A DNA stretch of 64,000 nucleotides from Haloterrigena gelatinilytica (GTDB lineage Archaea; Halobacteriota; Halobacteria; Halobacteriales; Natrialbaceae). The notes beneath the pieces are model-generated. The model was not told the DNA's origin. It made no database searches and worked only from the letters and a program-made list of their open reading frames with translations. Positions within the stretch are counted from its first letter, which is position 1. Every line of letters starts with the position of its first letter. Positions 1 to 64,000 of the stretch are shown here, piece by piece. The translations under genes and the position numbers were made by a program. The stretch covers positions 3,348,001-3,412,000 of the forward strand of contig NZ_JABUQZ010000001.1 in NCBI RefSeq assembly GCF_013342145.1, read 5' to 3'.

Positions 1-260
1 ACGCCGATGCGGGGTTTCGCGCCGAAGTTCTGTGCGAAGAAGATCAGCGCCTCGACCTCCTCGCCGGTGAGATAGATCGGGTCGCCGGCGCTCGATTTCG
101 CTTCGATCGCGTAGAATACCTCGCCGTCGCCCGCGAGGACGTCCGGGAGTTCGCGTTCGGTCGCGGAGCCGCTGGCGGGCGCGCGCATCACCGCGAAGCC
201 GGCCGCGTCGAGTTCGTTGACGAGTTCCCGCTCGCGGCGGTCGCCCTTCGCCTGAGACAT
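1..260 (-). CDS. hjc: Holliday junction resolvase Hjc (3' end cut off by window edge)
   Basis: Reads from an ATG at 258-260 leftwards off the window. The visible 86 residues start [18 protein letters not shown] and contain the archaeal Hjc nuclease signature: the basic N-terminus with RERELVNEL, a [17 protein letters not shown] loop with the catalytic Asp, and FYAIEAKSS with the E-x-K pair, followed by the [11 protein letters not shown] helix. Hjc is a PD-(D/E)XK homodimer that cuts four-way junctions in recombination and fork repair. Family length is about 120-140 residues, so roughly a third is missing. Assignment is from motifs, not a search. Confidence 0.88.
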
Positions 261-323
261 ACCGGCCTCTCGACCGCGGGCGGTAATAAAAGGACGGAGG
301 GCGCGGTGAAAGTGTTCGCTCGG

Positions 324-1166
324 CTACAGCGGGAGCGGCAGCGGCAGGGTCGCGACGGCCACCGCCAGATCGAGGAGGGCCTCGGTGGTCGGTCCCGACT
401 CCTCGAGGTCGTAGACGAGGGTGAGGTAGACCAGTCCGAACTGGAACCCGTTGTAGACGGCGTGAGAGAGGATCGGCACGAGCAGGTTCTCGCTTTTCGC
501 GTAGAGGTAGCCGAAGATGAGCCCGCCGCCGAAGACGGTCGCGATCGGGACCATGGTCGCGAGCAGCGAGTCCGAGAGGACGGCGTAGGAGACGAAGTGA
601 ACGAGCGCGAAGATGACGCTGGCGATGACGATCGCGTGGGTCCGGCTGAACGCCTCGTAGAGGCGTTTCTGGACGACGTTCCGGAAGAGGAACTCTTCGG
701 CCGGCGCGTTGAAGAAAAAGACGATGCCGATCATGATCAGAACCATCGTCGGATCGTCGCCGATGTAGCCCATCACGTTGTTTTCCGAGGAGGGCAAGGA
801 GAGCATCGAGACGACGACGGCCACGAGGACGTAAAACACGAGGATGCCGACGACGCCCGCGATGGCGTAGATCCAGCCCTGTTTCGTCGGCATTCGGAGA
901 TCCACGTATCCCCATCCGCGATCGGTGACGGCGAGATAGATGGCACCGGCCAGCGCGATCCCGACGAAGTTGAGCGAGAGCAGCGCCGCTCTGGCGGTGA
1001 TCGACGCGTCCATCGGCGAATTAATCAGCGCAGGGTCGAGCAGAAACGCCGGCAGCGTCGTGAAGTTGGGGGCCACGAGGACGCCGAAGACGGTCAGTCC
1101 GATGGCCACGAGCGTCGAGCGAAGCGGGCCATCCGTCCGCTCGCGGTGCCGTTGTGGTGTCTCCAT
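324..1166 (-). CDS. CPBP-family intramembrane metalloprotease (CAAX protease-like)
   Basis: 280-residue polytopic membrane protein. Hydrophobic segments lie around residues 16-36, 58-80, 98-122, 138-153, 178-198 and 204-222. The three ABI/CPBP motifs are visible: APAEEFLFR (E157, E158, R162), the conserved His in ALVHF (H190), and ILSHAVYN (H235), which together form the buried metal site. The archaeal substrate is unknown; bacterial and eukaryotic members process prenylated proteins or act in bacteriocin immunity. It sits convergent to nothing obvious, 63 bp from hjc's start on the other side. The ATG at 1166 gives a short basic cytoplasmic N-terminus, which fits the family. Confidence 0.85.
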   Translation of the reverse strand: METPQRHRERTDGPLRSTLVAIGLTVFGVLVAPNFTTLPAFLLDPALINSPMDASITARAALLSLNFVGIALAGAIYLAVTDRGWGYVDLRMPTKQGWIYAIAGVVGILVFYVLVAVVVSMLSLPSSENNVMGYIGDDPTMVLIMIGIVFFFNAPAEEFLFRNVVQKRLYEAFSRTHAIVIASVIFALVHFVSYAVLSDSLLATMVPIATVFGGGLIFGYLYAKSENLLVPILSHAVYNGFQFGLVYLTLVYDLEESGPTTEALLDLAVAVATLPLPLPL

Positions 1167-1243
1167 GCCCGCCCGTACGGCCGCCGGATCCTTGGGCGTT
1201 CCGAGTAGAACCGCCGTCGCTGGACGGGGGCGCCGTCAGCGGC

Positions 1244-4200
1244 TCAGGAGCCGTCGGCGAGCGAGAGCGTCTCGTCGTCGAACAGGCGCGCCAGCAGCCG
1301 CTGCTGGCCGATCCGGAGGTGGCGGTTGACCGTCGGCTGAGTCACCTCGAGCATCTCGGCGATCTCCTCGCCGGTGCTCTCGCGGGGCCACTCGAAGAAG
1401 CCGGCCAGATACGCCGTCCGAAGCACCTCGAGCTGTCGGTCGGTCAGGTCCTCGAACAGCGACGTCACCAGTTCCTGGCGGGTGTGCATCGTCCGCTGGA
1501 CGTGCCGGCGCGACCGGAGGTCGACGCGCTCGTACCGATCCCGGAGCATCTCGACGAACTCGCGAACGTCGGTCGTCACGGGGACGTCGACGGTGACCTC
1601 GGTCCGGCCCTCGTCGGCCGTGATCGATCGCGGGCTCCCGCCGTGGCGGACCAGCCGCGAGGCGAGGACGTCGCCGGTGACGGTCGCCTCGAACAGACAG
1701 CGCGAGTCGGATTCGGCGACGAGGCGCGCGGACGTCACGGAGACGAGGCCGTCGAGCGCGTCGCGGACGGCCGCCGCCGACGCCCCTCGAGTCTCGAAGA
1801 ACAGGGACGTTTCCGACTCGCCGTGGGTGCCGAGCCCCTCGTAGGTGACCGCGGCGCCGGTCGCCGTCGCGATCCGCGACAGGACGTCGTCGGTCTCGAG
1901 GTCGAGGGTCAGTTCGACGAGCGTCTCGGCGTGAAGGGCTTCCTGGGTTTGGGCCGCGTTGATCGCGTTCGCGATCCCCTCGCCGAGTTCGGCGAACACC
2001 GAGCGCTCGAGGTCGGTGAACGCGTCGGGTTCGTCGGCGTAGACCGTCAGGACGCCGTAGCTGTACTCCTCGAAGGTGAGCGGGACGGCGACGGCCGACT
2101 GGAAGCCCGCGTCGAGCGCGTTCGTTCGCCACGCCTCTCCCTGGAGGCCCTCGACGACGTTCTCGACGACCGTCGGCGTCCCCGATCGAGCGGCCCGAAC
2201 CGCGGGCTCCTGAGATTCCCCCTCGAGACCGAAGTCGACCGCGTCCAGGTACTCCGGGTCGTCGCCGGCCCAGGTGCGCGGCTCGAGGGTCGAGCCGCTC
2301 GCGTCGAGGTCGCCGATCCAGGCGAAGGAGACGTTGTCCGCCGCGACGAGTCGCTCGGGGACGGTTCGCTCGATCTCGTCGCGGCCGTCGGCGCCGATGA
2401 GCGACCGGTCGATCCCGCGGATGATCTCCGTGATCTGGATCTGGCGCCGAAGCCGACGGTTCTGGGCCGCCAGCTCCGCGTCGCGCTCCCGGAGGTTCGC
2501 CTCGCTCTCGAGGCGGTCGAAGGCCGCTTCGGTGGTCGCGACGAGCGTCTCGAACAGCCGTCGGGTTTCGTCGTCGATCGTCGCGGGCGAGGCCAGCAGG
2601 ACGAAGACGCCGTAGTCGCCGATCGGGACGAGCAGCCCGCCGGAAGCGTCGCCGCCGAACAGCGGCGATCGATCGCCGATCTCGGCGTCGTCGACGACGG
2701 TCTGGGTGCCCGTCACGTAGGTCGTCCAGAGCACGGAGTCGCCGTCGCCGACCGCGATGGACGGTGCGCCGCCGGACCGATCGGCGAAGCCGGCCGTCGA
2801 CGAGACCGGTTCGAACCGGTTGGTCTCGGAGTCGAGCAGGTAGACGCCCGCGCTGACGTCGTCGGTCTCGAGCAGTTCGGCGGCCGTCTCGACGACCAGG
2901 TCGGTAACCGTCGACTCCGTCTCCGCGTTGAGCAGGCCGCGGGCGGTCTCGTGGAGCGACTCGAGGGCCAGTTCCCGGCGCTTCCGGTCTGAGATGTCCT
3001 GCACCGTGCCCCGGTACTTGTAGAGGTCGCCGTCCTCGTTCCGGATCGGTTCGCTGATCGCGCGGACCCACCTGATCTCGCCCTCGCGGGTTCGGATCCG
3101 CGTCTCGAGATCGTATCCCGTCCCCGTCTCGAGGGCCGTCTGGACTCGCTCGCGAACGAACGCCCGATCGTCGGGATGGAAGCACTCGATCGTCCGCTCG
3201 AGGTCGGGTGTCGCGTCGGTCGGGAGGTCGTGGAGCCGATACATCTCGTCGGTCCAGGTCGCGGTCCGCGGCTGGGACTCGAGGTCGAGTTCCCAGCCGC
3301 CGATCGTCGCCATCCGCTGGACCCGCTCGAGCAGATCCGTCGTTCGCTCGAGTTCGCGTTCGCGTCGCTTGCGGTCGGTGATGTCCTGCATCGAGCCGCG
3401 GACGGCGACGACCTCGCCGTCGTCGACGATCGGTTCGCCGATCGTCCGCATCCACCGCAGCTCGTCGTCGTACGTGTACATCCGGACCTCGAGATCGTAG
3501 CTCTCGGCGCGCTCGACCGCGTCCTCGACGGCCGAGAGGACGCGGGATCGATCGTCGGGGTGGTACCGCCCGAGCGCCGCCGAGACGTCCCGTTGCGTGG
3601 CGCCGGACGGATCGCGGCCGAACAGGCGCTGGAGTTGGGGGCTCACGGTCAGATCGTAGGGATCGGCCGTCACGTCGAGCTCCCAGCCGCCCACGCCGGC
3701 GATCCGCTGGGCCTGCTCGAGTAATTCGGTCGTCCGTTCGAGTTCGCGCTCGCGTTCCTTGCGGTCGGTGATGTCGCGGACGACCCCCGCCGTGCCCGCG
3801 AACTCGCCGTCCTCTGACGGTAACAACGCCATGTGGTTTTCCGCCTCGATCACGTCGCCGTCGGCGGTCTCGAGGTCCATCTCGAAGGTCTCGTAGAGCT
3901 TGTCCTCCCGGAGCAGCTCCCGGACCAGGTTCCGGGCGGTCTCGAGATTCGTCGGGGACATTACGCTCTCGACGTCCGCCCCGATCAGCGTCTCGGGCTC
4001 GTACCCCGCCAGCGGCTCGATCGCGTCGTTGACGAACTGAAACGTCCCGTCCTCGTCGAGCGTGTAGACCGGGTCGCCGATCGCCTGGATGATCGTCTCG
4101 TAGCGCTCGAGTTCGCGCTCGCGTTCCTTGCGGTCGGTGATGTCGCGGACGACCCCCGCCGTGCCCGCGAACTCGCCGTCCTCGGACGGCAACAGGGCGA

Positions 4201-6412
4201 TGTGCGTTTCGGTCTCGATCACGTCGCCGTCGGCCGTCATGAAATCCGTCTCGACGGTGGCGTACGGTCCCTCCTCCTCACGGAGCAGCTCCCGCACCTG
4301 TTCGCGGGCCCGCTCAAGGTCCGGAGGCGGCAGGAGCGCCGAGACGTCGTCGCCGATCAACGCCTCGGGATCGTACCCCGCCAGGGTCTCGATCGCGTCG
4401 TTGACGAACCGAACCGTCCCGTCCTCGTCGAGCGTGTAGACCGGGTCGCCGATCGACTGGACGATCGTCTCGTAGCGCTCGAGTTCGCGCTCGCGGTGTT
4501 TGCGGTCGGTGACGTCCTGCATCGACCCCCGAACGGCGACGGTTTCCCCGCCTTCGCGGACGGGATCGCCGATCACCCGGACCCAGCGCGGCTCGCCGTC
4601 GGTCGATCGGAGTCGCGCCTCGAGATCGTACGCCTCGCCGTCCTCGACGGCGCCGGAAAGCGCCGACCGAATCGCCGGCCGATCGTCCGGACGGAACTGC
4701 GCGAGCATCTTGTCGGGCGTCAGGGTCGTTCCCGGCTCGAGGTCGAGTTGCCGGTAGAACTCGTCGGACGCGGTCACCTCGTAGGGATCCCCGCGGACGT
4801 CGATTTCCACGCCGCCGACCGACGCCAGCCGCTGGGCCTGCTCGAGCAGTTCGGTCGTCCGCTCCAGATCGCGCTCGTAGCGGGTCCGTTCGGAGATGTC
4901 GCGACCGATGCCGGTCACGACGGTCTCGCCCTCGAGGTCCTCGAGTCGAGTCGCGACGAACTCGTAGGGGATCGATTCGCCGTCGGCGGTCCGGATCGGC
5001 ACCTCCACGCGGGCCGTGCCGGTCTCGAGAACCTCGGCGATCGCCTCGTTGATGGCCGGCCGATCCGCCTCGGCGAAGAACTCGACGGCGTCCATCGAGT
5101 CGATCTCGTCGGCGTCGTAGCCGGAGACCGTGGCGAGCGACTCGTTCCACCGCAGGAGGGCCCCGTCCTCGTCGATCACGTAGAACACGTCGTCGATGGC
5201 GTCGAGGACGTCGTCGGTGTAGGCCTTGTATCGCTGCAGTTCCCGCTCGCGCTCGCGCAACCGCCGCTCGTCGGCCTTCCGGTCGGTCACGTCGCGACTG
5301 ATCGCCAGAAACCGGGTCTCGTCGGCGAAATCGATCCGGATCAGGTGGACCTCGACGGGGAACGTCGAGCCGTCGCGGCGGCGGTATCGGCCCTCGAACT
5401 TGCGCCGCTCGCCGACCGAGAGCTCCGCGAGCAGCGCCTCGACGTCGGCGGCGTCGAACAGCGCTTCGTACTCCCAGATCTTCGTGCCGACCAGCTCCGA
5501 CTCCTCGTACCCCAGCATCTCGCAGAACCGGTGGTTCGCCTCGACGATCGTCCCCTCGGTATCGAGCACGTCGATCATGTCGGGAGAGTTCTCGAACAGC
5601 GCCTCGAGGCGCGCGCTCGTCGACTCTAGCCGGCGTTCGCGGTCCTTGCGCTCGGTGATGTCCTCGAGGGCGCCCATCGTGCCGACGATCTCGCCGTCGG
5701 CGCCGTAGATCGGGGCGGCGGAGATACTCACGTCGATCCGCTCGCCGTCTTTCGTCACCCGCCGGGTCTCGAGCCCGGCGATCGACTCGCCATCGAACAG
5801 TCGGTCGAAGATCTCGCGGTGGTCTTCCGCCCGGTCGTCCGGAACGAACGGCAGCGGTTCGTCGAGCACCTCGTCCTCGCTCCAGCCGAAGACGCGTTCG
5901 GCGGCGGGGTTCCACAGCGTCACCGTCTCGTCGGTGTCGAGCGCGACCAGCGCCGACGGCGAGGCTTCGATCACCGCCCCGAGGCGTTCGTTCGTCTCCC
6001 GGAGCTCCCGTTCGCGCTCGTCGAACCGGCGCTCGCGCTCCCGGACCGCCGCCGTCAGTTCGTCGATCGCCGTCGAGAGGCGGCCGAGGGCGTCGTCGCG
6101 GTCGAGTTCGAAGTCGACGGCTTCGGCGTCCGCTTCGGGACCGGCGATCGCTTCGCCGACCTCGCCGTCGCGAATCCGCGAGACGAACGTCTCGAGTTCG
6201 CCCGCGAGGCGCTCGAGCGTCGGCTCCCGATCGGCGCCGCCGCGAGCGGCGAGTCCGAGGACGAACGGGAGCGGAACGATCGACGGGTCGTGGAGTTGCG
6301 GTCCGAGACCGAGGAGTAGCGCACCGACGAGAATCACCCCGAGGAGGACCGGCGACCGCCGCCGGCCGAGAGACCCGTCGAGGGCGCCGCTGCGTGACGA
6401 ACGACTGACCAT
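1244..6412 (-). CDS. Giant PAS(8)-GAF(2)-HTH_10 sensor/transcription regulator (Bat-like)
   Basis: 1722 residues. Order by eye: one or two N-terminal membrane segments (about 18-55), a linker with Arg/Glu-rich coiled coil to about 140, then eight PAS units beginning near residues 145, 270, 400, 530, 646, 769, 900 and 1035, each ending in a DITDRK/DISDRK-type S-box tail. Two GAF domains follow (about 1154 and 1330), a bacterio-opsin-activator N-domain (about 1499) and a C-terminal HTH_10 (LTDRQLEVLRTAYLAGFFEW near 1659; TQPTVNRHLR recognition helix). No histidine-kinase domain is present, so signals are probably passed directly to DNA binding, as in Halobacterium Bat. PAS5 and PAS6 are near-identical copies. 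A HalOD1 gene is divergent upstream. The signal is not deducible. Confidence 0.9.
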   Translation of the reverse strand: MVSRSSRSGALDGSLGRRRSPVLLGVILVGALLLGLGPQLHDPSIVPLPFVLGLAARGGADREPTLERLAGELETFVSRIRDGEVGEAIAGPEADAEAVDFELDRDDALGRLSTAIDELTAAVRERERRFDERERELRETNERLGAVIEASPSALVALDTDETVTLWNPAAERVFGWSEDEVLDEPLPFVPDDRAEDHREIFDRLFDGESIAGLETRRVTKDGERIDVSISAAPIYGADGEIVGTMGALEDITERKDRERRLESTSARLEALFENSPDMIDVLDTEGTIVEANHRFCEMLGYEESELVGTKIWEYEALFDAADVEALLAELSVGERRKFEGRYRRRDGSTFPVEVHLIRIDFADETRFLAISRDVTDRKADERRLRERERELQRYKAYTDDVLDAIDDVFYVIDEDGALLRWNESLATVSGYDADEIDSMDAVEFFAEADRPAINEAIAEVLETGTARVEVPIRTADGESIPYEFVATRLEDLEGETVVTGIGRDISERTRYERDLERTTELLEQAQRLASVGGVEIDVRGDPYEVTASDEFYRQLDLEPGTTLTPDKMLAQFRPDDRPAIRSALSGAVEDGEAYDLEARLRSTDGEPRWVRVIGDPVREGGETVAVRGSMQDVTDRKHRERELERYETIVQSIGDPVYTLDEDGTVRFVNDAIETLAGYDPEALIGDDVSALLPPPDLERAREQVRELLREEEGPYATVETDFMTADGDVIETETHIALLPSEDGEFAGTAGVVRDITDRKERERELERYETIIQAIGDPVYTLDEDGTFQFVNDAIEPLAGYEPETLIGADVESVMSPTNLETARNLVRELLREDKLYETFEMDLETADGDVIEAENHMALLPSEDGEFAGTAGVVRDITDRKERERELERTTELLEQAQRIAGVGGWELDVTADPYDLTVSPQLQRLFGRDPSGATQRDVSAALGRYHPDDRSRVLSAVEDAVERAESYDLEVRMYTYDDELRWMRTIGEPIVDDGEVVAVRGSMQDITDRKRRERELERTTDLLERVQRMATIGGWELDLESQPRTATWTDEMYRLHDLPTDATPDLERTIECFHPDDRAFVRERVQTALETGTGYDLETRIRTREGEIRWVRAISEPIRNEDGDLYKYRGTVQDISDRKRRELALESLHETARGLLNAETESTVTDLVVETAAELLETDDVSAGVYLLDSETNRFEPVSSTAGFADRSGGAPSIAVGDGDSVLWTTYVTGTQTVVDDAEIGDRSPLFGGDASGGLLVPIGDYGVFVLLASPATIDDETRRLFETLVATTEAAFDRLESEANLRERDAELAAQNRRLRRQIQITEIIRGIDRSLIGADGRDEIERTVPERLVAADNVSFAWIGDLDASGSTLEPRTWAGDDPEYLDAVDFGLEGESQEPAVRAARSGTPTVVENVVEGLQGEAWRTNALDAGFQSAVAVPLTFEEYSYGVLTVYADEPDAFTDLERSVFAELGEGIANAINAAQTQEALHAETLVELTLDLETDDVLSRIATATGAAVTYEGLGTHGESETSLFFETRGASAAAVRDALDGLVSVTSARLVAESDSRCLFEATVTGDVLASRLVRHGGSPRSITADEGRTEVTVDVPVTTDVREFVEMLRDRYERVDLRSRRHVQRTMHTRQELVTSLFEDLTDRQLEVLRTAYLAGFFEWPRESTGEEIAEMLEVTQPTVNRHLRIGQQRLLARLFDDETLSLADGS
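3742..4479 (-). repeat. In-frame tandem duplication of one PAS unit (369-bp period)
   Basis: Within the giant regulator, the DNA at 3742-4110 recurs at 4111-4479. At least 60 bp from about 3750 to 3815 matches 4119 to 4184 without change, and the protein copies share EFAGTAGVVRDITDRKERER and IGDPVYTLDEDGT. The exact 123-codon period keeps the frame. The level of nucleotide identity points to a recent duplication or ongoing gene conversion, since the other six PAS units are well diverged. Confidence 0.85.
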
Positions 6413-6600
6413 GACCGACGTATGCGAGGACCGTACATGATCTGCAGGGATCGTATCGCCCGTTCGCTGGCGAAATTTACCGCGCGACTACTATCCGTAG
6501 CGGCCGTCCGGCGACTCGGGCACGACGACCGTTCACAATCGGATCGGCCGACCGACGAGACGCCCCCTCGAGCGGCCCAACTCGGCCGATTCGGCCCGGT

Positions 6601-6650
6601 TTCTATATGTGTAGCGTCTCGATCGCGACGGGTTTACGTGTATAATGGAT
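6601..6650 (+). promoter_or_regulatory. AT-rich promoter region of the HalOD1 gene
   Basis: Two TATA-like stretches, TTTCTATATG (6601-6610) and GTATAATGGA (6641-6650), lie in the 274-bp divergent region before the HalOD1 gene. The first would place transcription start near 6633, just before an alternative ATG at 6645; the second would suit a start nearer 6670. I cannot choose between them from sequence alone. Confidence 0.4.
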
Positions 6651-6686
6651 AGCCGGATAGCCGCCGCTGCCCTTCGAACGAATAAC

Positions 6687-6944
6687 ATGTCCGGAACGAC
6701 GCTCGACTACCACAACGATTCGCTCAGTCTCTCAGTGATCGAGGCCATCGCCGACGCGACCGACACCGACCCCGTCGAACTCGAGCCGCTGTACCACGTC
6801 GTCGACCCCGAGGCGCTCGATCAGCTCTTTCAGGGGACCACGCCGGCGACCGCTCGCGTCCAGTTCAGCTACGGCGAGCACACCGTCGAAGTTCGAGGCG
6901 ACGGCACCATTCTGGTCGACGGAACGGTCCATGAGAGCCCGTAA
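6687..6944 (+). CDS. HalOD1 output-domain protein (small)
   Basis: 85 residues if started at the ATG at 6687 (MSGTTLDYHNDS), or 99 from an in-frame ATG at 6645; I prefer 6687 because family members usually begin just before this helical region. The body, SVIEAIADATDTDPVELEPL then VDPEALDQLF and a beta-rich end (VQFSYGEHTVEVRGDGTI), matches the halobacterial output domain HalOD1 (PF18545 from memory), found alone or fused to receivers. It is proposed to be a signalling output module of unknown partner. It is divergent from the giant PAS regulator and directly upstream of a pseudo-receiver/PAS protein, so a role in the same signalling unit is inferred. Confidence 0.75.
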   Translation: MSGTTLDYHNDSLSLSVIEAIADATDTDPVELEPLYHVVDPEALDQLFQGTTPATARVQFSYGEHTVEVRGDGTILVDGTVHESP

Positions 6945-7013
6945 GCGGTGCGGTCGAACAACGACGGGGGCGATCGCCCCCTCCAGCACCGCGCCCGGCG
7001 GCGCGAATCGATC

Positions 7014-7020
7014 AGGAGGA
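7014..7020 (+). promoter_or_regulatory. Strong Shine-Dalgarno deciding the start of the pseudo-receiver/PAS gene
   Basis: AGGAGGA lies 5 nt before the ATG at 7026. It argues for that start rather than the upstream in-frame GTG at 6948, and fits an internal gene of a transcript that begins at the HalOD1 gene. Confidence 0.7.
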
Positions 7021-7025
7021 CGCCG

Positions 7026-7805
7026 ATGACGCCGGCGACGGTCGCGCCCGCCCTCGACGGTCCGTCGCCGATCGCCGGGGAGCTCACGGCCCTCGCCGTC
7101 GGCGATCGACGGCACACCGAGCGGGTCGAAGCCGCCGTCGACGACGACGATCGAATCGCGGTTCGGACCGCGCCCTCGGTCGCGGACGCCCTCCCGGAGC
7201 TCGACGACGTCGACTGTTTCGTCGGCTCCTACCCGCCGGAAAACGGCACCGGCCTCATCGAGCGGGTCACCGAGGGGACGATCGACCTCCCGATCGTCCT
7301 GCTCGTCGACGAGGGAGCGACGGTCGACGACGGAGTACGCTCCCACGGCTGGCTCGATTGGGTGGACCGCGCCGCGGCGATCGAGGACGGCGATCGGCTG
7401 CGCCGCCGGATTCGGTCGCTCGTCGAGCGGCGACGCCTCGCCGGACTCTCCCGGCGCTCGCTGGCCGGCATCGAACTCGCCGGGGACGCGATCGCCATCG
7501 TCGCGCCCGACGGCACCGTCCAGTTCGCGAACCGCGGGTTCGCGATGCAGTTCGGCTACGGTCGGGACGACCTCGCCGGACGCTCGTGGCGGACGCTGTT
7601 TACCGACGACAGCGTCGAGCGCCTCGAGACGGCCGCGGTGCCGACGGTCGCGGACGGCTGGCGCTGGACCGGGAGCTGTACCGGCCGTCGAAACTCGGGG
7701 GGGACGTTTCCGGTTCGGGTCCGCCTGGGCGGTCCCGAGGACGGGGGGCTGGTGTTCGTGGTCGAACCCGTCGATACGGACGCCGATGCGGGCGACTCGA
7801 GCTAG
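7026..7805 (+). CDS. Pseudo-receiver plus PAS protein
   Basis: 259 residues. Residues about 20-130 have the layout of a CheY receiver (LTALAVGD strand, alternating helices, LPIVLLVDE strand), but the phosphoacceptor strand reads VDCFVGSYPPENG where haloarchaeal receivers have DxxVSDYxMPxxDG, so Asp is replaced by Ser and the conserved Lys near the last strand looks like Arg. A PAS domain follows (about 140-245; ELAGDAIAIVAPDGTVQFAN). There is no kinase or DNA-binding domain. The gene is 81 bp after the HalOD1 gene and probably co-transcribed. Likely a non-phosphorylated adaptor or ligand sensor; partner unknown. Confidence 0.7.
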   Translation: MTPATVAPALDGPSPIAGELTALAVGDRRHTERVEAAVDDDDRIAVRTAPSVADALPELDDVDCFVGSYPPENGTGLIERVTEGTIDLPIVLLVDEGATVDDGVRSHGWLDWVDRAAAIEDGDRLRRRIRSLVERRRLAGLSRRSLAGIELAGDAIAIVAPDGTVQFANRGFAMQFGYGRDDLAGRSWRTLFTDDSVERLETAAVPTVADGWRWTGSCTGRRNSGGTFPVRVRLGGPEDGGLVFVVEPVDTDADAGDSS

Positions 7806-8119
7806 GTCGGTTTCCCGCTGTTCTGTCTCCGACGCTGCCTTCTCCGTCTCCAGTTACAGTCAGTGGAGGGGAGCACGGTTCTGCGTGCTCGATCGTCCGT
7901 GAAACTAGCGATCAGTAGCGGCGAGGGCGTTACCAGTGTGGCCATCCGTGTCACTGATGGCTGTCAGAAAAGGCGTGCCGAGTACAGAGCGCGTATCTTG
8001 CAATCGGTTCGGGACTGATTCTCCTGAGAGTCACAACACCGGGTTCGGATGGTATCGCCCGTGGCCGAGAGGTGGAGTTCCCCGGCAGCGTTAACTGTGA
8101 GTTGATTGAATAGTCTCCC
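7806..8119. other. Intergenic stretch, no gene seen
   Basis: 314 bp between the PAS protein and the lipoprotein gene. Short ORFs here on either strand have no recognisable protein character. A weak AT-rich patch (GTTAACTGTGAG, 8091-8102) about 25 nt before the lipoprotein start may be its promoter. Confidence 0.4.
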
Positions 8120-8938
8120 ATGCGTACGTCTCCGCTCTCAGCGATCGCCGTCGCTGCCCTCCTGGTCTTCGCGGGATGTACCGGACTTCCGGGCGCGGAC
8201 GAGAACTCGTCGCCTGACGCGTCCCCCGACGTGTCTCCCGACGAGTTCCCGAACGCGTCGGCCATCGACCAGTCGGTGTTCGATAGACACGCAACCGAGA
8301 TGACGAACACGAGTTTCACGCTCTCGACCGAGAAAAACCGAACGGATCGCGTTCTCCACCCGTCGGAGAAGGACGTCAGGCACATGAACGACACGAGCCG
8401 GTTTCTCGCCGAGCCCAGCAGTTCGCAGTACCTCGGACACACCACCGGTTACTTTTCAGGGAACGGGAGCACCTACTCGAACGGAAGTGCGGAGTCCGTG
8501 CTGTTCGAGGACGACCGCACGACGGTGCGGAAACTCTCTCCCGCGTCGGTGTTCAACGAATCGAGCGACCGGTACCTCTGGCGGGGATTGTTCAGCAACG
8601 ACAGCATGCGCCAGCTCGATCACGCCGCGATTGACGCCACCTACCAGCGCGAAGGCGTCGAGACGTTCCGAGACGTTCCGGTGATGCGGTACGAGGCCAC
8701 CGGCGTCGACGCGCTGTCCGACTCGTGGGCGGGAGGCGAGAACGCGAGTTCGACGTACGAGGAGTTCTCAGCGACACTCCTGCTCGACGAAGACGGCGTC
8801 ATCCGCCACTACGAGTACGAATTCGTCTGGGCCGAATCCACGACCCGGAGGATTACGCAGTCGTACACGCTGTCCGACGTGGGGAGCACCGACGTCGAGA
8901 AACCGGACTGGGCGGTAGACGCGACGGCGGGGTCGTAA
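8120..8938 (+). CDS. Secreted haloarchaeal lipoprotein (DUF7537-like)
   Basis: 272 residues. An N-terminal signal (residues 1-19) ends in the lipobox VFAGC with Cys20, followed by an Asp/Ser/Pro-rich linker typical of halophile surface lipoproteins. The rest is a beta-rich, Asn/Ser/Thr-rich domain with several N-x-S/T sequons (NTSF, NESS, NASS), ending in DEDGVIRHYEYEFVWAE, which resembles the DUF7537 family of haloarchaeal lipoproteins and distantly LolA/LppX-like folds. It would be anchored outside the membrane. Function is unknown; the family name is from memory. Confidence 0.75.
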   Translation: MRTSPLSAIAVAALLVFAGCTGLPGADENSSPDASPDVSPDEFPNASAIDQSVFDRHATEMTNTSFTLSTEKNRTDRVLHPSEKDVRHMNDTSRFLAEPSSSQYLGHTTGYFSGNGSTYSNGSAESVLFEDDRTTVRKLSPASVFNESSDRYLWRGLFSNDSMRQLDHAAIDATYQREGVETFRDVPVMRYEATGVDALSDSWAGGENASSTYEEFSATLLLDEDGVIRHYEYEFVWAESTTRRITQSYTLSDVGSTDVEKPDWAVDATAGS

Positions 8939-9010
8939 CGGCTCAGGCGGTCCGAATCGAGCCTTGTTACGGACCCTCCCGAACGGCTACCGAGACCGCG
9001 GTATCGACGC

Positions 9011-10300
9011 TTACGTCCCGTGGTCCCAGGAGTCCATGTACTCGCGCTGGGTGTCCGTCAGCGAGTCGTGGTCGACGCCCTCGGCCTCGAGTTTGATCTC
9101 GGCGATCTCCTTGTCGAGTTCGTCGGGCACGTCGTGGACGCCCGCGTCGTACCGGTCGCCGTTCTCGAGCATCTCTCGCACGCAGACGGCCTGAACGCCG
9201 AAGCTCTGGTCCATCACTTCGACGGGGTGGCCCAGCGAGACGGGCGCGGCGAGGTTGACGAGTCGCCCCTCGGCGATGACGTTCAGTTTGCGGCCGTCCT
9301 CGAGTTCGTAGGCCTCGACGCCGTCGCGGACCTCGTAGCGGTCGACCGCGAGGTCGTCCAGTGCCTCGAGGTCGATCTCGATGTCGAAGTGGCCCGCGTT
9401 CGCGAGCAGGACGCCGTCCTGCATCTTCTCGAAGTGCTCCTCGACGATGACGTCGCGGTTGCCCGTCGTCGTCAGGAAGACGTCGCCGACCTCGGCGGCC
9501 TCGGCCATCGGCATGACCTCGTAGCCCTCCATGTGGGCCTCGAGGGCGCGCCGGGGCTCGACCTCGGTGACGATGACGTTCGCGTTCTGGCCCGCGGCCT
9601 TCTTCGCGACGCCCTTGCCGCAGTAGCCGTAGCCGGCGACGACGACGTTCTTGCCGGCCCACGAGAGGTTCGTGGTCATGGCGATGGAGGCCAGCGAGGA
9701 CTCGCCGGTGCCGTGGACGTTGTCGAAGAGTCGCTTCATCGGCGTGTCGTTGACCGCGAAGACGGGGTATTCGAGGGCGCCGTCGGCGTCCATCGCGCGC
9801 AGTCGGTGGACGCCCGTGGTCGTCTCCTCGGCGCCGCCGACGATGCCGTCGATCAGTTCGGGGTAGTCCTCGTGGATCGCGGCGACGAGGTCCATCCCGT
9901 CGTCGACCGTGATCGTCGGCTCGTGGGCGATGACGGCCTCGATGGCGTCGTAGTACTCCTCGTCGTCGACGCCGCGTTTCGCGTAGCTGGTGATGTTCTC
10001 GTGGGTGTCGAGCGCGGCGGAGACGTCGTCGTGGGTCGAGAGGGGGTTACAGCCGGTGACGGCAACTTCGGCGCCGCCCTCCGCGAGCGTCTCGACGAGC
10101 ATCGCCGTCTTCGCCTCGACGTGCATCGCCATCCCGATGCGCTCGCCCTCGAAGGGCTGGTCGGCGACGAACTCCTCGCGGACGGACTCGAGGATGGGCA
10201 TGTGCTGGGCGGCCCAGTCCATCTTGCGACGGCCCTCCTCCCGGGCCGACTCGAGGTCGTCGAGTTGCTCGCTGATCGGCGGATACGCAGTGTCGGTCAT
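9011..10300 (-). CDS. ahcY: Adenosylhomocysteinase (S-adenosylhomocysteine hydrolase)
   Basis: 429 residues from the ATG at 10298-10300 (MTDTAYPPISEQLDDL). Reversibly hydrolyses SAH to adenosine and homocysteine with tightly bound NAD. Visible: substrate-domain motifs MAMHVEAKTA (about 57-66) and VTGCNPLSTHDD, DDGMDLV (133-139), VHGTGESSLASIAM (195-208) and the NAD-binding GYGYCGKG (223-230); the C-terminus DKEIAEIKLEAEG is as in archaeal and bacterial short forms. An upstream in-frame extension exists but is Arg/Phe-rich and unlike the family. About 1.4 kb away lies an SAH/MTA-type deaminase, suggesting local grouping of methyl-cycle by-product enzymes. Confidence 0.95.
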   Translation of the reverse strand: MTDTAYPPISEQLDDLESAREEGRRKMDWAAQHMPILESVREEFVADQPFEGERIGMAMHVEAKTAMLVETLAEGGAEVAVTGCNPLSTHDDVSAALDTHENITSYAKRGVDDEEYYDAIEAVIAHEPTITVDDGMDLVAAIHEDYPELIDGIVGGAEETTTGVHRLRAMDADGALEYPVFAVNDTPMKRLFDNVHGTGESSLASIAMTTNLSWAGKNVVVAGYGYCGKGVAKKAAGQNANVIVTEVEPRRALEAHMEGYEVMPMAEAAEVGDVFLTTTGNRDVIVEEHFEKMQDGVLLANAGHFDIEIDLEALDDLAVDRYEVRDGVEAYELEDGRKLNVIAEGRLVNLAAPVSLGHPVEVMDQSFGVQAVCVREMLENGDRYDAGVHDVPDELDKEIAEIKLEAEGVDHDSLTDTQREYMDSWDHGT

Positions 10301-10595
10301 ACGTCGACTGAGTGGAAGGGGCGCCAAAACGCTACCGAAGCGATGTCGAGCGCGGAACGGCCGTCCGAAGCGAAACGATCGCTCGACGAGCGACTCCCCG
10401 GGTGGGAACGGTCGCTCGATCAGTATCGATTTCGGTCGAAAAAATCGTTCGAACGGCAACTACAGGGTGTCGGTCGACGATCGAGGGCGCCCGAGCCGCC
10501 TCGAGCGCGCGCGATCGGAGCGGACGGCGACGACGGGGTTCGTGCCTCTGACGATCCGAACGCCGCGCCGTCGACCGCCGTCCGTCGATCGGTCG

Positions 10596-11573
10596 TTAGT
10601 TGTCCGGACCGGCGTGGGACGGCGGACCGCCGCCGTTCCCGTCGTCTTCATCTTCCACCTCGTCTTCTTCGTCACCGTCGTCGTCTTCATCGTCCTTGTC
10701 CGGCGGACCGGCGTGTTCCGGCGGACCCTGACGCTTCTCGTCGTCGTCGACGTCGTTACCGTCGTCATCGCTCGGCGGGCCGGCGTGGTCCGGCGGGCCC
10801 GCGTGATCGGGCGCGTTACCCGGGTTGTGCTCGACGACGAAGCCGGCCAGCCTGACGCCGAACGGTTCGTCGCTCTCGTTGTCGGAGGCGTTCTCCTCCA
10901 TGAACTGTCCGACGAGCGCGCCGAAGTTGCCCGGGAGGCCGTCGTTGGTCTCCTCGGCCGGCGAGAGCGTCGCCGTCGTCTCGACGCTCTCGTTCCCGAC
11001 CGTCGCCGAGAACGCGACTTCGACGCTCTCGTTGCCCTCCGGCGCCGGGAGCGTCAGCGTGCCGTTCTCGTCGGTCGCGTGCGTGCCGCTGTCCGCGTAG
11101 CTGGCGTTCTCGTCGACCGTCGAGACGGCGACGTCCGTCGCGACGCCCTCGCCGTCCTCGGTGACCGTGACGGAGACGTCGGCGCCGTCCTGCGCGACGT
11201 CGATCCCGGTGGTACCCGATTCTTCGGGGGCCTCGAGGGTCGCCGTCGTTTCGGCCGTCTCGTTGCCGAGCGTCGCGGTGACGGTCACCGTCACGTTCTC
11301 CTCGGGCGTCGGGAGGACGACCGTGCCGTCGTCGGCCACGTCGTACTCGCCTGCGCCCTCGTAGGACGCGTTCTCGTCGTCGACCGTCACGTCGACGGTC
11401 GCGTTCGCAACCGATTCGTTCGCGTCTACCGTTACGATCACGTCATCCGCCTGCGAGACGGACACCGAGAGGTCGTCGTGGTCGGTCGTCGCGGCCGCCG
11501 CACCCATCGGTGCGAGCGCCGTACAGACCATGACGGCAGCCAGTGTCGCCGCAAGCAGTCGATATCCGTTCAT
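10596..11573 (-). CDS. Secreted acidic protein with Ig-like repeats and GPP-HAGPP tail
   Basis: 325 residues. A Sec signal (MNGYRLLAATLAAVMVCTAL, cleavage near AAAA-TTD at about 28) is followed by two to three similar beta-sandwich-like repeats, each with VTVT/VEVA strands and a GNE(T/S)(A/V)ETTATL phrase, which look like CARDB or Big-type adhesive repeats. The C-terminal 90 residues are low-complexity and highly acidic, with recurring DHAGPP, EHAGPP and SHAGP. No membrane anchor or PGF-CTERM is visible, so it may be freely secreted. Function unknown. The AT-rich block TTTTAACGTTTATAAC near 11659-11674 upstream may be its promoter. Confidence 0.7.
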   Translation of the reverse strand: MNGYRLLAATLAAVMVCTALAPMGAAAATTDHDDLSVSVSQADDVIVTVDANESVANATVDVTVDDENASYEGAGEYDVADDGTVVLPTPEENVTVTVTATLGNETAETTATLEAPEESGTTGIDVAQDGADVSVTVTEDGEGVATDVAVSTVDENASYADSGTHATDENGTLTLPAPEGNESVEVAFSATVGNESVETTATLSPAEETNDGLPGNFGALVGQFMEENASDNESDEPFGVRLAGFVVEHNPGNAPDHAGPPDHAGPPSDDDGNDVDDDEKRQGPPEHAGPPDKDDEDDDGDEEDEVEDEDDGNGGGPPSHAGPDN

Positions 11574-11734
11574 CCCGGTCGAGACATTCAGGAGTTCATG
11601 AATAAACCCCCGCGGCGGTTCGGGGCGTTTCTTTCGCGACGAAACGTATCAGGAGACAGTTTTAACGTTTATAACTAGCTCTAAACGTTCAGATTTCGGT
11701 ACGGACGGCCGTCGCTAGCCGACCGCGAACCGCC

Positions 11735-13033
11735 TCACTCCTCGGCCGCGGTGACCAACGTCTCGGCGGCCTCGCTCGCTCGCGCTCGAACCGCGTCCTC
11801 CTCGAGCGTCAGCACCTCGCGGTCGCGCATGAGGACCTGCCCGTCGCAGACGGTGTGGCGGACGTCCGCCGCCGCCGCGGCGTAGGCGAGGTGGCTCACG
11901 AGGTCGTGGCGCGGCGTGAGGTGGGGCTCCTCGAGGTCGATCACCGCGAGGTCGGCGGGGGCGCCTTCCTCGAGGCGACCGGTGTCGAGACCGATCGCCT
12001 CGGCGCTGCCCCGGGTCATCATCTCGACGACCGCCTCCGCGGGGACGGCGCTGGCGTCGTCGGCCGCGAGTTTGCCGATCATGGCCGCGTCGCGGGCCTC
12101 GTCTAACATCGAGAGGTCGTTGTTCGAGGCCGCGCCGTCGGTGCCGATGCCGACGGTGACGCCGGCCTCGCGCATGCGCTGGACGGGGGCCATCCCGCTG
12201 GCGAGTTTCATGTTCGACGCCGGGCAGTGGATCACGCTCGTCCCCGCCTCGGCGAGCAGGCCGATCTCGCTCTCGTCGACGTGGACGCCGTGGGCGACGA
12301 AATCGCCGTCCTCGAGCATCCCCTTTTCCGCGGCGTAGGCCAGCGGTCGCACGCCCTCCTCCTCGACGATCGGGACGACCTCGTCGGTGGTCTCGTTGGC
12401 GTGGTAGTGGATCGGGACCCCCAGCTCGCGGGCCTGTGGGACGAACTCTTCTAAGTACTCGCCGTCGACGGTCGTCAGCGAGTGGGGCATGAAGGCCGAC
12501 GCGATGCGCCCGTCGGCCATCCCGTCAATCTCCGCCGCGACCGCGAGGCCCTCGCGGGCGTCCTCGCGGGCCGCCTCGTCGTCCTTGGCGACGGAGATCA
12601 CGCCGTGGCCGAGGCGGGCGCGCAGCCCCGCGTCGGCGACCGCCTCGGCGATCGTCGGGACGAAGAAGTACATGTCCGCGAAGGCGGTCGTCCCCGACTT
12701 GATCATCTCGAGGACGCCGAGTTCGGTGCCCGCGCGGACGGTGTCGGCGGTCAGTTCGGCCTCGACGGGCCAGATGTCCTCCCGCAGCCAGGCGTCGAGG
12801 GGCTTGTCGTCGGCGTACCCGCGCAACAGGGTCATCGCGACGTGACAGTGGCCGTTGACGAACCCCGGCGTGACCAGGGAGTCCGCCGCGTCGAGCGTCT
12901 CGTCGGCGTCGGCGGCGAGGTCGTCGCCGATCTCGAGGATCTCACCGTCGTCCTGGTCGATCAGTACGTCCGCACGGGTCACCGTGATATCCGGCAGCAA
13001 GACCTGCCCGCCGGTGATAGCCAGCGTCGTCAT
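11735..13033 (-). CDS. dadD: Amidohydrolase: SAH / MTA / 5'-deoxyadenosine deaminase family
   Basis: 432 residues, TIM-barrel amidohydrolase. Metal ligands visible: GHCH (H62, H64) after strand 1, HYHANE, FVAHGVH and GIGTDGAASN (catalytic Asp). Architecture and the PGFVNGHCHVAMTLLRG block match the MtaD/DadD group, which deaminates S-adenosylhomocysteine, methylthioadenosine or 5'-deoxyadenosine to the inosine derivative. Motifs cannot separate those substrates; proximity to ahcY favours SAH or 5'-deoxyadenosine salvage. The symbol is a best guess within the family. It is divergent from the SpoIIM-like gene. Confidence 0.85.
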   Translation of the reverse strand: MTTLAITGGQVLLPDITVTRADVLIDQDDGEILEIGDDLAADADETLDAADSLVTPGFVNGHCHVAMTLLRGYADDKPLDAWLREDIWPVEAELTADTVRAGTELGVLEMIKSGTTAFADMYFFVPTIAEAVADAGLRARLGHGVISVAKDDEAAREDAREGLAVAAEIDGMADGRIASAFMPHSLTTVDGEYLEEFVPQARELGVPIHYHANETTDEVVPIVEEEGVRPLAYAAEKGMLEDGDFVAHGVHVDESEIGLLAEAGTSVIHCPASNMKLASGMAPVQRMREAGVTVGIGTDGAASNNDLSMLDEARDAAMIGKLAADDASAVPAEAVVEMMTRGSAEAIGLDTGRLEEGAPADLAVIDLEEPHLTPRHDLVSHLAYAAAAADVRHTVCDGQVLMRDREVLTLEEDAVRARASEAAETLVTAAEE

Positions 13034-13120
13034 GGCTCGGCGTTTCGCGCGGAGGGGCCTTATACTGTCGACCCGGAACCGGTCCGCGTCCGCCGCCGGA
13101 CCCCGCCGACGGCCCGGAGA

Positions 13121-13128
13121 TTTATCTG
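13121..13128 (+). promoter_or_regulatory. TATA box for the SpoIIM-like gene
   Basis: TTTATCTG is centred about 27 nt before the ATG at 13150, so transcription should start at or very near the start codon (leaderless mRNA). Confidence 0.55.
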
Positions 13129-13149
13129 TTATTTCGAGGAACTGCCATC

Positions 13150-14139
13150 ATGAGCGGGAGCGACGACGACCGAACGGGGAGGTCCGAAGCGACGGCCGGC
13201 CGCGAGGAGCGGTCGCCAGCTTATCGCCGCGACGACTCGCGGACCGACCGGCTGACGGTCGATCTGCGGGACGATCGGGAAGGAGCCGTCTCGAGTCCGG
13301 AGCCGGACCGCGGCGGCTCGGAGCCGCCGGCCGCTCCCGGTACCCGGCGAAACCGAGTCTGGGCCGCGCTCCTGCTCTCGCTCGCAGTCGTCGCCGTCGG
13401 CACCGCGGGGACGATCCTCGTCGCCCACGACGCGCCGACGGCGGCCGCCGGCGCCGCCGTGCTCGGCGTCGGACTGGGCGCGGCCGGTCTCGTCGGCCGG
13501 ACGATCGCGCCGTCGCTTCTCTCCGCCCTCGAGACCGGGTGGGCCGAACACCGGCCGTACGTCTGGTTCTCGGCGGCGCTGTTCGCCGTCGGGATCGCGA
13601 TCGGCGTCGCGCTGTACGCCGCCGGCGTCGACCTGACCGCGCTGCTGCTCGAGATGATCACGGAGGATCTCGGCGAGGGCGAACTGCCCGGCGGCGGCGT
13701 CGATCCCGTCGGCGAGATCGCCTTCGATCCCACGGCGTCGTTTTTCATCGCGAACAACACGCCGCCGTTCTTGGCGGCGATCGGCGGCGGGCTCACGCTG
13801 GGGCTCGTGACGCTGCTCATCATGGTCACGAACGGACTCCTCATCGGCAACGTCGCGGCCGTCCTCGGTGCCGAGACCAGTCCGGCGGTGATCGTCGCCC
13901 TGATCGGGCCCCACGGGCTCTTCGAACTCCCGGCGCTGTTTATCGCCGCCGCCGTCGGCTTCCGGTTCGTCCACCGAGTCGGCCAGCGGATCGCCGGCTC
14001 TCGCGACGCGCTGTTCACCAAAGCCTACCTCGCGCGGACGACCGCGCTGGTCGTCTTCGGCTGGCTGCTGCTCGTCCTCGCCGCGTTCGTCGAGGCCTAC
14101 GTGACGCTGCTCCTCGCGGACGTGCTCGTCCCGCTGTGA
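13150..14139 (+). CDS. SpoIIM (stage II sporulation protein M)-like membrane protein
   Basis: 329 residues. A disordered, charged N-terminus (about 1-70) is followed by about six to seven membrane segments. The SpoIIM/DUF95 features are present: a long helix with AEHRPYVWFSAALFAVGIAIG, FFIANNTPPFLAAIGGG (Asn-rich turn), LLIMVTNGLLIGNV, and the hallmark IGPHGLFELPALFIA. The family is widespread in archaea; role unknown outside sporulators, with proposed links to membrane remodelling or transport. The start is supported by a TATA box 27 nt upstream. Confidence 0.85.
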   Translation: MSGSDDDRTGRSEATAGREERSPAYRRDDSRTDRLTVDLRDDREGAVSSPEPDRGGSEPPAAPGTRRNRVWAALLLSLAVVAVGTAGTILVAHDAPTAAAGAAVLGVGLGAAGLVGRTIAPSLLSALETGWAEHRPYVWFSAALFAVGIAIGVALYAAGVDLTALLLEMITEDLGEGELPGGGVDPVGEIAFDPTASFFIANNTPPFLAAIGGGLTLGLVTLLIMVTNGLLIGNVAAVLGAETSPAVIVALIGPHGLFELPALFIAAAVGFRFVHRVGQRIAGSRDALFTKAYLARTTALVVFGWLLLVLAAFVEAYVTLLLADVLVPL

Positions 14140-14189
14140 GCGGGGAACTCGACACCCGGCATTCGACATTCGAAACTGACGATCAGCAA

Positions 14190-14310
14190 TGCGGTGGCGC
14201 GCGCTGTCGGCTGGTCGAGCGATAGCGAGACCAGTCGTCAACCTCGTGCGAGGGATGAGCGAACGGTCGGAGAGCGTGAGCGAATCGGCTGGGGAGGGCG
14301 TGGAATTCCC
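14190..14310 (+). repeat. Dispersed structured intergenic repeat, copy A
   Basis: About 121 bp between the SpoIIM-like and copA genes. It opens with TGCGGTGGCGCGCGCTG (14190-14206), then a 9-bp hairpin with one G-T pair (arms 14208-14216 and 14229-14237), then GCGAGGGATGAG (14248-14259) and CGAATCGGCTGGGGAGGG (14281-14298). The same order and spacing occur, inverted, at 62996-63107. It is not coding in any convincing frame. It may be a MITE-like element or a structured RNA. Confidence 0.75.
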
Positions 14311-14423
14311 CGTTGCCACGGTATGCAGGACGCTCGCCGTTGCTTGGCGGTTCGCTACCGAACCAGATGAAGTCCGTCAGAAAGTAGAATTCGTGGAGTA
14401 GAATCAACAGATACCGCACGCGA

Positions 14424-17021
14424 CTAGCGTCGCAGCCGACCGAGCAGCTCGTAGTCGCGGTCCGGCGTGTACCGCCGGAACAGCAGGCTGTTCGAGAGCA
14501 CGGACACCGACGACAGCGCCATCGCGCCGGCCGCCAGCACCGGCTGGAGCAGCCCGAGCGAGGCCAGCGGAATCATCGCGGTGTTGTAGCCCAGCGCCCA
14601 GACGAGGTTCTGCTTGATCTTCGCCAGCGTGGCCTCGGAGATCCGAATCGCCTTCACCACGTCGAGCGGGTCGTCGCGCATCAGGGTCACGTCCGCGGCC
14701 TCGATGGCCACGTCGGTCCCCGAGCCGATGGCGGTGCCGACGTGGGCGACCGCCAACGCCGGCGCGTCGTTGACGCCGTCGCCGACCATCATCGCCTTGC
14801 GGCCCGTCGACTGGATGTCCTCGAGGGCGTCGGCCTTGTCCTCGGGCAGCACGCCGGCGCGGACGTCGTCGGGGTCGATCCCGACCCGCTCGGCGACCGC
14901 GCGGGCCGTCCGCTCGTTGTCGCCGGTGATCAGCATGACGTCCAGTCCGCGCTCGCGCAGGTCGGCGACCGCGTCGGCAGAGCTCTCTTTGACCGTGTCG
15001 GCGTCCGCGACCACGCCCGCGACCGCGCCGTCGACCGCGACCAGCATGGCGGTCTTGCCCTCGCGCTCGAGACGTTCCATCTCCCCTTCGGCGGGCGACG
15101 GATCGACGCCCTCGCTCTCGAGCAGCCGCCGGTTGCCGACCAGCACCTCGCGGCCGTCGACGGTCGCCCGGACGCCCTGTCCGGGGACGTTCTCGAAGTC
15201 CGCGGCGTCTGCGAGGTCGAGGCCGCGCTCCGCGGCGCCCTCGACGATGGCCTGGGCGAGCGGGTGTTCGCTGTCGCGCTCGGCGCTGGCAGCGAGGCGA
15301 AGGACCTCGCTCTCGTCGAGCCGGGCTCGAGCAGCGACTGCACCGCCGTCCGTCGCCGTCTCACCGCCGTCCGGCGCGGCCGTCTCGCCCTCGAGGGCGA
15401 CGACGTCCGTCAGCGTCATCTCGCCGGTCGTCAGCGTCCCGGTCTTGTCGAAGACGACGGTGTCGACGTCCTTCGCGCGCTCTAAGACGTCACCGCCCTT
15501 GAACAGGACGCCGTTCTGGGCGCCCAGCGTGGAGCCGACCATCGTCGCGGCGGGCGTCGCCAGCCCGAGCGCGCAGGGACAGGCGATCAGCACCGCGGAG
15601 GCGAAGACGACGACGGCGAACTCGAACGTCGAGAGGGCCGCGGGGCCGCCGCCGACCAGATCCAGCACGGGCACGGCGTCGACGACGCCCGCCAGCGCCT
15701 CGGGGAAGAGGAACCAGACCAGCCCCCAGAACGTCGCGTTGAGGATGACCGCGGGGACGAAGTACGCCGAGATGCGGTCCGCGAGGTTCTGGATCTCGGG
15801 CTGGCGGGACTGGGCCTCCGTGACCGTCTGGACGATCCCCTGCAGGGCCGTGTCCTCGCCGACCTTCGTCGCCTCGACGACTAACACGCCGTTCTCGTTG
15901 ATCGTCGAGCCGATCACCTCGTCGCCCTCGCCCTTCTCGACCGGCACGGACTCGCCGGTGACCATCGACTCGTCGACCGCCGACTGGCCGTCGACGACGA
16001 CGCCGTCCGTCGGCACCTTCTCGCCCGGCCGGACCTTCATCCGGTCGCCGACCGAGACGTCCTCGAGGGGTACTTCGGTCTCGGTCCCGTCGTCGTCGAC
16101 CAGCGTGGCCGTCTCGGCCTCCATCTCGAGGAGTTTCCGCAGGGCCTCGCCGGCCCGGCCCTTCGAGCGGGCCTCGAGGTAGTTGCCCAGCGTGATGAAC
16201 ACGAGGATCAGCGCGGCGGTGTCGAAGTAGAGGTTCCCCGCCAGCAGGCCCAGCAGGACGACGAGGCTGTAGAAATACGCCGTCGAGGAGCCAAGCGCGA
16301 TCAGCACGTCCATGTTGGCGGTCCGATTCCTCGCGAGCGCGGTGTAGGAGTTCTCGAGGAACTCCCGACCGAGCAGAACGTAGACGGGCGTCGCGAGCAG
16401 GAACTCGAGCCAGCCGAACTCGACGCCGAGGACCGTCTCGGGCAGAATCGCCCCTCCGAGCAGGAGCCGATCGGCCATGAACAACAGGAACGGGGCCGAC
16501 AGCACGGCGCCGAAGATGGTCAGCCGGCGCTGTTTGCGGATCTCGGCCTGCCGGGCGGCGTCGCGTCGGTCCCGATCCGACTCGTCGCTCCCGTCCGCGT
16601 CGTCGCGAACGGGCGTGTAGCCGGCGTCCTCGATCGCCGCGTAGAGGTCCCCGAGCGAGGTATCGGCCGGGTTGTACGCGACGGAGGCCTCGTCGGTCGC
16701 GTAGTTGACCTCCGCCTCGATGACGCCGGGGACGGACTCGAGGGCCGACTCGTTCGTTTCGGCGCAGTTCGCACAGCTCATGTCCGTGATCCCGATCGAT
16801 CGACTCGCCCGGTCGGCCTCGTAGCCGGCCTCGTCGATCGCCGCGTAGATCTCGGCGAGCGATACGGCGTCGGGGTCGTACTCGACGGTGCCTTCGTCGG
16901 TGGCGAAGTTGATGGTCGCCTCGCGTACGCCGTCTATGGACTCCAGGGCATCGCTGATCGTCTGCGAACAGTTCGCACAGCTCATGCCCCGGATATCCAG
17001 GCGTGCGGTCCGGGTATTCAT
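14424..17021 (-). CDS. copA: Copper-exporting P1B-type ATPase, two N-terminal HMA domains
   Basis: 865 residues. Two heavy-metal domains, GMSCANC (C15, C18) and DMSCANC (about C82, C85), precede eight membrane segments. The transport site is the CPC motif ([14 protein letters not shown]), with the phosphorylation motif DKTGTLTTG, the SEHPLA nucleotide loop and [13 protein letters not shown] hinge. This is the Cu(I)-export CopA class (P1B-1). It lies 84 bp downstream of, and on the same strand as, a TRASH-domain Lrp regulator. In Halobacterium salinarum the equivalent pump YvgX is controlled by a regulator of that type (VNG1179C), so copper-dependent control is likely. Confidence 0.95.
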
Positions 17022-17050
17022 TACTAACTACTACACGACGGCGACTTACC

Positions 17051-17075
17051 CCCTTTATTGGTTCGAACCCAAAGT
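17051..17075 (-). promoter_or_regulatory. Candidate copA promoter/operator: palindrome beside a TATA-like box
   Basis: Between the regulator and copA lies GGTTCGAACC (17060-17069), a perfect 10-bp palindrome, overlapping CAATAAAGGG on the minus strand (TATA-like) about 35 nt before the copA ATG. Its position over the basal promoter suits an operator for the adjacent metal regulator, but this is inference from symmetry and place only. Confidence 0.4.
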
Positions 17076-17105
17076 TTCGGGGCGCAGTTTCTTTCGAGTC
17101 GAAAC

Positions 17106-17696
17106 TCAGACGCCCTCCTCGAGCCGATCGTATCGGCCTTCGAACCGGCTCGAGCAGGACGGACAGCAGAAGTGGTACACCTCGCCGTCGATTCGCGTCG
17201 ACTCCCCCTCGCTGTCGACGGTGTTGCCACACTCCGCGCAGGTGAGCGCGAACTGCGTCCCCTCGAGCGAGGGCGTCCACTCGGCGTCGTCCAGCAGCGT
17301 CACGTCGTACTCGCAGTCCGCTCCGTCGGGGAGCAGCCCCTCGAGCCACTCGCGGACGCGCCGGACTTGCGCGCGGGCGTAGAACCAGATCTCGCCGTCG
17401 GCGGTGACGAACACGTGCTCGACGGCGTCGGCCTCGGCGGCCGCCGTCCGGCAGTCCTCGACTGCGCCCGAGGGAGCGGTCACCCGCACGAACACCGGGA
17501 CGCCCGCCCGGAGTTGCGACTGGTCCACGTCGAGCGTGAATCGGTTGATGATCCCGGCCTCCTCGAGGCGCTGGACGCGGTCCGAGACCGCGGGCCCGGA
17601 GAGGTCGACTTCGTCGGCGATCTCGCTGAACGGCCGCCGGGCGTTCTCGCCCAGCAGCCGCAGGATTTCCATGTCGGTTTCGTCGAGGTCTCGCAT
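17106..17696 (-). CDS. Lrp/AsnC-family regulator with C-terminal TRASH metal-binding domain
   Basis: 196 residues from ATG at 17694-17696 (MRDLDETDMEILRLL). An AsnC-type winged helix (about 1-55; FSEIADEVDLSGPAVSDRVQRL) is followed by an RAM-like alpha/beta domain, then a TRASH domain with CAECGNTV (C-x2-C) and YHFCCPSCSSRF. The TRASH cysteines bind soft metals; the Halobacterium homologue-type protein VNG1179C activates the Cu pump gene. Position directly upstream of copA supports Cu sensing. Two further in-frame codons upstream could start it five residues earlier; the ATG chosen matches the usual MRDLDETD opening. Confidence 0.88.
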   Translation of the reverse strand: MRDLDETDMEILRLLGENARRPFSEIADEVDLSGPAVSDRVQRLEEAGIINRFTLDVDQSQLRAGVPVFVRVTAPSGAVEDCRTAAAEADAVEHVFVTADGEIWFYARAQVRRVREWLEGLLPDGADCEYDVTLLDDAEWTPSLEGTQFALTCAECGNTVDSEGESTRIDGEVYHFCCPSCSSRFEGRYDRLEEGV

Positions 17697-17822
17697 ACGC
17701 GTCGTTCGCACCGGCCGCCAAAGAGAGTAGCGGCGCTCGCTTTGGAATCCGAACTCAGATTCGCCGACGCGCTAGCATCGAAAGCAGTAACGCACAAAGA
17801 GCGGGCGTCCCTACACTCTCCT

Positions 17823-18020
17823 ATGAGTCAGACGATCACCGTCGAAGGAATGTCCTGCGAACACTGCGAACAGACCGTCGAAGACGCACTCGAGGGCGTC
17901 TCGGGCGTGCAGTCGGTCGACGTCGACCGCGAGGCCGCGCGAGCCACCGTCGAGGGCGATGCGGACCCGCAGGCGCTCGTCGAGGCGGTCGACGAGGCCG
18001 GCTACGAGGCCAGCGCGTAA
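17823..18020 (+). CDS. HMA-domain copper chaperone (CopZ-like)
   Basis: 65 residues, a single ferredoxin-fold heavy-metal domain: TITVEGMSCEHCEQTVEDAL with the CxxC metal site (C12 and C15), VDVDREAARATVEGD, and the EAVDEAGYEA end. It would carry Cu(I) to the CopA N-terminal domains. It is divergent from the regulator-copA pair and convergent with the small zinc-ribbon gene. Halobacterium has equivalent small chaperones (VNG0702H type) next to its copper pump. Confidence 0.92.
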   Translation: MSQTITVEGMSCEHCEQTVEDALEGVSGVQSVDVDREAARATVEGDADPQALVEAVDEAGYEASA

Positions 18021-18036
18021 TCGAGGCGAACACTCG

Positions 18037-18294
18037 CTACTGACGTCGGTCCGCCAGCCGCGTTCCGTCTCGAGGACAGTACTCGTAGGCTCGATTCCGC
18101 GTCTGGAATCCACAAGACGGACACGTTCGAGTCGTCGCTTCGGTTGCGCTCTGACCCGAACCGCGGAACAGAAACGGGACGAACGGAACGAACAGGAAGA
18201 ACGCGAACGTGTTGAATCGCCACCAGAGAACGACGCTCACGAGCAGACTGACCAGCAGACCAATCGCCGCCGTCGCGGTTCGCGAACCGGGCAT
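18037..18294 (-). CDS. Small membrane protein with C-terminal zinc ribbon
   Basis: 85 residues from the ATG at 18292-18294 (MPGSRTATAAIG). Two hydrophobic segments (about 7-24 and 28-45) form a hairpin, then a cytoplasmic or external TRTCPSCGFQ...EYCPRDGT ribbon with C-x2-C and a single later Cys-Pro pair (CPRDGT), so the fourth ligand may be another residue. Such haloarchaeal mini-proteins are common and uncharacterised. It sits between the copper chaperone and the CPH ATPase, so a metal link is possible but unproven. Confidence 0.6.
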   Translation of the reverse strand: MPGSRTATAAIGLLVSLLVSVVLWWRFNTFAFFLFVPFVPFLFRGSGQSATEATTRTCPSCGFQTRNRAYEYCPRDGTRLADRRQ

Positions 18295-18362
18295 ACGCTC
18301 CGCTACGTCCGCGGGCCGGAAAAGCACCGATCGTTCGGGTCGCGACCGACGGCTCGGTCGAC

Positions 18363-20717
18363 TCAGTCCGCCGGCCGGGGCTCACCCGGCGCGGCAACGC
18401 CCGGCAGGCTCGGCACCGAGAGATCGGTCCGTCGGAGGAACTGCGCGTTGATCGCGACGATCACCGTGCTCAGCGACATGAGCAAGGCGCCGACGGCCGG
18501 CGAGAGCAGGATCCCGATCGGCGCGAGGATCCCCGCCGCCAGCGGGAGCGCGAAGACGTTGTAGCCCGCGGCCCAGACGAGGTTCTGTTGCATCTTCCGG
18601 TAGCTCGCCCGACTCAGCTTGACGAGCCGAACCACGTCCATCGGGTTGTTCTTGACGAGGATGATGTCCGCCGACTGGACGGCCACGTCCGTCCCGCTCC
18701 CGATCGCGATGCCGATGTCGGCTCTGGTGAGCGCCGGCGCGTCGTTGACCCCGTCGCCGACCATCGCGACGGATTTCCCCTGCTCCTGGAGCTCCGTGAT
18801 CTTCTCGTCCTTGTCCTCCGGCAACACCTCGGCGAAGACCGTGTCGATGCCGAGATCGGCTGCGACGGCGTGTGCGACGTCTTCAGAGTCGCCGGTCAGC
18901 ATCGCCACCTCGAGTCCCAGTTCGTGGAGCGCGTCGACGACGCGGTCGCTCTGCTCGCGGACGACGTCGGCGAGCGCGAAGGCGGCGACCGGGCGCTCGT
19001 CGTGAAGGAGGTAGACGACCGTCTGCGCGTTCTCGCCCGCTCGATCGGCGAACCGCTCGAGCGCTGTCGGAACGTCGCCCTCGAGTTCCGAGAGGAGGTT
19101 CGGCCCGCCGACGTAGATCCGTTGGCCGTCTCGCGTCTCGTCGCCGCGAGACAGTCCGGCGGCGCGGAGCGCCGCCCCGTCGACCGTCGCGCGGACGCCC
19201 CTCCCTTTCAGCGCCTCGAAGTCGGTGGCGGTCCCCCTCGAGACGCCGCGTTCGTCTGCCGCCTCGCGGATGGCCTGTGCGATCATGTGCTCCGAGTCGC
19301 TCTCCACGGTGGCCGCCAGCGCGAGGGCCTCCTCTTCGGAAACGCCGTCGACGGTCGCGACGTCGACCACGCCCTGTTCGCCCTCGGTGAGCGTCCCGGT
19401 CTTGTCGAAGACGACGGTATCGAGGGTGCGAGCGCGCTCCATGGCGATCCGGTCCCGGACGAGCATCCCGTTGCGCGCGGCCAGCGAGGTGTTGATCGCG
19501 ACCACCAGGGGAATCGCCAGCCCGAGCGCGTGCGGGCAGGCGATGACGAGAACGGTGACGACCCGCTCGATCACCGCCGAGTCGAAACCGGTCGCGATCG
19601 TCCACGCGAGCGCCGTGACGACGGCCGCGCCGAGGGCGACGTAGAACAGCCAGCCCGCGGCGCGGTCGGCCAGCGCCTGCGTTCGCGATTTGCTCCCCTG
19701 GGCCTCCTCGACCAGCCGCATGATGCCGGCCAGCGTCGTCTCCTCGCCCGTCGCGCTGATGCGCACGCGGAGGCTGCCGTCGCCGTTGACCGTCCCGCCG
19801 ATCACCTCGTCGCCGGGTTCCTTCTCGACGGGCATCGACTCGCCGGTGATCATCGACTCGTTGACGTCCGACTCGCCCGTTTCGACGACGCCGTCGGCGG
19901 GGACGCTCGCGCCGGGCCGGACGAGCACGAGATCGCCCTCCTCGAGTTCGGTCGCCGGAATCTCTTCCGTTTCACCGGGCTGCGCCCGGTTGTCCACGGG
20001 ACGTGGTCCCGCGCTCTCACCGTCATCCGTAAGCCGCTCGGCCGTGTCGGGCATCAGCTTCGCCAGTTCGTCCAGCGAGCTCGAGGCGCGCCGGACGCTG
20101 CGCATCTCGATCCAGTGGCCAAGCAGCATAATGTCGATCAGCGTCACGAGTTCCCAGAAGAACGCCGACTGGGTTGGAAAGACGACGCTCGCGAGGCTGT
20201 AGACGAACGCGACGGTGATCGCCATCGAGATGAGCGTCATCATCCCCGGCGCGCGCTCGCGCAGTTCCGGGACGGCCATCCGGAGGAAGGGAACGCCCCC
20301 GTAGGCGAAGACGATCACCGCGAAGACGGGGGTGATCCACTCGCTGCCGGGGAACGCCGGCACCGAGAATCCGAGCCACTCCTGGAGCATCTCGCTGTAG
20401 AGCAGGACAGGAATCGAGAGCAGGAGCGAGACGAAGAATCGGCGCCGGAACATCGTCTCGTGGCCGGCGTGCATCCCACCGCCGTGGTCGCCGTGCTCGT
20501 GAGCGCCGTGATCGTCGCCGTGGCTCCCGCGACCCGCACCGCGTTCGTCGCCGGCGCGACCGCCCTCGCGCTCCTGCCGGTCGCGGATCTCGGCTCGCCC
20601 GCGCTCGGCGTCGTCGGCCTCGTCCTCGAGCAGCGACCGTTCGGTCCGGTCGGCCCGCTCGTCGTCGTCTCGAGCGGTATCGGACGGCTCCTCTGCTCGG
20701 TGATCGTGATCGTCCAT
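18363..20717 (-). CDS. copB: P1B-type heavy-metal ATPase with CPH motif (CopB-like)
   Basis: 784 residues. In place of HMA domains there is a charged, His-rich N-terminus ([20 protein letters not shown], about residues 65-84). The transport site is CPH ([13 protein letters not shown]), with DKTGTLTEG and [15 protein letters not shown] pumps (P1B-3) move Cu(II)/Cu(I) or Ag(I), and the His-rich tail is typical. The usual SEHP loop reads SEHMIAQAI, with Met for Pro. Along with copA it completes a two-pump copper region. The symbol follows the Archaeoglobus CPH pump; the physiological metal is inferred. Confidence 0.9.
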
Positions 20718-20851
20718 CGGTCGCTTCGGTCGGACGGTATGCGGTCGGTCACCAAGGAGGTGGGGCCGGCGACTCCCGGCCGCGGCGCCGGGAGACCGAC
20801 CGTTCGCCCGGATGAAAAGACAATTCCCCGCCGGCGACCAACGGGGAGCAT

Positions 20852-21730
20852 ATGCGAATCGCCGTTCCCAACAAGGGCCGCCTGCACGAGCCGACGATCG
20901 ACCTCCTCGAGCGGGCGGGGCTCCACCTCGAGAACGGTGCCGATCGGAAACTGTACGCCGACACCGTCGACCCGGACGTCTCCGTCCTCTTCGCCCGCGC
21001 GGCGGACATCCCGGAGTACGTCGCCGACGGCGCGGCCGACCTCGGGATCACGGGCTACGACCAGGTCCGGGAGGCTCGCGTCGACAACGTCGACGAACTG
21101 TTAGACCTCGAGTTCGGCCGCTGTCGACTCGTCCTCGCCGCCCCCGAAGACGGCGACATCGAGTCGGTCGCGGACCTCGAGGGCGGCATCGTCGCCACCG
21201 AGTTCCCGAACATCACGGAAGACTTCTTCGCCGAGACCGGCGTCGAGCCCGACATCGTCGAGGTCTCCGGCGCGACGGAGCTCACTCCCCACGTCGAGAT
21301 GGCCGACGCCATCGTCGACATCACGAGCACGGGGACGACGCTGAAGATGAACCGGCTCGCGGTGGTCGAGGAGGTGCTCTCGAGTTCCGTCCGGCTGTTC
21401 GGTCGCGAGGACGTCCTCGACGACCCGAAGGTCGAGGAGGTCCGGACGGCGCTCTCGTCGGTCAAGCAGGCCGAGGGCAAGCGCTACCTGATGATGAACG
21501 CGCCGCGGGACCGACTGGACGAGGTCCGGGACGTCATCCCCGGGATGGGCGGGCCGACGGTGATGGACATCGCCGGCGAAGGCGGGGAGACGCAAGCGCC
21601 GGCTGACGACGAGATGGTGGCCGTCCACGCGGTCGTCGACGAACGGCGGGTCTTCGAGACGATCACCGAGGTCAAGAACGCCGGCGCGAGCGACATTCTG
21701 GTGACCGAGATTGAGCGGCTGGTCGAGTAA
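20852..21730 (+). CDS. hisG: ATP phosphoribosyltransferase (long form)
   Basis: 292 residues. First step of histidine biosynthesis, joining ATP and PRPP. Visible: [39 protein letters not shown], and the PRPP loop region [15 protein letters not shown], then the C-terminal ACT-like regulatory domain (about 215-292; [30 protein letters not shown]) found in long HisG, which gives histidine feedback and hexamer formation without HisZ. Divergent from copB with 134 bp between. Other his genes in the window (hisB, hisA) are far away, as is usual in haloarchaea. Confidence 0.95.
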
Positions 21731-21787
21731 TCGCGGCCGCGCGGCGCCCGGCTCGCGCGAAGCGACCGCGGGTCCGACTCCGCCGAG

Positions 21788-22243
21788 CTACGGCCCCGAC
21801 GACAGCCCCGCAGTGTCCGGGCCGCCAAGGGCCTCGAGGTCGAGAACCGATTCGAACGCCGAGAGCCGCGCCCCGGGAGCGACGCAGCCGCACCCCTCGT
21901 CGTAGTCGAGCACGCGGTAGTTCTCGAGCAGCGGCAGGTGGGTCCGGCACAGCGAGACGTGGACGCGCTGGCGCAGGTCCAGCAGCGAGGTGACGGCCGT
22001 CGAGTCGTGTTCGGCGTCGGCGATCCGGGCGACCAGCGCCGGCAGCTCGAGGGAGTCGTCCGCGTCGAGCAGACAGCGCAGCAGTTCGCGGCGGCGATCG
22101 CTGTCCAGCACGCGGCGGACGGCAGCCTGCGGGATGGAGTCGTCGATCGCGACCGCAGTCCCGTCCGCGCGGTCGTCGCCGTCGTCCGCGCGCCGACGGC
22201 TGGCAGGTGACCCGGTCGTCGGCTGGTCTGTGTGGATCGTCAT
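21788..22243 (-). CDS. HTH protein of the haloarchaeal DUF7344 type
   Basis: 151 residues. After a disordered N-terminus (about 1-40), residues 40-125 give a winged-helix pattern: RRVLDSDRRRELLRCLLDAD, LPALVARIADAE, then LDLRQRVHVSLCRTHLPLLE and NYRVLDYDEG. The Leu-cys-his-leu-pro-leu-leu segment is characteristic of the DUF7344 regulators that abound in haloarchaea (name from memory). Convergent with hisG (57 bp). Target unknown. Confidence 0.7.
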   Translation of the reverse strand: MTIHTDQPTTGSPASRRRADDGDDRADGTAVAIDDSIPQAAVRRVLDSDRRRELLRCLLDADDSLELPALVARIADAEHDSTAVTSLLDLRQRVHVSLCRTHLPLLENYRVLDYDEGCGCVAPGARLSAFESVLDLEALGGPDTAGLSSGP

Positions 22244-22608
22244 CGATACCGGACACTCAGCGTTGGCGAGTGGATAAACCGGGTCGGTCGTTGGGGTACC
22301 TGAGACCGAATTCAGCCCACTATGGACCGTTCAACGGAGTTCGAACGATCGAAATCCGGCAGAAGAGTGGTGAAGTGACGGCGAAACGGTTTTCGGGACA
22401 GTGGTCGACGAGAGTCGCAAAATCGATTCAATTACCGACCGAAAGCGAGCACTAATGGAAGCGAAGAGAACGGTTCACGACCGCGATGGCGTCCGTCCGC
22501 GGCGGGTCGAACCCTGTCGGTAGCGGGGTTGCGAGCGCGGCGCGGTGCGCCGCGGAAAACTACACGGCCGTTACCCGCGAGCCGGTGAGCGGGCGAAAAC
22601 GGGTGGCG
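22244..22608. other. Intergenic region downstream of tbp with one strong hairpin
   Basis: 365 bp without a convincing gene. It holds a perfect 8-bp stem with a 3-nt loop (22536-22554, CGCGGCGC/GCGCCGCG). Reading minus, tbp is followed by a short T-run (CGTTTTCG about 22595) that could end its transcript before the hairpin. Confidence 0.45.
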
Positions 22609-23169
22609 TTACTCGAGCAGGCCCAGGTCCTCGAGGCGGGAGACGATCTTGTCGACCGCGTGTTCGGCGTCCTTGGGCTTCTTGCCGCCGGTGATGACGA
22701 GCTTGCCGGAGCCGAACAGCAAGGCGACGACCTCGGGCTCGTCGAGGCGGTAGACCAGACCGGGGAACTGCTCGGGCTCGTACTCGATGTTCTCGAGGCC
22801 CAGCCCGATCGCGATGGCGTTCAGGTTGAGGTTCCGGCCGAGATCGGCGCTGGTGACGATGTTCTGGACGACGATCTCGGGGTCCTCGTTGACCTGGATC
22901 TGGAGTTCGCGGAGTTTGTCGAAGACGATGCGCAGGCTCTCGTGGACGTCGTCGGTGCTCTTGGCACCGGTACAGACGATCTTGCCCGACCGGAAGATCA
23001 GCGCGGCGGACTTGGGGTTCTGGGTGCGGTAGACGAGGCCGGGGAACTGCTCCGGATCGTAGTCGGCGCCCTCGAGGTCCATCGCGACGCTCTGAAGGTC
23101 GAGTTCCTGCCCGATACCGGTCGACGCCACCACGTTTTCGATATTGATGGTGTCCTTGGGATCCGTCAT
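22609..23169 (-). CDS. tbp: TATA-box-binding protein
   Basis: 186 residues made of two imperfect direct repeats of about 90 residues (INIENVVASTGIGQELDLQS and VVQNIVTSADLGRNLNLNAI), each with EQFPGLVYR and a SGK(I/L)V.TG strand, forming the DNA saddle. It nucleates archaeal transcription with TFB. The acidic C-terminal end (RLEDLGLLE) is short. Haloarchaea often carry several TBPs; this looks like the canonical, conserved copy. The start is supported by a promoter 27-35 nt upstream. Confidence 0.97.
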   Translation of the reverse strand: MTDPKDTINIENVVASTGIGQELDLQSVAMDLEGADYDPEQFPGLVYRTQNPKSAALIFRSGKIVCTGAKSTDDVHESLRIVFDKLRELQIQVNEDPEIVVQNIVTSADLGRNLNLNAIAIGLGLENIEYEPEQFPGLVYRLDEPEVVALLFGSGKLVITGGKKPKDAEHAVDKIVSRLEDLGLLE

Positions 23170-23196
23170 AAGTCGCTTAAAAAGACGTATTTAAGG

Positions 23197-23204
23197 TTTA
23201 TAAA
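23197..23204 (-). promoter_or_regulatory. TATA box of tbp
   Basis: TTTATAAA on the minus strand, centred about 31 nt before the tbp ATG (A at 23169). Transcription would start within about 5 nt of the start codon, so the mRNA is nearly leaderless and the gene may bind its own product. Confidence 0.7.
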
Positions 23205-23398
23205 GGTTAGTACCGCCACCTGATATATCCGGTATATTCGACGGCACCGGAAGGCGCTTATACGCCAATTTAACCGGTGTCACTGGCTCGCAAGCGGGTT
23301 TAAGTCGGGACGAATGTACGGTCGATCGGCGTTCGAAACGCCGCGGCGACGACCGCGAAGCGGTAGGCTCATGGCCGCCGCCGCGGTGAGCTACGGGC

Positions 23399-24514
23399 GT
23401 GTACCTGCTCGAGCTCGGCGGCGAGGACGACGCGTTCGCGGCCCGCGAAGCGACCAGCGCCGCGACCGGCGTCCGGCGGATCGCCCCCGGTCTGGCCGTC
23501 GCGAACGCCGTCAACCCCGAGCGCGTCCGCGGACTGGCCTACACGCACCGCGCGAGCGACCTGCTCGGGCGCACCGACGCCGACCTCGAGACCGCGCGCG
23601 CCCTCCTCGAGACCGCGCCGCTCGACCGCGAGGGGAGCGTCGCGGTGCGCGCGACCGACGTCCACGGCTCGACGGGCGTCAGCACGGCGCGCGCGGAGCG
23701 CGAACTCGGCTCGATCCTGGTGAATCGGGGCTTTACCGTCGACCTCGACGACCCCGATCACGTGCTGCGCGCGGCGTTTTCCGAGGGACCGCTCGAGGGC
23801 GGCGGGGAACTCGAGGCCGACGCGGAGACCGGCGACCTGTTCGCCGACGCGGGCGCGGAGGCGGACTCGCTGGAGGAACGCGTCTCGGTCTGCGCACTCG
23901 GCTGGCTCGCGGCCGAGAGCGTCCGCGACTTCGGGGACCGCGCGCCGACGGACAAACCCTTCTTCCAGCCCGGCAGCATGGACCCGCTGCTGGCCCGGGC
24001 GGCGGCGAACATCGCCGGCGCCCGCCCCGGCGCGACGATCCTCGATCCGATGTGCGGCACCGGCGGCGGCCTCGTCGAGGCCGGTCTCGTCGGCGCGGAC
24101 GTCGTGGGGACGGACGCACAGGAAAAGATGGTCCGCGGCGCGCGGGAGAACCTCGAGCACTTCCTCGAGCCCGACGAGCCGTCGCCGACCGGCGTCGGCC
24201 GCGGGGAGTGGGCCGTCGCCCGCGGAGACGGGACCCGGCTCCCGCTGGCCGACGACAGCGTCGACGGCGTCGTTTTCGACGCGCCCTACGGTCGCCAGTC
24301 GAAGATCGAGACCCACCGCCTCGAGGACCTGGTCGCCGGCGCGCTCGCTGAAGCGCGGCGGGTCGCCCCGCGGGCCGTGATGATCGCCGACCGGTCGTGG
24401 ACGAGCGAGGCCCGGGACGCGGGGTGGGAACTCGAGGCCGCGTTCGAACGCCGCGTCCACCGCTCGCTGACGCGGTACGTGCTCGTCCTCGAGCGGCGGG
24501 AGCCGTCGACGTAG
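23399..24514 (+). CDS. trmG10: tRNA (guanine(10)-N2)-dimethyltransferase, Trm-G10 family
   Basis: 371 residues from a GTG at 23399. The N-terminal half (1-170) is a THUMP-like RNA-binding region (EGSVAVRATDVHG, ILVNRGFTVDLDDPDHVLRA). The C-terminal half is a Rossmann methyltransferase with the SAM loop ILDPMCGTGGGLVEAG (about 219-234), GTDAQEKMVRGARENL, and the catalytic motif FDAPYGRQS, the D-P-P-Y variant of this family. It modifies G10 of tRNA. An earlier ATG in another frame is not usable. Divergent from tbp across about 230 bp. Confidence 0.9.
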   Translation: MYLLELGGEDDAFAAREATSAATGVRRIAPGLAVANAVNPERVRGLAYTHRASDLLGRTDADLETARALLETAPLDREGSVAVRATDVHGSTGVSTARAERELGSILVNRGFTVDLDDPDHVLRAAFSEGPLEGGGELEADAETGDLFADAGAEADSLEERVSVCALGWLAAESVRDFGDRAPTDKPFFQPGSMDPLLARAAANIAGARPGATILDPMCGTGGGLVEAGLVGADVVGTDAQEKMVRGARENLEHFLEPDEPSPTGVGRGEWAVARGDGTRLPLADDSVDGVVFDAPYGRQSKIETHRLEDLVAGALAEARRVAPRAVMIADRSWTSEARDAGWELEAAFERRVHRSLTRYVLVLERREPST

Positions 24515-24581
24515 CGGCGAGCCTCCGGGACGCGAACGCGATCGTCTCGGACCGCGGCGGCGAGCGCCGGAGGGACGGGGG

Positions 24582-24728
24582 CTACTGCTCGACGTCGCAG
24601 GTGATCGTCGACGAGATCCACGCGCGGTCGTTTCGCGGATCGGCGATGACGCCGACGACGTCGCCGTCGGCCGTGTATTCGCTGTACTCGTCGCGAATTC
24701 GATCGTCCTCGGTCTCAGTGTCCGTCAT
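24582..24728 (-). CDS. Small haloarchaeal protein (DUF7331-like)
   Basis: 48 residues, MTDTETEDDRIRDEYSEYTA... ending WISSTITCDVEQ. The form, an acidic start followed by GDVVGVIADPRNDRAWI, resembles a family of about 50-residue haloarchaeal proteins I know as DUF7331 (name from memory). It has no membrane segment and a single Cys. It is the last of four same-strand genes starting with the 721-residue regulator, so it may be co-expressed. Function unknown. Confidence 0.6.
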   Translation of the reverse strand: MTDTETEDDRIRDEYSEYTADGDVVGVIADPRNDRAWISSTITCDVEQ

Positions 24729-24764
24729 CGGAGTGCGGCGTTACCCGCGGTCGTCGGTGTTCGG

Positions 24765-24968
24765 TCACGAGTCGTCGGTCCCCTCGCGAGGCGGACGCCA
24801 CTCGTCGCGACACGCGTCGCTACAGAACCGGGCGATACGGTACGTGTCGTCCGAGTCCGTCCACCCGACCGTCGGGTGCCAGTTGCCCCGATCGAGGCTC
24901 GTTCCGCAGTTCTCACAGCGGGCGGGAGCGTCGGGTGCGGCGGCGGCCGACGGATCGTCGTCATCCAT
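24765..24968 (-). CDS. Small zinc-finger protein (DUF7576-like)
   Basis: 67 residues. Two C-x2-C/C-x3-C style pairs: CENCGTSLDRGNWHP and ARFCSDACRDEWRP, giving a treble-clef or TRASH/MYM-like zinc site with ligands about C19, C22, C49, C53. A disordered Ala/Asp-rich N-terminus precedes it. Its ATG is 31 bp after the HalOD1 stop codon, in the same direction. Such proteins are common in haloarchaea and uncharacterised. Confidence 0.7.
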   Translation of the reverse strand: MDDDDPSAAAAPDAPARCENCGTSLDRGNWHPTVGWTDSDDTYRIARFCSDACRDEWRPPREGTDDS

Positions 24969-24999
24969 CGAACCCGCCGTGGCTGGCGTTTCGCATCGC

Positions 25000-25308
25000 T
25001 CAGTTCGCGCTGGCGCGCGCCGAGGCGGTTCGGTCGTCGGCCGTCTCCGCGCCCGGACTGACGACGACGGCGCCGTCGCGGATGCTGACGGTGCACCCCG
25101 CGATCACGAAGGAGACGTGCGTTCCCGCCGGCGGACGATCGCCGTTGCGCGGCCGGAAGATATCGTTGAGTGCGTCGGGATCGATCACCGTGTACAGCGG
25201 CGGCAGTTCGTCGACCGGCGTCTCCGTCGCGTCCGCGACCGCCAGCGCGACCGTGGTACACACCTCGTCGGCCCGAGAGAGTTGTCGGGTCGTCTCTGTT
25301 GCGCTCAT
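25000..25308 (-). CDS. HalOD1 output-domain protein
   Basis: 102 residues from the ATG at 25306-25308 (MSATETTRQLSRADEV); a longer in-frame extension is Ser/Arg-rich and unlikely. Core: TTVALAVADATETPVDELPPLYTVIDPDALNDIFRP then a beta-rich VSFVIAGCTVSIRDGAVVV, matching the HalOD1 module seen at 6687-6944. It is 154 bp downstream of the receiver-GAF-HTH_10 regulator on the same strand. The recurrence of HalOD1 beside both large HTH_10 regulators suggests a functional pairing. Confidence 0.75.
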   Translation of the reverse strand: MSATETTRQLSRADEVCTTVALAVADATETPVDELPPLYTVIDPDALNDIFRPRNGDRPPAGTHVSFVIAGCTVSIRDGAVVVSPGAETADDRTASARASAN

Positions 25309-25462
25309 CTGTTGCTCTACTCGGCAAAACGGAACGTTCGGGGAAAGCCGTACTAGCTCAACTGAGAGGTGCGCGCTTGAGCGAGCACTATCAGTTGAGA
25401 TGTCCGCGCCAGATCGCCGCGAACGGGACCCGATCGGCGCGCTCAATCGACGGAGTCGCCGG

Positions 25463-27628
25463 TCAGTCCGTGTAGAGAAGCATCAGCAGCTTGCGCAAGG
25501 CCGCCCGGAGGTGGTGGTTGAACGTCGGTTGCGTGATGTCGAGCGTCGCCGCCACGTCCCGCCCGCTGCTCGCGCGCGGCGATTCGAAGTAGCCGCTGAA
25601 GAAGGCCGTGCGCAGGACCTCCGCCTGCCGATCCGTCAGTCGATCCGTCAGCGTCGTCTGGAACGCCTGTCGCGTCTGTACCGACCGCTCGCCCTCCCGA
25701 CTCGCCACCAGCGACGACTCCGGGTACGTCGATCGAAAGCGCTCCGCGAACCCCCTGACGTCCGCGTCGCTGGAGAGTTCGACCGTCAGCTGACCCGTTC
25801 CGTCGTCCGCGATCAGCGTCTGCACCGACACTCCCCGCTCGAGACAGAACGAGATGACGTTCGATTCTCGCAGCGTGCACTCGAACACGCACTCGTCCTC
25901 CCGCTCCGCGACGAGCGTGAACTCCTCGATAGCGAGCGCTCGCTCGGCGAACGCCGCCACCTCGTCGACCGACGCGCCGTCGGTCGAGAAGAACACGCGG
26001 AGCCGATCGTCCATCCGCGGAACGACGCTCTCGACGGAGCACTCGCAACCGATCTCCGCGGTCAGGGCGAGAAAAACGATATCCGTGTCGCGGATCTCGA
26101 ACTTGAGTTCGACGACACGGTCGCTGATCAGCGCCTTCTTGCTTTCGACCGCGTTGATGGCGTGGGCGATCGTCTCGCCGAGTTCGGTCAGCACGGCCTG
26201 CACTCGCTCGGTGAAGATCCCCGGGCGGTCCGCGTAGATCGTGAGGACGCCGTACAGCGTCTCCGCGTACACGAGGGGGATGCTGGCGATGGACCGATAG
26301 CCGCGTTTCATCGCCTCTTCGCGCCGCGATGCGGACGACAGTTCCCGGACCACGTCCCCGACGACCCGGAGTTCGCGCGTCCGCACGGCGGCCCCGACCG
26401 GACCGCCCTCGTCCGACTCCCCGTCGGTCGCGAGCGGGACGCTGTCGAGGTACCCGTCCTCGACGCCCGATCGAGCGTGCGGCGTCACCGTCCGCTCGAG
26501 TTCGTCGTGGACGCCGATCCAGGCGAAGCGAAACGAGTCGGCGGCCGCCAATCGATCGCAGACGGCCTGCTCGATTTCGGTCCGCGTCGTCGCGTGGACG
26601 ACGCTCTGGACGACGTCTCGGATCATGGCGTTGATCCGATTGAGTTGCTCGAGGGACTCGGTCTGCCTCTCGAGTTCGGCCTCCCGCTCCTGCAGCCGCT
26701 GCTCGCGGCTGAGCCGCTCGAGCGCCGCCTCCGTGTTCGTCGCCAGGATCGTCGCGTAGTCCACAGCGGTGGACGGGATCGTCGATTCGGTCGGCGAGCC
26801 GACGAGGAACACGCCGTGGGTCCCGAGCGGAAACGCGAGCCGGCTCCGCAGCGGGGAGTCGGCGTCCGGGAGGGACGCGTCGGGATCGTCGGCCGCGGCG
26901 ACGTCGGCCCGTTTCGTGGCGAAGACGCGCTCGACGACCGCCGCACAGGGCGTCGACAGCCGGGACGAGACGCCGGTCGCACCCGACGGTTCCTCGGCGA
27001 GCAGCACTTCCTCCGCTCGATCGGTGGCGGCCCGAGGCCGCAACTCGCCGCGGTCGTCGTAGAGACAGACCACGGCGACGGGGAACTCGAGGGACTCCGC
27101 CGCCGCGGTGACCGCTCGGTCCGCGATATCGTCGAAGGCGGTCATCGACATCAGTTCCCGCGAGACCGTCGACAGCGCGGTCAACTGCGTTTCGCGCTGG
27201 TGCCGTTCGAGCGCGTGGCGAAGCGAACGGGTCAGCAGTGCGCTGGTGATCTCGTCTTTGACGAGATACGCCTGTGCGCCCTGCTGGACGGCGCGGACGC
27301 CGACCCGCTCGTCGGAGAGGCCCGTCAGCACCACGATCGGGACGGTCGCCGAGTGCTCGAGGACGCTCGTGAGCGTATCCAGGCCCGAACTGTCCGGGAG
27401 CCCTAGATCGAGCAACACGATATCGATCGACGACGACGACAACCGGTCGAGCCCCGCCTCGAGGCGATCGGCGCGGAGGAGAGTCACCTCCCGGCTCTCC
27501 CGGCCGACGTCCGCCTCGCCGACCGACGATAGCGGAACGGTCGTCTCCCGGAGCATCTCTTCGATCAGGCGGGCATCGCCCGGATTGTCCTCGACGAGGA
27601 GGATACGGAAATCGTCGTCTGCCATCAT
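25463..27628 (-). CDS. Receiver-GAF-GAF-HTH_10 response regulator
   Basis: 721 residues. A complete CheY receiver (residues 7-128; acidic pair in LLVEDNPGDA, phosphoacceptor D74 in IVLLDLGLPDSSG, K124 in AYLVKDE) is followed by a GAF (about 145-310), a coiled linker (REQRLQEREAELERQTESLE), a second GAF (about 345-490), a bacterio-opsin-activator N-domain (about 500-650) and a C-terminal HTH_10 (LTDRQAEVLRTAFFSGYFES, TQPTFNHHLRAAL). It therefore links phosphorelay input and small-ligand or redox sensing to DNA binding. Cognate kinase not in the window. Downstream genes: HalOD1 and two small proteins. Confidence 0.9.
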   Translation of the reverse strand: MMADDDFRILLVEDNPGDARLIEEMLRETTVPLSSVGEADVGRESREVTLLRADRLEAGLDRLSSSSIDIVLLDLGLPDSSGLDTLTSVLEHSATVPIVVLTGLSDERVGVRAVQQGAQAYLVKDEITSALLTRSLRHALERHQRETQLTALSTVSRELMSMTAFDDIADRAVTAAAESLEFPVAVVCLYDDRGELRPRAATDRAEEVLLAEEPSGATGVSSRLSTPCAAVVERVFATKRADVAAADDPDASLPDADSPLRSRLAFPLGTHGVFLVGSPTESTIPSTAVDYATILATNTEAALERLSREQRLQEREAELERQTESLEQLNRINAMIRDVVQSVVHATTRTEIEQAVCDRLAAADSFRFAWIGVHDELERTVTPHARSGVEDGYLDSVPLATDGESDEGGPVGAAVRTRELRVVGDVVRELSSASRREEAMKRGYRSIASIPLVYAETLYGVLTIYADRPGIFTERVQAVLTELGETIAHAINAVESKKALISDRVVELKFEIRDTDIVFLALTAEIGCECSVESVVPRMDDRLRVFFSTDGASVDEVAAFAERALAIEEFTLVAEREDECVFECTLRESNVISFCLERGVSVQTLIADDGTGQLTVELSSDADVRGFAERFRSTYPESSLVASREGERSVQTRQAFQTTLTDRLTDRQAEVLRTAFFSGYFESPRASSGRDVAATLDITQPTFNHHLRAALRKLLMLLYTD

Positions 27629-27916
27629 GTATTCATAGCGTTATTTATCAGATAGGTGTGGACGTGCACCAACTGTTCCCCCTCATACATTTTCGTTCCA
27701 ACTATTCTACTTCCAATCTTCTCGGCGGTGAATACAGGATGATGGCACGGGGATAAATAAATCCACAGGGGCGTACAACCGGTTAGTGAGCCTTCGACGG
27801 CTCCACGGGAGACTCTTATCAGACTACTGCTACTTTATCTGATCCGTCACTGGCGGTCTAGTGTATGCGAACGAACAAAACGGAGCGGTTCGCTCGCTCG
27901 ACTTCCCCCTCCCGTT
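27629..27916. other. AT-rich intergenic region, no gene seen
   Basis: Contains GATAAATAAATC (27751-27762) and TTATTTATCAGATAG (27640-27654), TATA-like on either strand; the second sits close before the regulator's ATG. No convincing ORF. Confidence 0.4.
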
Positions 27917-27919
27917 CGA

Positions 27920-28147
27920 GTCGCTCACGACGCCGAGGGAGTCCCGGCCGGGACCCCACTCGTCCCGCGCGAAGAACGTGAAGTGGTCGTCCCGTGGGAA
28001 CGAATCGAGCCGGCGGCTAGCCGTGCTCAACGAGGTCGTCGCGGTAGTTGCGGACGCCTCGGTAGGGGACGAGTTCGTCGAGCATCCCGGCCCACGTGAG
28101 CAGCGGCACGCGCCGGAGGTTGTCCGATCGTGGTAAATGCGTCAAAG
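27920..28147 (-). pseudogene. Eroded C-terminal fragment of an alpha/beta-hydrolase-like protein
   Basis: Reading minus, one frame gives SDNLRRVPLLTWAGMLDELV then PYRGVRNYRDDLVEHG and stops (TAG near 28018-28020); the next frame continues ASRRLDSFPRDDHFTFFARD then EWGPG. Together these resemble the last third of S9/esterase-type hydrolases, where a P-x-L-x-W-x-G-x-x-DELVPY strand carries the catalytic Asp and a FPxxDH block the His. A -1/+1 frameshift and the absence of any upstream nucleophile domain indicate a dead remnant. Family call is tentative. Confidence 0.4.
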
Positions 28148-28215
28148 CGGACGACGGTATCGGTCACCGACCGGCTCGGGCCGGCGGAGCGGGTCCGGGA
28201 CGCGGGGGAACGGAC

Positions 28216-28947
28216 TCACGCACCGGTCGTCTCGACCAGCGACTCCACTTTCCGGGCGACCTCGGGGGGCATGACGATCCGGCGCGGGCCGGGAACGTAC
28301 TGGCCGTCGGGCTGGGCGTACTCGAGGGACACGATCGCCGCGTCGCCGAGCCGCCGAGTCGAGGCGTCCCGAATGACCGCGAGGTCGATCGCCTGGTCGG
28401 GATCGTAGAGGTAGATCGTCCCCTCCTCGGGGTCGAGCGCGCCGACCGACCGCAGGAACGAGGCGAGCACGAGCGCGACGAGGGCCAGCGGGACCAGCAG
28501 CGCGGCCAGCCCGGTGAACGGGCCGGCGCCGACGGCCAGCAGTTCCCGCTGGGAGACGACCCGGCCGACGGCCATCAGCGATCCCATGACCGCCAGCATC
28601 GCGATCGTTCCGAGAGCGGCGTCCACCAGCCGCTCGAGGCCCGGTCCGGACGGCGCGTCGACGGGGAGCGGTCCGGTGAGGGTCGCGAGGTGTCGTTCGG
28701 TGTCGCCGACGGTGGCGACGGCGAGCACCGTCACGACGAGCGCGGCGAACAGCGCGACGATGAGAGAGCCGGCGTCAGCCTGCCGGGCGAGGTCGTACAG
28801 CCGCCAGAAGACGATGATGGAAGCGGTCGCGAAGAACGTTCCGACGCCGAGCGACCACAGGAGTCGAACGGTGCGAGACGTCGAGGCGTCGCGTCGCCAC
28901 TGGATCGTCTCGGCGTCGCTCGAGTCCGCGGACACGTCCTCGTCCAT
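28216..28947 (-). CDS. Haloarchaeal four-TM membrane protein, unknown function
   Basis: 243 residues. An acidic N-terminus (about 1-28), four membrane helices (about 29-50, 61-80, 106-130, 138-162), then a soluble C-terminal domain of about 75 residues beginning VGALDPEEGTIYLYDPDQAIDLAVIRD with a strand-rich pattern and a final helix (VARKVESLVETTG). The tail recalls a PH-like fold but I cannot name a family. 48 bp upstream of, and in the same direction as, the end of the PiT gene, so possibly expressed with it. Confidence 0.65.
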   Translation of the reverse strand: MDEDVSADSSDAETIQWRRDASTSRTVRLLWSLGVGTFFATASIIVFWRLYDLARQADAGSLIVALFAALVVTVLAVATVGDTERHLATLTGPLPVDAPSGPGLERLVDAALGTIAMLAVMGSLMAVGRVVSQRELLAVGAGPFTGLAALLVPLALVALVLASFLRSVGALDPEEGTIYLYDPDQAIDLAVIRDASTRRLGDAAIVSLEYAQPDGQYVPGPRRIVMPPEVARKVESLVETTGA

Positions 28948-28995
28948 ACGCTCACTCGCGACCGGTCGTGTAAAGCCTGTTCGATGTCGACCGAC

Positions 28996-30189
28996 TCAGC
29001 CGAGAACGGCGGCGACCGCGACGAAACCGGCGTAGGAGATGATAACCGAGCCGGCCAGCGAGCCGATCCACGCGAGGACTGTGTACCCCATCTTCCGGGC
29101 GCTGACGCCGCCGCCGGCGCCCGCGGCGGCGTAGCCGCTCCCGATGATCGCGCTGACGATGATCTCGTTGAACGAGACGGGAATGCCGAACAGCACCGCG
29201 CTCTGGGCGATCATAAACGAGGGGATGAGCGCGGCGATCGATCGGCGCGGCCCCAGCGAGGAGTAGTCCTGCGAGATCGCCTTGATCATCCGCGGCGCGC
29301 CGGTCCACGAACCCAACAGGAGTCCGAACCCGCCGCCGACGAGCAGGGCGATCAGGGGGATCTCGAGGTCACCCGACAGCGGGATCAGCGGCCCGACCGC
29401 CAGCCCGACCTGACTGCCGCCCGCCGAGAACGCCACCAGTCCGCCCAACACGAGCAGGAAGTGGCGCTCGCCGCTCTCGAGGCCGTTCCGGAGGTCGAAG
29501 CCGACGGCCCCCGCCCAGAGGACCGCGATGGCGGCCGTCATCCCGACGGTGCCGGCGATTTCGGGGCCGGGGATCCAGCGACTCGAGGCCTGAGCGATCG
29601 ACGCCCCGCCGGCCCCCGCCGAGCCGAGGATCGCGAACTCGATGTTGGCGACGAGGACGCCGACGAAGGCGGCCAGGAGCATGATGAGATACCGCTCGGC
29701 GATCAGTTCGGCCCGGAGCAGGCGGGCGATCGTGTACGCGAGACCACCGCCGACGAACGGCGTCAGGATCCAGAGTGTGGCGATCTCGGTGTACTTCGCC
29801 CACGCCGGATCGCCGCCCATCGCCAGCCCGACGCCGATGACCGCCCCCGTCACGGTGAAGGCGGTCGCGATGGGATACCCCGCGAAGACGCCGATCGCGA
29901 CCAGCCCGGCCGCGATCGACAGCCCGATCGTCGCCGCCATCGGCGACAGCGTCACGCCGCGGATCAGTTCGGCGCCGACCGCCTCGGAGACGTTCGCGCC
30001 CTGTAACACCGCGCCGGCGAAGCCGAGAAGGCCGACGAGAAACCCCGCTCGCATCACCGAGATCGCGTTCGCGCCGACCGCCGGGGCGAAGGGCGTCGAG
30101 CCGCTCGAGCCGGCACCGATCGCCCAGGCCATAAAGAGGCTGGCCAGTGCGGCCACCAGAAACGTCGCGATCGTCACGAGCTCGACCAT
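28996..30189 (-). CDS. PiT-family inorganic phosphate transporter (copy 1)
   Basis: 397 residues, about ten membrane helices. Both inverted PiT signatures appear: GSTPFAPAVGANAISVMRA with LQGANVSEAVGAELI near the N-terminus, and PVSFNEIIVSAIIGSGYA near the C-terminus. Members use Na+ or H+ to import phosphate (some sulphate). It is clearly diverged from the two PiT copies at 54.5 and 59.4 kb. No phosphate regulator lies next to it. The substrate is a family-level inference. Confidence 0.85.
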   Translation of the reverse strand: MVELVTIATFLVAALASLFMAWAIGAGSSGSTPFAPAVGANAISVMRAGFLVGLLGFAGAVLQGANVSEAVGAELIRGVTLSPMAATIGLSIAAGLVAIGVFAGYPIATAFTVTGAVIGVGLAMGGDPAWAKYTEIATLWILTPFVGGGLAYTIARLLRAELIAERYLIMLLAAFVGVLVANIEFAILGSAGAGGASIAQASSRWIPGPEIAGTVGMTAAIAVLWAGAVGFDLRNGLESGERHFLLVLGGLVAFSAGGSQVGLAVGPLIPLSGDLEIPLIALLVGGGFGLLLGSWTGAPRMIKAISQDYSSLGPRRSIAALIPSFMIAQSAVLFGIPVSFNEIIVSAIIGSGYAAAGAGGGVSARKMGYTVLAWIGSLAGSVIISYAGFVAVAAVLG

Positions 30190-30880
30190 CTATCCCGGCA
30201 TACCAGCTAGCCCTACAAGTGTGTGCCGACCTCGGAGCGCCAGTCGACGGCGTCGACGCCGTCTCAACACAGGATGAGGCCGTCATAGAACTACTCGCAT
30301 GGGGTTGCGGCACTGTCTATATAACGGAAACCGCAAGATAGGACGATGACGAAGTGACGGTATCGGTCGTGAAACCACCAGCTATGATCTGACACAACGA
30401 AACCCGGTTCCACGAGCGGCGAACATTCGACTGCTTCAGCAAACGTCTCAGAAGAAGTGATAACCCCAGATTGTACGGTCTTTTCTGCGACAGGTTCTGA
30501 AACACCGTTCTACAGTAGAAGCGCTTAACTAGACAGTGCCAAATAATAAATCTTATCCGATATATTTTGGCAGCCGGAACACGGATATCCCTGTCGAAAA
30601 TAGCGATGAGAACTCCCGGTAATGTTGTCAACACGAGGAGTAATTCTTTTATATAACCAGTGAAAATGAATCTAGATCAACAAACAGAGCTATCAGTCGC
30701 TCTAATCTCAGAGTTCATTCGAAACTATTTACCGAATTTAAATGGATCTCTGGTGACAGTAATAACCGGGCAACACGCCACAAGGGGGGAAATTGCAGTT
30801 TCCTCGTGATGAGCAACAGCACCGTCATACGAGGGATGTTCCCTACTGTGGCCTATGTTGCCTGACACGGTGACTGAACA
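30190..30880. other. 691-bp AT-rich region without a convincing gene
   Basis: GC drops sharply from about 30340. There are several TATA-like tracts (ATATATTTTGG about 30561, TTTTATATAACC about 30648, AACTATTTACCG about 30722). A 105-codon minus ORF (30317-30634) has many Cys, Arg and Leu and no halophile acidity; I judge it non-coding. The stretch 30340-30420 has the feel of an insertion-sequence end, but I found no partner end. Confidence 0.45.
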
Positions 30881-31252
30881 ATGAAACGTGCACTTTCAAT
30901 TGTACTGGCAGTAGTAGTGATAGGTAGCGTGCTGTTTGCAGGCGGCGTGGTTGCGCACGACTACGACGACAAACACGACAAAAAGCACGACAAAAAGCAC
31001 GACGACAAACACGACAAAAAGCACGACAAAAAGCACGACGACAAACACGACAAAAAGCACGACAAAAAGCACGACGACAAACACGACGACAAACACGACA
31101 AAAAGCACGAAATCGACTTCGGGGACGACTTCCCCTTCAACCACAAAGACGACAAGATCGATTTCCCCTTTGACCACAAAGACGACGACCACAAAGACGG
31201 CGGTCCTACCCCTTGTGAACTAGATCCTGCCTGTGATCCTGTCCCTAATTGA
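30881..31252 (+). CDS. Secreted (D[D/K]KH)12 tetrapeptide-repeat protein
   Basis: 123 residues. A clear Sec signal (MKRALSIVLAVVVIGSVLFA, cleavage about residue 26) is followed by 12 consecutive tetrapeptides DDKH or DKKH (30965-31108), mostly in a DDKH-DKKH-DKKH super-pattern. A C-terminal part has two DFPF(N/D)HKDD units and a pair of cysteines (PCELDPACDP). The dense His/Asp array would bind divalent metals such as Zn, Ni or Cu outside the cell. No anchor is seen. Lysine-rich, AT-richer and unlike its neighbours in composition, it lies in an AT-rich island next to a dead transposase, so it was perhaps acquired. No known family comes to mind. Confidence 0.65.
   Translation: MKRALSIVLAVVVIGSVLFAGGVVAHDYDDKHDKKHDKKHDDKHDKKHDKKHDDKHDKKHDKKHDDKHDDKHDKKHEIDFGDDFPFNHKDDKIDFPFDHKDDDHKDGGPTPCELDPACDPVPN
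30965..31108 (+). repeat. 12-bp tandem repeat array (12 units) inside the secreted protein
   Basis: Units are either GACGACAAACAC or GACAAAAAGCAC with no synonymous variation, so codon choice is frozen within each unit type. This points to recent expansion at DNA level by slippage or unequal exchange. Confidence 0.9.
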
Positions 31253-31464
31253 CTGACTCACCCATTCACACTATTTTTGATGCGATCGTTGCAACTCATC
31301 AAATAAATAACGGCAATATCTGATCAGAACCTGGAGAGTGTGCGTTCGAACACTACGAGAATGCGGACACAGATCACAGGATGAGAGTCGTTGATCGGTA
31401 CTGCCGACTGATGCAAAATCAGTCGATCACATCGGACTAGAACGAGTATCTGCTTGGAGAAGGT

Positions 31465-32046
31465 GTGGAATCAACCCGAGCAGACAACGAGCTAAAAGAA
31501 GAGCACCTGCTTAATTTTGTCGTCAACAGTCTCGATAGGGAACTTTCGCTGGAGCTCGGGGAGAACGAGGAGGTCACGACAGAGGGCCTCGATCAATCAC
31601 GTCTGCGAGAAAACTAACGACTCGCCCCACGCCAATACCATCCGTGGATATCTTACCGATCAGTTCGATCTTGATACCGTTGGAGCGGCCGGGAACACGC
31701 TTCTTCAACGGGATGTCCTTGAGACGCCTCCAGATCGACCGGCGGAGGTCGTCGCCGACCTCCACCTCGATCCCTCCTACGGTGACGAGGACGAGACGGA
31801 GTCACTGTACTTCTCGCAGGCGAAACGAGGAACCACCGCCTTTCACGCCTACTTCACGCTCTACGCGCGGGTGCGTAACAAGCGATACACGCTAGCAGTT
31901 CTCCAGTTGGTCGTTGGCGAAGCCACCAGCGATGCTCTTGGTAAGTTCTTCGAACTCCTTGACGGCCTTGACGCGCAGGTCAAGGCCGTCTACCTTGACC
32001 GCGGATTCTACAACAGCACCTGCCTCGAACTCGCTCGTGTTCGCCG
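31465..32046 (+). pseudogene. Broken ISH3-family transposase
   Basis: From a GTG at 31465 one frame reads ELKEEHLLNFVVNSLDREL, the ISH3 N-terminus. After about residue 37 the frame changes to SINHVCEKTNDSPHANTIRG, then GNTLLQRDVLETPPDRPAEV, ADLHLDPSYGDEDETESLY, AKRGTTAFHAYFTLYARV and AVYLDRGFYNSTCLEL, where homology ends near 32046. The segment between the two frames (the ACADGTS region) is deleted and the C-terminal half with the last catalytic Glu is gone. The DDE catalytic block is therefore incomplete. The remnant ends 25 bp from the stop codon of the next gene. Confidence 0.85.
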
Positions 32047-32070
32047 TTCGCGGTTGGACCGGATTCGTGC

Positions 32071-32793
32071 TCAGTTCGTCGTCGACCGCGAGTCGTCGTC
32101 CGGCTCCGGTGGTGGCTCGGCCCCTTCGATGGCCTCGGCCGCGTCGGTGTCCTTCTCGACGCCGACGTGCCAGCGGTCGATCTCGTCCTCGTACTCCGCG
32201 AGCAGGTCCGAGACGTCGTCCTTGAGGACGTCGTCGTTGACGTTGACCTCGAAGACGAACTGCTCGCCGTTGTCGCCGTTGCGGGTCGACTGCTGGATGT
32301 TTGCGCTGATCAGTTCGTTGTCGAAGTAGTACGGCGCCAGCTGGGTCATCACGTTCTGGTAAACCGTGTCCTCGACGCGACGGAGCGCCTTGCGGCTCGC
32401 CGAGTCGGCCGCGCGCGCGACGTAATCGATCGACTCCCGCCAGTTCCCGACCGCGCCCTCGGCGTCGTCGTCCTCGAGTCGCTCGTAGGACTCGGAGAGC
32501 TTCTCGCCGGCGGTTTTGATGTCCTCGTCGGGTTCTTTACCGGCCTTCTCGCCCTTCCCTTCCTCGACGCTGGCCTGGTCGGCCGTCTTCTCGCTGACAT
32601 CGGTATCGAGGGTTTCGTGGGCCTTGGGCCGCCACTCCTCCCACTCCTCGAAGGCGTCGACGAAGCGGGTGTCGTCGGCTCCGTCGGGATCGTGGACGCC
32701 GGCGTCCCGGAGCGCGCGGGTGATGCGCTCGCCGTGTTCGACGACGTCGCCCCAGTCACCGCGAACCTTGAAGCCCGAGATACTCTCTTCCAT
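32071..32793 (-). CDS. Conserved haloarchaeal protein (DUF5828-like)
   Basis: 240 residues, very acidic, no membrane segment. It opens MEESISGFKVRGDWGDVVEH, then a long helical middle with a disordered Glu/Lys insert (about 75-105), and a C-terminal alpha/beta part (VYQNVMTQLAPYYFDNELI, QFVFEVNVNDDVLKDDVSDL). I associate this with DUF5828, found across haloarchaea (from memory). Function unknown. Its downstream end abuts the transposase remnant, so the insertion fell just short of the gene. Confidence 0.75.
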   Translation of the reverse strand: MEESISGFKVRGDWGDVVEHGERITRALRDAGVHDPDGADDTRFVDAFEEWEEWRPKAHETLDTDVSEKTADQASVEEGKGEKAGKEPDEDIKTAGEKLSESYERLEDDDAEGAVGNWRESIDYVARAADSASRKALRRVEDTVYQNVMTQLAPYYFDNELISANIQQSTRNGDNGEQFVFEVNVNDDVLKDDVSDLLAEYEDEIDRWHVGVEKDTDAAEAIEGAEPPPEPDDDSRSTTN

Positions 32794-32864
32794 TCGGTTG
32801 CCACGGTCCTAGGGGACGGATCGCTATAAACTTCGTTACTGCGCAAGACTGGCCGCCGCCGCGA

Positions 32865-33833
32865 TCAGTATCGCTGTCCGGTCACCTCGGAGCCGCCCCT
32901 CGGCTGACCGCTCATTCCCTGCCCGTACTCTCCCTGTTCGGCCATCCCTCGCATCCCTCGAGACCCGGTCGATCCGGCGCCGGTTCCGGTCCCCTGACGA
33001 CCCTGAGAGCCCCCGCCGACCCGCCGGAGGAGGCTCTCGCAGGAGTTCATCGTTCGCTCGATCGTCGCTACCGTCTCGAGGACGTGCGGGTGGCGATCCC
33101 GGAACTGCCGAAGCGTCGGGAGCCCCTCGTCGGCGACCCGCAGGAACGCGGTCGCGATCTCCGGGCCGAACATCGAGTCGCGGGCGATCAGCATCTCGTT
33201 GAGCGCCGCGATCTCGGCGAGATCCTGGCAGATTCGGGCGCAGCGTCCGAGCTCCGGTCCGCCGCTCGCACACCGCGTGGCACACCAGGCGGCGACGTGG
33301 GAAAGCTCGCTGAAGTCCTCGAGGGCGATCCACAGCTCGTCGGTCATGTGGTCCTCGAAGAAGGGGGCCTGCGTAGTCTGCCCACCGCCCCGCTGCTGCA
33401 TCCCCCGCGTCGGCGAAGCCTGCGGTGTCCCTCGCGTCTCGGTTCGGCGGGTACCCTGCGTTCCGGTTTGGTGGGGTCCCTGCCTCCCCATCCGGTGGGA
33501 GTTCGTCCGCTGGCCGTCCCGGTGGCCGCTCATTCGCTGCCCGCCTCGCTGACGGCCGCGCATCGGTTCGCTCCCCCGGTCGGCTATCGGCCGACCGGCC
33601 TGCTGTCGGGGGTCCTCCTGCTGGTCGGTCGTTGACCGGCTGGTACTCGGCCCCCGGTCACGTGTCATGCTCGTCTCCCGGCCGCCCGTCTCGGACTGTT
33701 CGGACGAGCCGCCGAACTGCGGCTGGGCGTCCATTCCGGTGCCCGTTCGCGTCCCCGGTCCCCTCGCCTCGGGTCGCTGGCCGTACTGTTCGCCGGTTCG
33801 GTCGTGCTGCCGCTGATCCGAGTGATGAGTCAT
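32865..33833 (-). CDS. Low-complexity protein with C-terminal Cys-containing four-helix (Csp-like) domain
   Basis: 322 residues. Residues 1-155 and 265-322 are disordered and rich in Gln, Gly, Arg and Thr. Between them (about 155-262) is a helical domain: LSHVAAWCATRCASGGPELG, RCARICQDLAEIAALNEML, a helix with HPHVLETVATIERTMNSCESLL. The W-C-x3-C and C-x3-C helix spacing recalls the four-helix copper-storage (Csp/DUF326-like) proteins, but most of the later Cys-rich helix positions are lost. It could be a degenerate copper or redox protein. The unusual basic, Gln-rich tails are atypical of halophiles. Confidence 0.6.
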   Translation of the reverse strand: MTHHSDQRQHDRTGEQYGQRPEARGPGTRTGTGMDAQPQFGGSSEQSETGGRETSMTRDRGPSTSRSTTDQQEDPRQQAGRPIADRGSEPMRGRQRGGQRMSGHRDGQRTNSHRMGRQGPHQTGTQGTRRTETRGTPQASPTRGMQQRGGGQTTQAPFFEDHMTDELWIALEDFSELSHVAAWCATRCASGGPELGRCARICQDLAEIAALNEMLIARDSMFGPEIATAFLRVADEGLPTLRQFRDRHPHVLETVATIERTMNSCESLLRRVGGGSQGRQGTGTGAGSTGSRGMRGMAEQGEYGQGMSGQPRGGSEVTGQRY

Positions 33834-34102
33834 GAATAGTGCACCTCGAGTGTGCCGGCGGCTACGCCGATCCCTCGATTAAACCGGCTCTACCGTTTCG
33901 TCCGTTTACGTCAGAAAACGTCCGGCTTTCGCGGTCCCAGCAGCCGATAACGACCGAAACCGCACGGGTGTGCCCGAGTAATCGCGGATTGAAACCCGTC
34001 GTCAGACGGCGGGTTGCGGGATGGCAGCCGGAACCACGGGAGATTCCGCCTCGGCCGCGGCTGATCGACAACGTGAACTACCCGGCGACAGGCTGTACGG
34101 GT

Positions 34103-34780
34103 ATGACGATCGAAGACCGGGAAAACGCCTATCTCGTCACGCACGCACTGGCGAAGGACACGCTCTCGCGGCTCCGCGACGTCGAAACCGAGCAGGTCAG
34201 CTTCCGGAAGGGCCTCGTGAAGCTCGGCCGGATCTGCGGCTACGAGATCATCGACGGCCGGATGGAAACGGAGTACGTCGAGATCGAGACGCCCCTCGAG
34301 CAGACCATGGGCGAGCGCGTCCGCGGGCTGGACGACGTCGTGATCATCAACGTCCTGCGCGCGGCGACGCCGTTCGTCGAGGGGCTGTTGAAGGCCTTCC
34401 CCCGCGCTCGGCAGGGCGTCATCAGCGCGAGCCGCGACGAGGAGGCCGGCCGCGCCGAGGACGGCTCGTTCCCCATCTCCGTCGACTACGTGAAACTCCC
34501 CGAGATCACCGAGGAGGACACCGTGATCATCGCCGACCCGATGCTCGCGACCGGGTCCACGATGTGTACCGTCCTCGATCACGTGATCGAGAACTCGCCG
34601 GAGCCCGAGAACCTGATCGTCCTCTCGGCGGTCTCCGCGCCGGAGGGGCTGCTCCGCGTCGGCGACGAGTTCCCCGAGGCCGACCTGCTGACGGTCTCGA
34701 TCGACGACCGCCTCGACGACGACGGCTTCATCGTGCCCGGGCTGGGCGACGCGGGCGACCGGGCGTTCCGCACCACGTAA
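34103..34780 (+). CDS. upp: Uracil phosphoribosyltransferase
   Basis: 225 residues from the ATG at 34103 ([20 protein letters not shown]); a long upstream extension of the frame is spurious. Converts uracil and PRPP to UMP. Visible: [49 protein letters not shown], and the PRPP loop [20 protein letters not shown], ending with the uracil-binding [14 protein letters not shown]. Pyrimidine salvage, cytosolic. A T5 run (CGACTTTTTG, 34810-34819) just downstream may act as terminator, and also as the next gene's promoter. Confidence 0.95.
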
Positions 34781-34810
34781 CCGTCCGTCGCCGACCCGCC
34801 GGCCGCCGTC

Positions 34811-34820
34811 GACTTTTTGT
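34811..34820 (+). promoter_or_regulatory. TATA-like box of the cupin gene
   Basis: GACTTTTTGT is centred 27 nt before the ATG at 34843, fitting a leaderless transcript. Confidence 0.5.
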
Positions 34821-34842
34821 GAGCGAGCCGTAATCGCTCCGT

Positions 34843-35220
34843 ATGGAGTACTCCGTTATCGATCCGGACGACGGGGAGCCCGTCGAGGGTCGCCCCTGCG
34901 ATCTGCGCCGGCTGAGCGACGCGGCCGACCTCGAGAACGTCGCGATCAACCGCTTCCGCGCGGAGCCGGGCGAACAGCTGCCGCTGGCCTACCACTACCA
35001 CGAACAACAGGAGGAGGCGTTCGTCGTGCTCTCGGGGACGCTTCACGTCGAGACGCCCGAAGGCGAACTCGAGGTACCGGAGGGATCGATGTTCGCGGCC
35101 CCGCCCGAAGCGCCCCACCGAGCGTACAACCCCGAGGACGCCGAGGGGTCGGTCGACGTGATCGCGATCGGCGCGCCGCCGGTCAGCGACGACGCAGTCC
35201 CCTACGAGCCCGACGAGTAG
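34843..35220 (+). CDS. Cupin-domain protein
   Basis: 125 residues, a single double-stranded beta-helix. The metal-site motif 1 is visible as PLAYHYHEQQEEAFVVLSG (H-x-H-x5-E) and motif 2 as PPEAPHRAYNP. No other domain. Cupins of this small type include isomerases and binding proteins; substrate cannot be told. Between upp and a convergent DUF2892 protein. Confidence 0.85.
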   Translation: MEYSVIDPDDGEPVEGRPCDLRRLSDAADLENVAINRFRAEPGEQLPLAYHYHEQQEEAFVVLSGTLHVETPEGELEVPEGSMFAAPPEAPHRAYNPEDAEGSVDVIAIGAPPVSDDAVPYEPDE

Positions 35221-35259
35221 CGATTCGGCCGCGAACCGGGGCGCTCGAGTGCCTGCTCC

Positions 35260-35460
35260 CTACTCGGCCGAACAGGTGTCGATCCCGAGGACGGCGTTGA
35301 CCGGACACCGCCGAATAATTGCGGTCGCGACGATATCGCTGCCGGCGACGAACGCGAGCGTGCCGGCCGTTCGATCCCGGTTTCGGTAGCCGATCACCAG
35401 CAGCGCCGCGCCGAGGACGATCCGCAGCGCGCGGTCGAAGCCGCCGACGTTTCTCTCCAT
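35260..35460 (-). CDS. DUF2892 (YgaP-like) small inner-membrane protein
   Basis: 66 residues. MERNVGGFDRALRIVLGAAL is the DUF2892 opening, followed by two membrane segments (about 13-22 and 31-48) and the family's RRCPVNAVLGIDTC ending with the conserved C-P and terminal Cys. In bacteria the domain is fused to rhodanese in YgaP. Role unknown. Confidence 0.85.
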   Translation of the reverse strand: MERNVGGFDRALRIVLGAALLVIGYRNRDRTAGTLAFVAGSDIVATAIIRRCPVNAVLGIDTCSAE

Positions 35461-35676
35461 ACGCGGACGAACGGGCGGGACGCTCGTAGGGATTTCCTTG
35501 CACCGACTGGCGATCGGAATGCTGGGGTCTGTACACCGGCGTCGTCGATCGCGAATCGAACCCCTTCGTTTCCGGTCGAACCCACTCGAACGGCCGTTTT
35601 CGGGCAGTTCGACGGTCGCGGGTCCAGACGAAACGCTGCTCCGACCGCCGGGAGTCGCGTCCCGACGCCGCGAGGC

Positions 35677-37788
35677 TCACTCTTCGTTCTCGTCGTCTTC
35701 GCTCCCGCTGGAGAGCCCGGCGTCGCGCTCGCGCTCGAGCGCCGGTGGTGACTCGTGAGACGCGGAGTAGCCGTCGAACCAGCGGGCGATGCGCTCGAGT
35801 CGGTCGACGACGTGAGCGGGTTCGCCCGACCGGGAGAGTTCGTGGCCCTCGCGGGGATACCTGACCAGCCGCGTGTCGACCCCGTGTTTCTGCAGCCCGC
35901 GGACGAACAGTTCGGCCGTGTTGGCGGGCGTCCGGTAGTCACGGTCGGCGTGGAGCACGAGCGTCGGCGCGTCGACGTCGGCGACGTGGGCGGCGGGGGA
36001 CTGGTTCCACAGGAAGTCGGGGTCGTCCCAGGGCGTCGTCCCGAAATCGTCCTCGACGAGTTTGAACGCGTCGCTCGAGCCGTAGAACCCGGCGAGATCG
36101 TAGACGCCCCGCTGGGAGACCGCGGCCTCGAAGCGGTCGCTCCGGGCGACCGCCCAGGCCGTCATGAATCCGCCGAAGCTGCCGCCGGTGACGAAGACCT
36201 CGTCGTCGTCGACGAACTCGCGCTCGCAGACCGTCTCGACGCCGGCGAGCACGTCCGCGAGCGTCACCTCGCCCCAGTCGCCTTCGATGGCCGTCGCGCG
36301 GTCCTCGCCGTACCCCGTCGACCCGCGCGGGTTGCACCAGAAGACGACGTACCCTCGCGCCGCGAGCGTCTGAAACTCGTGCCACATCGTCCCCGCGGTC
36401 GTCCAGTGGGCGTGGGGACCCCCGTGAATCTCGACGACGAGGGGGTAGCGCTCGCCCGGCGACGCGTCGGCGTCGAACTCGGGTGGCGTGAGGAGCCAGC
36501 CCTGAATCTCCGTTCCATCGTCGTTTTCGAACCAGACCTCCTCGGGGCGCCGAACGGGCCGGTCGGCGAGGTAGCCGTCGTTCACGCGAGTCAGCCGGTG
36601 GGCCTCGTTGCCGCCGCGGGTCGTCACGAAGACGTCGCCGGGGTGGTCCCACTCGCTGTAGACGTAGGCGACGGCGTTCTCGCCGACCGAGAAATCCGCG
36701 ATCGCGACGCCGTCGCCGTAGACTCGCGCCGGTTCCTCGCTCGCGTCGCCGGGCACCGACCAGCAGACGCGCGAACCCTCGTCGGGCGTCGTGACGTACA
36801 GCGTCTCGCCGTCGGGTGCCCACTCGAAGCCACAGCGGTGGCCGACGGTTCGATCGAGGGGCTCCGTCGGCGTCCGCTCCTCGCCGGTCCCGCGGTCGTG
36901 CACGCGGATCTCGGTCTGGCGCATCGATGTCCGGTCCTCCGGCGTGAACTCGAAGGCGACGCGACCGTCCGCGGTGGCGTCGATCGACCCGGACTCGAGC
37001 CAGCCCGACGTTTGCGCGAACGCCTCGACCTCGCCGGAGTCCGTCCGGTGTTCGTACAGATCGTAGGTCAGCGTGTCGTCGGGATCCTCGCCGGCCGCGG
37101 CGGCCTTGGCCGCGTAGTAGACCGTCTCGTCGTCGCCCCACGTCGGAGAGACGTAGTCGACGACCGCGTCGGCCGGCCCGTCGTCGTCGGTGAGGCGGGT
37201 GATCGCCGTTCCGTCCGGATCGTCCTCCGGAGCCCTCGAGAGCGCGGCCTCGACCGCGAGGACGTAGACGTGGCGCCGCCGGCCGTCGAAGTACTCGGTT
37301 CCCGCCCGGTAGATCGTGCGGTCGATCACCCGCGGATCGGGGGCCTCGCGCTCGTAGTCGGAATCGACCGCGCGGTCCCGATCGGCCTCTCGATCCTCGG
37401 GCGTGACGCGCTGGGAGAAGCACAGTCGGGAACCGTCCGGACTCCACTCGAGGTCGTCGATCCCGCCGACGACCGACGTGAGCCGGCGCGCTTCGCCGCC
37501 GTCGGTCGGAACGAGCCAGACCTGCTCGCGGTCGCCCTCGCCGCGAGTGCTGGCGAAGGCGAGTCGATCGCCGTCGGGGCTCCAGCGGGGCTGGGAGTCG
37601 ACGCCGTCGCCCGCGGTGAACTGCGCGGCCTCGTCGCCGCCGACGGGGACGGTGTAGATCGACGCCGCGTACGACTCGTCGTCGGCGGGCGTCCGGCGGA
37701 CGAACGCCACCCGCTCGTCGTCCGGCGAGAGCCGCGGCTCCTCGACCTGGGCGATCTCGTGGTAGTCGACCGCCTCGATCCCGTTCAT
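35677..37788 (-). CDS. S9-family prolyl oligopeptidase-like peptidase
   Basis: 703 residues from the ATG at 37786-37788 (MNGIEAVDYHEIAQVEEP). The N-terminal two thirds form a WD40/TolB-like beta-propeller with repeated WSPDG, FEWAPDG blades. The C-terminal alpha/beta-hydrolase holds GGSFGGFMTAW (nucleophile S537), the acid in VLHADRDYRTPAN (about D615-D617) and H649 in YPREGHELSRSG. This is the acylaminoacyl-peptidase/dipeptidyl-peptidase S9C type, likely cytosolic, degrading short peptides. The end is a disordered acidic tail (about 680-703). Divergent from the first of the paralogous membrane proteins. Confidence 0.92.
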   Translation of the reverse strand: MNGIEAVDYHEIAQVEEPRLSPDDERVAFVRRTPADDESYAASIYTVPVGGDEAAQFTAGDGVDSQPRWSPDGDRLAFASTRGEGDREQVWLVPTDGGEARRLTSVVGGIDDLEWSPDGSRLCFSQRVTPEDREADRDRAVDSDYEREAPDPRVIDRTIYRAGTEYFDGRRRHVYVLAVEAALSRAPEDDPDGTAITRLTDDDGPADAVVDYVSPTWGDDETVYYAAKAAAAGEDPDDTLTYDLYEHRTDSGEVEAFAQTSGWLESGSIDATADGRVAFEFTPEDRTSMRQTEIRVHDRGTGEERTPTEPLDRTVGHRCGFEWAPDGETLYVTTPDEGSRVCWSVPGDASEEPARVYGDGVAIADFSVGENAVAYVYSEWDHPGDVFVTTRGGNEAHRLTRVNDGYLADRPVRRPEEVWFENDDGTEIQGWLLTPPEFDADASPGERYPLVVEIHGGPHAHWTTAGTMWHEFQTLAARGYVVFWCNPRGSTGYGEDRATAIEGDWGEVTLADVLAGVETVCEREFVDDDEVFVTGGSFGGFMTAWAVARSDRFEAAVSQRGVYDLAGFYGSSDAFKLVEDDFGTTPWDDPDFLWNQSPAAHVADVDAPTLVLHADRDYRTPANTAELFVRGLQKHGVDTRLVRYPREGHELSRSGEPAHVVDRLERIARWFDGYSASHESPPALERERDAGLSSGSEDDENEE

Positions 37789-37930
37789 ACTCGAGGTCGT
37801 ACCCGCCGGCCCATATATCTCGGCGAGGCGGCAGGCGGTCGTGACCGCGTTTCGCCCCTCGAGCGTCGATCGGAGCCGTTCGTCGCCGACCCGCGAGTCG
37901 GCCGACCGCCAGCTCCGTCGGGTCCGGTAG

Positions 37931-37938
37931 CTTTTTGT
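37931..37938 (+). promoter_or_regulatory. TATA-like box of membrane paralog 1
   Basis: CTTTTTGT is centred 27 nt before the ATG at 37962. Paralogs 2 and 3 have T-rich boxes at the same distance, suggesting all three genes are transcribed leaderless and separately. Confidence 0.5.
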
Positions 37939-37961
37939 CAGCTGGCCGTCGTCTCTCGAGT

Positions 37962-38819
37962 ATGGCAACGCGAAACTCGACCGAGCGCGTCGCGCTCGGT
38001 GACGGCGGCGACGAGCCGTCCAACGGGCGATTTCGACTCGCCGTCGCCGTCTACGCCGGCGTCCTCCTCGCGGGCGTCGTCTCGGTCGCGGCCGTCCTGA
38101 CCGCGTTCGTCCCGGGTCCCCTCCTCGCCGTCTACGCGGCCGGGTTCGCCGTCGGCTTCGGCGGCGGACTGGCGCTGGCGGCCGCGGATCCGCGGCTTCC
38201 CGTCCGCCTCGGCCGCACGCTCGGCCGGCGGGCGGCGGTCGTCGTCCCGACCGTCCCGTTCGCCGTCGTCTGGTTCGCTCCGCTCGAGGCGGCCGTCGAC
38301 GTCGTCGCGCTCTGGGCGGTGATCACGGTCTTCGCCTCGGGATACGTCCTCTCGCAACTGGCCGGGAACCGGTACGTCGACGCGGTCACCCCCGGCGAGC
38401 CCGCGGAACGGTGGCGGTGGACGCCGCCCGGCTCCCCGGTCGTCGACGCCCTGATCGCCGGGATGTGGCTCGTCATCGGAATCGGTAACGCCGTCACCGG
38501 GTCCCCGGCGCAGGGCCTGTTGTGGTTGGCACTCGCCGTCTTCTGGGTCGCGAGCTGTCTCATCGAGGGCCGGTGGTCGTTCGGTCCGGGACGGGACCGC
38601 TGCGAGGTCCAACTCTACGAAACCGGCCTCGTCAAACGGCGCCCGTACACGAAGACGTACGTCTCGTGGAGCGATATCGACCACGCCCGCCTGCGCGAGG
38701 GCGAACTCGTCCTCGACCGCGGCCTGCGCGACGTCCGATTCGATTCCGATGAGCTGGGAGACCCCGACGCCGTCCTCGAGGCCGTCGACCGCTGGCTGGA
38801 GACATCGGCCGAGCGGTGA
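37962..38819 (+). CDS. Membrane protein with C-terminal PH-like tail (paralog 1 of 3)
   Basis: 285 residues. Six or so membrane segments (about 23-46, 50-72, 85-103, 108-128, 160-180, 184-202). Between segments lies VLSQLAGNRYVDAVTPGEPA, and after the last segment a soluble tail CEVQLYETGLVKRRPYTKTY then WSDIDHARLREGELVLDRGL, a beta-strand pattern like bacterial PH domains. Paralogs at 43404 and 44331 share these phrases. The three flank a TAXI-TRAP operon. Function unknown. Confidence 0.75.
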   Translation: MATRNSTERVALGDGGDEPSNGRFRLAVAVYAGVLLAGVVSVAAVLTAFVPGPLLAVYAAGFAVGFGGGLALAAADPRLPVRLGRTLGRRAAVVVPTVPFAVVWFAPLEAAVDVVALWAVITVFASGYVLSQLAGNRYVDAVTPGEPAERWRWTPPGSPVVDALIAGMWLVIGIGNAVTGSPAQGLLWLALAVFWVASCLIEGRWSFGPGRDRCEVQLYETGLVKRRPYTKTYVSWSDIDHARLREGELVLDRGLRDVRFDSDELGDPDAVLEAVDRWLETSAER

Positions 38820-39121
38820 CGGCGCCAGCGACGATTCACTCGACGGCGCCCGCACCCGCTCGTTGCGCACCGGCGGCGGTTCCGGATGACATCGATCTCC
38901 TCGAGACGGACGGGATCGAACTCGTCGACGGGTGCGACCCGTCCCGACCGTACTCGCTCGACGAGTCTCCGTCCTCTATAGCCGAGGTATTCACGCCGAA
39001 TGAGTGATGGTTGAAAATATAGCCATCTAACAATGATTTTCACAACATACCATGCGACTGTTTCGGCTATATGATTTACAATCAAAAATGTATAAATAGC
39101 TCCGACGAAATCGCTAGCGGT
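38820..39121. other. Intergenic region upstream of the TRAP operon
   Basis: 302 bp. A 63-codon ORF starting over the previous stop codon (38816) is not convincing. From about 39005 the sequence becomes AT-rich and ends in the TRAP promoter; this AT-rich stretch may hold regulator sites, though no clear palindrome was found. Confidence 0.45.
39091..39098 (+). promoter_or_regulatory. TATA box of the TAXI-TRAP operon
   Basis: TATAAATA is centred 27-28 nt before the ATG at 39122, an excellent archaeal promoter implying a leaderless mRNA. It supports 39122 over an in-frame upstream ATG at 39071, which lies before the box. Confidence 0.75.
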
Positions 39122-40069
39122 ATGAACCAGAATATTAATAGACGGACATTCATCGCAGGCATCGGCGGAACCGGTATCGCCGCTCTCGCGGGCTGTTCCG
39201 GCGAGGGAGACGAGGACCAGCTCGCGTGGCACTCGGGCGGCACCGACGGAACGTACTATCCGCTTTCGGGCGAGTTCAAGACGATCGTCGAAGACCAGAC
39301 CGACTACTCCCTGCAGGTCCAGTCGACCGGCGCGAGCGTCGAGAACGTCAGCAGCCTCAACAGGGAAGACGCCGAGTTCGCGCTGATTCAGAACGACATC
39401 GCCTACTTCGCGGTCAACGGCACCGGGATCGAGGAACTCGAGGGCAACGCGATGGAGAACATCCGCGGCGTCGCGACGCTGTACCCCGAGACGATCCACG
39501 TCATCACGCAGGCCGACTCGGGAATCGACAGCCTCGAAGACCTCGAAGGCGCCTCGGTCAACACCGGAGACACCGGGAGCGGGACGCAGGTCAACGCCCT
39601 GCAGATCCTCGAGACCGCCGGCATCGGTGAGGACGACTTCGACGAGCAGAACGCCGACTTCGGAACGGCGGCCGACCAGGTCCAGGACGGCGACGTCGAC
39701 GCGGCGTTTACCGTCGGCGGCTGGCCGGTCGGCTCCGTCGAGAACCTCGCGACCAACCAGGACATCGAACTGGTCGAGATCTCGGGCGACCTGCGCGAAG
39801 ACATCATGTCCGACGCCGAGTGGTTCGCCGAGGACACCATCCCCGGCGGAACCTACGACGGCGTCGACGACGACGTCGATACCGTCTCCGTCCAGGCGAT
39901 GATCGCCACCCACGAGGGCGTCGACGAGGAGACCGTCGAAGAGGTGACGACGGCGATCTTCGACAACACCGACGAGATCGGCACGAAATCGGAGTTCATC
40001 GACGCCGACTCGGCCCAAGACGGGATGCCGATCGACCTGCACGCCGGCGCCGAGGCGTACTTCAACTGA
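39122..40069 (+). CDS. TAXI-type TRAP transporter solute-binding lipoprotein
   Basis: 315 residues. NRRTFIAGIGGTGIAALAGC is a Tat-type signal (RR at 7-8) ending in a lipobox with Cys25, so the protein is folded before export and anchored outside. The body matches the TAXI family: WHSGGTDGTYYPLSGEFKTI, STGASVENVSSL, LYPETIHVIT, VNTGDTGSGTQVNA, VDAAFTVGGWP. TAXI proteins bind glutamate, 2-oxoglutarate or related acids in studied cases. First gene of an operon with DUF1850 and the fused permease. Substrate here unknown. Confidence 0.92.
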   Translation: MNQNINRRTFIAGIGGTGIAALAGCSGEGDEDQLAWHSGGTDGTYYPLSGEFKTIVEDQTDYSLQVQSTGASVENVSSLNREDAEFALIQNDIAYFAVNGTGIEELEGNAMENIRGVATLYPETIHVITQADSGIDSLEDLEGASVNTGDTGSGTQVNALQILETAGIGEDDFDEQNADFGTAADQVQDGDVDAAFTVGGWPVGSVENLATNQDIELVEISGDLREDIMSDAEWFAEDTIPGGTYDGVDDDVDTVSVQAMIATHEGVDEETVEEVTTAIFDNTDEIGTKSEFIDADSAQDGMPIDLHAGAEAYFN

Positions 40070-40105
40070 CGTTCGGGACGGATCTTCAGCCCTCGGTTCC
40101 CACTC

Positions 40106-40666
40106 ATGGAACGATCGACTAAATGGTACGGTAGCGCCGTCGTCGTCGCCGCCCTCGTGGTTTTCGTCGCGACCGGCGCGGTCGTCGCGTCGGGAGCGAC
40201 CGAACGCACGCTCGTCGTCGCCGACGCCGACTCGGGCGAGCCGCTGCTCGAGGTCCCCGTCGACGAGGGCGACGAGGTGATCCTTTCGTATACGCACAGC
40301 GTCGAGAAGACACCCGTTCAGGACGTGTACGTCGTCGACGGAACCGAACTGCGCGCGGATCGAGTGGTGTTTCACTCCCACGGTGCGGGACTGCCGTCCG
40401 ACGAACCGATCGAGCGGACCGACGAGGGGTTCGTCGTCGACGGCGAGGGCTCCCACGAGGAGATCGTGGTCTCTCCCGGCTCGATCGCCGGCCACGAACT
40501 CGTCGTCGACGGCGACCGATACGACCTCGTCGAGCGGTCGAACGGATCCGTCGTCCTCGCGATCGACGGCACCATCGGTGACCGTCTGACGGCCCTTCGG
40601 GGGATCGACTCGGCCGTCGACGACCGAAGCGAGAGCGACGCGCGGTCAGGGAGATTACTGGTATGA
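40106..40666 (+). CDS. DUF1850 protein of the TAXI-TRAP operon
   Basis: 186 residues. One N-terminal membrane segment or signal (about 9-29), then the DUF1850 core: DEGDEVILSYTHSVEKTPVQ, VDGTELRADRVVFHSHGAGL, and VSPGSIAGHELVVDG. DUF1850 genes are regularly found between TAXI binding proteins and fused TRAP permeases, so an accessory role in that transporter is likely. It starts 36 bp after the binding protein and overlaps the permease by 4 bp (ATGA), indicating translational coupling. Confidence 0.85.
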   Translation: MERSTKWYGSAVVVAALVVFVATGAVVASGATERTLVVADADSGEPLLEVPVDEGDEVILSYTHSVEKTPVQDVYVVDGTELRADRVVFHSHGAGLPSDEPIERTDEGFVVDGEGSHEEIVVSPGSIAGHELVVDGDRYDLVERSNGSVVLAIDGTIGDRLTALRGIDSAVDDRSESDARSGRLLV

Positions 40667-43353
40667 GTATAGATACGAACGGTACGGACACGGTTTCGGA
40701 CGAACAGACAGACGAGATACTCGAGGAAATCGAGCGGCGGCGGACGCTTCGAGGGCCCGCGGCCGTTCTCGTCGCCCTGATCGGCATCAGCTTCTCGGCG
40801 TTCCAGATGTGGATCGCCGCCCGCGGGCGCCAGTTCGGCGGAACGCTGCCAATGATCGGCGAGTTCCAGTTCATCTCGCTCCAACAGTTACAGGTCAACG
40901 CGATCCACGTCACGTTCGCGCTGGTGCTCGCCTTTCTGCTGTTTCCGGCGAGCGAAGGCGACGGGTTCGTCGCGCGACGGCTCGGTCGGATCCCGCCGGC
41001 TGTCCGCGACCGCTTGGGCGCCGACCACGCCGTCTCGAGGGCGATCGCTCGACTCGCGGACGGCGTCCGCTGGGCCGTCGTCGATCCGGAACGGGACCGA
41101 ATCACGCCGCTGGACGTCGCGCTGATCGTCCTCGCGCTCTGGCCGGCCTACTACATCACCACCGAGTTCGACGAGATTCGGTCGCTCCCGATCATCGGCA
41201 TCGAAAACGCCAGTGCGATCCACGATCTATACCCGTGGCTCGAGCCGCTCGTGGCGCCGCTCGCGTCCCTGGGGCTTCCGGTCGACTTCCCCGTCGCGTA
41301 CTTCCTCGGGATCGTCGGCATCCTGTTGGTACTCGAGGCGACCAGACGGACGCTCGGCGCCGTCCTCATGGCGCTGGTTGCGTCGTTTATCGTCTACGCC
41401 CGCTGGGGCTACATGATCCCCAGTGACTCGCCGATCGGCGCCCTGTCGATTCAGGTCATCGAGTGGGACAATATCGTCTACAACCTCTGGTACACGGTCG
41501 AGGCGGGGGTGTTCAGCACGCCCGTCAGCGTCAGCGTCCGGTTTATCTACATCTTCATCCTCTTCGGCGCGTTCCTCGAGATGAGCGGCGCCGGCAAGTG
41601 GTTCATCGACCTCGCCTACTCGATGACCGGCACCAGAAAGGGCGGCCCGGCGAAGGCGAGCGTCGTCTCGAGCGGGTTCATGGGCATGCTCAGCGGATCG
41701 TCGATCGCGAACACGGTGACGACGGGCGCCTTCACGATTCCGCTGATGAAGCGGTCGGGCTACTCCCCCTCGTTTTCCGGCGCGGTGGAGTCGTCGGCGT
41801 CGTCCGGGGGCCAGATCCTCCCGCCCGTCATGGGTGCCGTCGCCTTCCTCATCGTCGAGTTCACCGGGACGCCGTACTCGGACGTGATCGTGGCGGCCAC
41901 CCTGCCCGCCATCGCCTTCTTCTTCGGAATGTGGGTGATGGTCCACTTCGAGGCCGTTAAGGGCGGAATCGGCGGTATCCCGCGCGCGGAACTCCCCGAC
42001 GTTCCCGCGGCGCTTCGTACCGGCTGGTTCTACCTCGTTCCGCTCGTCTTGCTGATCTATTTCCTCGTCATCGCTCGCTTCTCGATCAACCGCTCGGGCT
42101 GGTATACGATCGTCACCATCGTCGCGCTGATCGCGGTCGTGGCCGCGTACAACGAGCGAACGCGCATTCCGTTGCTGGGATCGATCGCCGCGCTCTATCT
42201 CGTTCAGGTCGCGGCCTTCGCGAGTTACGGCACCGGCCTCGGCGGCGTAGTTGGTGGATCGACGACCGCAGCCTACTCCCTCGGCAACGCGGCGACCGCG
42301 GCGGCGTCGGATCTCGGTCTGATAGCGCTCCTCGTCAGTCTCGCATTCATGCTCGTTCAACCGCGGGGCGGGGCTCCGCTGCTCGAACTTGACGGGGCGG
42401 TCGACGACGCCGCGGACAAAACGGCGGCGCTGCTCGATCGGCCCACGCTCTCCCGAAACACCGGCTACCGGTTCGGGGCGTTCGTCCTGAAATCGATGGA
42501 CTCCGGCGCGCGGACCGCGACGACGGTCGTCGTCGCCGTCGCCGCCGCAGGCGTCGTCCCGGGAGTCATCAGCGTCTCCGGGCTCGGCCCGAATCTTGCG
42601 GCGCTCATCAACACCGTCAGCGGTAACTCCGTGTTGCTGTTGCTCGTCTTGACGGGCGTCGCGTCGATCATCTTCGGAATGGGGATGCCCACCACCGCTA
42701 TGTACATCATCCTCATCGCGATGCTCGGCGGCCCGATCGAGGACATCGGCGTCTGGGTGGTTGCCGCCCATCTCTTCGTCCTCTACTTCGGGCTGATGGC
42801 TGACGTTACGCCGCCGGTCGCCGTCGCCGCCTTCGCGGGCGCGGGGGTCGCCAAGGCCGACGAGATCAAGACCGCGAGCATCGCGTTCCTCCTCTCGCTG
42901 AACAAGGTTCTCGTCCCCTTCGCCTTCGTGTTCTCGCCGGGGATCATCCTCGCGCGGAAAGTCGACGGCCAGTGGGGGCTCATCGGCTGGAGCGACGTGG
43001 CCGACGTCGGCTTCTTCCTCCCCGAAGTCATCGTCCCCGTTATCGGAATGTTCGCCGGGGTGTACGCGCTCGGCGTCACCATCATCGGCTACCAGTACTC
43101 GGCGGTCGACTCGACCCGGCGCGCCCTGTACGCCGTGGCGTCGATCCTGCTGATGGTTCCCGAGATCCCGCTGCTCGTCCTCGAAGGCGTGCTGGCGCTG
43201 GCCGGCGTCTCGATCGGACTGACCGGCTTCTCGGTGACGTTCCCGATGCGGATCGTCGGACTGGTGATCCTCACCACGCTGTCGTACCGCAACTACTCGC
43301 GGCCGACGGGGACCCACGCGGAGCCGTCCGCGTCCGCGGCCGGCGAGGCCTGA
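40663..43353 (+). CDS. Fused TRAP transporter permease (4TM+12TM)
   Basis: 896 residues, about 18 membrane segments. The N-terminal part corresponds to the small DctQ-like subunit and the rest to DctM: GGPAKASVVSSGFMGMLSGS, GQILPPVMGAVAFLIVEFTG, and IIFGMGMPTTAMYIILIAML are the hallmark loops. This is the fused form that partners TAXI binding proteins, using a Na+ or H+ gradient. The start overlaps the DUF1850 stop. A Ser/Ala-rich tail ends the protein. Confidence 0.93.
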   Translation: MSIDTNGTDTVSDEQTDEILEEIERRRTLRGPAAVLVALIGISFSAFQMWIAARGRQFGGTLPMIGEFQFISLQQLQVNAIHVTFALVLAFLLFPASEGDGFVARRLGRIPPAVRDRLGADHAVSRAIARLADGVRWAVVDPERDRITPLDVALIVLALWPAYYITTEFDEIRSLPIIGIENASAIHDLYPWLEPLVAPLASLGLPVDFPVAYFLGIVGILLVLEATRRTLGAVLMALVASFIVYARWGYMIPSDSPIGALSIQVIEWDNIVYNLWYTVEAGVFSTPVSVSVRFIYIFILFGAFLEMSGAGKWFIDLAYSMTGTRKGGPAKASVVSSGFMGMLSGSSIANTVTTGAFTIPLMKRSGYSPSFSGAVESSASSGGQILPPVMGAVAFLIVEFTGTPYSDVIVAATLPAIAFFFGMWVMVHFEAVKGGIGGIPRAELPDVPAALRTGWFYLVPLVLLIYFLVIARFSINRSGWYTIVTIVALIAVVAAYNERTRIPLLGSIAALYLVQVAAFASYGTGLGGVVGGSTTAAYSLGNAATAAASDLGLIALLVSLAFMLVQPRGGAPLLELDGAVDDAADKTAALLDRPTLSRNTGYRFGAFVLKSMDSGARTATTVVVAVAAAGVVPGVISVSGLGPNLAALINTVSGNSVLLLLVLTGVASIIFGMGMPTTAMYIILIAMLGGPIEDIGVWVVAAHLFVLYFGLMADVTPPVAVAAFAGAGVAKADEIKTASIAFLLSLNKVLVPFAFVFSPGIILARKVDGQWGLIGWSDVADVGFFLPEVIVPVIGMFAGVYALGVTIIGYQYSAVDSTRRALYAVASILLMVPEIPLLVLEGVLALAGVSIGLTGFSVTFPMRIVGLVILTTLSYRNYSRPTGTHAEPSASAAGEA

Positions 43354-43371
43354 GGGCGGCGAACAAGTCAT

Positions 43372-43381
43372 TATTTTAATA
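43372..43381 (+). promoter_or_regulatory. TATA box of membrane paralog 2
   Basis: TATTTTAATA is centred 28 nt before the GTG at 43404, supporting that GTG as the start of a leaderless message separate from the TRAP operon. Confidence 0.65.
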
Positions 43382-43403
43382 GAAAGCGGCCGTACGTCGG
43401 CGC

Positions 43404-44255
43404 GTGACCGATACCGACTCCGCGACCGCGTCCATCGCCGGTGGCGACACCGGCGGACCGGACGCGATATTTCGGCTCGCAGTCAGCGCCTACAGCGGCG
43501 CCGTCCTCGCGTGGCTCGCCGCGACGATCGGCGCACTGACCGGACGCTCGCCCGTCGGCCTCGGCGGCACGTACGCGACCGGGTTCGCCGTCGGCGTTCT
43601 CGTCGGCCTCGCGGCGGCGAGCGTCGATCTGCGGCTCCCCTCACGGCTGGGACGGAACTGGCGCCGCCGGCTCGCGATCGTCCTGCCGGTACTGCCCATC
43701 GTCGTCGTCTGGCTCGTCCCGCTCGAGACGGGCGTCAGTGCCGTCTCCTTCTGGTCGGTGATCGTGGTCTTCGCGTCGGGGTACGCCCTCTCGCAACTGG
43801 CCGGAAACCGGTACGTCAACGCCGTCACCCCCGGCGAACCCGAGGAAACGTGGCAATGGGAGCCGCCCGGCTCCGTGGTCGTCGACCTCCTGCTCGCCGG
43901 GACGTGGGTCCTCCTCGGCATCGGCAATGTCGCCACCAGGGATCCGATGCAGGGACTCATGTCGTTGCTGCTGGCCGTCGGCTGGGTCGCGGCCTGTCTC
44001 GTCGAGGGTCGGTGGCCGTTCGGCCCCGGCCGGGAGCGCTGCGAAATTCAATTCTACGAGACCGGACTCGTCAAACGGCGGCCGTACACGAAGGCGTTCG
44101 TCCCGTGGCGCGACGTCAATCACGTCCGCCTGCGCGAGGGCGAACTCGTCATCGACCGCGGTCTCCGCGACGTGCGGTTCGACCGGGACGAACTCGAGGA
44201 CCCCGAGGCCGTTCTCGAGGCCATCGACCGTCGAATCGCGTCCGCGGTCGCCTGA
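43404..44255 (+). CDS. Membrane protein with C-terminal PH-like tail (paralog 2 of 3)
   Basis: 283 residues from a GTG. It shares long phrases with paralog 1: ATGFAVG, ALSQLAGNRYVNAVTPGEPE, WPFGPGRERCE, YETGLVKRRPYTKAFVPW, and DRGLRDVRFDRDELEDPEAV. Same layout of six membrane segments then a strand-rich tail of about 75 residues. It lies 50 bp after the TRAP permease but has its own promoter. Function unknown; duplication around the transporter suggests an associated role or simple local gene duplication. Confidence 0.75.
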   Translation: MTDTDSATASIAGGDTGGPDAIFRLAVSAYSGAVLAWLAATIGALTGRSPVGLGGTYATGFAVGVLVGLAAASVDLRLPSRLGRNWRRRLAIVLPVLPIVVVWLVPLETGVSAVSFWSVIVVFASGYALSQLAGNRYVNAVTPGEPEETWQWEPPGSVVVDLLLAGTWVLLGIGNVATRDPMQGLMSLLLAVGWVAACLVEGRWPFGPGRERCEIQFYETGLVKRRPYTKAFVPWRDVNHVRLREGELVIDRGLRDVRFDRDELEDPEAVLEAIDRRIASAVA

Positions 44256-44299
44256 TCGCGGGTTACGACGGTGCGTCGGTGACTCCGTTCGACCGAACT

Positions 44300-44308
44300 G
44301 TTTTTGAT
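44300..44308 (+). promoter_or_regulatory. TATA-like box of membrane paralog 3
   Basis: GTTTTTGAT is centred 27 nt before the ATG at 44331; supports that start over an in-frame ATT/ATG-like start at 44304. Confidence 0.5.
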
Positions 44309-44330
44309 CGCACACGAATACGGTTCAGAT

Positions 44331-45212
44331 ATGTCCTATTCGAACGCGACACCGGCGGCTGGCAACGCCGGCCCCGGACCGACGGGGACGACGTTCCGGG
44401 TAGCGTTCGGGCTCTACGTCGGCGCCGGGCTAGGTGGGCTCGCGACGACGGCCGCCGCCCTGTCGCTCGAATCGTCCCCGCGCCTCCTCGCGATCGCTGT
44501 CGCGACGTTCGCGACGGGGGCCGTCGTCGGTGCCGGGCTCGCGGGACGCCTGCACGGACTCCCCGGGCGACTCGGTCGGACGTGGGTCCGCAGGCTGGCG
44601 ATCATCTGCGGGGCCCTCCCGTTCGCCGCGGTGATCGTCGCGTCGCTTCCGTGGTCACTCGGGTCGCAGGTCAAATTCGCCGCACTCGGGTCGGCGTGTG
44701 CCGTCGCGATTTCGGGGATCCTCCTCGCGCGGGTGGCGGAGAACGGCTACGTCGACGCTGCCACCGAGGGCGACGAGCCCGTCGGGAGTTGGCGCTGGTA
44801 CTGGTCGCCGTCCGGCTCGTGGACCCTCGATCTCATCCAGTTCCTTATGTGGGGGCTTCTGGCCGTCAGCAGCGCCATCGTCGGCGATTGGTGGTCTGCG
44901 GTCCTCGGGACCAGCGCCATGGTTCTCGGCGCGGTCGTGAGCGTCACTGAAGGTCGCTGGACGAGATGGTTCCCCGACGCCTCGAGCGAGGCGGCCGAAA
45001 TCCGCGTCTACGAACACGGGTTCGCCACGGAGCGACCGTACCGCCGGCAGTTTGTCCCGTGGTCGTCGATTACCCACGTCCGGCTCCGCGGCGACGAACT
45101 CGTCATCGACCGCGGGCGGTTCGACCACCGCTTCGACCAAGACGCCCTCGAGGACCCCGAGGCCCTCCGCGAGGCGATCGATCGCCGCCTCGAGACGGCC
45201 GGCAGACGATAG
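44331..45212 (+). CDS. Membrane protein with C-terminal PH-like tail (paralog 3 of 3, diverged)
   Basis: 293 residues from the ATG at 44331 (MSYSNATPAAGNAG). Same layout as paralogs 1 and 2, but membrane segments are diverged and the middle phrase is NGYVDAATEGDEPVGSWRWY. The tail is recognisable: EIRVYEHGFATERPYRRQFV, WSSITHVRLRGDELVIDRGR, LEDPEALREAIDRRLE. Convergent with yigZ (14 bp). Together with paralog 2 it forms a tandem pair downstream of the TRAP operon. Confidence 0.72.
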   Translation: MSYSNATPAAGNAGPGPTGTTFRVAFGLYVGAGLGGLATTAAALSLESSPRLLAIAVATFATGAVVGAGLAGRLHGLPGRLGRTWVRRLAIICGALPFAAVIVASLPWSLGSQVKFAALGSACAVAISGILLARVAENGYVDAATEGDEPVGSWRWYWSPSGSWTLDLIQFLMWGLLAVSSAIVGDWWSAVLGTSAMVLGAVVSVTEGRWTRWFPDASSEAAEIRVYEHGFATERPYRRQFVPWSSITHVRLRGDELVIDRGRFDHRFDQDALEDPEALREAIDRRLETAGRR

Positions 45213-45226
45213 GCGTCGTCCCCGCG

Positions 45227-45874
45227 TTACTCGAGGTCCGCCCGCCCGCTCGTCGCGCTCCGCAGCCGATCCCGGAACGCGTCGGCCTCCTCGAGGGGGA
45301 CGCGCACGTCGAACGAGACGTCCTCCTGATAGTCGGCCTCGAACTCGTAGCCCTCGCTCTCGAGAATCCCGCGGACCGTGCCGGAGTCGTCGTATTCGAC
45401 GGTGATCGAGACCCCTTCGTGGGGTCGTTCCTCGACGACGCCGGCGGCCTCGACGGCCTCCTTGACGGCCCGCGAGTAGGCCCGGACGAGGCCGCCGACG
45501 CCGAGGTTCGTCCCGCCGTAGTAGCGCGTGACGACGACCGCGCAGTTCTCGATCTCTTGCTGGGTGAGGACGTTCAGCGCCGGCTTCCCCGCCGAACCCG
45601 AGGGCTCGCCGTCGTCGCTCGAGTACTCTCGAAGGAAGTAGCCCGCTCCCGCGGCGTTCTCGCCGTTCCCGCCGCTGTCAGCTCCGTCGCCGACCCGCAC
45701 CCGGTAGGCGGGGACGTTGTGGGTCGCGTCGGCGTACTCCTCGCTGACGGCGTCGACGAACGACTCGGCAGCGTCGACGGAGTCGACCGGTCGAACGCGG
45801 CCGACGAACTCCGAACCCTGTACGACGAAGTCGGCGGTGGCCGCTCGGGCGACGGTTCGGTACGATCGACTCAC
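45227..45874 (-). CDS. YigZ/IMPACT-family protein
   Basis: 215 residues. N-terminal UPF0029 domain: FVVQGSEFVGRVRPVDSVDA, ATHNVPAYRVR, SDDGEPSGSAGKPALNVL, and VVVTRYYGGTNLGVGGLVRA, the diagnostic stretch. The C-terminal DUF1949-like ferredoxin fold (about 145-215) follows. A short insert rich in Gly/Asn (about 62-75) is unusual. Bacterial YigZ and eukaryotic IMPACT bind nucleic acid or Gcn1; archaeal role unknown. Confidence 0.9.
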   Translation of the reverse strand: MSRSYRTVARAATADFVVQGSEFVGRVRPVDSVDAAESFVDAVSEEYADATHNVPAYRVRVGDGADSGGNGENAAGAGYFLREYSSDDGEPSGSAGKPALNVLTQQEIENCAVVVTRYYGGTNLGVGGLVRAYSRAVKEAVEAAGVVEERPHEGVSITVEYDDSGTVRGILESEGYEFEADYQEDVSFDVRVPLEEADAFRDRLRSATSGRADLE

Positions 45875-46005
45875 GGCGGCTCCCCTCGCACGATACGCGA
45901 CGGTACGCCCGGTAGCGAAAAGAGCGCGTCGGTCCGTTCGTCCCGAGAACTATCATATTCTCGACGTTCAGTACGCTCTTGTCCCCCGCTGTGGTGGATG
46001 CAGGT

Positions 46006-46431
46006 ATGAGCGACGAAACCGAGCTCGAGACCGAAACCATCGACCGGACGCTCGCGGAGGAACTCCTCAGCGTCAGCCGAACCGCCGTCGGCGACGAGCT
46101 GCGGAGCATCACCTACTTCACCGAGGACGAGGTCGAGCAGATCTACCTCCGTTCGGACCTCGAACAGACGGCCGACCTCGTCGGGTTCGCCGATCACGAA
46201 CGGCTCGGCTTTCGCTCCCAGTCGGCCTACCGCAACACGCAGCTCGGCGAGTACCAAGCGACGGTTCGGATGTTCGAGAACGGCTACCTCTCCCGGGTGA
46301 TCCGCGGGCCCCACGGCGTCTGGGTGACGACCGACGACATGTCGATGGATCGGTTCAAGGAACTGACGACCGCGACCAAGTCGGTGTTAGACGATCACGT
46401 CGATACGGTGTCGACCGACGACGAGGAGTGA
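46006..46431 (+). CDS. Conserved haloarchaeal protein (DUF7522-like)
   Basis: 141 residues from the ATG at 46006 (MSDETELETETIDRTLAEEL). Soluble alpha/beta protein with YFTEDEVEQIYLRSDLEQTA, a YQATVRMFENGYLSRVIRGP strand pair and a C-terminal helix (DRFKELTTATKSVL). Reminiscent of a Roadblock/profilin-like haloarchaeal family that I know as DUF7522 (from memory). Convergent with the ACT-domain gene, 4 bp apart. Confidence 0.7.
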   Translation: MSDETELETETIDRTLAEELLSVSRTAVGDELRSITYFTEDEVEQIYLRSDLEQTADLVGFADHERLGFRSQSAYRNTQLGEYQATVRMFENGYLSRVIRGPHGVWVTTDDMSMDRFKELTTATKSVLDDHVDTVSTDDEE

Positions 46432-46435
46432 GTCG

Positions 46436-46939
46436 TCACTGGAGTTCGATCTTGCGGACGAACTCGAGGTCCCGAATTTCGGTGATGACGTTACCCGGCA
46501 GCTCCTGGTCGGTGATCAGGTAGAGCTGTGGCTCGTCGGTGAACTCCGGATCCTCGCTGATAGTCTGGCGGATCGAGATGTCGTGTTCGGCCAAGAGCCC
46601 GGTGATCCCCGCGACGATTCCCTTCTGATCGGCGTCGTCGGGCGTGACCGTCAGCACCGTCAGGTCCAGTACTGGCGCCAGATCCATCAGGCTCGGCACC
46701 TGCGAGATGTTCTGGAAGATGCGGCGCAGCTCGGGGTCGTCGAGGATGACGTCGGTCGTCGAGTCGACGACGCGCCGATCGACGCCGATCTCGCGAGCGA
46801 TACCCGTGTTCGGAATCTCGATCCCCCCGGAGACGACGCGGCCGTCGTCGTTGACCGAGAACCCCCGCTCTAACAGCAAGCGAATCACCGCCTGCTGACT
46901 GGGCGAGCCCTCGAACTTCTCCATGATCTCGTCGAACAT
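46436..46939 (-). CDS. HTH plus ACT-domain regulator
   Basis: 167 residues. N-terminal helical segment with AVIRLLLERGFSVNDDGRVV and TGIAREIGVDRRVVDSTTDV, which looks like a helix-turn-helix, followed by an ACT domain (about 88-165; LDLTVLTVTPDDADQKGIVA, ITGLLAEHDISIRQTISEDP). Many archaea have this stand-alone amino-acid-binding regulator; ligand unknown. Confidence 0.85.
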   Translation of the reverse strand: MFDEIMEKFEGSPSQQAVIRLLLERGFSVNDDGRVVSGGIEIPNTGIAREIGVDRRVVDSTTDVILDDPELRRIFQNISQVPSLMDLAPVLDLTVLTVTPDDADQKGIVAGITGLLAEHDISIRQTISEDPEFTDEPQLYLITDQELPGNVITEIRDLEFVRKIELQ

Positions 46940-47020
46940 TCGTTGGCGGGTATACGGCGGCCGGCGTATAAGGCCCGGTGATCGACGTCATCGAGCGAAC
47001 GGCGCGTCTGACGGGCGATT

Positions 47021-47028
47021 TTTGACGG
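47021..47028 (+). promoter_or_regulatory. TATA-like box of the zinc-finger/acidic-linker gene
   Basis: GATTTTTGAC spans 47017-47026 and is centred 27-28 nt before the ATG at 47049, implying a leaderless transcript. Confidence 0.45.
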
Positions 47029-47048
47029 TCCGGGCGAAACGGCACACC

Positions 47049-47906
47049 ATGCGCGAACTCCGACGTTGTGACTTCTGCGGCGGCGACGCCGCCGGGGCCT
47101 TCGAAATCGTCCCGCCCGAACTCGAGCCGACCGAAGCCGAACAGCGACGCGTCGTCCTCTGTACCGACTGCAAGGATCGGCTGCAGACCCTCATCGAACC
47201 GCTGCTCGCCCGCGCCGGCGCGGGCGGCGAGTCGTCGGCAGCGTCCGCGGGGGACGGACGACCCTCCGACGAGAGCGACGACAGCGACGATCGCGCCGGC
47301 GAAAACGCGAGCGAGAGCGGAACCGTCGTCGCCTCGGCCGACGAGTCGACCCCGAAGCGGTCGCGGGCCTCGAGTCCCAACGCGACGGTATCGGACGCGA
47401 CTTCCGGCGAGAGCGACGCCGCCGGCGATGACGTCGGCGCCAATGACGCCGAATCCGACGACACCGAAGCCGAAGCCGCCGAAACTGACAACAGCGCCGC
47501 CGACGCCGGCGGTGACGCGGCGATCGATTCCGAGTCGCTGCTCGAGGACGGGATCACCTTCGAGCGCTCCGACCCCGTGGACGGGGAGTCGGACACGTCG
47601 GAAACGGAGTCAACAACCCAGGAGAAAACCGACGACGAAACAGAGGCCGACGACGAGCGCTCGAGCGCCGCGGAGCCCGGCACGGCAGCCGATCGAGACG
47701 CCGGGAGTCAGCCGCCGGCCGCGTACGGCAAGGTGCTTCGGCTGCTGCGAAACCGCGAGTTCCCCATGCAGCGCAGCGCCGTCGAAAGCCTGGCCGCCGG
47801 CGCCTACGACCTCGAGTCCAGCGAAGTCGACGCGATCATCGATCACGCGATCGACCGGGACGAGTTCGTCGAGAAGCGCGGCGAACTGCGCCGACCCGAC
47901 GCCTAG
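47049..47906 (+). CDS. Zinc-finger protein with long acidic linker and C-terminal helical domain
   Basis: 285 residues. [20 protein letters not shown] and [19 protein letters not shown] form a four-Cys zinc site (about C7, C10, C38, C41). Residues about 60-220 are disordered and almost wholly Asp, Glu, Ser and Ala. The last 60 residues form a small helical domain, [20 protein letters not shown] and [20 protein letters not shown], like a winged-helix or HTH end. A DNA- or RNA-binding role is plausible. Its stop codon overlaps that of convergent hisB by 3 bp. Confidence 0.75.
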
Positions 47907-48493
47907 AGCGTCCCCTTCGTGCTCGGGGTCCCCTCGCGGTGGTCGTCGAGTCGCGTCGCGTCGTCGAGCGTCCGCGCGAGCGCCTTGAACAGCGCCTCGA
48001 CCTCGTGGTGGGCGTTCTCGCCGGAGGCCACCTCGAGGTGGACGGTCAGGCCGGCGTTCATCGCCAGCGACTCGCCGAAGTGACGAGCCATGTCGCTCGT
48101 GAAGTCACCGATCTGTGCCTGCGAGAACGCCCCGTCGAAGTAGAACCGGGGCCGTCCGCTGACGTCGACGACGGCGCCGGCGACGGCCTCGTCTAGGGGC
48201 ACCTTCCGGTCGGCGTAGCGGACGATTCCCGCCCGGTCGCCCAGCGCCTCGTCGAACGCCTCCCCGAGGACGATCGCGACGTCCTCGACGGTGTGGTGGT
48301 CGTCGACCGCGAGGTCGCCGTCGCAGTCGACGGTCAGGTCGAACAGGCCGTGTTTGGCGAACGACGTCAGCATGTGATCGAAGAAACCGATCCCGGTGTC
48401 GACGTCGGCCTCGCCGGTGCCGTCGATCGCGAGTTCGAGTTCGATCGACGTCTCGGCCGTCTCCCGCGTTCGGGTCGCCGTTCGCTCGCTCAT
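47903..48493 (-). CDS. hisB: Imidazoleglycerol-phosphate dehydratase
   Basis: 196 residues from the ATG ([20 protein letters not shown]), the usual single-domain size. Sixth step of histidine biosynthesis. The two metal-binding motifs are [13 protein letters not shown] and [17 protein letters not shown], and later [18 protein letters not shown]; all Mn-ligand His pairs (DHH, AHHE) are present. An in-frame upstream TTG would add nine residues without homology. Confidence 0.95.
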
Positions 48494-48810
48494 GTCGCTT
48501 CGATCGCACCGCCGGTACAAGGGAATTGCGCTCGACCGGTCCCCCCTCGAGGTGGCCAGCGCCGACAGTGTCTATATACTGATACTGTCGCCCACGTTTC
48601 ACTCTCGACCGCTCGGTAGCCGAAAAACAGCTTCGGATCGGTTTAGACACTCTAATCGCCTTATGAAATATCTAACTATCTCTAATCGAGTTTCGAAATA
48701 TCGTATTGACTCGTTATCGGGGGTAAAACGAAGCGAAATGACGACAATATTCAGTCCGTTATATGATGAGCGGGGAGAATGTCGTGTGTACGAAGAGGTG
48801 ACCCGAATCG
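48494..48810. other. AT-rich divergent region between hisB and a small membrane gene
   Basis: 317 bp. Holds TATA-like tracts (TCTATATACTGATAC about 48571; TTATATGATG about 48759) and several short inverted A/T-rich stretches around 48640-48720, including TTTCGAAATA. No convincing ORF. Probably promoters for both flanking genes. Confidence 0.45.
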
Positions 48811-49080
48811 ATGTCAAACCCCTCCCCGCTCTCGAACGAATCGATCGGTCCGTCCGGCCCTGAATCGGACCGACAACGCGAGCAGCGCCTCCGCCGGCTC
48901 GCCCGCTCAGTCAAAGGCTCGACGCAGTTCCTCTCGTTCTGGGTCGCGATCGCCCTCCCGTTCGTCCACCTGCCGCTGCTCGCACAGGGGCTTGGCGATC
49001 CGCGGATCACCGCCACGTTCCTCGTCCTTCTCGCCGTCAACGTCTGCGCCCTCTACGTCGGCCACGGCTACAAGCGGTAA
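48811..49080 (+). CDS. Small two-TM haloarchaeal membrane protein
   Basis: 89 residues. Disordered N-terminus, then RLARSVKGSTQFLSFWVAIA and FVHLPLLAQGLGDPRITATF followed by LVLLAVNVCALYVGHGYKR, two membrane segments (about 41-58 and 66-83) with a short loop. No family name recalled, but the acidic start and clean topology favour a real gene. Upstream of trkH in the same direction, 95 bp apart. Confidence 0.6.
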   Translation: MSNPSPLSNESIGPSGPESDRQREQRLRRLARSVKGSTQFLSFWVAIALPFVHLPLLAQGLGDPRITATFLVLLAVNVCALYVGHGYKR

Positions 49081-49175
49081 GCGCCGAGCCGCCGATCGGA
49101 ACGTCGACTGCCGTCCGGTCTGTCCGTCCACTTCCGAACCGTTAATGGTCTCCTTCGCACAGGTGGATCCATTCA

Positions 49176-50705
49176 ATGCGGATTCGCGTCGACTGGCGCT
49201 CGAGCTGTAGTCTCACCGGGACCGTCCTGAAGTGGCTGTCCGTGCCGCTGGCCGCGCCGCTCGTACTGGCGCTGCTTGACGCCGAGGATCCGGTTCCGTT
49301 CGTCGTTGCGATCATCGCGACGGTCGCGATCGGGATCGGCCTCGAGGGCCTGCGCGGCGACCCGACGCTGGGACAGCGCGAGGCCTTTCTCATGGTCTCG
49401 CTGACGTGGCTGACCGTCGCCCTCGTCGGAACGATCCCGTTCGTGCTCGTCGGGCTCGGCGCGCCCTCGGCCTCCGCGTTCGCCTTCTCGGTCGACGGCG
49501 TCGTCAACGCCGCGTTCGAGGGGATGAGCGGACTTACGACGACCGGCGCGACGGTGATGAGCGGCTGGGACTTCGCCAACCAGTCCCGGGCGATCCTCCT
49601 CTGGCGCCAGCTCCTCCAGTGGCTCGGCGGGCTGGGGATCCTGATCGTCGCCATCGGCCTGCTCTCGAACCTGCTGGTCGGCGGCGCACAGCTCATGGAG
49701 ACCGAAACGCAGACCAAAAGCGTCCAGAAACTCCGCCCGCGGCTCGACGAGACCGCCCGCCTCATCTGGGGGTTGTACGTCGGTCTCACGGCGCTGGCCG
49801 CGGGCACCTTCTACGGACTCCACCTGCTCGGGCTGGCTCCGAACATGGACCTCTTCAACGCCGTCTCCCACGCGCTGACCAGCGTCGCGACGGCCGGCTT
49901 CTCGCCGGAGGGAGAGAGCGTCGGGGCGTTCGAACCCGTCGTCCAGTGGGCCGTCATCCCCTTCATGGTCCTCGGTGCGACCAACTTCGTCCTGCTCTAC
50001 GCCCTCACGCAGGGGGAGTGGCGACGTCCCCTCGAGTCGGCGGAGTTCCGGTTCTACATCGGCCTGTTGACGAGCATCGGCGCGCTCGTCGCAACGATCC
50101 TCTGGCTCGATCCGACGATCGACGACGGGCTCGAGGCGACGGTCCGACACGGGCTGTTCAACGTGGTCTCGATGCTGACGACGACGGGGTACGCGTCGAC
50201 GGACTTCAACTACTGGTCGGCGGGCGCGACCCAGCTCCTCTTCTTCTGTATGTTCCTCGGCGGCATGGCCGGTTCGACGACCTGCTCGATCAAGACGCTG
50301 CGCTGGCTCGTCGCGCTCAAGGCGTTTCGGCGCTCTCTGTTCACTGCGATCCACCCGCAGGCGGTCCGCCCGGTCCGACTGGGCGACGACGTCGTCGACG
50401 AAGAAACGATCGGCGACATCTTCGCCTACCTCATGCTGGCGATCGGCATCTTCGCCCTCCTGACCGTCTTCGTCGTCGTCGACGCGGTCCGCGCCGGGAC
50501 GGCCGTCTCCGAGTTCGAGGCCCTGAGCGCGTCGGCCTCGATCTTCCTCAACATCGGCCCCGCGTTCGGTATGGCCGGCCCCATGGACAACTACGCCGGC
50601 TTCCCCACCACCACGCGGACCGTCATGATCGTCATGATGTGGATCGGACGCATCGAAATCGTCCCCGTGCTCGTGTTGCTGACGCCGGCGTTCTGGCGAT
50701 CGTAA
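49176..50705 (+). CDS. trkH: TrkH-family potassium uptake channel subunit
   Basis: 509 residues, about ten to twelve membrane helices arranged as four M1-P-M2 repeats. Selectivity-filter loops are seen at GMSGLTTTGATV, ALTSVATAGFS, MLTTTGYAST and NIGPAFGMAG. KtrB/TrkH proteins import K+, needed at high level in salt-in halophiles, and usually depend on a TrkA/RCK subunit, which is not beside this gene. The last loop's Gly is retained (GPAFG). Confidence 0.93.
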   Translation: MRIRVDWRSSCSLTGTVLKWLSVPLAAPLVLALLDAEDPVPFVVAIIATVAIGIGLEGLRGDPTLGQREAFLMVSLTWLTVALVGTIPFVLVGLGAPSASAFAFSVDGVVNAAFEGMSGLTTTGATVMSGWDFANQSRAILLWRQLLQWLGGLGILIVAIGLLSNLLVGGAQLMETETQTKSVQKLRPRLDETARLIWGLYVGLTALAAGTFYGLHLLGLAPNMDLFNAVSHALTSVATAGFSPEGESVGAFEPVVQWAVIPFMVLGATNFVLLYALTQGEWRRPLESAEFRFYIGLLTSIGALVATILWLDPTIDDGLEATVRHGLFNVVSMLTTTGYASTDFNYWSAGATQLLFFCMFLGGMAGSTTCSIKTLRWLVALKAFRRSLFTAIHPQAVRPVRLGDDVVDEETIGDIFAYLMLAIGIFALLTVFVVVDAVRAGTAVSEFEALSASASIFLNIGPAFGMAGPMDNYAGFPTTTRTVMIVMMWIGRIEIVPVLVLLTPAFWRS

Positions 50706-50709
50706 GACG

Positions 50710-50900
50710 AAGTTTTGCGCTGCGGGTGCGCCGTAGGCGCACCCTCGGCAAAAATTCGATTAAAAGCACTCCTCCTTCCCCTGCGGGTCAGTCGTCGGCC
50801 CGTTCGCTCCCTACGGTCGCTCGCGGTGACACTCGTGCGACCGCCTGCCCTCCCCCGGGTCGCACGGCTCTCGCGTTGCTCGAGCCGCGCTCCCGGCCGT
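50710..50900. repeat. Hairpin-rich intergenic element downstream of trkH
   Basis: Contains three perfect stems: GGTGCGCC/GGCGCACC (50725-50743, 3-nt loop), GTGCGACC/GGTCGCAC (50835-50865), and CGGCTC/GAGCCG (50865-50887). Between the first two runs GGCAAAAATTCGATTAAAA (50747-50765), a phrase I associate with recurrent haloarchaeal intergenic repeats (from memory). The first hairpin starts 20 nt after the trkH stop and may end its transcript. Confidence 0.55.
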
Positions 50901-51067
50901 GACAAGCAGACACGACCATGCTATCGGCGTCTGATCATAGCGAGGAGCCGATGGCTCATGGGGGTCGTGTGAGCGAACGAGCCGACTGTGGAGGACGTGG
51001 AATCCCTGTGCGTCGGAACCAGTAGACCGCTCGAGTCAACCTCGAGAACACGGAGTGCTAGTCTCGA
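50901..51067. other. Rest of the trkH-hisA intergenic region
   Basis: No gene seen. GTGAGCGAACGAGCCGACTG (about 50968-50987) followed by a GTGGAAT-type end weakly resembles the 3' part of the dispersed element at 14190; too diverged to call. Confidence 0.35.
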
Positions 51068-51799
51068 TCACTCGCTGACCGCAGCCTGCGCCTCCGCGAG
51101 CGAAAACCGCCCTTCGTACAGCGCGCTTCCGACCACCACGGCAGCGGCGCCGGCGTCCTCGAGGGCCCGCACGTCCTCCAAGGTCGCAACGCCGCCGCTG
51201 GCGATCACGGGGATATCGGTCGCCGCGACCAGTTCGCGAACGGGTTCGGTGGCGACCCCCTCGAGTTGCCCCTCGACGTCGACGTTCGTGAAGAGGATCG
51301 CCGCGGCGCCCAGTTCCTCGTAGCGCTCGGCGGCGTCGACCGGCGAGATCCCGGCGCCTTCGGTCCAGCCCTCGACGACGACCTCGCCGTCCTTCGCGTC
51401 GAGGCTGACGACCACGCTGTCGGGGTGGCGCTCGCTGATCTCGGCGACGATCTCGGGGTTCTCGACGGCGGCGGTGCCGAGGATGACCCGGTCGACGCCG
51501 CGCTCGAGCAGATCGACGGCGTCGTCGGCGGTGCGGATGCCCCCGCCGAGTTGGGTGGGCACGTCGACGGTCTCGAGGACCTCGTCGATGGCGTCGCCGT
51601 TCGCCCGCCGGCCCTCGAAGGCGCCGTCCAGATCGACGAGGTGTAACGCCTCGGCGCCCTCGTCGAGCCACCGCCGGGCGGCGTCGACGGGATCGCCGTA
51701 GGTCTTCTCGGTCCCGCGCTCGCCCTGGACGAGCTGGACGACCTCGCCGTCCTGCATGTCGACGGCGGGAATCACCTGAAATGCCGGAAACGCGCTCAT
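51068..51799 (-). CDS. hisA: Phosphoribosyl-AICAR-forming isomerase (ProFAR isomerase)
   Basis: 243 residues, (beta/alpha)8 barrel of histidine biosynthesis. VIPAVDMQDGEVVQLVQGER carries the N-terminal catalytic Asp, LHLVDLDGAF and GGGIRTADDAVDLLERGVDR follow, SLDAKDGEVVVEGW the second catalytic region, and IASGGVATLEDVRALEDAGA the C-terminal phosphate site. The two-fold half-barrel symmetry is evident. Monomeric cytosolic enzyme. Confidence 0.95.
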   Translation of the reverse strand: MSAFPAFQVIPAVDMQDGEVVQLVQGERGTEKTYGDPVDAARRWLDEGAEALHLVDLDGAFEGRRANGDAIDEVLETVDVPTQLGGGIRTADDAVDLLERGVDRVILGTAAVENPEIVAEISERHPDSVVVSLDAKDGEVVVEGWTEGAGISPVDAAERYEELGAAAILFTNVDVEGQLEGVATEPVRELVAATDIPVIASGGVATLEDVRALEDAGAAAVVVGSALYEGRFSLAEAQAAVSE

Positions 51800-51973
51800 A
51801 CGAGGGCGCAGGCCGGGCGCGGGCCTAAAGCCACCGACTTCGGCGCCGGCGACGCCGCGCAGCGGCGCAGGCGACGGACGCGTATCAGCGTCGGTGACGA
51901 CTCTCGAGCCGTTACAGTCCGGATCTCGTGGCGAGCGCTTACGGCCCGAGGCCGCGTGGGCTGTGGTAACCGG

Positions 51974-53830
51974 ATGACGGCCCCCGTCGCGCTCGCACAG
52001 GACCTCGCGACCCGGCCCGAACTGACGACGGACGCCCTCGTCGTCTTCGGCGTCCTCGCGCTCGCGCTCGCGTTGTTCGTCACCGAACGGCTGCCGATCG
52101 ACGTGACCGCGATCCTGCTGATCGTGATTCTGGTCGTCCTCGAGCCGTGGACGGGGATCGACCCCGAGACCGGCATCTCCGGGTTCGCCAACGAGGCGAC
52201 GATCACGGTGCTGGCGATGTTGATCCTCAGCGGCGGCATCAGCCGGACGGGACTCGTCCAGGAACTGGGACGGCGGATGGCCGCCTTCGCGGGCGAGAGT
52301 CTCCGGAAGCAGCTGTTCGCGACCGTCGCCGCGACCGCGCCGGTCTCCGGCTTTCTGAACAACACGCCGGTCGTCGCGCTGCTCGTCCCGGTCGTCACCG
52401 ACGTCGCCAACCGCGGGAACACCTCGCCCTCGAAGCTGCTGATTCCGCTGTCGTACGCCTCGCAGGTCGGCGGGATGCTCACCCTGATCGGCACCTCGAC
52501 GAACATCCTCGCCAGCGACGTCAGCGCTCGACTCGGCTCACAGTACCCCGAGCTTCACCGGTTCTCGATGTTCGAGTTCACGCAGTTGGGGGTCATCGTC
52601 GTCATCACCGGCTCGTTATACTTGATCTTCGTCGGTCACTACCTCCTCCCCGAGCGGGTTCCGCCGCGGGCGGACTACCTCGAGGAGTACGACGTCGGAG
52701 ACTACATCGCCGACGTCGCGGTGGTCCCCGGCTCGCCGCTCGTGGGGGAGACGGTCGGCGAGGCGACCGACAGGTTCGGTCCCGAGATCGACGTCGTACA
52801 GGTCGTCCGCGACGAGGACCGATCGGTCGCGCCCCGTCGAAGCACCCACCTCGCGGAGGGCGACGTCCTCGTCGTCCGCACGAACCGGAACGCGATCGCG
52901 ACCCTCGAAGACGCCGAAGGCGTCGAACTCGTCGGCCAGCCCGACACCGCCGCGAATCTCTCTCCGGACGGCGAGTCGGGGATCATCACGGAGCTGGTCG
53001 TCGCGATGGACTCGCAACTGGTCGGCGAACGCCTCGATCCCGAGTCGTTTCGCGAGGAGTTCGGCGCCGCCGTCCTCGGCCTCCGGCGCCACGGGGCGCT
53101 CGTCGGCGAGCGGATCGTCGGCCGCCGGCTCGACGTCGGCGACACGCTGCTCATTCAGGCGCCGCCCGACACGCTGAATCGACTCTCGCGGCGCGACGGC
53201 GTGATCGTCGCCCGCGAACCGCCCCGCTCCGAGTACCGCGCCGACAAGGCGCCGATCGCCGTCGCCATCATGATCGGCGTCGTCGCGGTGGCGGCCCTCG
53301 AGATCTATCCGATCCTGATCTCCGCGCTCGCGGGCGTGGTCGCGATGGTCGTCACGGGCGTCTTGGATCCGAACGAACTGTACGACGCCGTCGAGTGGGA
53401 CATCATCTTCCTGCTGGCGGGCGTGATCCCGCTCGGGATCGCCCTCGAGGGAAGCGGCGCGGCCGCCTACCTCGCCTTCCTGGTCGTCGAGGCGGCCGGC
53501 TTCCTGCCGACGCTGGCCGTGCTCTGGTTATTCTACATCCTGACCGGGCTGCTCACTGAGGTCATCAGCAACAACGCCAGCGTCGTGCTCCTGATCCCGG
53601 TCGCGGCCGCGGCGGCGGCGGGAATCGGCGCGAACCCGTTCGCGTTCGTCCTGGCGGTCACCTTCGCCGCGAGCACGGCCTTTCTGGGGCCGATCGGCTA
53701 CCAGACGAACCTCTTCGTCTACGGCCCCGGCGGCTACCGCTTCAGCGACTACGCGCGGATCGGCGCGCCGCTGCAGGTGCTGCTCTCGGTGGTCACCGTC
53801 CTCGGGATCGCGTTCTTCTGGGGCGTCTGA
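51974..53830 (+). CDS. SLC13/DASS-type anion transporter with two RCK_C domains
   Basis: 618 residues from the ATG at 51974. Membrane half 1 (about 20-210) with SGFLNNTPVVALLVPVV and MLTLIGTSTNILASDVS; a soluble middle with two TrkA-C domains (about 240-325 VVPGSPLVGETVGEATDRFG and 335-415 ELVVAMDSQLVGERLDPESF); membrane half 2 with LLTEVISNNASVVLLIPVAA and a final FLGPIGYQTNLFVYGPGGY. The NNTP/SNNAS and GTSTN/YQTN motifs are those of DASS carriers for sulfate or dicarboxylates; RCK_C modules may sense a nucleotide. Substrate not deducible. Confidence 0.9.
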   Translation: MTAPVALAQDLATRPELTTDALVVFGVLALALALFVTERLPIDVTAILLIVILVVLEPWTGIDPETGISGFANEATITVLAMLILSGGISRTGLVQELGRRMAAFAGESLRKQLFATVAATAPVSGFLNNTPVVALLVPVVTDVANRGNTSPSKLLIPLSYASQVGGMLTLIGTSTNILASDVSARLGSQYPELHRFSMFEFTQLGVIVVITGSLYLIFVGHYLLPERVPPRADYLEEYDVGDYIADVAVVPGSPLVGETVGEATDRFGPEIDVVQVVRDEDRSVAPRRSTHLAEGDVLVVRTNRNAIATLEDAEGVELVGQPDTAANLSPDGESGIITELVVAMDSQLVGERLDPESFREEFGAAVLGLRRHGALVGERIVGRRLDVGDTLLIQAPPDTLNRLSRRDGVIVAREPPRSEYRADKAPIAVAIMIGVVAVAALEIYPILISALAGVVAMVVTGVLDPNELYDAVEWDIIFLLAGVIPLGIALEGSGAAAYLAFLVVEAAGFLPTLAVLWLFYILTGLLTEVISNNASVVLLIPVAAAAAAGIGANPFAFVLAVTFAASTAFLGPIGYQTNLFVYGPGGYRFSDYARIGAPLQVLLSVVTVLGIAFFWGV

Positions 53831-53946
53831 TGCAGTTCTCCCCAAGTGATTTCACACGCTACCCTGAAATGACACGACGTTATGAGCGTCCGTGTGAAAC
53901 GAGTCCGAAACCGACCTGCGACTACGCTGAAGGGGCAGCCCGAACG

Positions 53947-54330
53947 ATGAATCCGACCCGTATCGACGCGATCATCGATCTCGCCTACGGCGTACTGATT
54001 TTCGTCTCGGTCGTTCTGATCGTCGTCGAGGGAACGCGAGTCGGATTGGCGCTCGGCCTGGGCGTCCTCGTCTCGTACGCGTTGCACGTGATCTGGAAGA
54101 TGGCGCGCTTCGATCCGGAGTGGATGACGAGGGAAGTAGAAGAGACGGTCGAAGAGGCCGTCGAACAGTCGATCGGCGAGCAGGTCGACGCGGTCCAACA
54201 ACAGATCGAAACCGTCGACGAGCGCATCGACCGTCGTCCGCGCGAAGACGAGATCGAGGACCTCCTCGAGGAGACGGTCGCCGACGACGCGGCGGGCGGC
54301 GGAGACGGGACCGAGAACTCGGGTCGGTAA
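53947..54330 (+). CDS. Small membrane protein with long coiled coil
   Basis: 127 residues from the ATG at 53947 (MNPTRIDAIIDLAYGVLIFV). Two membrane segments (about 13-30, 33-52), then an acidic coiled coil of about 60 residues (REVEETVEEAVEQSIGEQVD, AVQQQIETVDERIDRRP) and a disordered end. Between the SLC13 transporter and the PiT gene on the same strand. Unknown function; the coiled coil could tether or oligomerise partners. Confidence 0.6.
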   Translation: MNPTRIDAIIDLAYGVLIFVSVVLIVVEGTRVGLALGLGVLVSYALHVIWKMARFDPEWMTREVEETVEEAVEQSIGEQVDAVQQQIETVDERIDRRPREDEIEDLLEETVADDAAGGGDGTENSGR

Positions 54331-54452
54331 CCCCTCGAAGCCGTATCGGTTCACTGACGCGGACACCACTCACACCCGACGTTCCGTCGATTCTCGCGAC
54401 GTACACGACGGCACAACGAATATCCGAATCGACGTGAAAGCCGTACATCAGT

Positions 54453-55631
54453 ATGGTGTCCGTGCTGCTGCTCGTGGGGATTCTCGTGGCCGTCTTCGTG
54501 GGCTACAACATCGGCGGCGCGACGACGGGACCGGCGTTCGGTCCGGCCGTCGGTGCCGACGCCATCTCGAAGACGACCGCCGGCGTACTGATGACGGTGT
54601 TTTTCTTCGTCGGTGCGTGGACGATCGGGCGGCGCGTCGTCGAGACCCTCGGGGGCGACCTCGTCTACGATCCCGGGGTCTTCACGCTCGAGGCGAGCGT
54701 CGGCGTCCTCTTTTTCATCGGCGTGGCGCTGTTCATCGGGAACTTCTTCGGCGTCCCCGCCTCGACGTCGATGACCGCCGTCGGCTCGATCGCGGGACTC
54801 GCACTCGCCGCCGGGGAACTCAACTGGGTCGTAATGGGGCAGATCGCCATCTGGTGGATCGTCTCCCCGTTCATCGGATTCTGGGTCTCGCTGATCATCG
54901 GCCGCTACTTCTACTCGTCCCTCAATCGAACGCTCGCGATGGAACGCAGCGTCGGCCCGCTCGTTCGGATCGATCGGTCCGGCCGCGTTCCGATCCCGAC
55001 TCCGAGCGACACCACCAACCGGCGCGAACTGGGCGGCGTGGCGATGGTGATCGTCATCGGCTGCCTGATGGCGTTCAGTTCCGGGACCTCGAACATCGCG
55101 AACGCGATCGCCCCGCTCGTCGGCAGCGGCGAACTCGAGATGAATCCCGCCATCGTCATCGGCTGTGTCGCGGTCGGGATCGGGACGGTCACGATCGCAC
55201 GGCGCACCCTCGAGACGATGGGCAACGAGCTCACGGAGCTGCCGCTGACGGCGGCGATCGTCACGGCGACGGTCAGCGCCTCGCTCGTGATCTTCCTCTC
55301 CGCGATCGGCATTCCGGCGAGTTTCGTCATCATCGCGACGATGTGCATCATCGGTCTGGGCTGGGGGCGGGCGACGCGACCGGTGACGGTCTCCGAGGCG
55401 GTCCGCGGCGAGGAGTCGCCGCCGGTCTCGGTCGGCGCGCTGACCGCCGATCGGGAGGGAGAGGAGTTGCCGCCGATCGGCGAAGAGGAACCCGAGCGGA
55501 TCCCGAGCGCGGCCGATCTCTTCGATCCGGCGACGACGGCCCGCGTCGTGCTCATGCAGAACGTCGTCCCGATGATCGCGACGGTCGGCGCGTACGCCAC
55601 GTTTCGGTTCGTCCCCCTCTTCGGACTCTGA
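54453..55631 (+). CDS. PiT-family phosphate transporter (copy 2)
   Basis: 392 residues, about ten membrane helices. First signature GYNIGGATTGPAFGPAVGAD, second FSSGTSNIANAIAPLVGSG, both with the inverted-repeat Asn-containing motif of PiT carriers. A hydrophilic loop near 320-370 is acidic. The copy at 59375 shares most of these stretches, including VPASTSMTAVG and IGIPASFV.IATM. Upstream of a UspA gene, same strand. Confidence 0.88.
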   Translation: MVSVLLLVGILVAVFVGYNIGGATTGPAFGPAVGADAISKTTAGVLMTVFFFVGAWTIGRRVVETLGGDLVYDPGVFTLEASVGVLFFIGVALFIGNFFGVPASTSMTAVGSIAGLALAAGELNWVVMGQIAIWWIVSPFIGFWVSLIIGRYFYSSLNRTLAMERSVGPLVRIDRSGRVPIPTPSDTTNRRELGGVAMVIVIGCLMAFSSGTSNIANAIAPLVGSGELEMNPAIVIGCVAVGIGTVTIARRTLETMGNELTELPLTAAIVTATVSASLVIFLSAIGIPASFVIIATMCIIGLGWGRATRPVTVSEAVRGEESPPVSVGALTADREGEELPPIGEEEPERIPSAADLFDPATTARVVLMQNVVPMIATVGAYATFRFVPLFGL

Positions 55632-55740
55632 CGCCGCCGCTGTCCGACGCGAGACGCCGACGGCGATCGGTATCGGTGCTCGCTTTCCTGCAGGGGGTAT
55701 ATTACCCGCTGTCCCGTATGCGAACCCGAGGCATTCGCCA

Positions 55741-56505
55741 ATGCCTGACACTGGCGATCACCGCGTGCTCGTTCCCGTCGCGGTACTCCGCGGGGAGGGC
55801 GTTCCCACGACCATCGTCGACGCGTTCGCGTCGATCCCGGTCGTCTTGCTCGGGTATCACGAAGTCCCCGAACAGACGTCGCCGGATCAGGCGCGCGATC
55901 AGTACCAGCGGCGAGCCGCGCGCGAACTCGAGGAGCGTCGGTCGGTGTTCGAAGCCGCCGGCTGTCCCGTCACCTCGCGGCTCGTGTTCACGCACGATCG
56001 CTTCAAGACGTTCGAACGCGTCGCGGTCGAAGCGGAGTGTGACGCCGTCTTGATTCTCAATCCGGCGCCGGTCCTCGAGCGGTTTCTCGTCGCGATTCGG
56101 AGCGACATTAACGTCGAGCACAAGGCGCGACTCGTCGCCACGGTGCTGGACGGGACGGAGATCGACGTGACCCTCTTTCACGTCGTCGCGGACGAACGAG
56201 ACCGGAATCGAGGGGACGAACTGCTCGCGACGACGGCCGACGCGCTCGAGGACGCGGGGGTCGGCCGCGATCGGATCTCTCGCTCGGTCGTCGTCGCCGA
56301 CTCGCCGACGGAGGCGATCCTCGAGGCCGCGGACGAACACGACGCGATCGTCGCGGGCGAGAGTCGACCGTCGATCCGTCGGTACGTCCTTCGAGACCGC
56401 GCCGAGCGGATCGCGAAGCGGACGGCCGATCCGGTCCTCGTCGTCCGCGGAGAGTACCTCGAGCCCGCCGACGAGGAGGAGGAACGCGACGCTGCAGCCG
56501 AGTAA
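55741..56505 (+). CDS. Tandem UspA-like universal stress protein (A)
   Basis: 254 residues. Two diverged UspA-like halves: HRVLVPVAVLRGEGVPTTIV (1-130) and a second half with GTEIDVTLFHVVADERDRNR, SRSVVVADSPTEAILEAADE, HDAIVAGESRPSIRRYVLRD and TADPVLVVRGEYL. The G-x2-G-x9-G(S/T) nucleotide loop is not clearly kept. A close relative is encoded convergently next door (56529). The pairing with transporters suggests a cytosolic regulatory partner. A TATA-like GTATATTA lies about 40 nt upstream. Confidence 0.8.
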   Translation: MPDTGDHRVLVPVAVLRGEGVPTTIVDAFASIPVVLLGYHEVPEQTSPDQARDQYQRRAARELEERRSVFEAAGCPVTSRLVFTHDRFKTFERVAVEAECDAVLILNPAPVLERFLVAIRSDINVEHKARLVATVLDGTEIDVTLFHVVADERDRNRGDELLATTADALEDAGVGRDRISRSVVVADSPTEAILEAADEHDAIVAGESRPSIRRYVLRDRAERIAKRTADPVLVVRGEYLEPADEEEERDAAAE

Positions 56506-56528
56506 CCGAGTGAGCGTCGAGACGATCC

Positions 56529-57275
56529 TCACGACGAATCCGATAGCGACGCCGACGACGCGTCTCGAGCGGGAGGGCGAACCACCAGAACCGGGCCGAC
56601 AGACTCGGCGGCGATCCGCTCGGGTTTCTCGCCGAGCAGGAACGACTGGAGCGACGGGGCGTGCTCGCCCACGACGATCGCGTCGTGCTCCGCCGCGGCT
56701 TCCCTGAGCGCGTCAAAGGGCGCGCCGCTGACGGCGTCGAGCGGCCCCTCGCTCACGACGAGCGTCGACGCCGCGTCGATTCCGCGCCTCGAGAGGGTTT
56801 CGACGGCCTCCTCGAGCGCCAGTCGGCCGTCGGCCTCCGCGTCGGTCGCGAGGAACAGCGTGACGCCGATCTCGCGGTCGCCGACCAGTTCGACGACGAA
56901 CTCGAGGATGCGGTCGACGGCGACGTCGCCGGTGAGCGCCACGAAGAGTCGATCGACCGATCCCGCGGCGCCCGTGATGACGTACGCTCGCGACTCCGTC
57001 TCGGCGGCGACTCGATCGATCGTCTGGTCCCGATCGTGCGTGAACGCGAGCCGGTAGTCGGCCTCGCGTCCGTCGTCCTCGAACGCCGTCGCCAGGTCGG
57101 CGAGCGCGTCGGTCGCCCGCTCGCCGTACTGGAGCCGCGCCTGATCCGGCGGCGTCTGCTCGGGCAGGACGTGGTAGCCGAGGACGGTCACGTCGACCGG
57201 CTCGAGCAGGCGGACGAGTCCGGGCGAAACCGATTCGCCCTCGAGCACGGTCAGCGGAACGAGGACGCGCGTCAT
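56529..57275 (-). CDS. Tandem UspA-like universal stress protein (B)
   Basis: 248 residues from the ATG at 57273-57275. Same two-half layout as protein A: TRVLVPLTVLEGESVSPGLV, VTVLGYHVLPEQTPPDQARL, FTHDRDQTIDRVAAETESRA, REIGVTLFLATDAEADGRLA, and HDAIVVGEHAPSLQSFLLGE. Its ATG overlaps the stop codon of the APC permease (ATGA-type), so the two are translationally coupled. UspA domains at the end of APC carriers are known to be regulatory; here it is a separate protein. Confidence 0.85.
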   Translation of the reverse strand: MTRVLVPLTVLEGESVSPGLVRLLEPVDVTVLGYHVLPEQTPPDQARLQYGERATDALADLATAFEDDGREADYRLAFTHDRDQTIDRVAAETESRAYVITGAAGSVDRLFVALTGDVAVDRILEFVVELVGDREIGVTLFLATDAEADGRLALEEAVETLSRRGIDAASTLVVSEGPLDAVSGAPFDALREAAAEHDAIVVGEHAPSLQSFLLGEKPERIAAESVGPVLVVRPPARDASSASLSDSS

Positions 57276-58699
57276 CACAGCGCCCCCCGTAGCGTCACGT
57301 CGCGCGCGTAATAGAAGTACCAGCCGGCGGTCACGGCCATCACCGCGACGCCGGTGATCTGCGAAGCGGGTTGCATGAATCCGATGAGCCCGAAGCTGGC
57401 GACCGCCCCCACCGCCGGGACGACCGGATAGCCGGGCGTCCGGAAGGCGGGATCGTACCACTCGGGCTCGTCGCGGCGAAGCGAGACGAGCGCGACGCAG
57501 ATCAGGCCGTACATGACGAGGTGCAGGAAGGACGCGACCTCCGCGAGCAGCTCCACCTGTCCGGTGGCGACCAACACGAGGATCGGTCCGCCGGCCAACC
57601 CGAGCGCGACGTGGGGCGTCCCGTACCTGAGGTTGATTCGACTCGCCCGCCGCGGGAGCAAGGCGTCCCTCGAGACGGCGTAGACCGCCCGCGACGTGCT
57701 GAGGATCGAGGCGTTGGCGCTCGAGATCGTCGCGAGCAGGCCGCCGAAGACGATCGCCAACGCGCCGATCGAACCGAGGTAGTGGCGCCCGACTTCGACC
57801 ATCGCCGTCTCGCCGAGTTCGGCGAGGCGTTCGCTTCCGAACGCGCTCGTCGCGACGAAGATGGTCACCACGTACAGGGTCCCGACGATGAGCACGGAGC
57901 CGACCATCGAAAGCGGCAGGTTCCGGCCGGGGTCTCTCATCTCGCCGGCGACGGTCGCGATCTGTGCGAAGCCGAGATAGGAGGTGAACACGAGAGCCGA
58001 CGTCGTCAACACGGGAAACGCGCCGAACGGGGCGAACCGCTCGGGCGCGGCCGGTTCGCCGACGAGGCCGAGCGCGTCGAGCCCGCCGAAGCCCAGAAAG
58101 CACACCAGAATCGAGAGCAACAGCGCGACGATTCCGTTCTGGAGCTTCGCCGCGTTCTCCGTTCCCGTGACGTTCAACACCGTGAACCCGGCGCCGAACA
58201 GCAGCGCCAGCGGGATCACCAGTCCGTTGCCGACCGCGATTCCGAGCTCCGCGAGCGTGTCGACGGCGTAATACCCGAACCCGACCAGGTAGAACGCCGT
58301 CGCGAACACGAGCCCCAGCCACAGCGACAGTCCGACGACGGTCCCGGCGAACGTCCCGAGTCCGCGCGAGATGAAGTAGTAGCCGCCGCCGCTTTTCGGC
58401 ATCGCCGTCGCGAGTTCCGACGCCGGCAGCGCCACGAAGAGCGCGATCACCGCCCCGATCGCGAACGAGCCAGCCGCGGCGGGGCCCGCGCGTCCCGCCG
58501 CCAAGCCGGGGAAGACGAAGATACCCGCACCGATCATCGTCCCGATACCGATCGCGAGGCCGCCGACGAGTCCGAGCGTCCGCTCGAGTTCGGCGTCGTC
58601 GGTCTTCGTCGCCGCTTCGGTTTCGATCGTCGGTTCGATACGCGGCGCTTCGTCGTCGATGTTGGTTCCCTCGCCGACCGCCGGCGCGTCGCGATCCAT
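57275..58699 (-). CDS. APC-superfamily amino acid permease
   Basis: 474 residues from the ATG at 58697-58699 ([20 protein letters not shown]). After a 45-residue acidic N-terminus come about twelve membrane segments. [20 protein letters not shown] is the APC substrate/Na+-site helix 1, and [20 protein letters not shown] the helix 6 region. Related to amino acid or polyamine carriers. Overlaps UspA-B. Substrate unknown. Confidence 0.9.
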
Positions 58700-58809
58700 G
58701 GTCGGTCCGTGGTCGCGAGTATCTATGCGACACACCCCCTTGGTACTGGGGGCGGAAGACGACGGCCGACGCCCCCGGCGATCCGTGCGAACGGCGGCCC
58801 GCCCGTGGG

Positions 58810-58817
58810 CTTATTCC
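58810..58817 (+). promoter_or_regulatory. TATA-like box of the single-domain UspA gene
   Basis: CTTATTCC is centred about 26 nt before the ATG at 58839, so the message would be leaderless. Confidence 0.45.
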
Positions 58818-58838
58818 CGTCGCCGTGGGAGGGGGCGT

Positions 58839-59264
58839 ATGGTCTCAGACGTCCTCGTGCCGATGGACGGATCGGAGATGAGCGAATACGCGCTCGAGTA
58901 CGCGATCGACGCGTTTCCGAACGCCGAGATAACCGTTCTCCACGTCGTCGGTGAGCCGTCTCCGATGTGGGGGCGAGCGACGGGTCTCGCGCTCGCCGAC
59001 GATATCGAGGAGGCGGCCCGCGAGCACGCGGAGACGGTGTTCGAACGGGCACGCGAGATCGTCACCGACGCCGACGACGACGTCGTCCTCCGTACGGAGA
59101 TCGAATTCGGCCACCCCGTCCGCGCGATCGTCGGTTGCGCCGACGACTACGAGACGGTCGTGATCGGCAGTCACGGCGGGACCGTCGCGGACCGCATCTT
59201 CGTCGGCAACGTCGCGGAGAAGGTGTTTCGACGATCACCGGTACCGGTGGTCGTCGTTCGGTGA
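58839..59264 (+). CDS. Single-domain universal stress protein UspA (C)
   Basis: 141 residues, a canonical UspA: MVSDVLVPMDGSEMSEYALE (strand 1 and Asp), TVLHVVGEPSP, and the ATP-loop VVIGSHGGTVADRIFVGNVA with G-x2-G-x9-G, ending EKVFRRSPVPVVVVR. Dimeric, probably ATP-binding. It is 110 bp upstream of PiT copy 3 on the same strand; likely stress-linked control of that carrier is an inference from position only. Confidence 0.92.
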   Translation: MVSDVLVPMDGSEMSEYALEYAIDAFPNAEITVLHVVGEPSPMWGRATGLALADDIEEAAREHAETVFERAREIVTDADDDVVLRTEIEFGHPVRAIVGCADDYETVVIGSHGGTVADRIFVGNVAEKVFRRSPVPVVVVR

Positions 59265-59341
59265 GTCGGTCGTCGACTGCATCCGGTCGTCGCGTTCCGT
59301 TCGACTCGAGGTCGTCTCGGCAAGGGAATCGCGAATGTGCG

Positions 59342-59351
59342 CGTTTTTAGT
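59342..59351 (+). promoter_or_regulatory. TATA box of PiT copy 3
   Basis: CGTTTTTAGT is centred 28 nt before the GTG at 59375, supporting that start codon and a leaderless transcript. Confidence 0.6.
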
Positions 59352-59374
59352 ATCGGTTCGTATGACTACGGGAC

Positions 59375-60559
59375 GTGAACGCGGAACCGCTGCTTATCGT
59401 CGGAATCCTCACCGCGATCTTCGTCGGCTACAACATCGGCGGCTCGACGACGGGACCGGCGTTCGGTCCGGCCGTCGGCGCGAACGTCATCACGAAGGTG
59501 ATGGCCGCCGGGCTGATGTCGGTCTTCTTCTTTATCGGGGCCTACACCATCGGTCCGCAGGTCGTCACCACGCTCGGCGAGGAGCTCGTCACCGACACCT
59601 CGATCTTCACGCTGCGCTCGAACGTCGCCGTCCTCTTCTTCATCGGCGGCGCGCTGTTCGTCGGCAACTACGCCGGCGTCCCGGCCTCGACGTCGATGAC
59701 CGCCGTCGGCGCCATCGCCGCCCTCGGGCTGGCGACCGGCGAACTCGACTGGTCGGTACTGGGCGAGATCGTCGTCTGGTGGATCGTCGCGCCGATCATC
59801 GGCTTCTGGGTGGCCGGCGTCGTCGGCCGGTACTTCTACCCGCGGATCAACGCCTGGGTCGCCATCGAGGGGAGCACGGGCGGCGAGCCGATGATCTCGG
59901 TCGACCGGTCCAGTGTCGTGCCGCGTCTCCGGTTCGGGGCCGACGGCGACCGGCGGGAGGTCACCGGCGCGTTCGTCGTCGTCGGCATCGGCTGTCTGAT
60001 GGGCTTTTCCTCGGGGACGAGCAACATCGCCAACGCGATCGCCCCGATCTACGGCACCGGCGACGTCGACATGGTGACGCTGATCCTGATCGGATCCGCG
60101 GCCGTCGCCGTCGGCTGTTTCACCATCGCCCGCCGGACGCTCGACACGCTGGGCAACGACATCACGAACCTGCCGCTGACGGCCGCGATCGTCGTCGCTG
60201 TCATCAGTTCGACCATCGTCGTCGGCCTCTCCGCGATCGGCATCCCCGCGAGTTTCGTCGTCATCGCGACGATGAGCATCGTCGGATTGGGCTGGGGACG
60301 CGCGACGCGGACGACGACGCTGTCAGACGCCGCTCGCGGCGAAGAGACCCGCGTCTCCGTCGGCGCACTCACCGCCGAAGAGGAGGGCGAACAGTCCCCC
60401 GACATCGGCGAGGAGGAGCCCGAAGACATCCCGAAGGCGTCGGACCTCTTCGATCCATCGACGACCGCCCGCGTCATCCTCATGCAAAACGTCGTCCCGA
60501 TCATCTCGACCGTCGGCGCGTTCATCACGTTCCGATTCGTGCCGATATTCGGCTTCTAG
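59375..60559 (+). CDS. PiT-family phosphate transporter (copy 3)
   Basis: 394 residues from a GTG. Same layout as copy 2: GYNIGGSTTGPAFGPAVGAN, VPASTSMTAVGAIAALGLAT, SSGTSNIANAIAPIYGTGD and NLPLTAAIVVAVISS, with the acidic loop near 320-370 (EEEGEQSPDIGEEEPEDIPK). Clearly the closer relative of copy 2, from an old duplication of the region. Preceded by a UspA gene; copy 2 is followed by one. Confidence 0.88.
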   Translation: MNAEPLLIVGILTAIFVGYNIGGSTTGPAFGPAVGANVITKVMAAGLMSVFFFIGAYTIGPQVVTTLGEELVTDTSIFTLRSNVAVLFFIGGALFVGNYAGVPASTSMTAVGAIAALGLATGELDWSVLGEIVVWWIVAPIIGFWVAGVVGRYFYPRINAWVAIEGSTGGEPMISVDRSSVVPRLRFGADGDRREVTGAFVVVGIGCLMGFSSGTSNIANAIAPIYGTGDVDMVTLILIGSAAVAVGCFTIARRTLDTLGNDITNLPLTAAIVVAVISSTIVVGLSAIGIPASFVVIATMSIVGLGWGRATRTTTLSDAARGEETRVSVGALTAEEEGEQSPDIGEEEPEDIPKASDLFDPSTTARVILMQNVVPIISTVGAFITFRFVPIFGF

Positions 60560-60856
60560 TCGAGACGTTCGACGATCGATCGCAACCGGCACTCTCGAGT
60601 CGACGACGCTCCGTCGGCGGTCGGATTCGCCGACGGCTCGCCGTTCGACCCGTTCAGTGTGGTAGCAGACGTGAAAAGCGGCAATCGATGCAGGAACTGA
60701 GAGCGTTGGTTGAAACGTTTCCTTTTCTCTCCCTCTTTGTGGACTATTAGTTGCTAAATATGGACATTCTTCCCTTCGAACTTCCAAATTCCGATTCAAA
60801 GACAATTTAGGACTGAACAGCAAGCTATACCAGTGCGGGACGTGAATCACCGAGTG
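60560..60856. other. AT-rich region upstream of ferredoxin
   Basis: 297 bp. TATA-like CTAAATATGG (60754-60763) and GACAATTTAG (60801-60810) are candidate promoters; the second would give a leader of about 25 nt for the ferredoxin. A 20-codon ORF (ATG at 60687, ending in TAG) also lies here but shows no evidence of being real. Confidence 0.45.
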
Positions 60857-61246
60857 ATGCCCACGGTAGAATACCTCAACTACGAAGTACTGGACGACCA
60901 GGGCTGGGACATGGACGACGACGACCTCTTCGAGCAGGCCGCCGACGCCGGCCTCGACGAGGAGGACTACGGTACCCTCGACGTCGCCGAGGGCGAGTAC
61001 ATCCTCGAGGCCGCCGAGGCGCAGGGCTACGACTGGCCCTTCTCGTGTCGCGCAGGCGCCTGCGCGAACTGCGCGGCCATCGTCTTCGAGGGCGAGATCG
61101 ACATGGACATGCAGCAGATCCTCTCGGACGAGGAGGTCGAGGAGAAGAACGTCCGCCTGACCTGCATCGGTTCCGCCGAGACCGACGAGGTCAAGATCGT
61201 GTACAACGCCAAGCACCTCGACTACCTCCAGAACCGCGTCATTTAA
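60857..61246 (+). CDS. fdx: Halophilic plant-type [2Fe-2S] ferredoxin
   Basis: 129 residues, the known length for Halobacterium and Haloarcula ferredoxin. Fe ligands C64, C69, C72 ([11 protein letters not shown]) and C103 (RLTCIG). The N-terminal acidic insertion ([20 protein letters not shown]) is the halophile hyperacidic domain. Electron carrier for 2-oxoacid:ferredoxin oxidoreductases. The ATG at 60857 gives the known [10 protein letters not shown] start; an upstream GTG would add eight residues. Confidence 0.96.
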
Positions 61247-61256
61247 ACTAGAAACG

Positions 61257-61286
61257 GGCCACGTCGTGGCCACAACAACGTTTTTT
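61257..61286 (+). terminator. Hairpin plus T6 after ferredoxin
   Basis: GGCCACGTCGTGGCC (61257-61271) is a perfect 7-bp stem with a 1-nt centre, followed 9 nt later by TTTTTT (61281-61286). It begins 10 nt after the stop codon, so it is a good transcription terminator candidate. Confidence 0.6.
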
Positions 61287-61313
61287 CGACGTATCTCGCG
61301 TCCCGGTTCTCGG

Positions 61314-61490
61314 TTAGTCCCGACTCTCAGCCGAGTTGCTGTTCGACACCTGCGTCTGGTCTCTGAGGAACTTCCACTCGTGTGAGTCTGCACTCCCGAA
61401 GTACAACTCCGCGTCCGAGATTCTGTACGCGACTCGTCCGCGCAGCAGCGTGTGAAAGGCTGAAGCGTTTCCCGCTAACGGACGGCCCAT
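61314..61490 (-). CDS. Possible small protein, unknown
   Basis: 58 codons from an ATG at 61488-61490: MGRPLAGNASAFHTLLRGRV, AYRISDAELYFGSADSHEWK, FLRDQTQVSNSNSAESRD. Composition is more protein-like than the opposite strand here. No family recognised. It overlaps the 5' part of the eroded zinc-finger ORF on the other strand, and only one can be real over 61382-61490. Confidence 0.3.
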   Translation of the reverse strand: MGRPLAGNASAFHTLLRGRVAYRISDAELYFGSADSHEWKFLRDQTQVSNSNSAESRD

Positions 61491-61696
61491 CGCCTCTGTC
61501 CGGTAATCACGACTGTCCAATCTGTGGTGACGTGTTCGACTCGAGAAGCGAACTCGAGGACCACTCCTTGGAGGAGCACCGACGCCAGCTCGATCGCAGT
61601 TAGTCAGCCCGCGAATTCGAACATCGCGGAGATTGCAGCGGGCAGAAGGCGCACTTTCACTCGGAGGACTGCGAGGAGTTCGACGCCGTCGAGTGA
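61382..61696 (+). pseudogene. Zinc-finger gene interrupted by an in-frame TAG
   Basis: A GTG-started frame of 73 codons ends with a C2H2 finger, CPICGDVFDSRSELEDHSLE with a final His, then TAG (61601-61603). The same frame continues for 30 more codons and reads FEHRGDCSGQKAHFHSEDCE then EFDAVE and TGA (61694-61696), a second Cys/His module. The region before about 61505 looks non-coding. Best read as a decayed two-module zinc-finger protein, or a base error at the TAG. Confidence 0.4.
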
Positions 61697-61802
61697 CGTG
61701 GCGACTCCCTCGCGGCGCGGCCGAGAACGTCGGTCGGGAGTCCCCGCCCGAAGGCCGGGAGAGCCGAAAGGATAACACTCCCCCGCTTCGAGAGCACCAC
61801 CT

Positions 61803-62819
61803 GTGACTCTCACTGACGTCGCGACGGCCCCGGATCTCCTGCGGCTCGTCGCCGTTCCGGTCTTCGCCTGGGTCGCCGTCCGCGACATCGAGACCAGGCG
61901 CGTCTCGAGCGCCGTCTGGATCCCCCTCTCCCTGCTCGGCGCCGTCCTGCTCGTCTGGGACGGGTGGCTCGCCTGGACGGCCGGCGGGACCGCCTGGACC
62001 TACGACTTTCTCCTGCCGACGACGGTGAGCCTGGGGTTCGTCGTCCCCATCGCCTACCTGTTCTGGTGGATCGGCGGGATCGGCGGCGCGGACGCGAAGG
62101 CCTTGCTCGTGTTGGCCCTGTTCTTCCCGGTGTACCCGGAGTACGCGGTCGGCTCGTGGACGTTCCCGGTGACGTCCATGCCCGTCGAGGCGTTCGCCTT
62201 TACCGTCCTGGTCAACACCGTCTTCATCGGCCTCGCCGCCCCGATCTTCCTCGCCGTCTGCAACGCCGTCGCCGGCCGGTTCGCCGGCGTCATGTTCATC
62301 GGCTGGCCAGTCTCGTGGGACGCGATCCCCGAAACCCACGGCCGCCTCCTCGAGACGCCCGACGGCCCCTCCCGGGGCGGGCTCGACCTCGACGCCCTCC
62401 GGATGTACCTCCGCTGGCGCGGCCTGACGCTGGCCGACGTCCGCGAGGACCCCGACCGCTACCGCGATCCGGCGACCCTGCCCGTCGAGCCCAATCCCCC
62501 GACCGACGGCGCCGTCACCGCCGCGGTTCGCGGCGACGGCGGCGCGACGCTCGAGGGCGAGAGCGAACTCGAGACCGATTCCACCACCGACGGGCTCGAG
62601 GTATCGACCGACGACCCGTGGGGCGCCGACGCCTTCCTCGAGGACATCGAGGGCTCGGCCTACGGGACTCGGCCCGCCGAACTACGGGAGGGCCTCGAGG
62701 TGCTCGCGACCGAGGAGACGGTCTGGATCTCGCCGGGCACGCCGTTTCTCGTCCCGACGTTCCTCGGCCTGCTGGTCGCGCTGGGCTACGGCAACCTGTT
62801 CATCGGACCGCTGTTCTGA
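61803..62819 (+). CDS. A24-family prepilin/preflagellin peptidase (PibD-like)
   Basis: 338 residues from a GTG. Aspartyl membrane protease with catalytic Asp in WVAVRDIETRRV (D28) and in GGIGGADAKALLVL (D97, the GxGD-like site here as G-G-A-D). About seven membrane segments, with a long acidic soluble insert (about 190-310) before the last helix. It would cleave type IV pilin and archaellin signal peptides at the inner face. The insert makes it longer than bacterial TadV types but is common in haloarchaeal forms. Confidence 0.85.
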   Translation: MTLTDVATAPDLLRLVAVPVFAWVAVRDIETRRVSSAVWIPLSLLGAVLLVWDGWLAWTAGGTAWTYDFLLPTTVSLGFVVPIAYLFWWIGGIGGADAKALLVLALFFPVYPEYAVGSWTFPVTSMPVEAFAFTVLVNTVFIGLAAPIFLAVCNAVAGRFAGVMFIGWPVSWDAIPETHGRLLETPDGPSRGGLDLDALRMYLRWRGLTLADVREDPDRYRDPATLPVEPNPPTDGAVTAAVRGDGGATLEGESELETDSTTDGLEVSTDDPWGADAFLEDIEGSAYGTRPAELREGLEVLATEETVWISPGTPFLVPTFLGLLVALGYGNLFIGPLF

Positions 62820-62862
62820 GACGCGGACAGTCTCTCTCCGGCCCCGTTCCGATCAATCGACG

Positions 62863-62879
62863 TGCGGTGGCGCGCGCTG
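62863..62879 (+). repeat. Isolated left end of the dispersed repeat
   Basis: TGCGGTGGCGCGCGCTG is identical to 14190-14206 and forms a near-perfect inverted pair with 63091-63107 (two mismatches). The sequence right after it does not continue the element, so it is a truncated copy or a terminal inverted repeat. Confidence 0.7.
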
Positions 62880-62995
62880 CACCGTGGTGGGCGAGCAGCG
62901 AACGTGTTCCCTCGAGTCAACCGAGCATCGGTCGAGGTTCGCTTCAAAATCGAGTCCGAGCCGAAGCGCTCTGCGAATCGTGGCAGCTAGGGGGA

Positions 62996-63107
62996 CCACA
63001 CCCTCCCCAGCCGATTCGTTCGCTCGCATACTCGCTTACTCATCCCTCGCGCAGTATCGTCGGTCGCCTCACTACCGTTCGGCCGACCGACAGCGCGCGC
63101 CGTCGCA
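62996..63107 (-). repeat. Dispersed structured intergenic repeat, copy B (inverted)
   Basis: Reading minus from 63107: TGCGACGGCGCGCGCTG, an 8-bp perfect hairpin (GTCGGTCG/CGACCGAC, 63059-63066 with 63084-63091), GCGAGGGATGAG (63039-63050) and CGAATCGGCTGGGGAGGG (63001-63018). Order and spacing match copy A at 14190-14310. Both hairpin arms differ from copy A yet still pair. Confidence 0.75.
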
Positions 63108-63164
63108 GAGAAAATTACTGCCCCGAAGTGTCGGCCCGTCGCTGATACGTCACCAGTGATCGAC

Positions 63165-63398
63165 TCACTGCGCGTACACGAACCGCTCGTACAGCGGCAC
63201 CAGCGCGGTCCAGAAGACGACGAAGACCGCGCCGACGCCGATGAGGGCGAGCCACGGATCCCCTCGACCCGTCGGGAGTCCGGTGGAGAACAGCGCGAGC
63301 GTCCCCAGGAACAGGAACAGACAGACGACCACGCTCCCTAACTCGAGGATCGTGGCGACGGGATGGGCCCGGAACTGGGCGGCGATATCGGCGAGCAT
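63165..63398 (-). CDS. Small two-TM membrane protein
   Basis: 77 residues from the ATG at 63396-63398 (MLADIAAQFRAHPVATILEL). Two membrane segments (about 14-36 and 48-66) ending LVPLYERFVYAQ. No family recalled. Downstream of the HIT gene in the same direction, 112 bp apart. Confidence 0.6.
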   Translation of the reverse strand: MLADIAAQFRAHPVATILELGSVVVCLFLFLGTLALFSTGLPTGRGDPWLALIGVGAVFVVFWTALVPLYERFVYAQ

Positions 63399-63510
63399 AC
63401 GCGAGAGTGACGGGCGACGATCAAAAACGTCACGGCAATTCGGCGGCGGGATCGGTCGCTGCGCTCTCACCGCCGCGCTCACCGCGGATCTGCGAAGACG
63501 GGCCGCAGTC

Positions 63511-63930
63511 TCAGGCTCGAGACTCGATCGCGTCGGCGATCTCGTCGAGTCGGTCGTCGTCGATGTCTTCCTGGCCGCCGAACATGGCGTGGATCGGCCC
63601 GGCGCCGTCGTCGTCGAACCGCGGGACGATGTGACAGTGGACGTGGGGCACTTCTTGACCCGCTTCCTCGCCGTTGTTGAACGCGACCGTCGAGGCGTCG
63701 GCGTCGACGCTCTCCTCGACGGCGGGCACCAGCCGGTGGACCGTCGCGTAGAGGTCCTCGGCGACGTCGTCGGGGACGTCGTTCAGCCGCTCGTACTCGT
63801 CTTTCGGGATAACCAGCGTGTGCCCCGGCGCCAGCGGATTGGCGTCGAGGAAGGCGATCGTCGTCTCGTCTTCGTACACGACTCGAGCGGGGATCTCCCC
63901 CTCGACGATCTGGCTGAAGATCGTACTCAT
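63511..63930 (-). CDS. HIT-family nucleotide hydrolase
   Basis: 139 residues. The histidine triad HVHCHIVPRF supplies H96, H98 and H100 on the active strand (VPHVHCHIVP). N-terminal IFSQIVEGEIPARVVYEDET and APGHTLVIPKDEYERLNDVP fit the HINT/Fhit branch that cleaves nucleoside phosphoramidates or dinucleotides. A disordered acidic end follows. Start MSTIFSQI is the standard one. Confidence 0.92.
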   Translation of the reverse strand: MSTIFSQIVEGEIPARVVYEDETTIAFLDANPLAPGHTLVIPKDEYERLNDVPDDVAEDLYATVHRLVPAVEESVDADASTVAFNNGEEAGQEVPHVHCHIVPRFDDDGAGPIHAMFGGQEDIDDDRLDEIADAIESRA

Positions 63931-64000
63931 ACGCGAGTGTGTGTCGGCCGGCTGTAAGAAGCTTACTCGCCGACCTCGCGGTCGGAATCGCCACCGATCG

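Follow-up and report, generated by a model that had tools for sequence, protein, structure and literature searches.

Among the closest described systems to the small exported haloarchaeal proteins that we define in the present work as the MKR family is curli CsgA (PF07012), which they resemble only in the way they would work: exported tandem repeats with ladders of Gln and Asn (Q/N), on small and large subunits. The family unit, QxQxVxQxNxNxQ...SxAxAxQxxxQxNxNxQ, is longer and different, and no family protein that we scanned matched the curlin Pfam model PF07012 at E ≤ 1. In Haloferax volcanii, biofilm material stains with Congo red and thioflavin T, the putative amyloid protein is not established, and the study names HVO_1403 (PMC4180959). 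Judged from its sequences alone, the MKR family might be a candidate kind of component of such material in its own lineages; HVO_1403 is not MKR-like, and we found the family in two taxonomic families only (f1 and f17). His-rich metal proteins (ZrgA, NF047873) share low-complexity His/Asp tracts in an exported protein with the gene described below, but its product has no match to them near the curated cut-off and the sequence context is entirely different. Structured leaders are described as not typical for haloarchaea; 72% of the mapped protein-coding transcripts of Haloferax volcanii are leaderless (PMC4983044). In a reporter in the same species a stabilised 5' UTR stem abolished translation (PMC2636863), and as of 2021 the fluoride riboswitch is cited as the only natural archaeal one with experimental proof (PMC8241225).

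In this study we analysed a stretch of 64 kb from Haloterrigena gelatinilytica, here called the window, which carries a gene for a repeat protein rich in Asp, Lys and His (D/K/H). Signal peptide, promoter and 5' leader, three independent features of the sequence, identify this gene as a dispersed, mobile and stripped-down member of the MKR family. In our overall reading, which we hold at slightly better than even odds (about 0.55), this member was carried by mobile elements and encodes an exported polyampholyte that joins or coats extracellular Q/N material under the control of the leader. The features concerned are the following.

30266-32058, between the PHO4-family transporter gene and the DUF5828 gene: strain-specific insertion of ~1.8 kb, from congener comparison
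30309-30540: MITE-like element of ~232 bp with 16-nt terminal inverted repeats GGCACTGTCTATATAA / TTAACTAGACAGTGCC
30723-30765, plus strand: conserved family promoter region, consensus AACnGTTnnnnGGGTTCAAGT, window version AACTATTTACCGAATTTAAAT
30766-30864, plus strand: structured 5' leader, a long hairpin, from fold energy, R1 match and stem covariation
30881-31252, plus strand: D/K/H repeat protein gene, 123 aa, ATG start, TGA stop, orthologue in the congener G003
30881-30955, plus strand: Sec signal peptide MKRALSIVLAVVVIGSVLFAGGVVA of the family type, from the profile A7 match and constraint relative to G003
30965-31108, plus strand: (D[D/K]KH)12 polyampholyte tract, FCR 0.75, net charge per residue +0.04, 12 His in 48 residues
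31109-31204, plus strand: two DFPF(N/D)HKDD units and an Asp/Lys/His-rich stretch, kept in G003
31205-31249, plus strand: C-terminal tail PTPCELDPACDPVPN with two Cys, codons CELDPACDPVSN out of frame in G003
31508-32058, plus strand: ISH3-family transposase remnant, truncated at the right end of the insertion

A first-pass annotation had described a signal peptide, 12 copies of D[D/K]KH, two DFPF units and two cysteines, and this description is exact. The repeat consists of exactly two 12-bp DNA words, GACGACAAACAC (DDKH, 5 copies) and GACAAAAAGCAC (DKKH, 7 copies), arranged in a 36-bp higher-order unit. All copies of each word are identical, in line with the recent, codon-frozen expansion that had been proposed. 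Tandem Repeats Finder reports a period of 36 with 4.1 copies, 97% match and a score of 275; hence the repeat is a true tandem array. The tetrapeptide array is followed by DFPFNHKDD, DFPFDHKDD and CELDPAC, in this order. We infer cleavage of the signal peptide after A25, which gives a mature protein of 98 aa with 33 acidic and 23 basic residues, 16 His and 2 Cys. The protein has an FCR of 0.57 and a net charge near neutral, and its 48-residue repeat falls deep within the disordered part of a charge-hydropathy plot. Three further remarks of the annotation were borne out, namely secretion, the Lys content, unusual for an exported haloarchaeal protein, and the location in an AT-rich island (GC 45-50% over about 30250-31750 vs about 68% around it).

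Searches with the D/K/H protein gave no match near cut-off to metal-protein families of Pfam or NCBIfam, no match and no related solved structure in a PDB sequence search, and no relative in the plasmids and phages searched. Matches to V_ATPase_I, Connexin, EbpS and other Pfam/NCBIfam models are far below the curated cut-offs and represent low-complexity noise, and the frames that overlap the repeat on the reverse strand arise mechanically. A scan of genome contigs for relatives returned only a convergent D/K/H protein from Halocatena marina and an unrelated RHS-like protein. The former, in strain DFN5 (L088 5476-6447), combines a twin-arginine-like start with ~8 copies of RDEKHDDWKHDKK and is apparently of independent origin.

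The gene had been thought to resemble no family. We found an orthologue in G003 and clear family members in other genera, and by its signal peptide, promoter and 5' leader it belongs to a haloarchaeal family that is widespread and has no name so far. The signal peptide of this family reads MKRxLxITLTVALIGSLMFMGFAGTAAA, and that of the D/K/H protein conforms to it. Profile A7, made from 18 such signal peptides, none from the window's genus, ranked the D/K/H gene first in its own genome with an E value of 1.3e-5; two Q/N-type paralogues came next at 1.4e-4 and 1.6e-4, followed by a gap to E 0.3. Within the order, the signal-peptide profile search found 54 of 293 genomes, all in f1 and f17. With a related protein of G034 as query, 71 of 125 genomes in the taxonomic family yielded similar proteins, the similarity lying mostly in the signal peptide. 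Neither Pfam nor NCBIfam holds a model covering the small or the large proteins of the MKR type, and the family is not described in the open-licence literature on haloarchaeal curli/curlin and on prion-like archaeal proteins.

For the promoter and the 5' arm of the leader we built a matrix from 17 non-redundant sites, all in other genera. It scored 33.1 at the D/K/H gene compared to -1.5 at the next best site in 64 kb, and we consider this sequence match decisive. The promoter alone reached 11.7 on the gene strand; an overlapping site on the opposite strand scored 14.6 because the TATA-like part is palindromic. Leaders of the family share the layout GGGCAACGCGYCACA ... variable hairpin ... UGUGAUGCGUGCC, end about 9-40 nt upstream of the ATG and fold with about -35 to -65 kcal/mol. 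The window leader has an MFE of -46.4 kcal/mol and a z score of -4.2, with z scores of -3.2 to -5.9 for five other leaders. It was also the top match in 64 kb of the covariance model R1, built without the window, at exactly the expected position (17.7 bits, E 0.058 in 64 kb, next 9.5); taken alone, this match is modest. Over 45 loci, 41 of 48 R1 matches lay 9-40 nt upstream of a family ATG. Exact copies of GGGCAACGCGYCACA in 19 genomes were all found upstream of family genes (14/14), and the sole copy with at most one mismatch in the own genome is that of the window leader.

Covariation was scored on a MAFFT alignment of 16 leaders, 15 from other genera and one from the plasmid-borne congener paralogue L087, that contained neither the window leader nor that of the G003 orthologue. 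The 15-bp basal stem is 86% paired in this alignment, and 5 of its 15 pairs are changed on both sides. Its covariation score of 0.210 (shuffled 0.160 ± 0.012) is above all 500 shuffles and above every slid version. In a larger, model-fitted leader set 10 of the 15 pairs covary, an alignment that leans to the structure and that we treat as secondary evidence. Rfam 15 gave no match at E ≤ 1 in the window region and eight relative loci. A TATA-like element lies ~28-30 nt upstream of the leader, and from this spacing the transcript would probably start at the hairpin, placing the leader at or near the 5' end of the mRNA. A DNA palindrome (operator or cruciform) is disfavoured as an explanation, as two stem positions prefer G.U pairs, which would be mismatches in DNA.

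Like archaeal riboswitches and structured leaders, the MKR leader is a conserved, covarying 5' UTR fold in front of one gene family; it differs from them by having no match in Rfam, a variable apical part and conservation of the basal stem only. Because of these last two properties, a hairpin that binds a protein or protects the 5' end seems a better comparison than a ligand pocket. We regard this conserved and strongly folded leader as the most surprising part of our findings, since leaderless transcripts dominate in Haloferax and the stabilised stem silenced the reporter there. At the f17 loci L165-L172, a different conserved element stands ahead of the ATG of distant members, e.g. GGGTGGGACGG ... 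CTCTCCCGCCCGGAGAGAAAACCATG, and may form another kind of leader hairpin.

The mature parts of typical family members are rich in Asp, Gln and Asn with Q and N alternating, and their usual Q/N-ladder repeat, QxQxVxQxNxNxQ, is curli-like in design. In many genomes the small genes stand in tandem between LarC/CDC48 and a divergent exported protein of ~520 aa, which has five Q/N-ladder repeats with invariant Q and N columns. From these sequences, most MKR family members appear to be subunits from which an extracellular fibre would be built. The own genome has such an ancestral locus with two small genes and one large gene, and a second large gene elsewhere whose product begins in a twin-arginine-like manner; the two small Q/N-type paralogues lie in tandem at 957.4-958.1 kb. 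Two unannotated large Q/N proteins are found on contig 1 at ~3,063,800-3,065,390 (L068 7797-9386) and ~959,234-960,748 (L031 11235-12749). Both have ~505-525 aa, are of the exported type and contain five Q/N-ladder repeats; the one with the twin-arginine-like start also has a poly-Lys tail. The viral contigs searched held no relatives of these large proteins. Next to the small exported genes of the ancestral locus we repeatedly found a small protein with the motif T(E)TEFxWG (L031 8415-9047, L074 9788-10276, L027 8144-8452).

The Q/N-ladder repeat is absent from the D/K/H protein and present in relatives with a similar D/K/H tract. A small hybrid protein of G007 consists of signal peptide, HDYHDDKHDNDKH... 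(AAAHDYHDDKHDNDKHDKH...) and Q/N repeat, and one of G034 of signal peptide, GSYDDKHDKDKH... and Q/N repeat; both are sister-genus members and are encoded at the ancestral locus beside LarC and CDC48. Two large Q/N proteins carry linkers of the DDKKHDDK... type between repeats three and four, and distant f17 members have DKKDDKKDK, DKHDKKDK or HSSGHGGGHDDGGHHDGG at the corresponding place. As D/K/H tracts are joined to Q/N repeats in these relatives, the D/K/H protein seems to correspond to their spacer half and is best read as a spacer-only paralogue.

The D/K/H gene is not part of the CDC48 - LarC - small genes - large Q/N gene - RadB neighbourhood and lies in an insertion elsewhere. In G001, G002 and G003 the PHO4 and DUF5828 genes are directly joined, so that window ~30265 abuts ~32059 and ~30266-32058 is an insertion. 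From left to right it comprises the MITE, the promoter-leader-gene cassette and the truncated ISH3 transposase. The MITE-like element has three copies in the congener G004 (83-86% identity), and its right end is the exact start of the cassette homology with G003 (30541). To the right of the gene, the translated frame of the remnant matches the ISH3 family transposase (NCBIfam NF033541, E 9.3e-46), but it is a truncated relic only and under that model's full-length cut-off; it shares 91% DNA identity with a G004 locus over 372 bp. An insertion with a MITE and an ISH3 relic explains the low GC and the isolation of the gene. The gene had been said to stand alone; this isolation is that of a recent insertion, and relatives exist elsewhere. 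As such, the D/K/H gene shows that a cassette of promoter, leader and signal peptide can travel with a rapidly expanding low-complexity export product. In G004 and G005 (L130, L132) other DNA of ~3.6 kb lies between the PHO4 and DUF5828 genes, and the repeated use of this one site may mark it as a hot spot of integration.

We found the D/K/H gene in only two of six genomes of the genus, which weighs against our overall reading. The orthologue of G003 (contig 1, 433,210) is identical to the D/K/H protein in its first 28 residues; its D/K/H repeat is different and longer, and the DFPF part is present. Several of its units have KY where others have KH, with the charge pattern retained. Homology to the window also covers ~340 bp upstream at 84-87% DNA identity, and the surrounding genes differ. 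Over the 28 codons of the signal peptide there are 7 synonymous and 0 non-synonymous changes, hence the protein appears constrained at its export end with the repeat evolving freely, and by this codon comparison the signal peptide is under selection. The first-pass annotation had named a broken frame in homologues as speaking against its proposal. In G003 the reading frame is unbroken from the signal peptide over the repeat to the DFPF part, and only the last ~12 codons are shifted: the codons CELDPACDPVSN are kept but frameshifted (L025 9594-9710) and the protein ends in DDDMRTGSGM. As these codons persist out of frame, the Cys tail is probably ancestral and was recently lost in G003.

As to the history and role of the D/K/H copy, we propose that it kept only the D/K/H part, expanded that part and moved within the island bearing MITE and ISH3. 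The exported protein would be a disordered, nearly neutral polyampholyte which joins or coats extracellular Q/N-repeat material and might keep it hydrated and soluble in high salt. Its Asp and His residues would bind cations weakly, and the two Cys may tether or cross-link it. It would be co-expressed with the Q/N proteins, the 5'-end leader controlling, jointly for all family members, how long the message lives or how well it is translated. Judged from the sequence, the likeliest role is that of a hydrophilic polyampholyte of the extracellular matrix, and metal binding is possible. As the mature protein has no Q/N repeat, we infer its association with Q/N fibres from the relatives and the shared regulation only; for the putative fibres themselves, neither a curlin match in Pfam nor a related solved structure was found. 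It might even be possible, though we put this forward tentatively, that haloarchaea have a dedicated system of extracellular fibres analogous in function to curli, with small Q/N and large five-repeat subunits and D/K/H spacers, which the structured leader, an RNA not described before, would unite in a single post-transcriptional regulon. If so, the D/K/H gene would encode a component with the spacer only, dispersed by mobile elements. With the coordinates given here, an unannotated exported Q/N-repeat family with D/K/H spacers makes the question of a haloarchaeal fibre testable.

Among the alternatives, an extracellular metal chelator survives best, although we consider it rather doubtful. 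Here His at every fourth residue, the flanking Asp and CELDPAC would buffer or scavenge Zn, Ni or Cu. The 16 His in 98 mature residues suit such a function, as do the D/H-rich tracts, such as HSSGHGGGHDDGGHHDGG and GGDHHHDDDD, that distant members have just behind the signal peptide. In a set of 48 non-redundant members His makes up 2.6% of the first 30 mature residues vs 1.0% of the rest, but most family members are without His tracts, and some units of the G003 orthologue have KY where others have KH. The ancestral locus adjoins the nickel-cofactor gene LarC; however, this is an unselected chromosomal setting, the window copy has neither a metal transporter nor a metal regulator beside it, and the NCBIfam matches to metal proteins are far below cut-off. 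Nothing in the present findings favours metal binding over the polyampholyte or spacer role.

An improbable alternative is that the protein is a free-standing polyelectrolyte for hydration or surface conditioning which has no relation to Q/N fibres, its promoter, leader and signal peptide being no more than borrowed from the family. Its FCR of 0.57 and near-neutral net charge would fit, and polyampholytes can be free-standing too: secreted Asp/Lys/Ala/His repeat proteins of ~280-345 aa are encoded on the minus strand in G034 (L008) and G054 (L009), both of genus g3, with another signal peptide (SKRxIALVMALMMAVA) and a C-terminal CYC/YYC. The convergent protein of Halocatena marina points the same way. 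However, the hybrids with a Q/N repeat also have HDY and DKH directly after the signal peptide, and this favours descent over borrowing. Least likely is a decaying passenger of the mobile island that has lost expression or function: the IS and MITE debris, the absence of the insertion from most congeners, the loss of the orthologue's Cys tail by frameshift and the freely expanding repeat are outweighed by an intact, family-type promoter and leader, by a signal peptide with synonymous changes only since divergence, and by a frame kept despite very different repeat lengths.

Apart from the polyampholyte gene, we noted two other features in the window. At 32865-33833 on the minus strand lies a 322-aa ORF, without a match in Pfam, that has low-complexity ends rich in Gln, Gly, Arg and Thr and a core containing Cys. 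At 3738-4531 a 372-bp direct tandem repeat (2.1 copies, 84%) is found in an apparent coding region.
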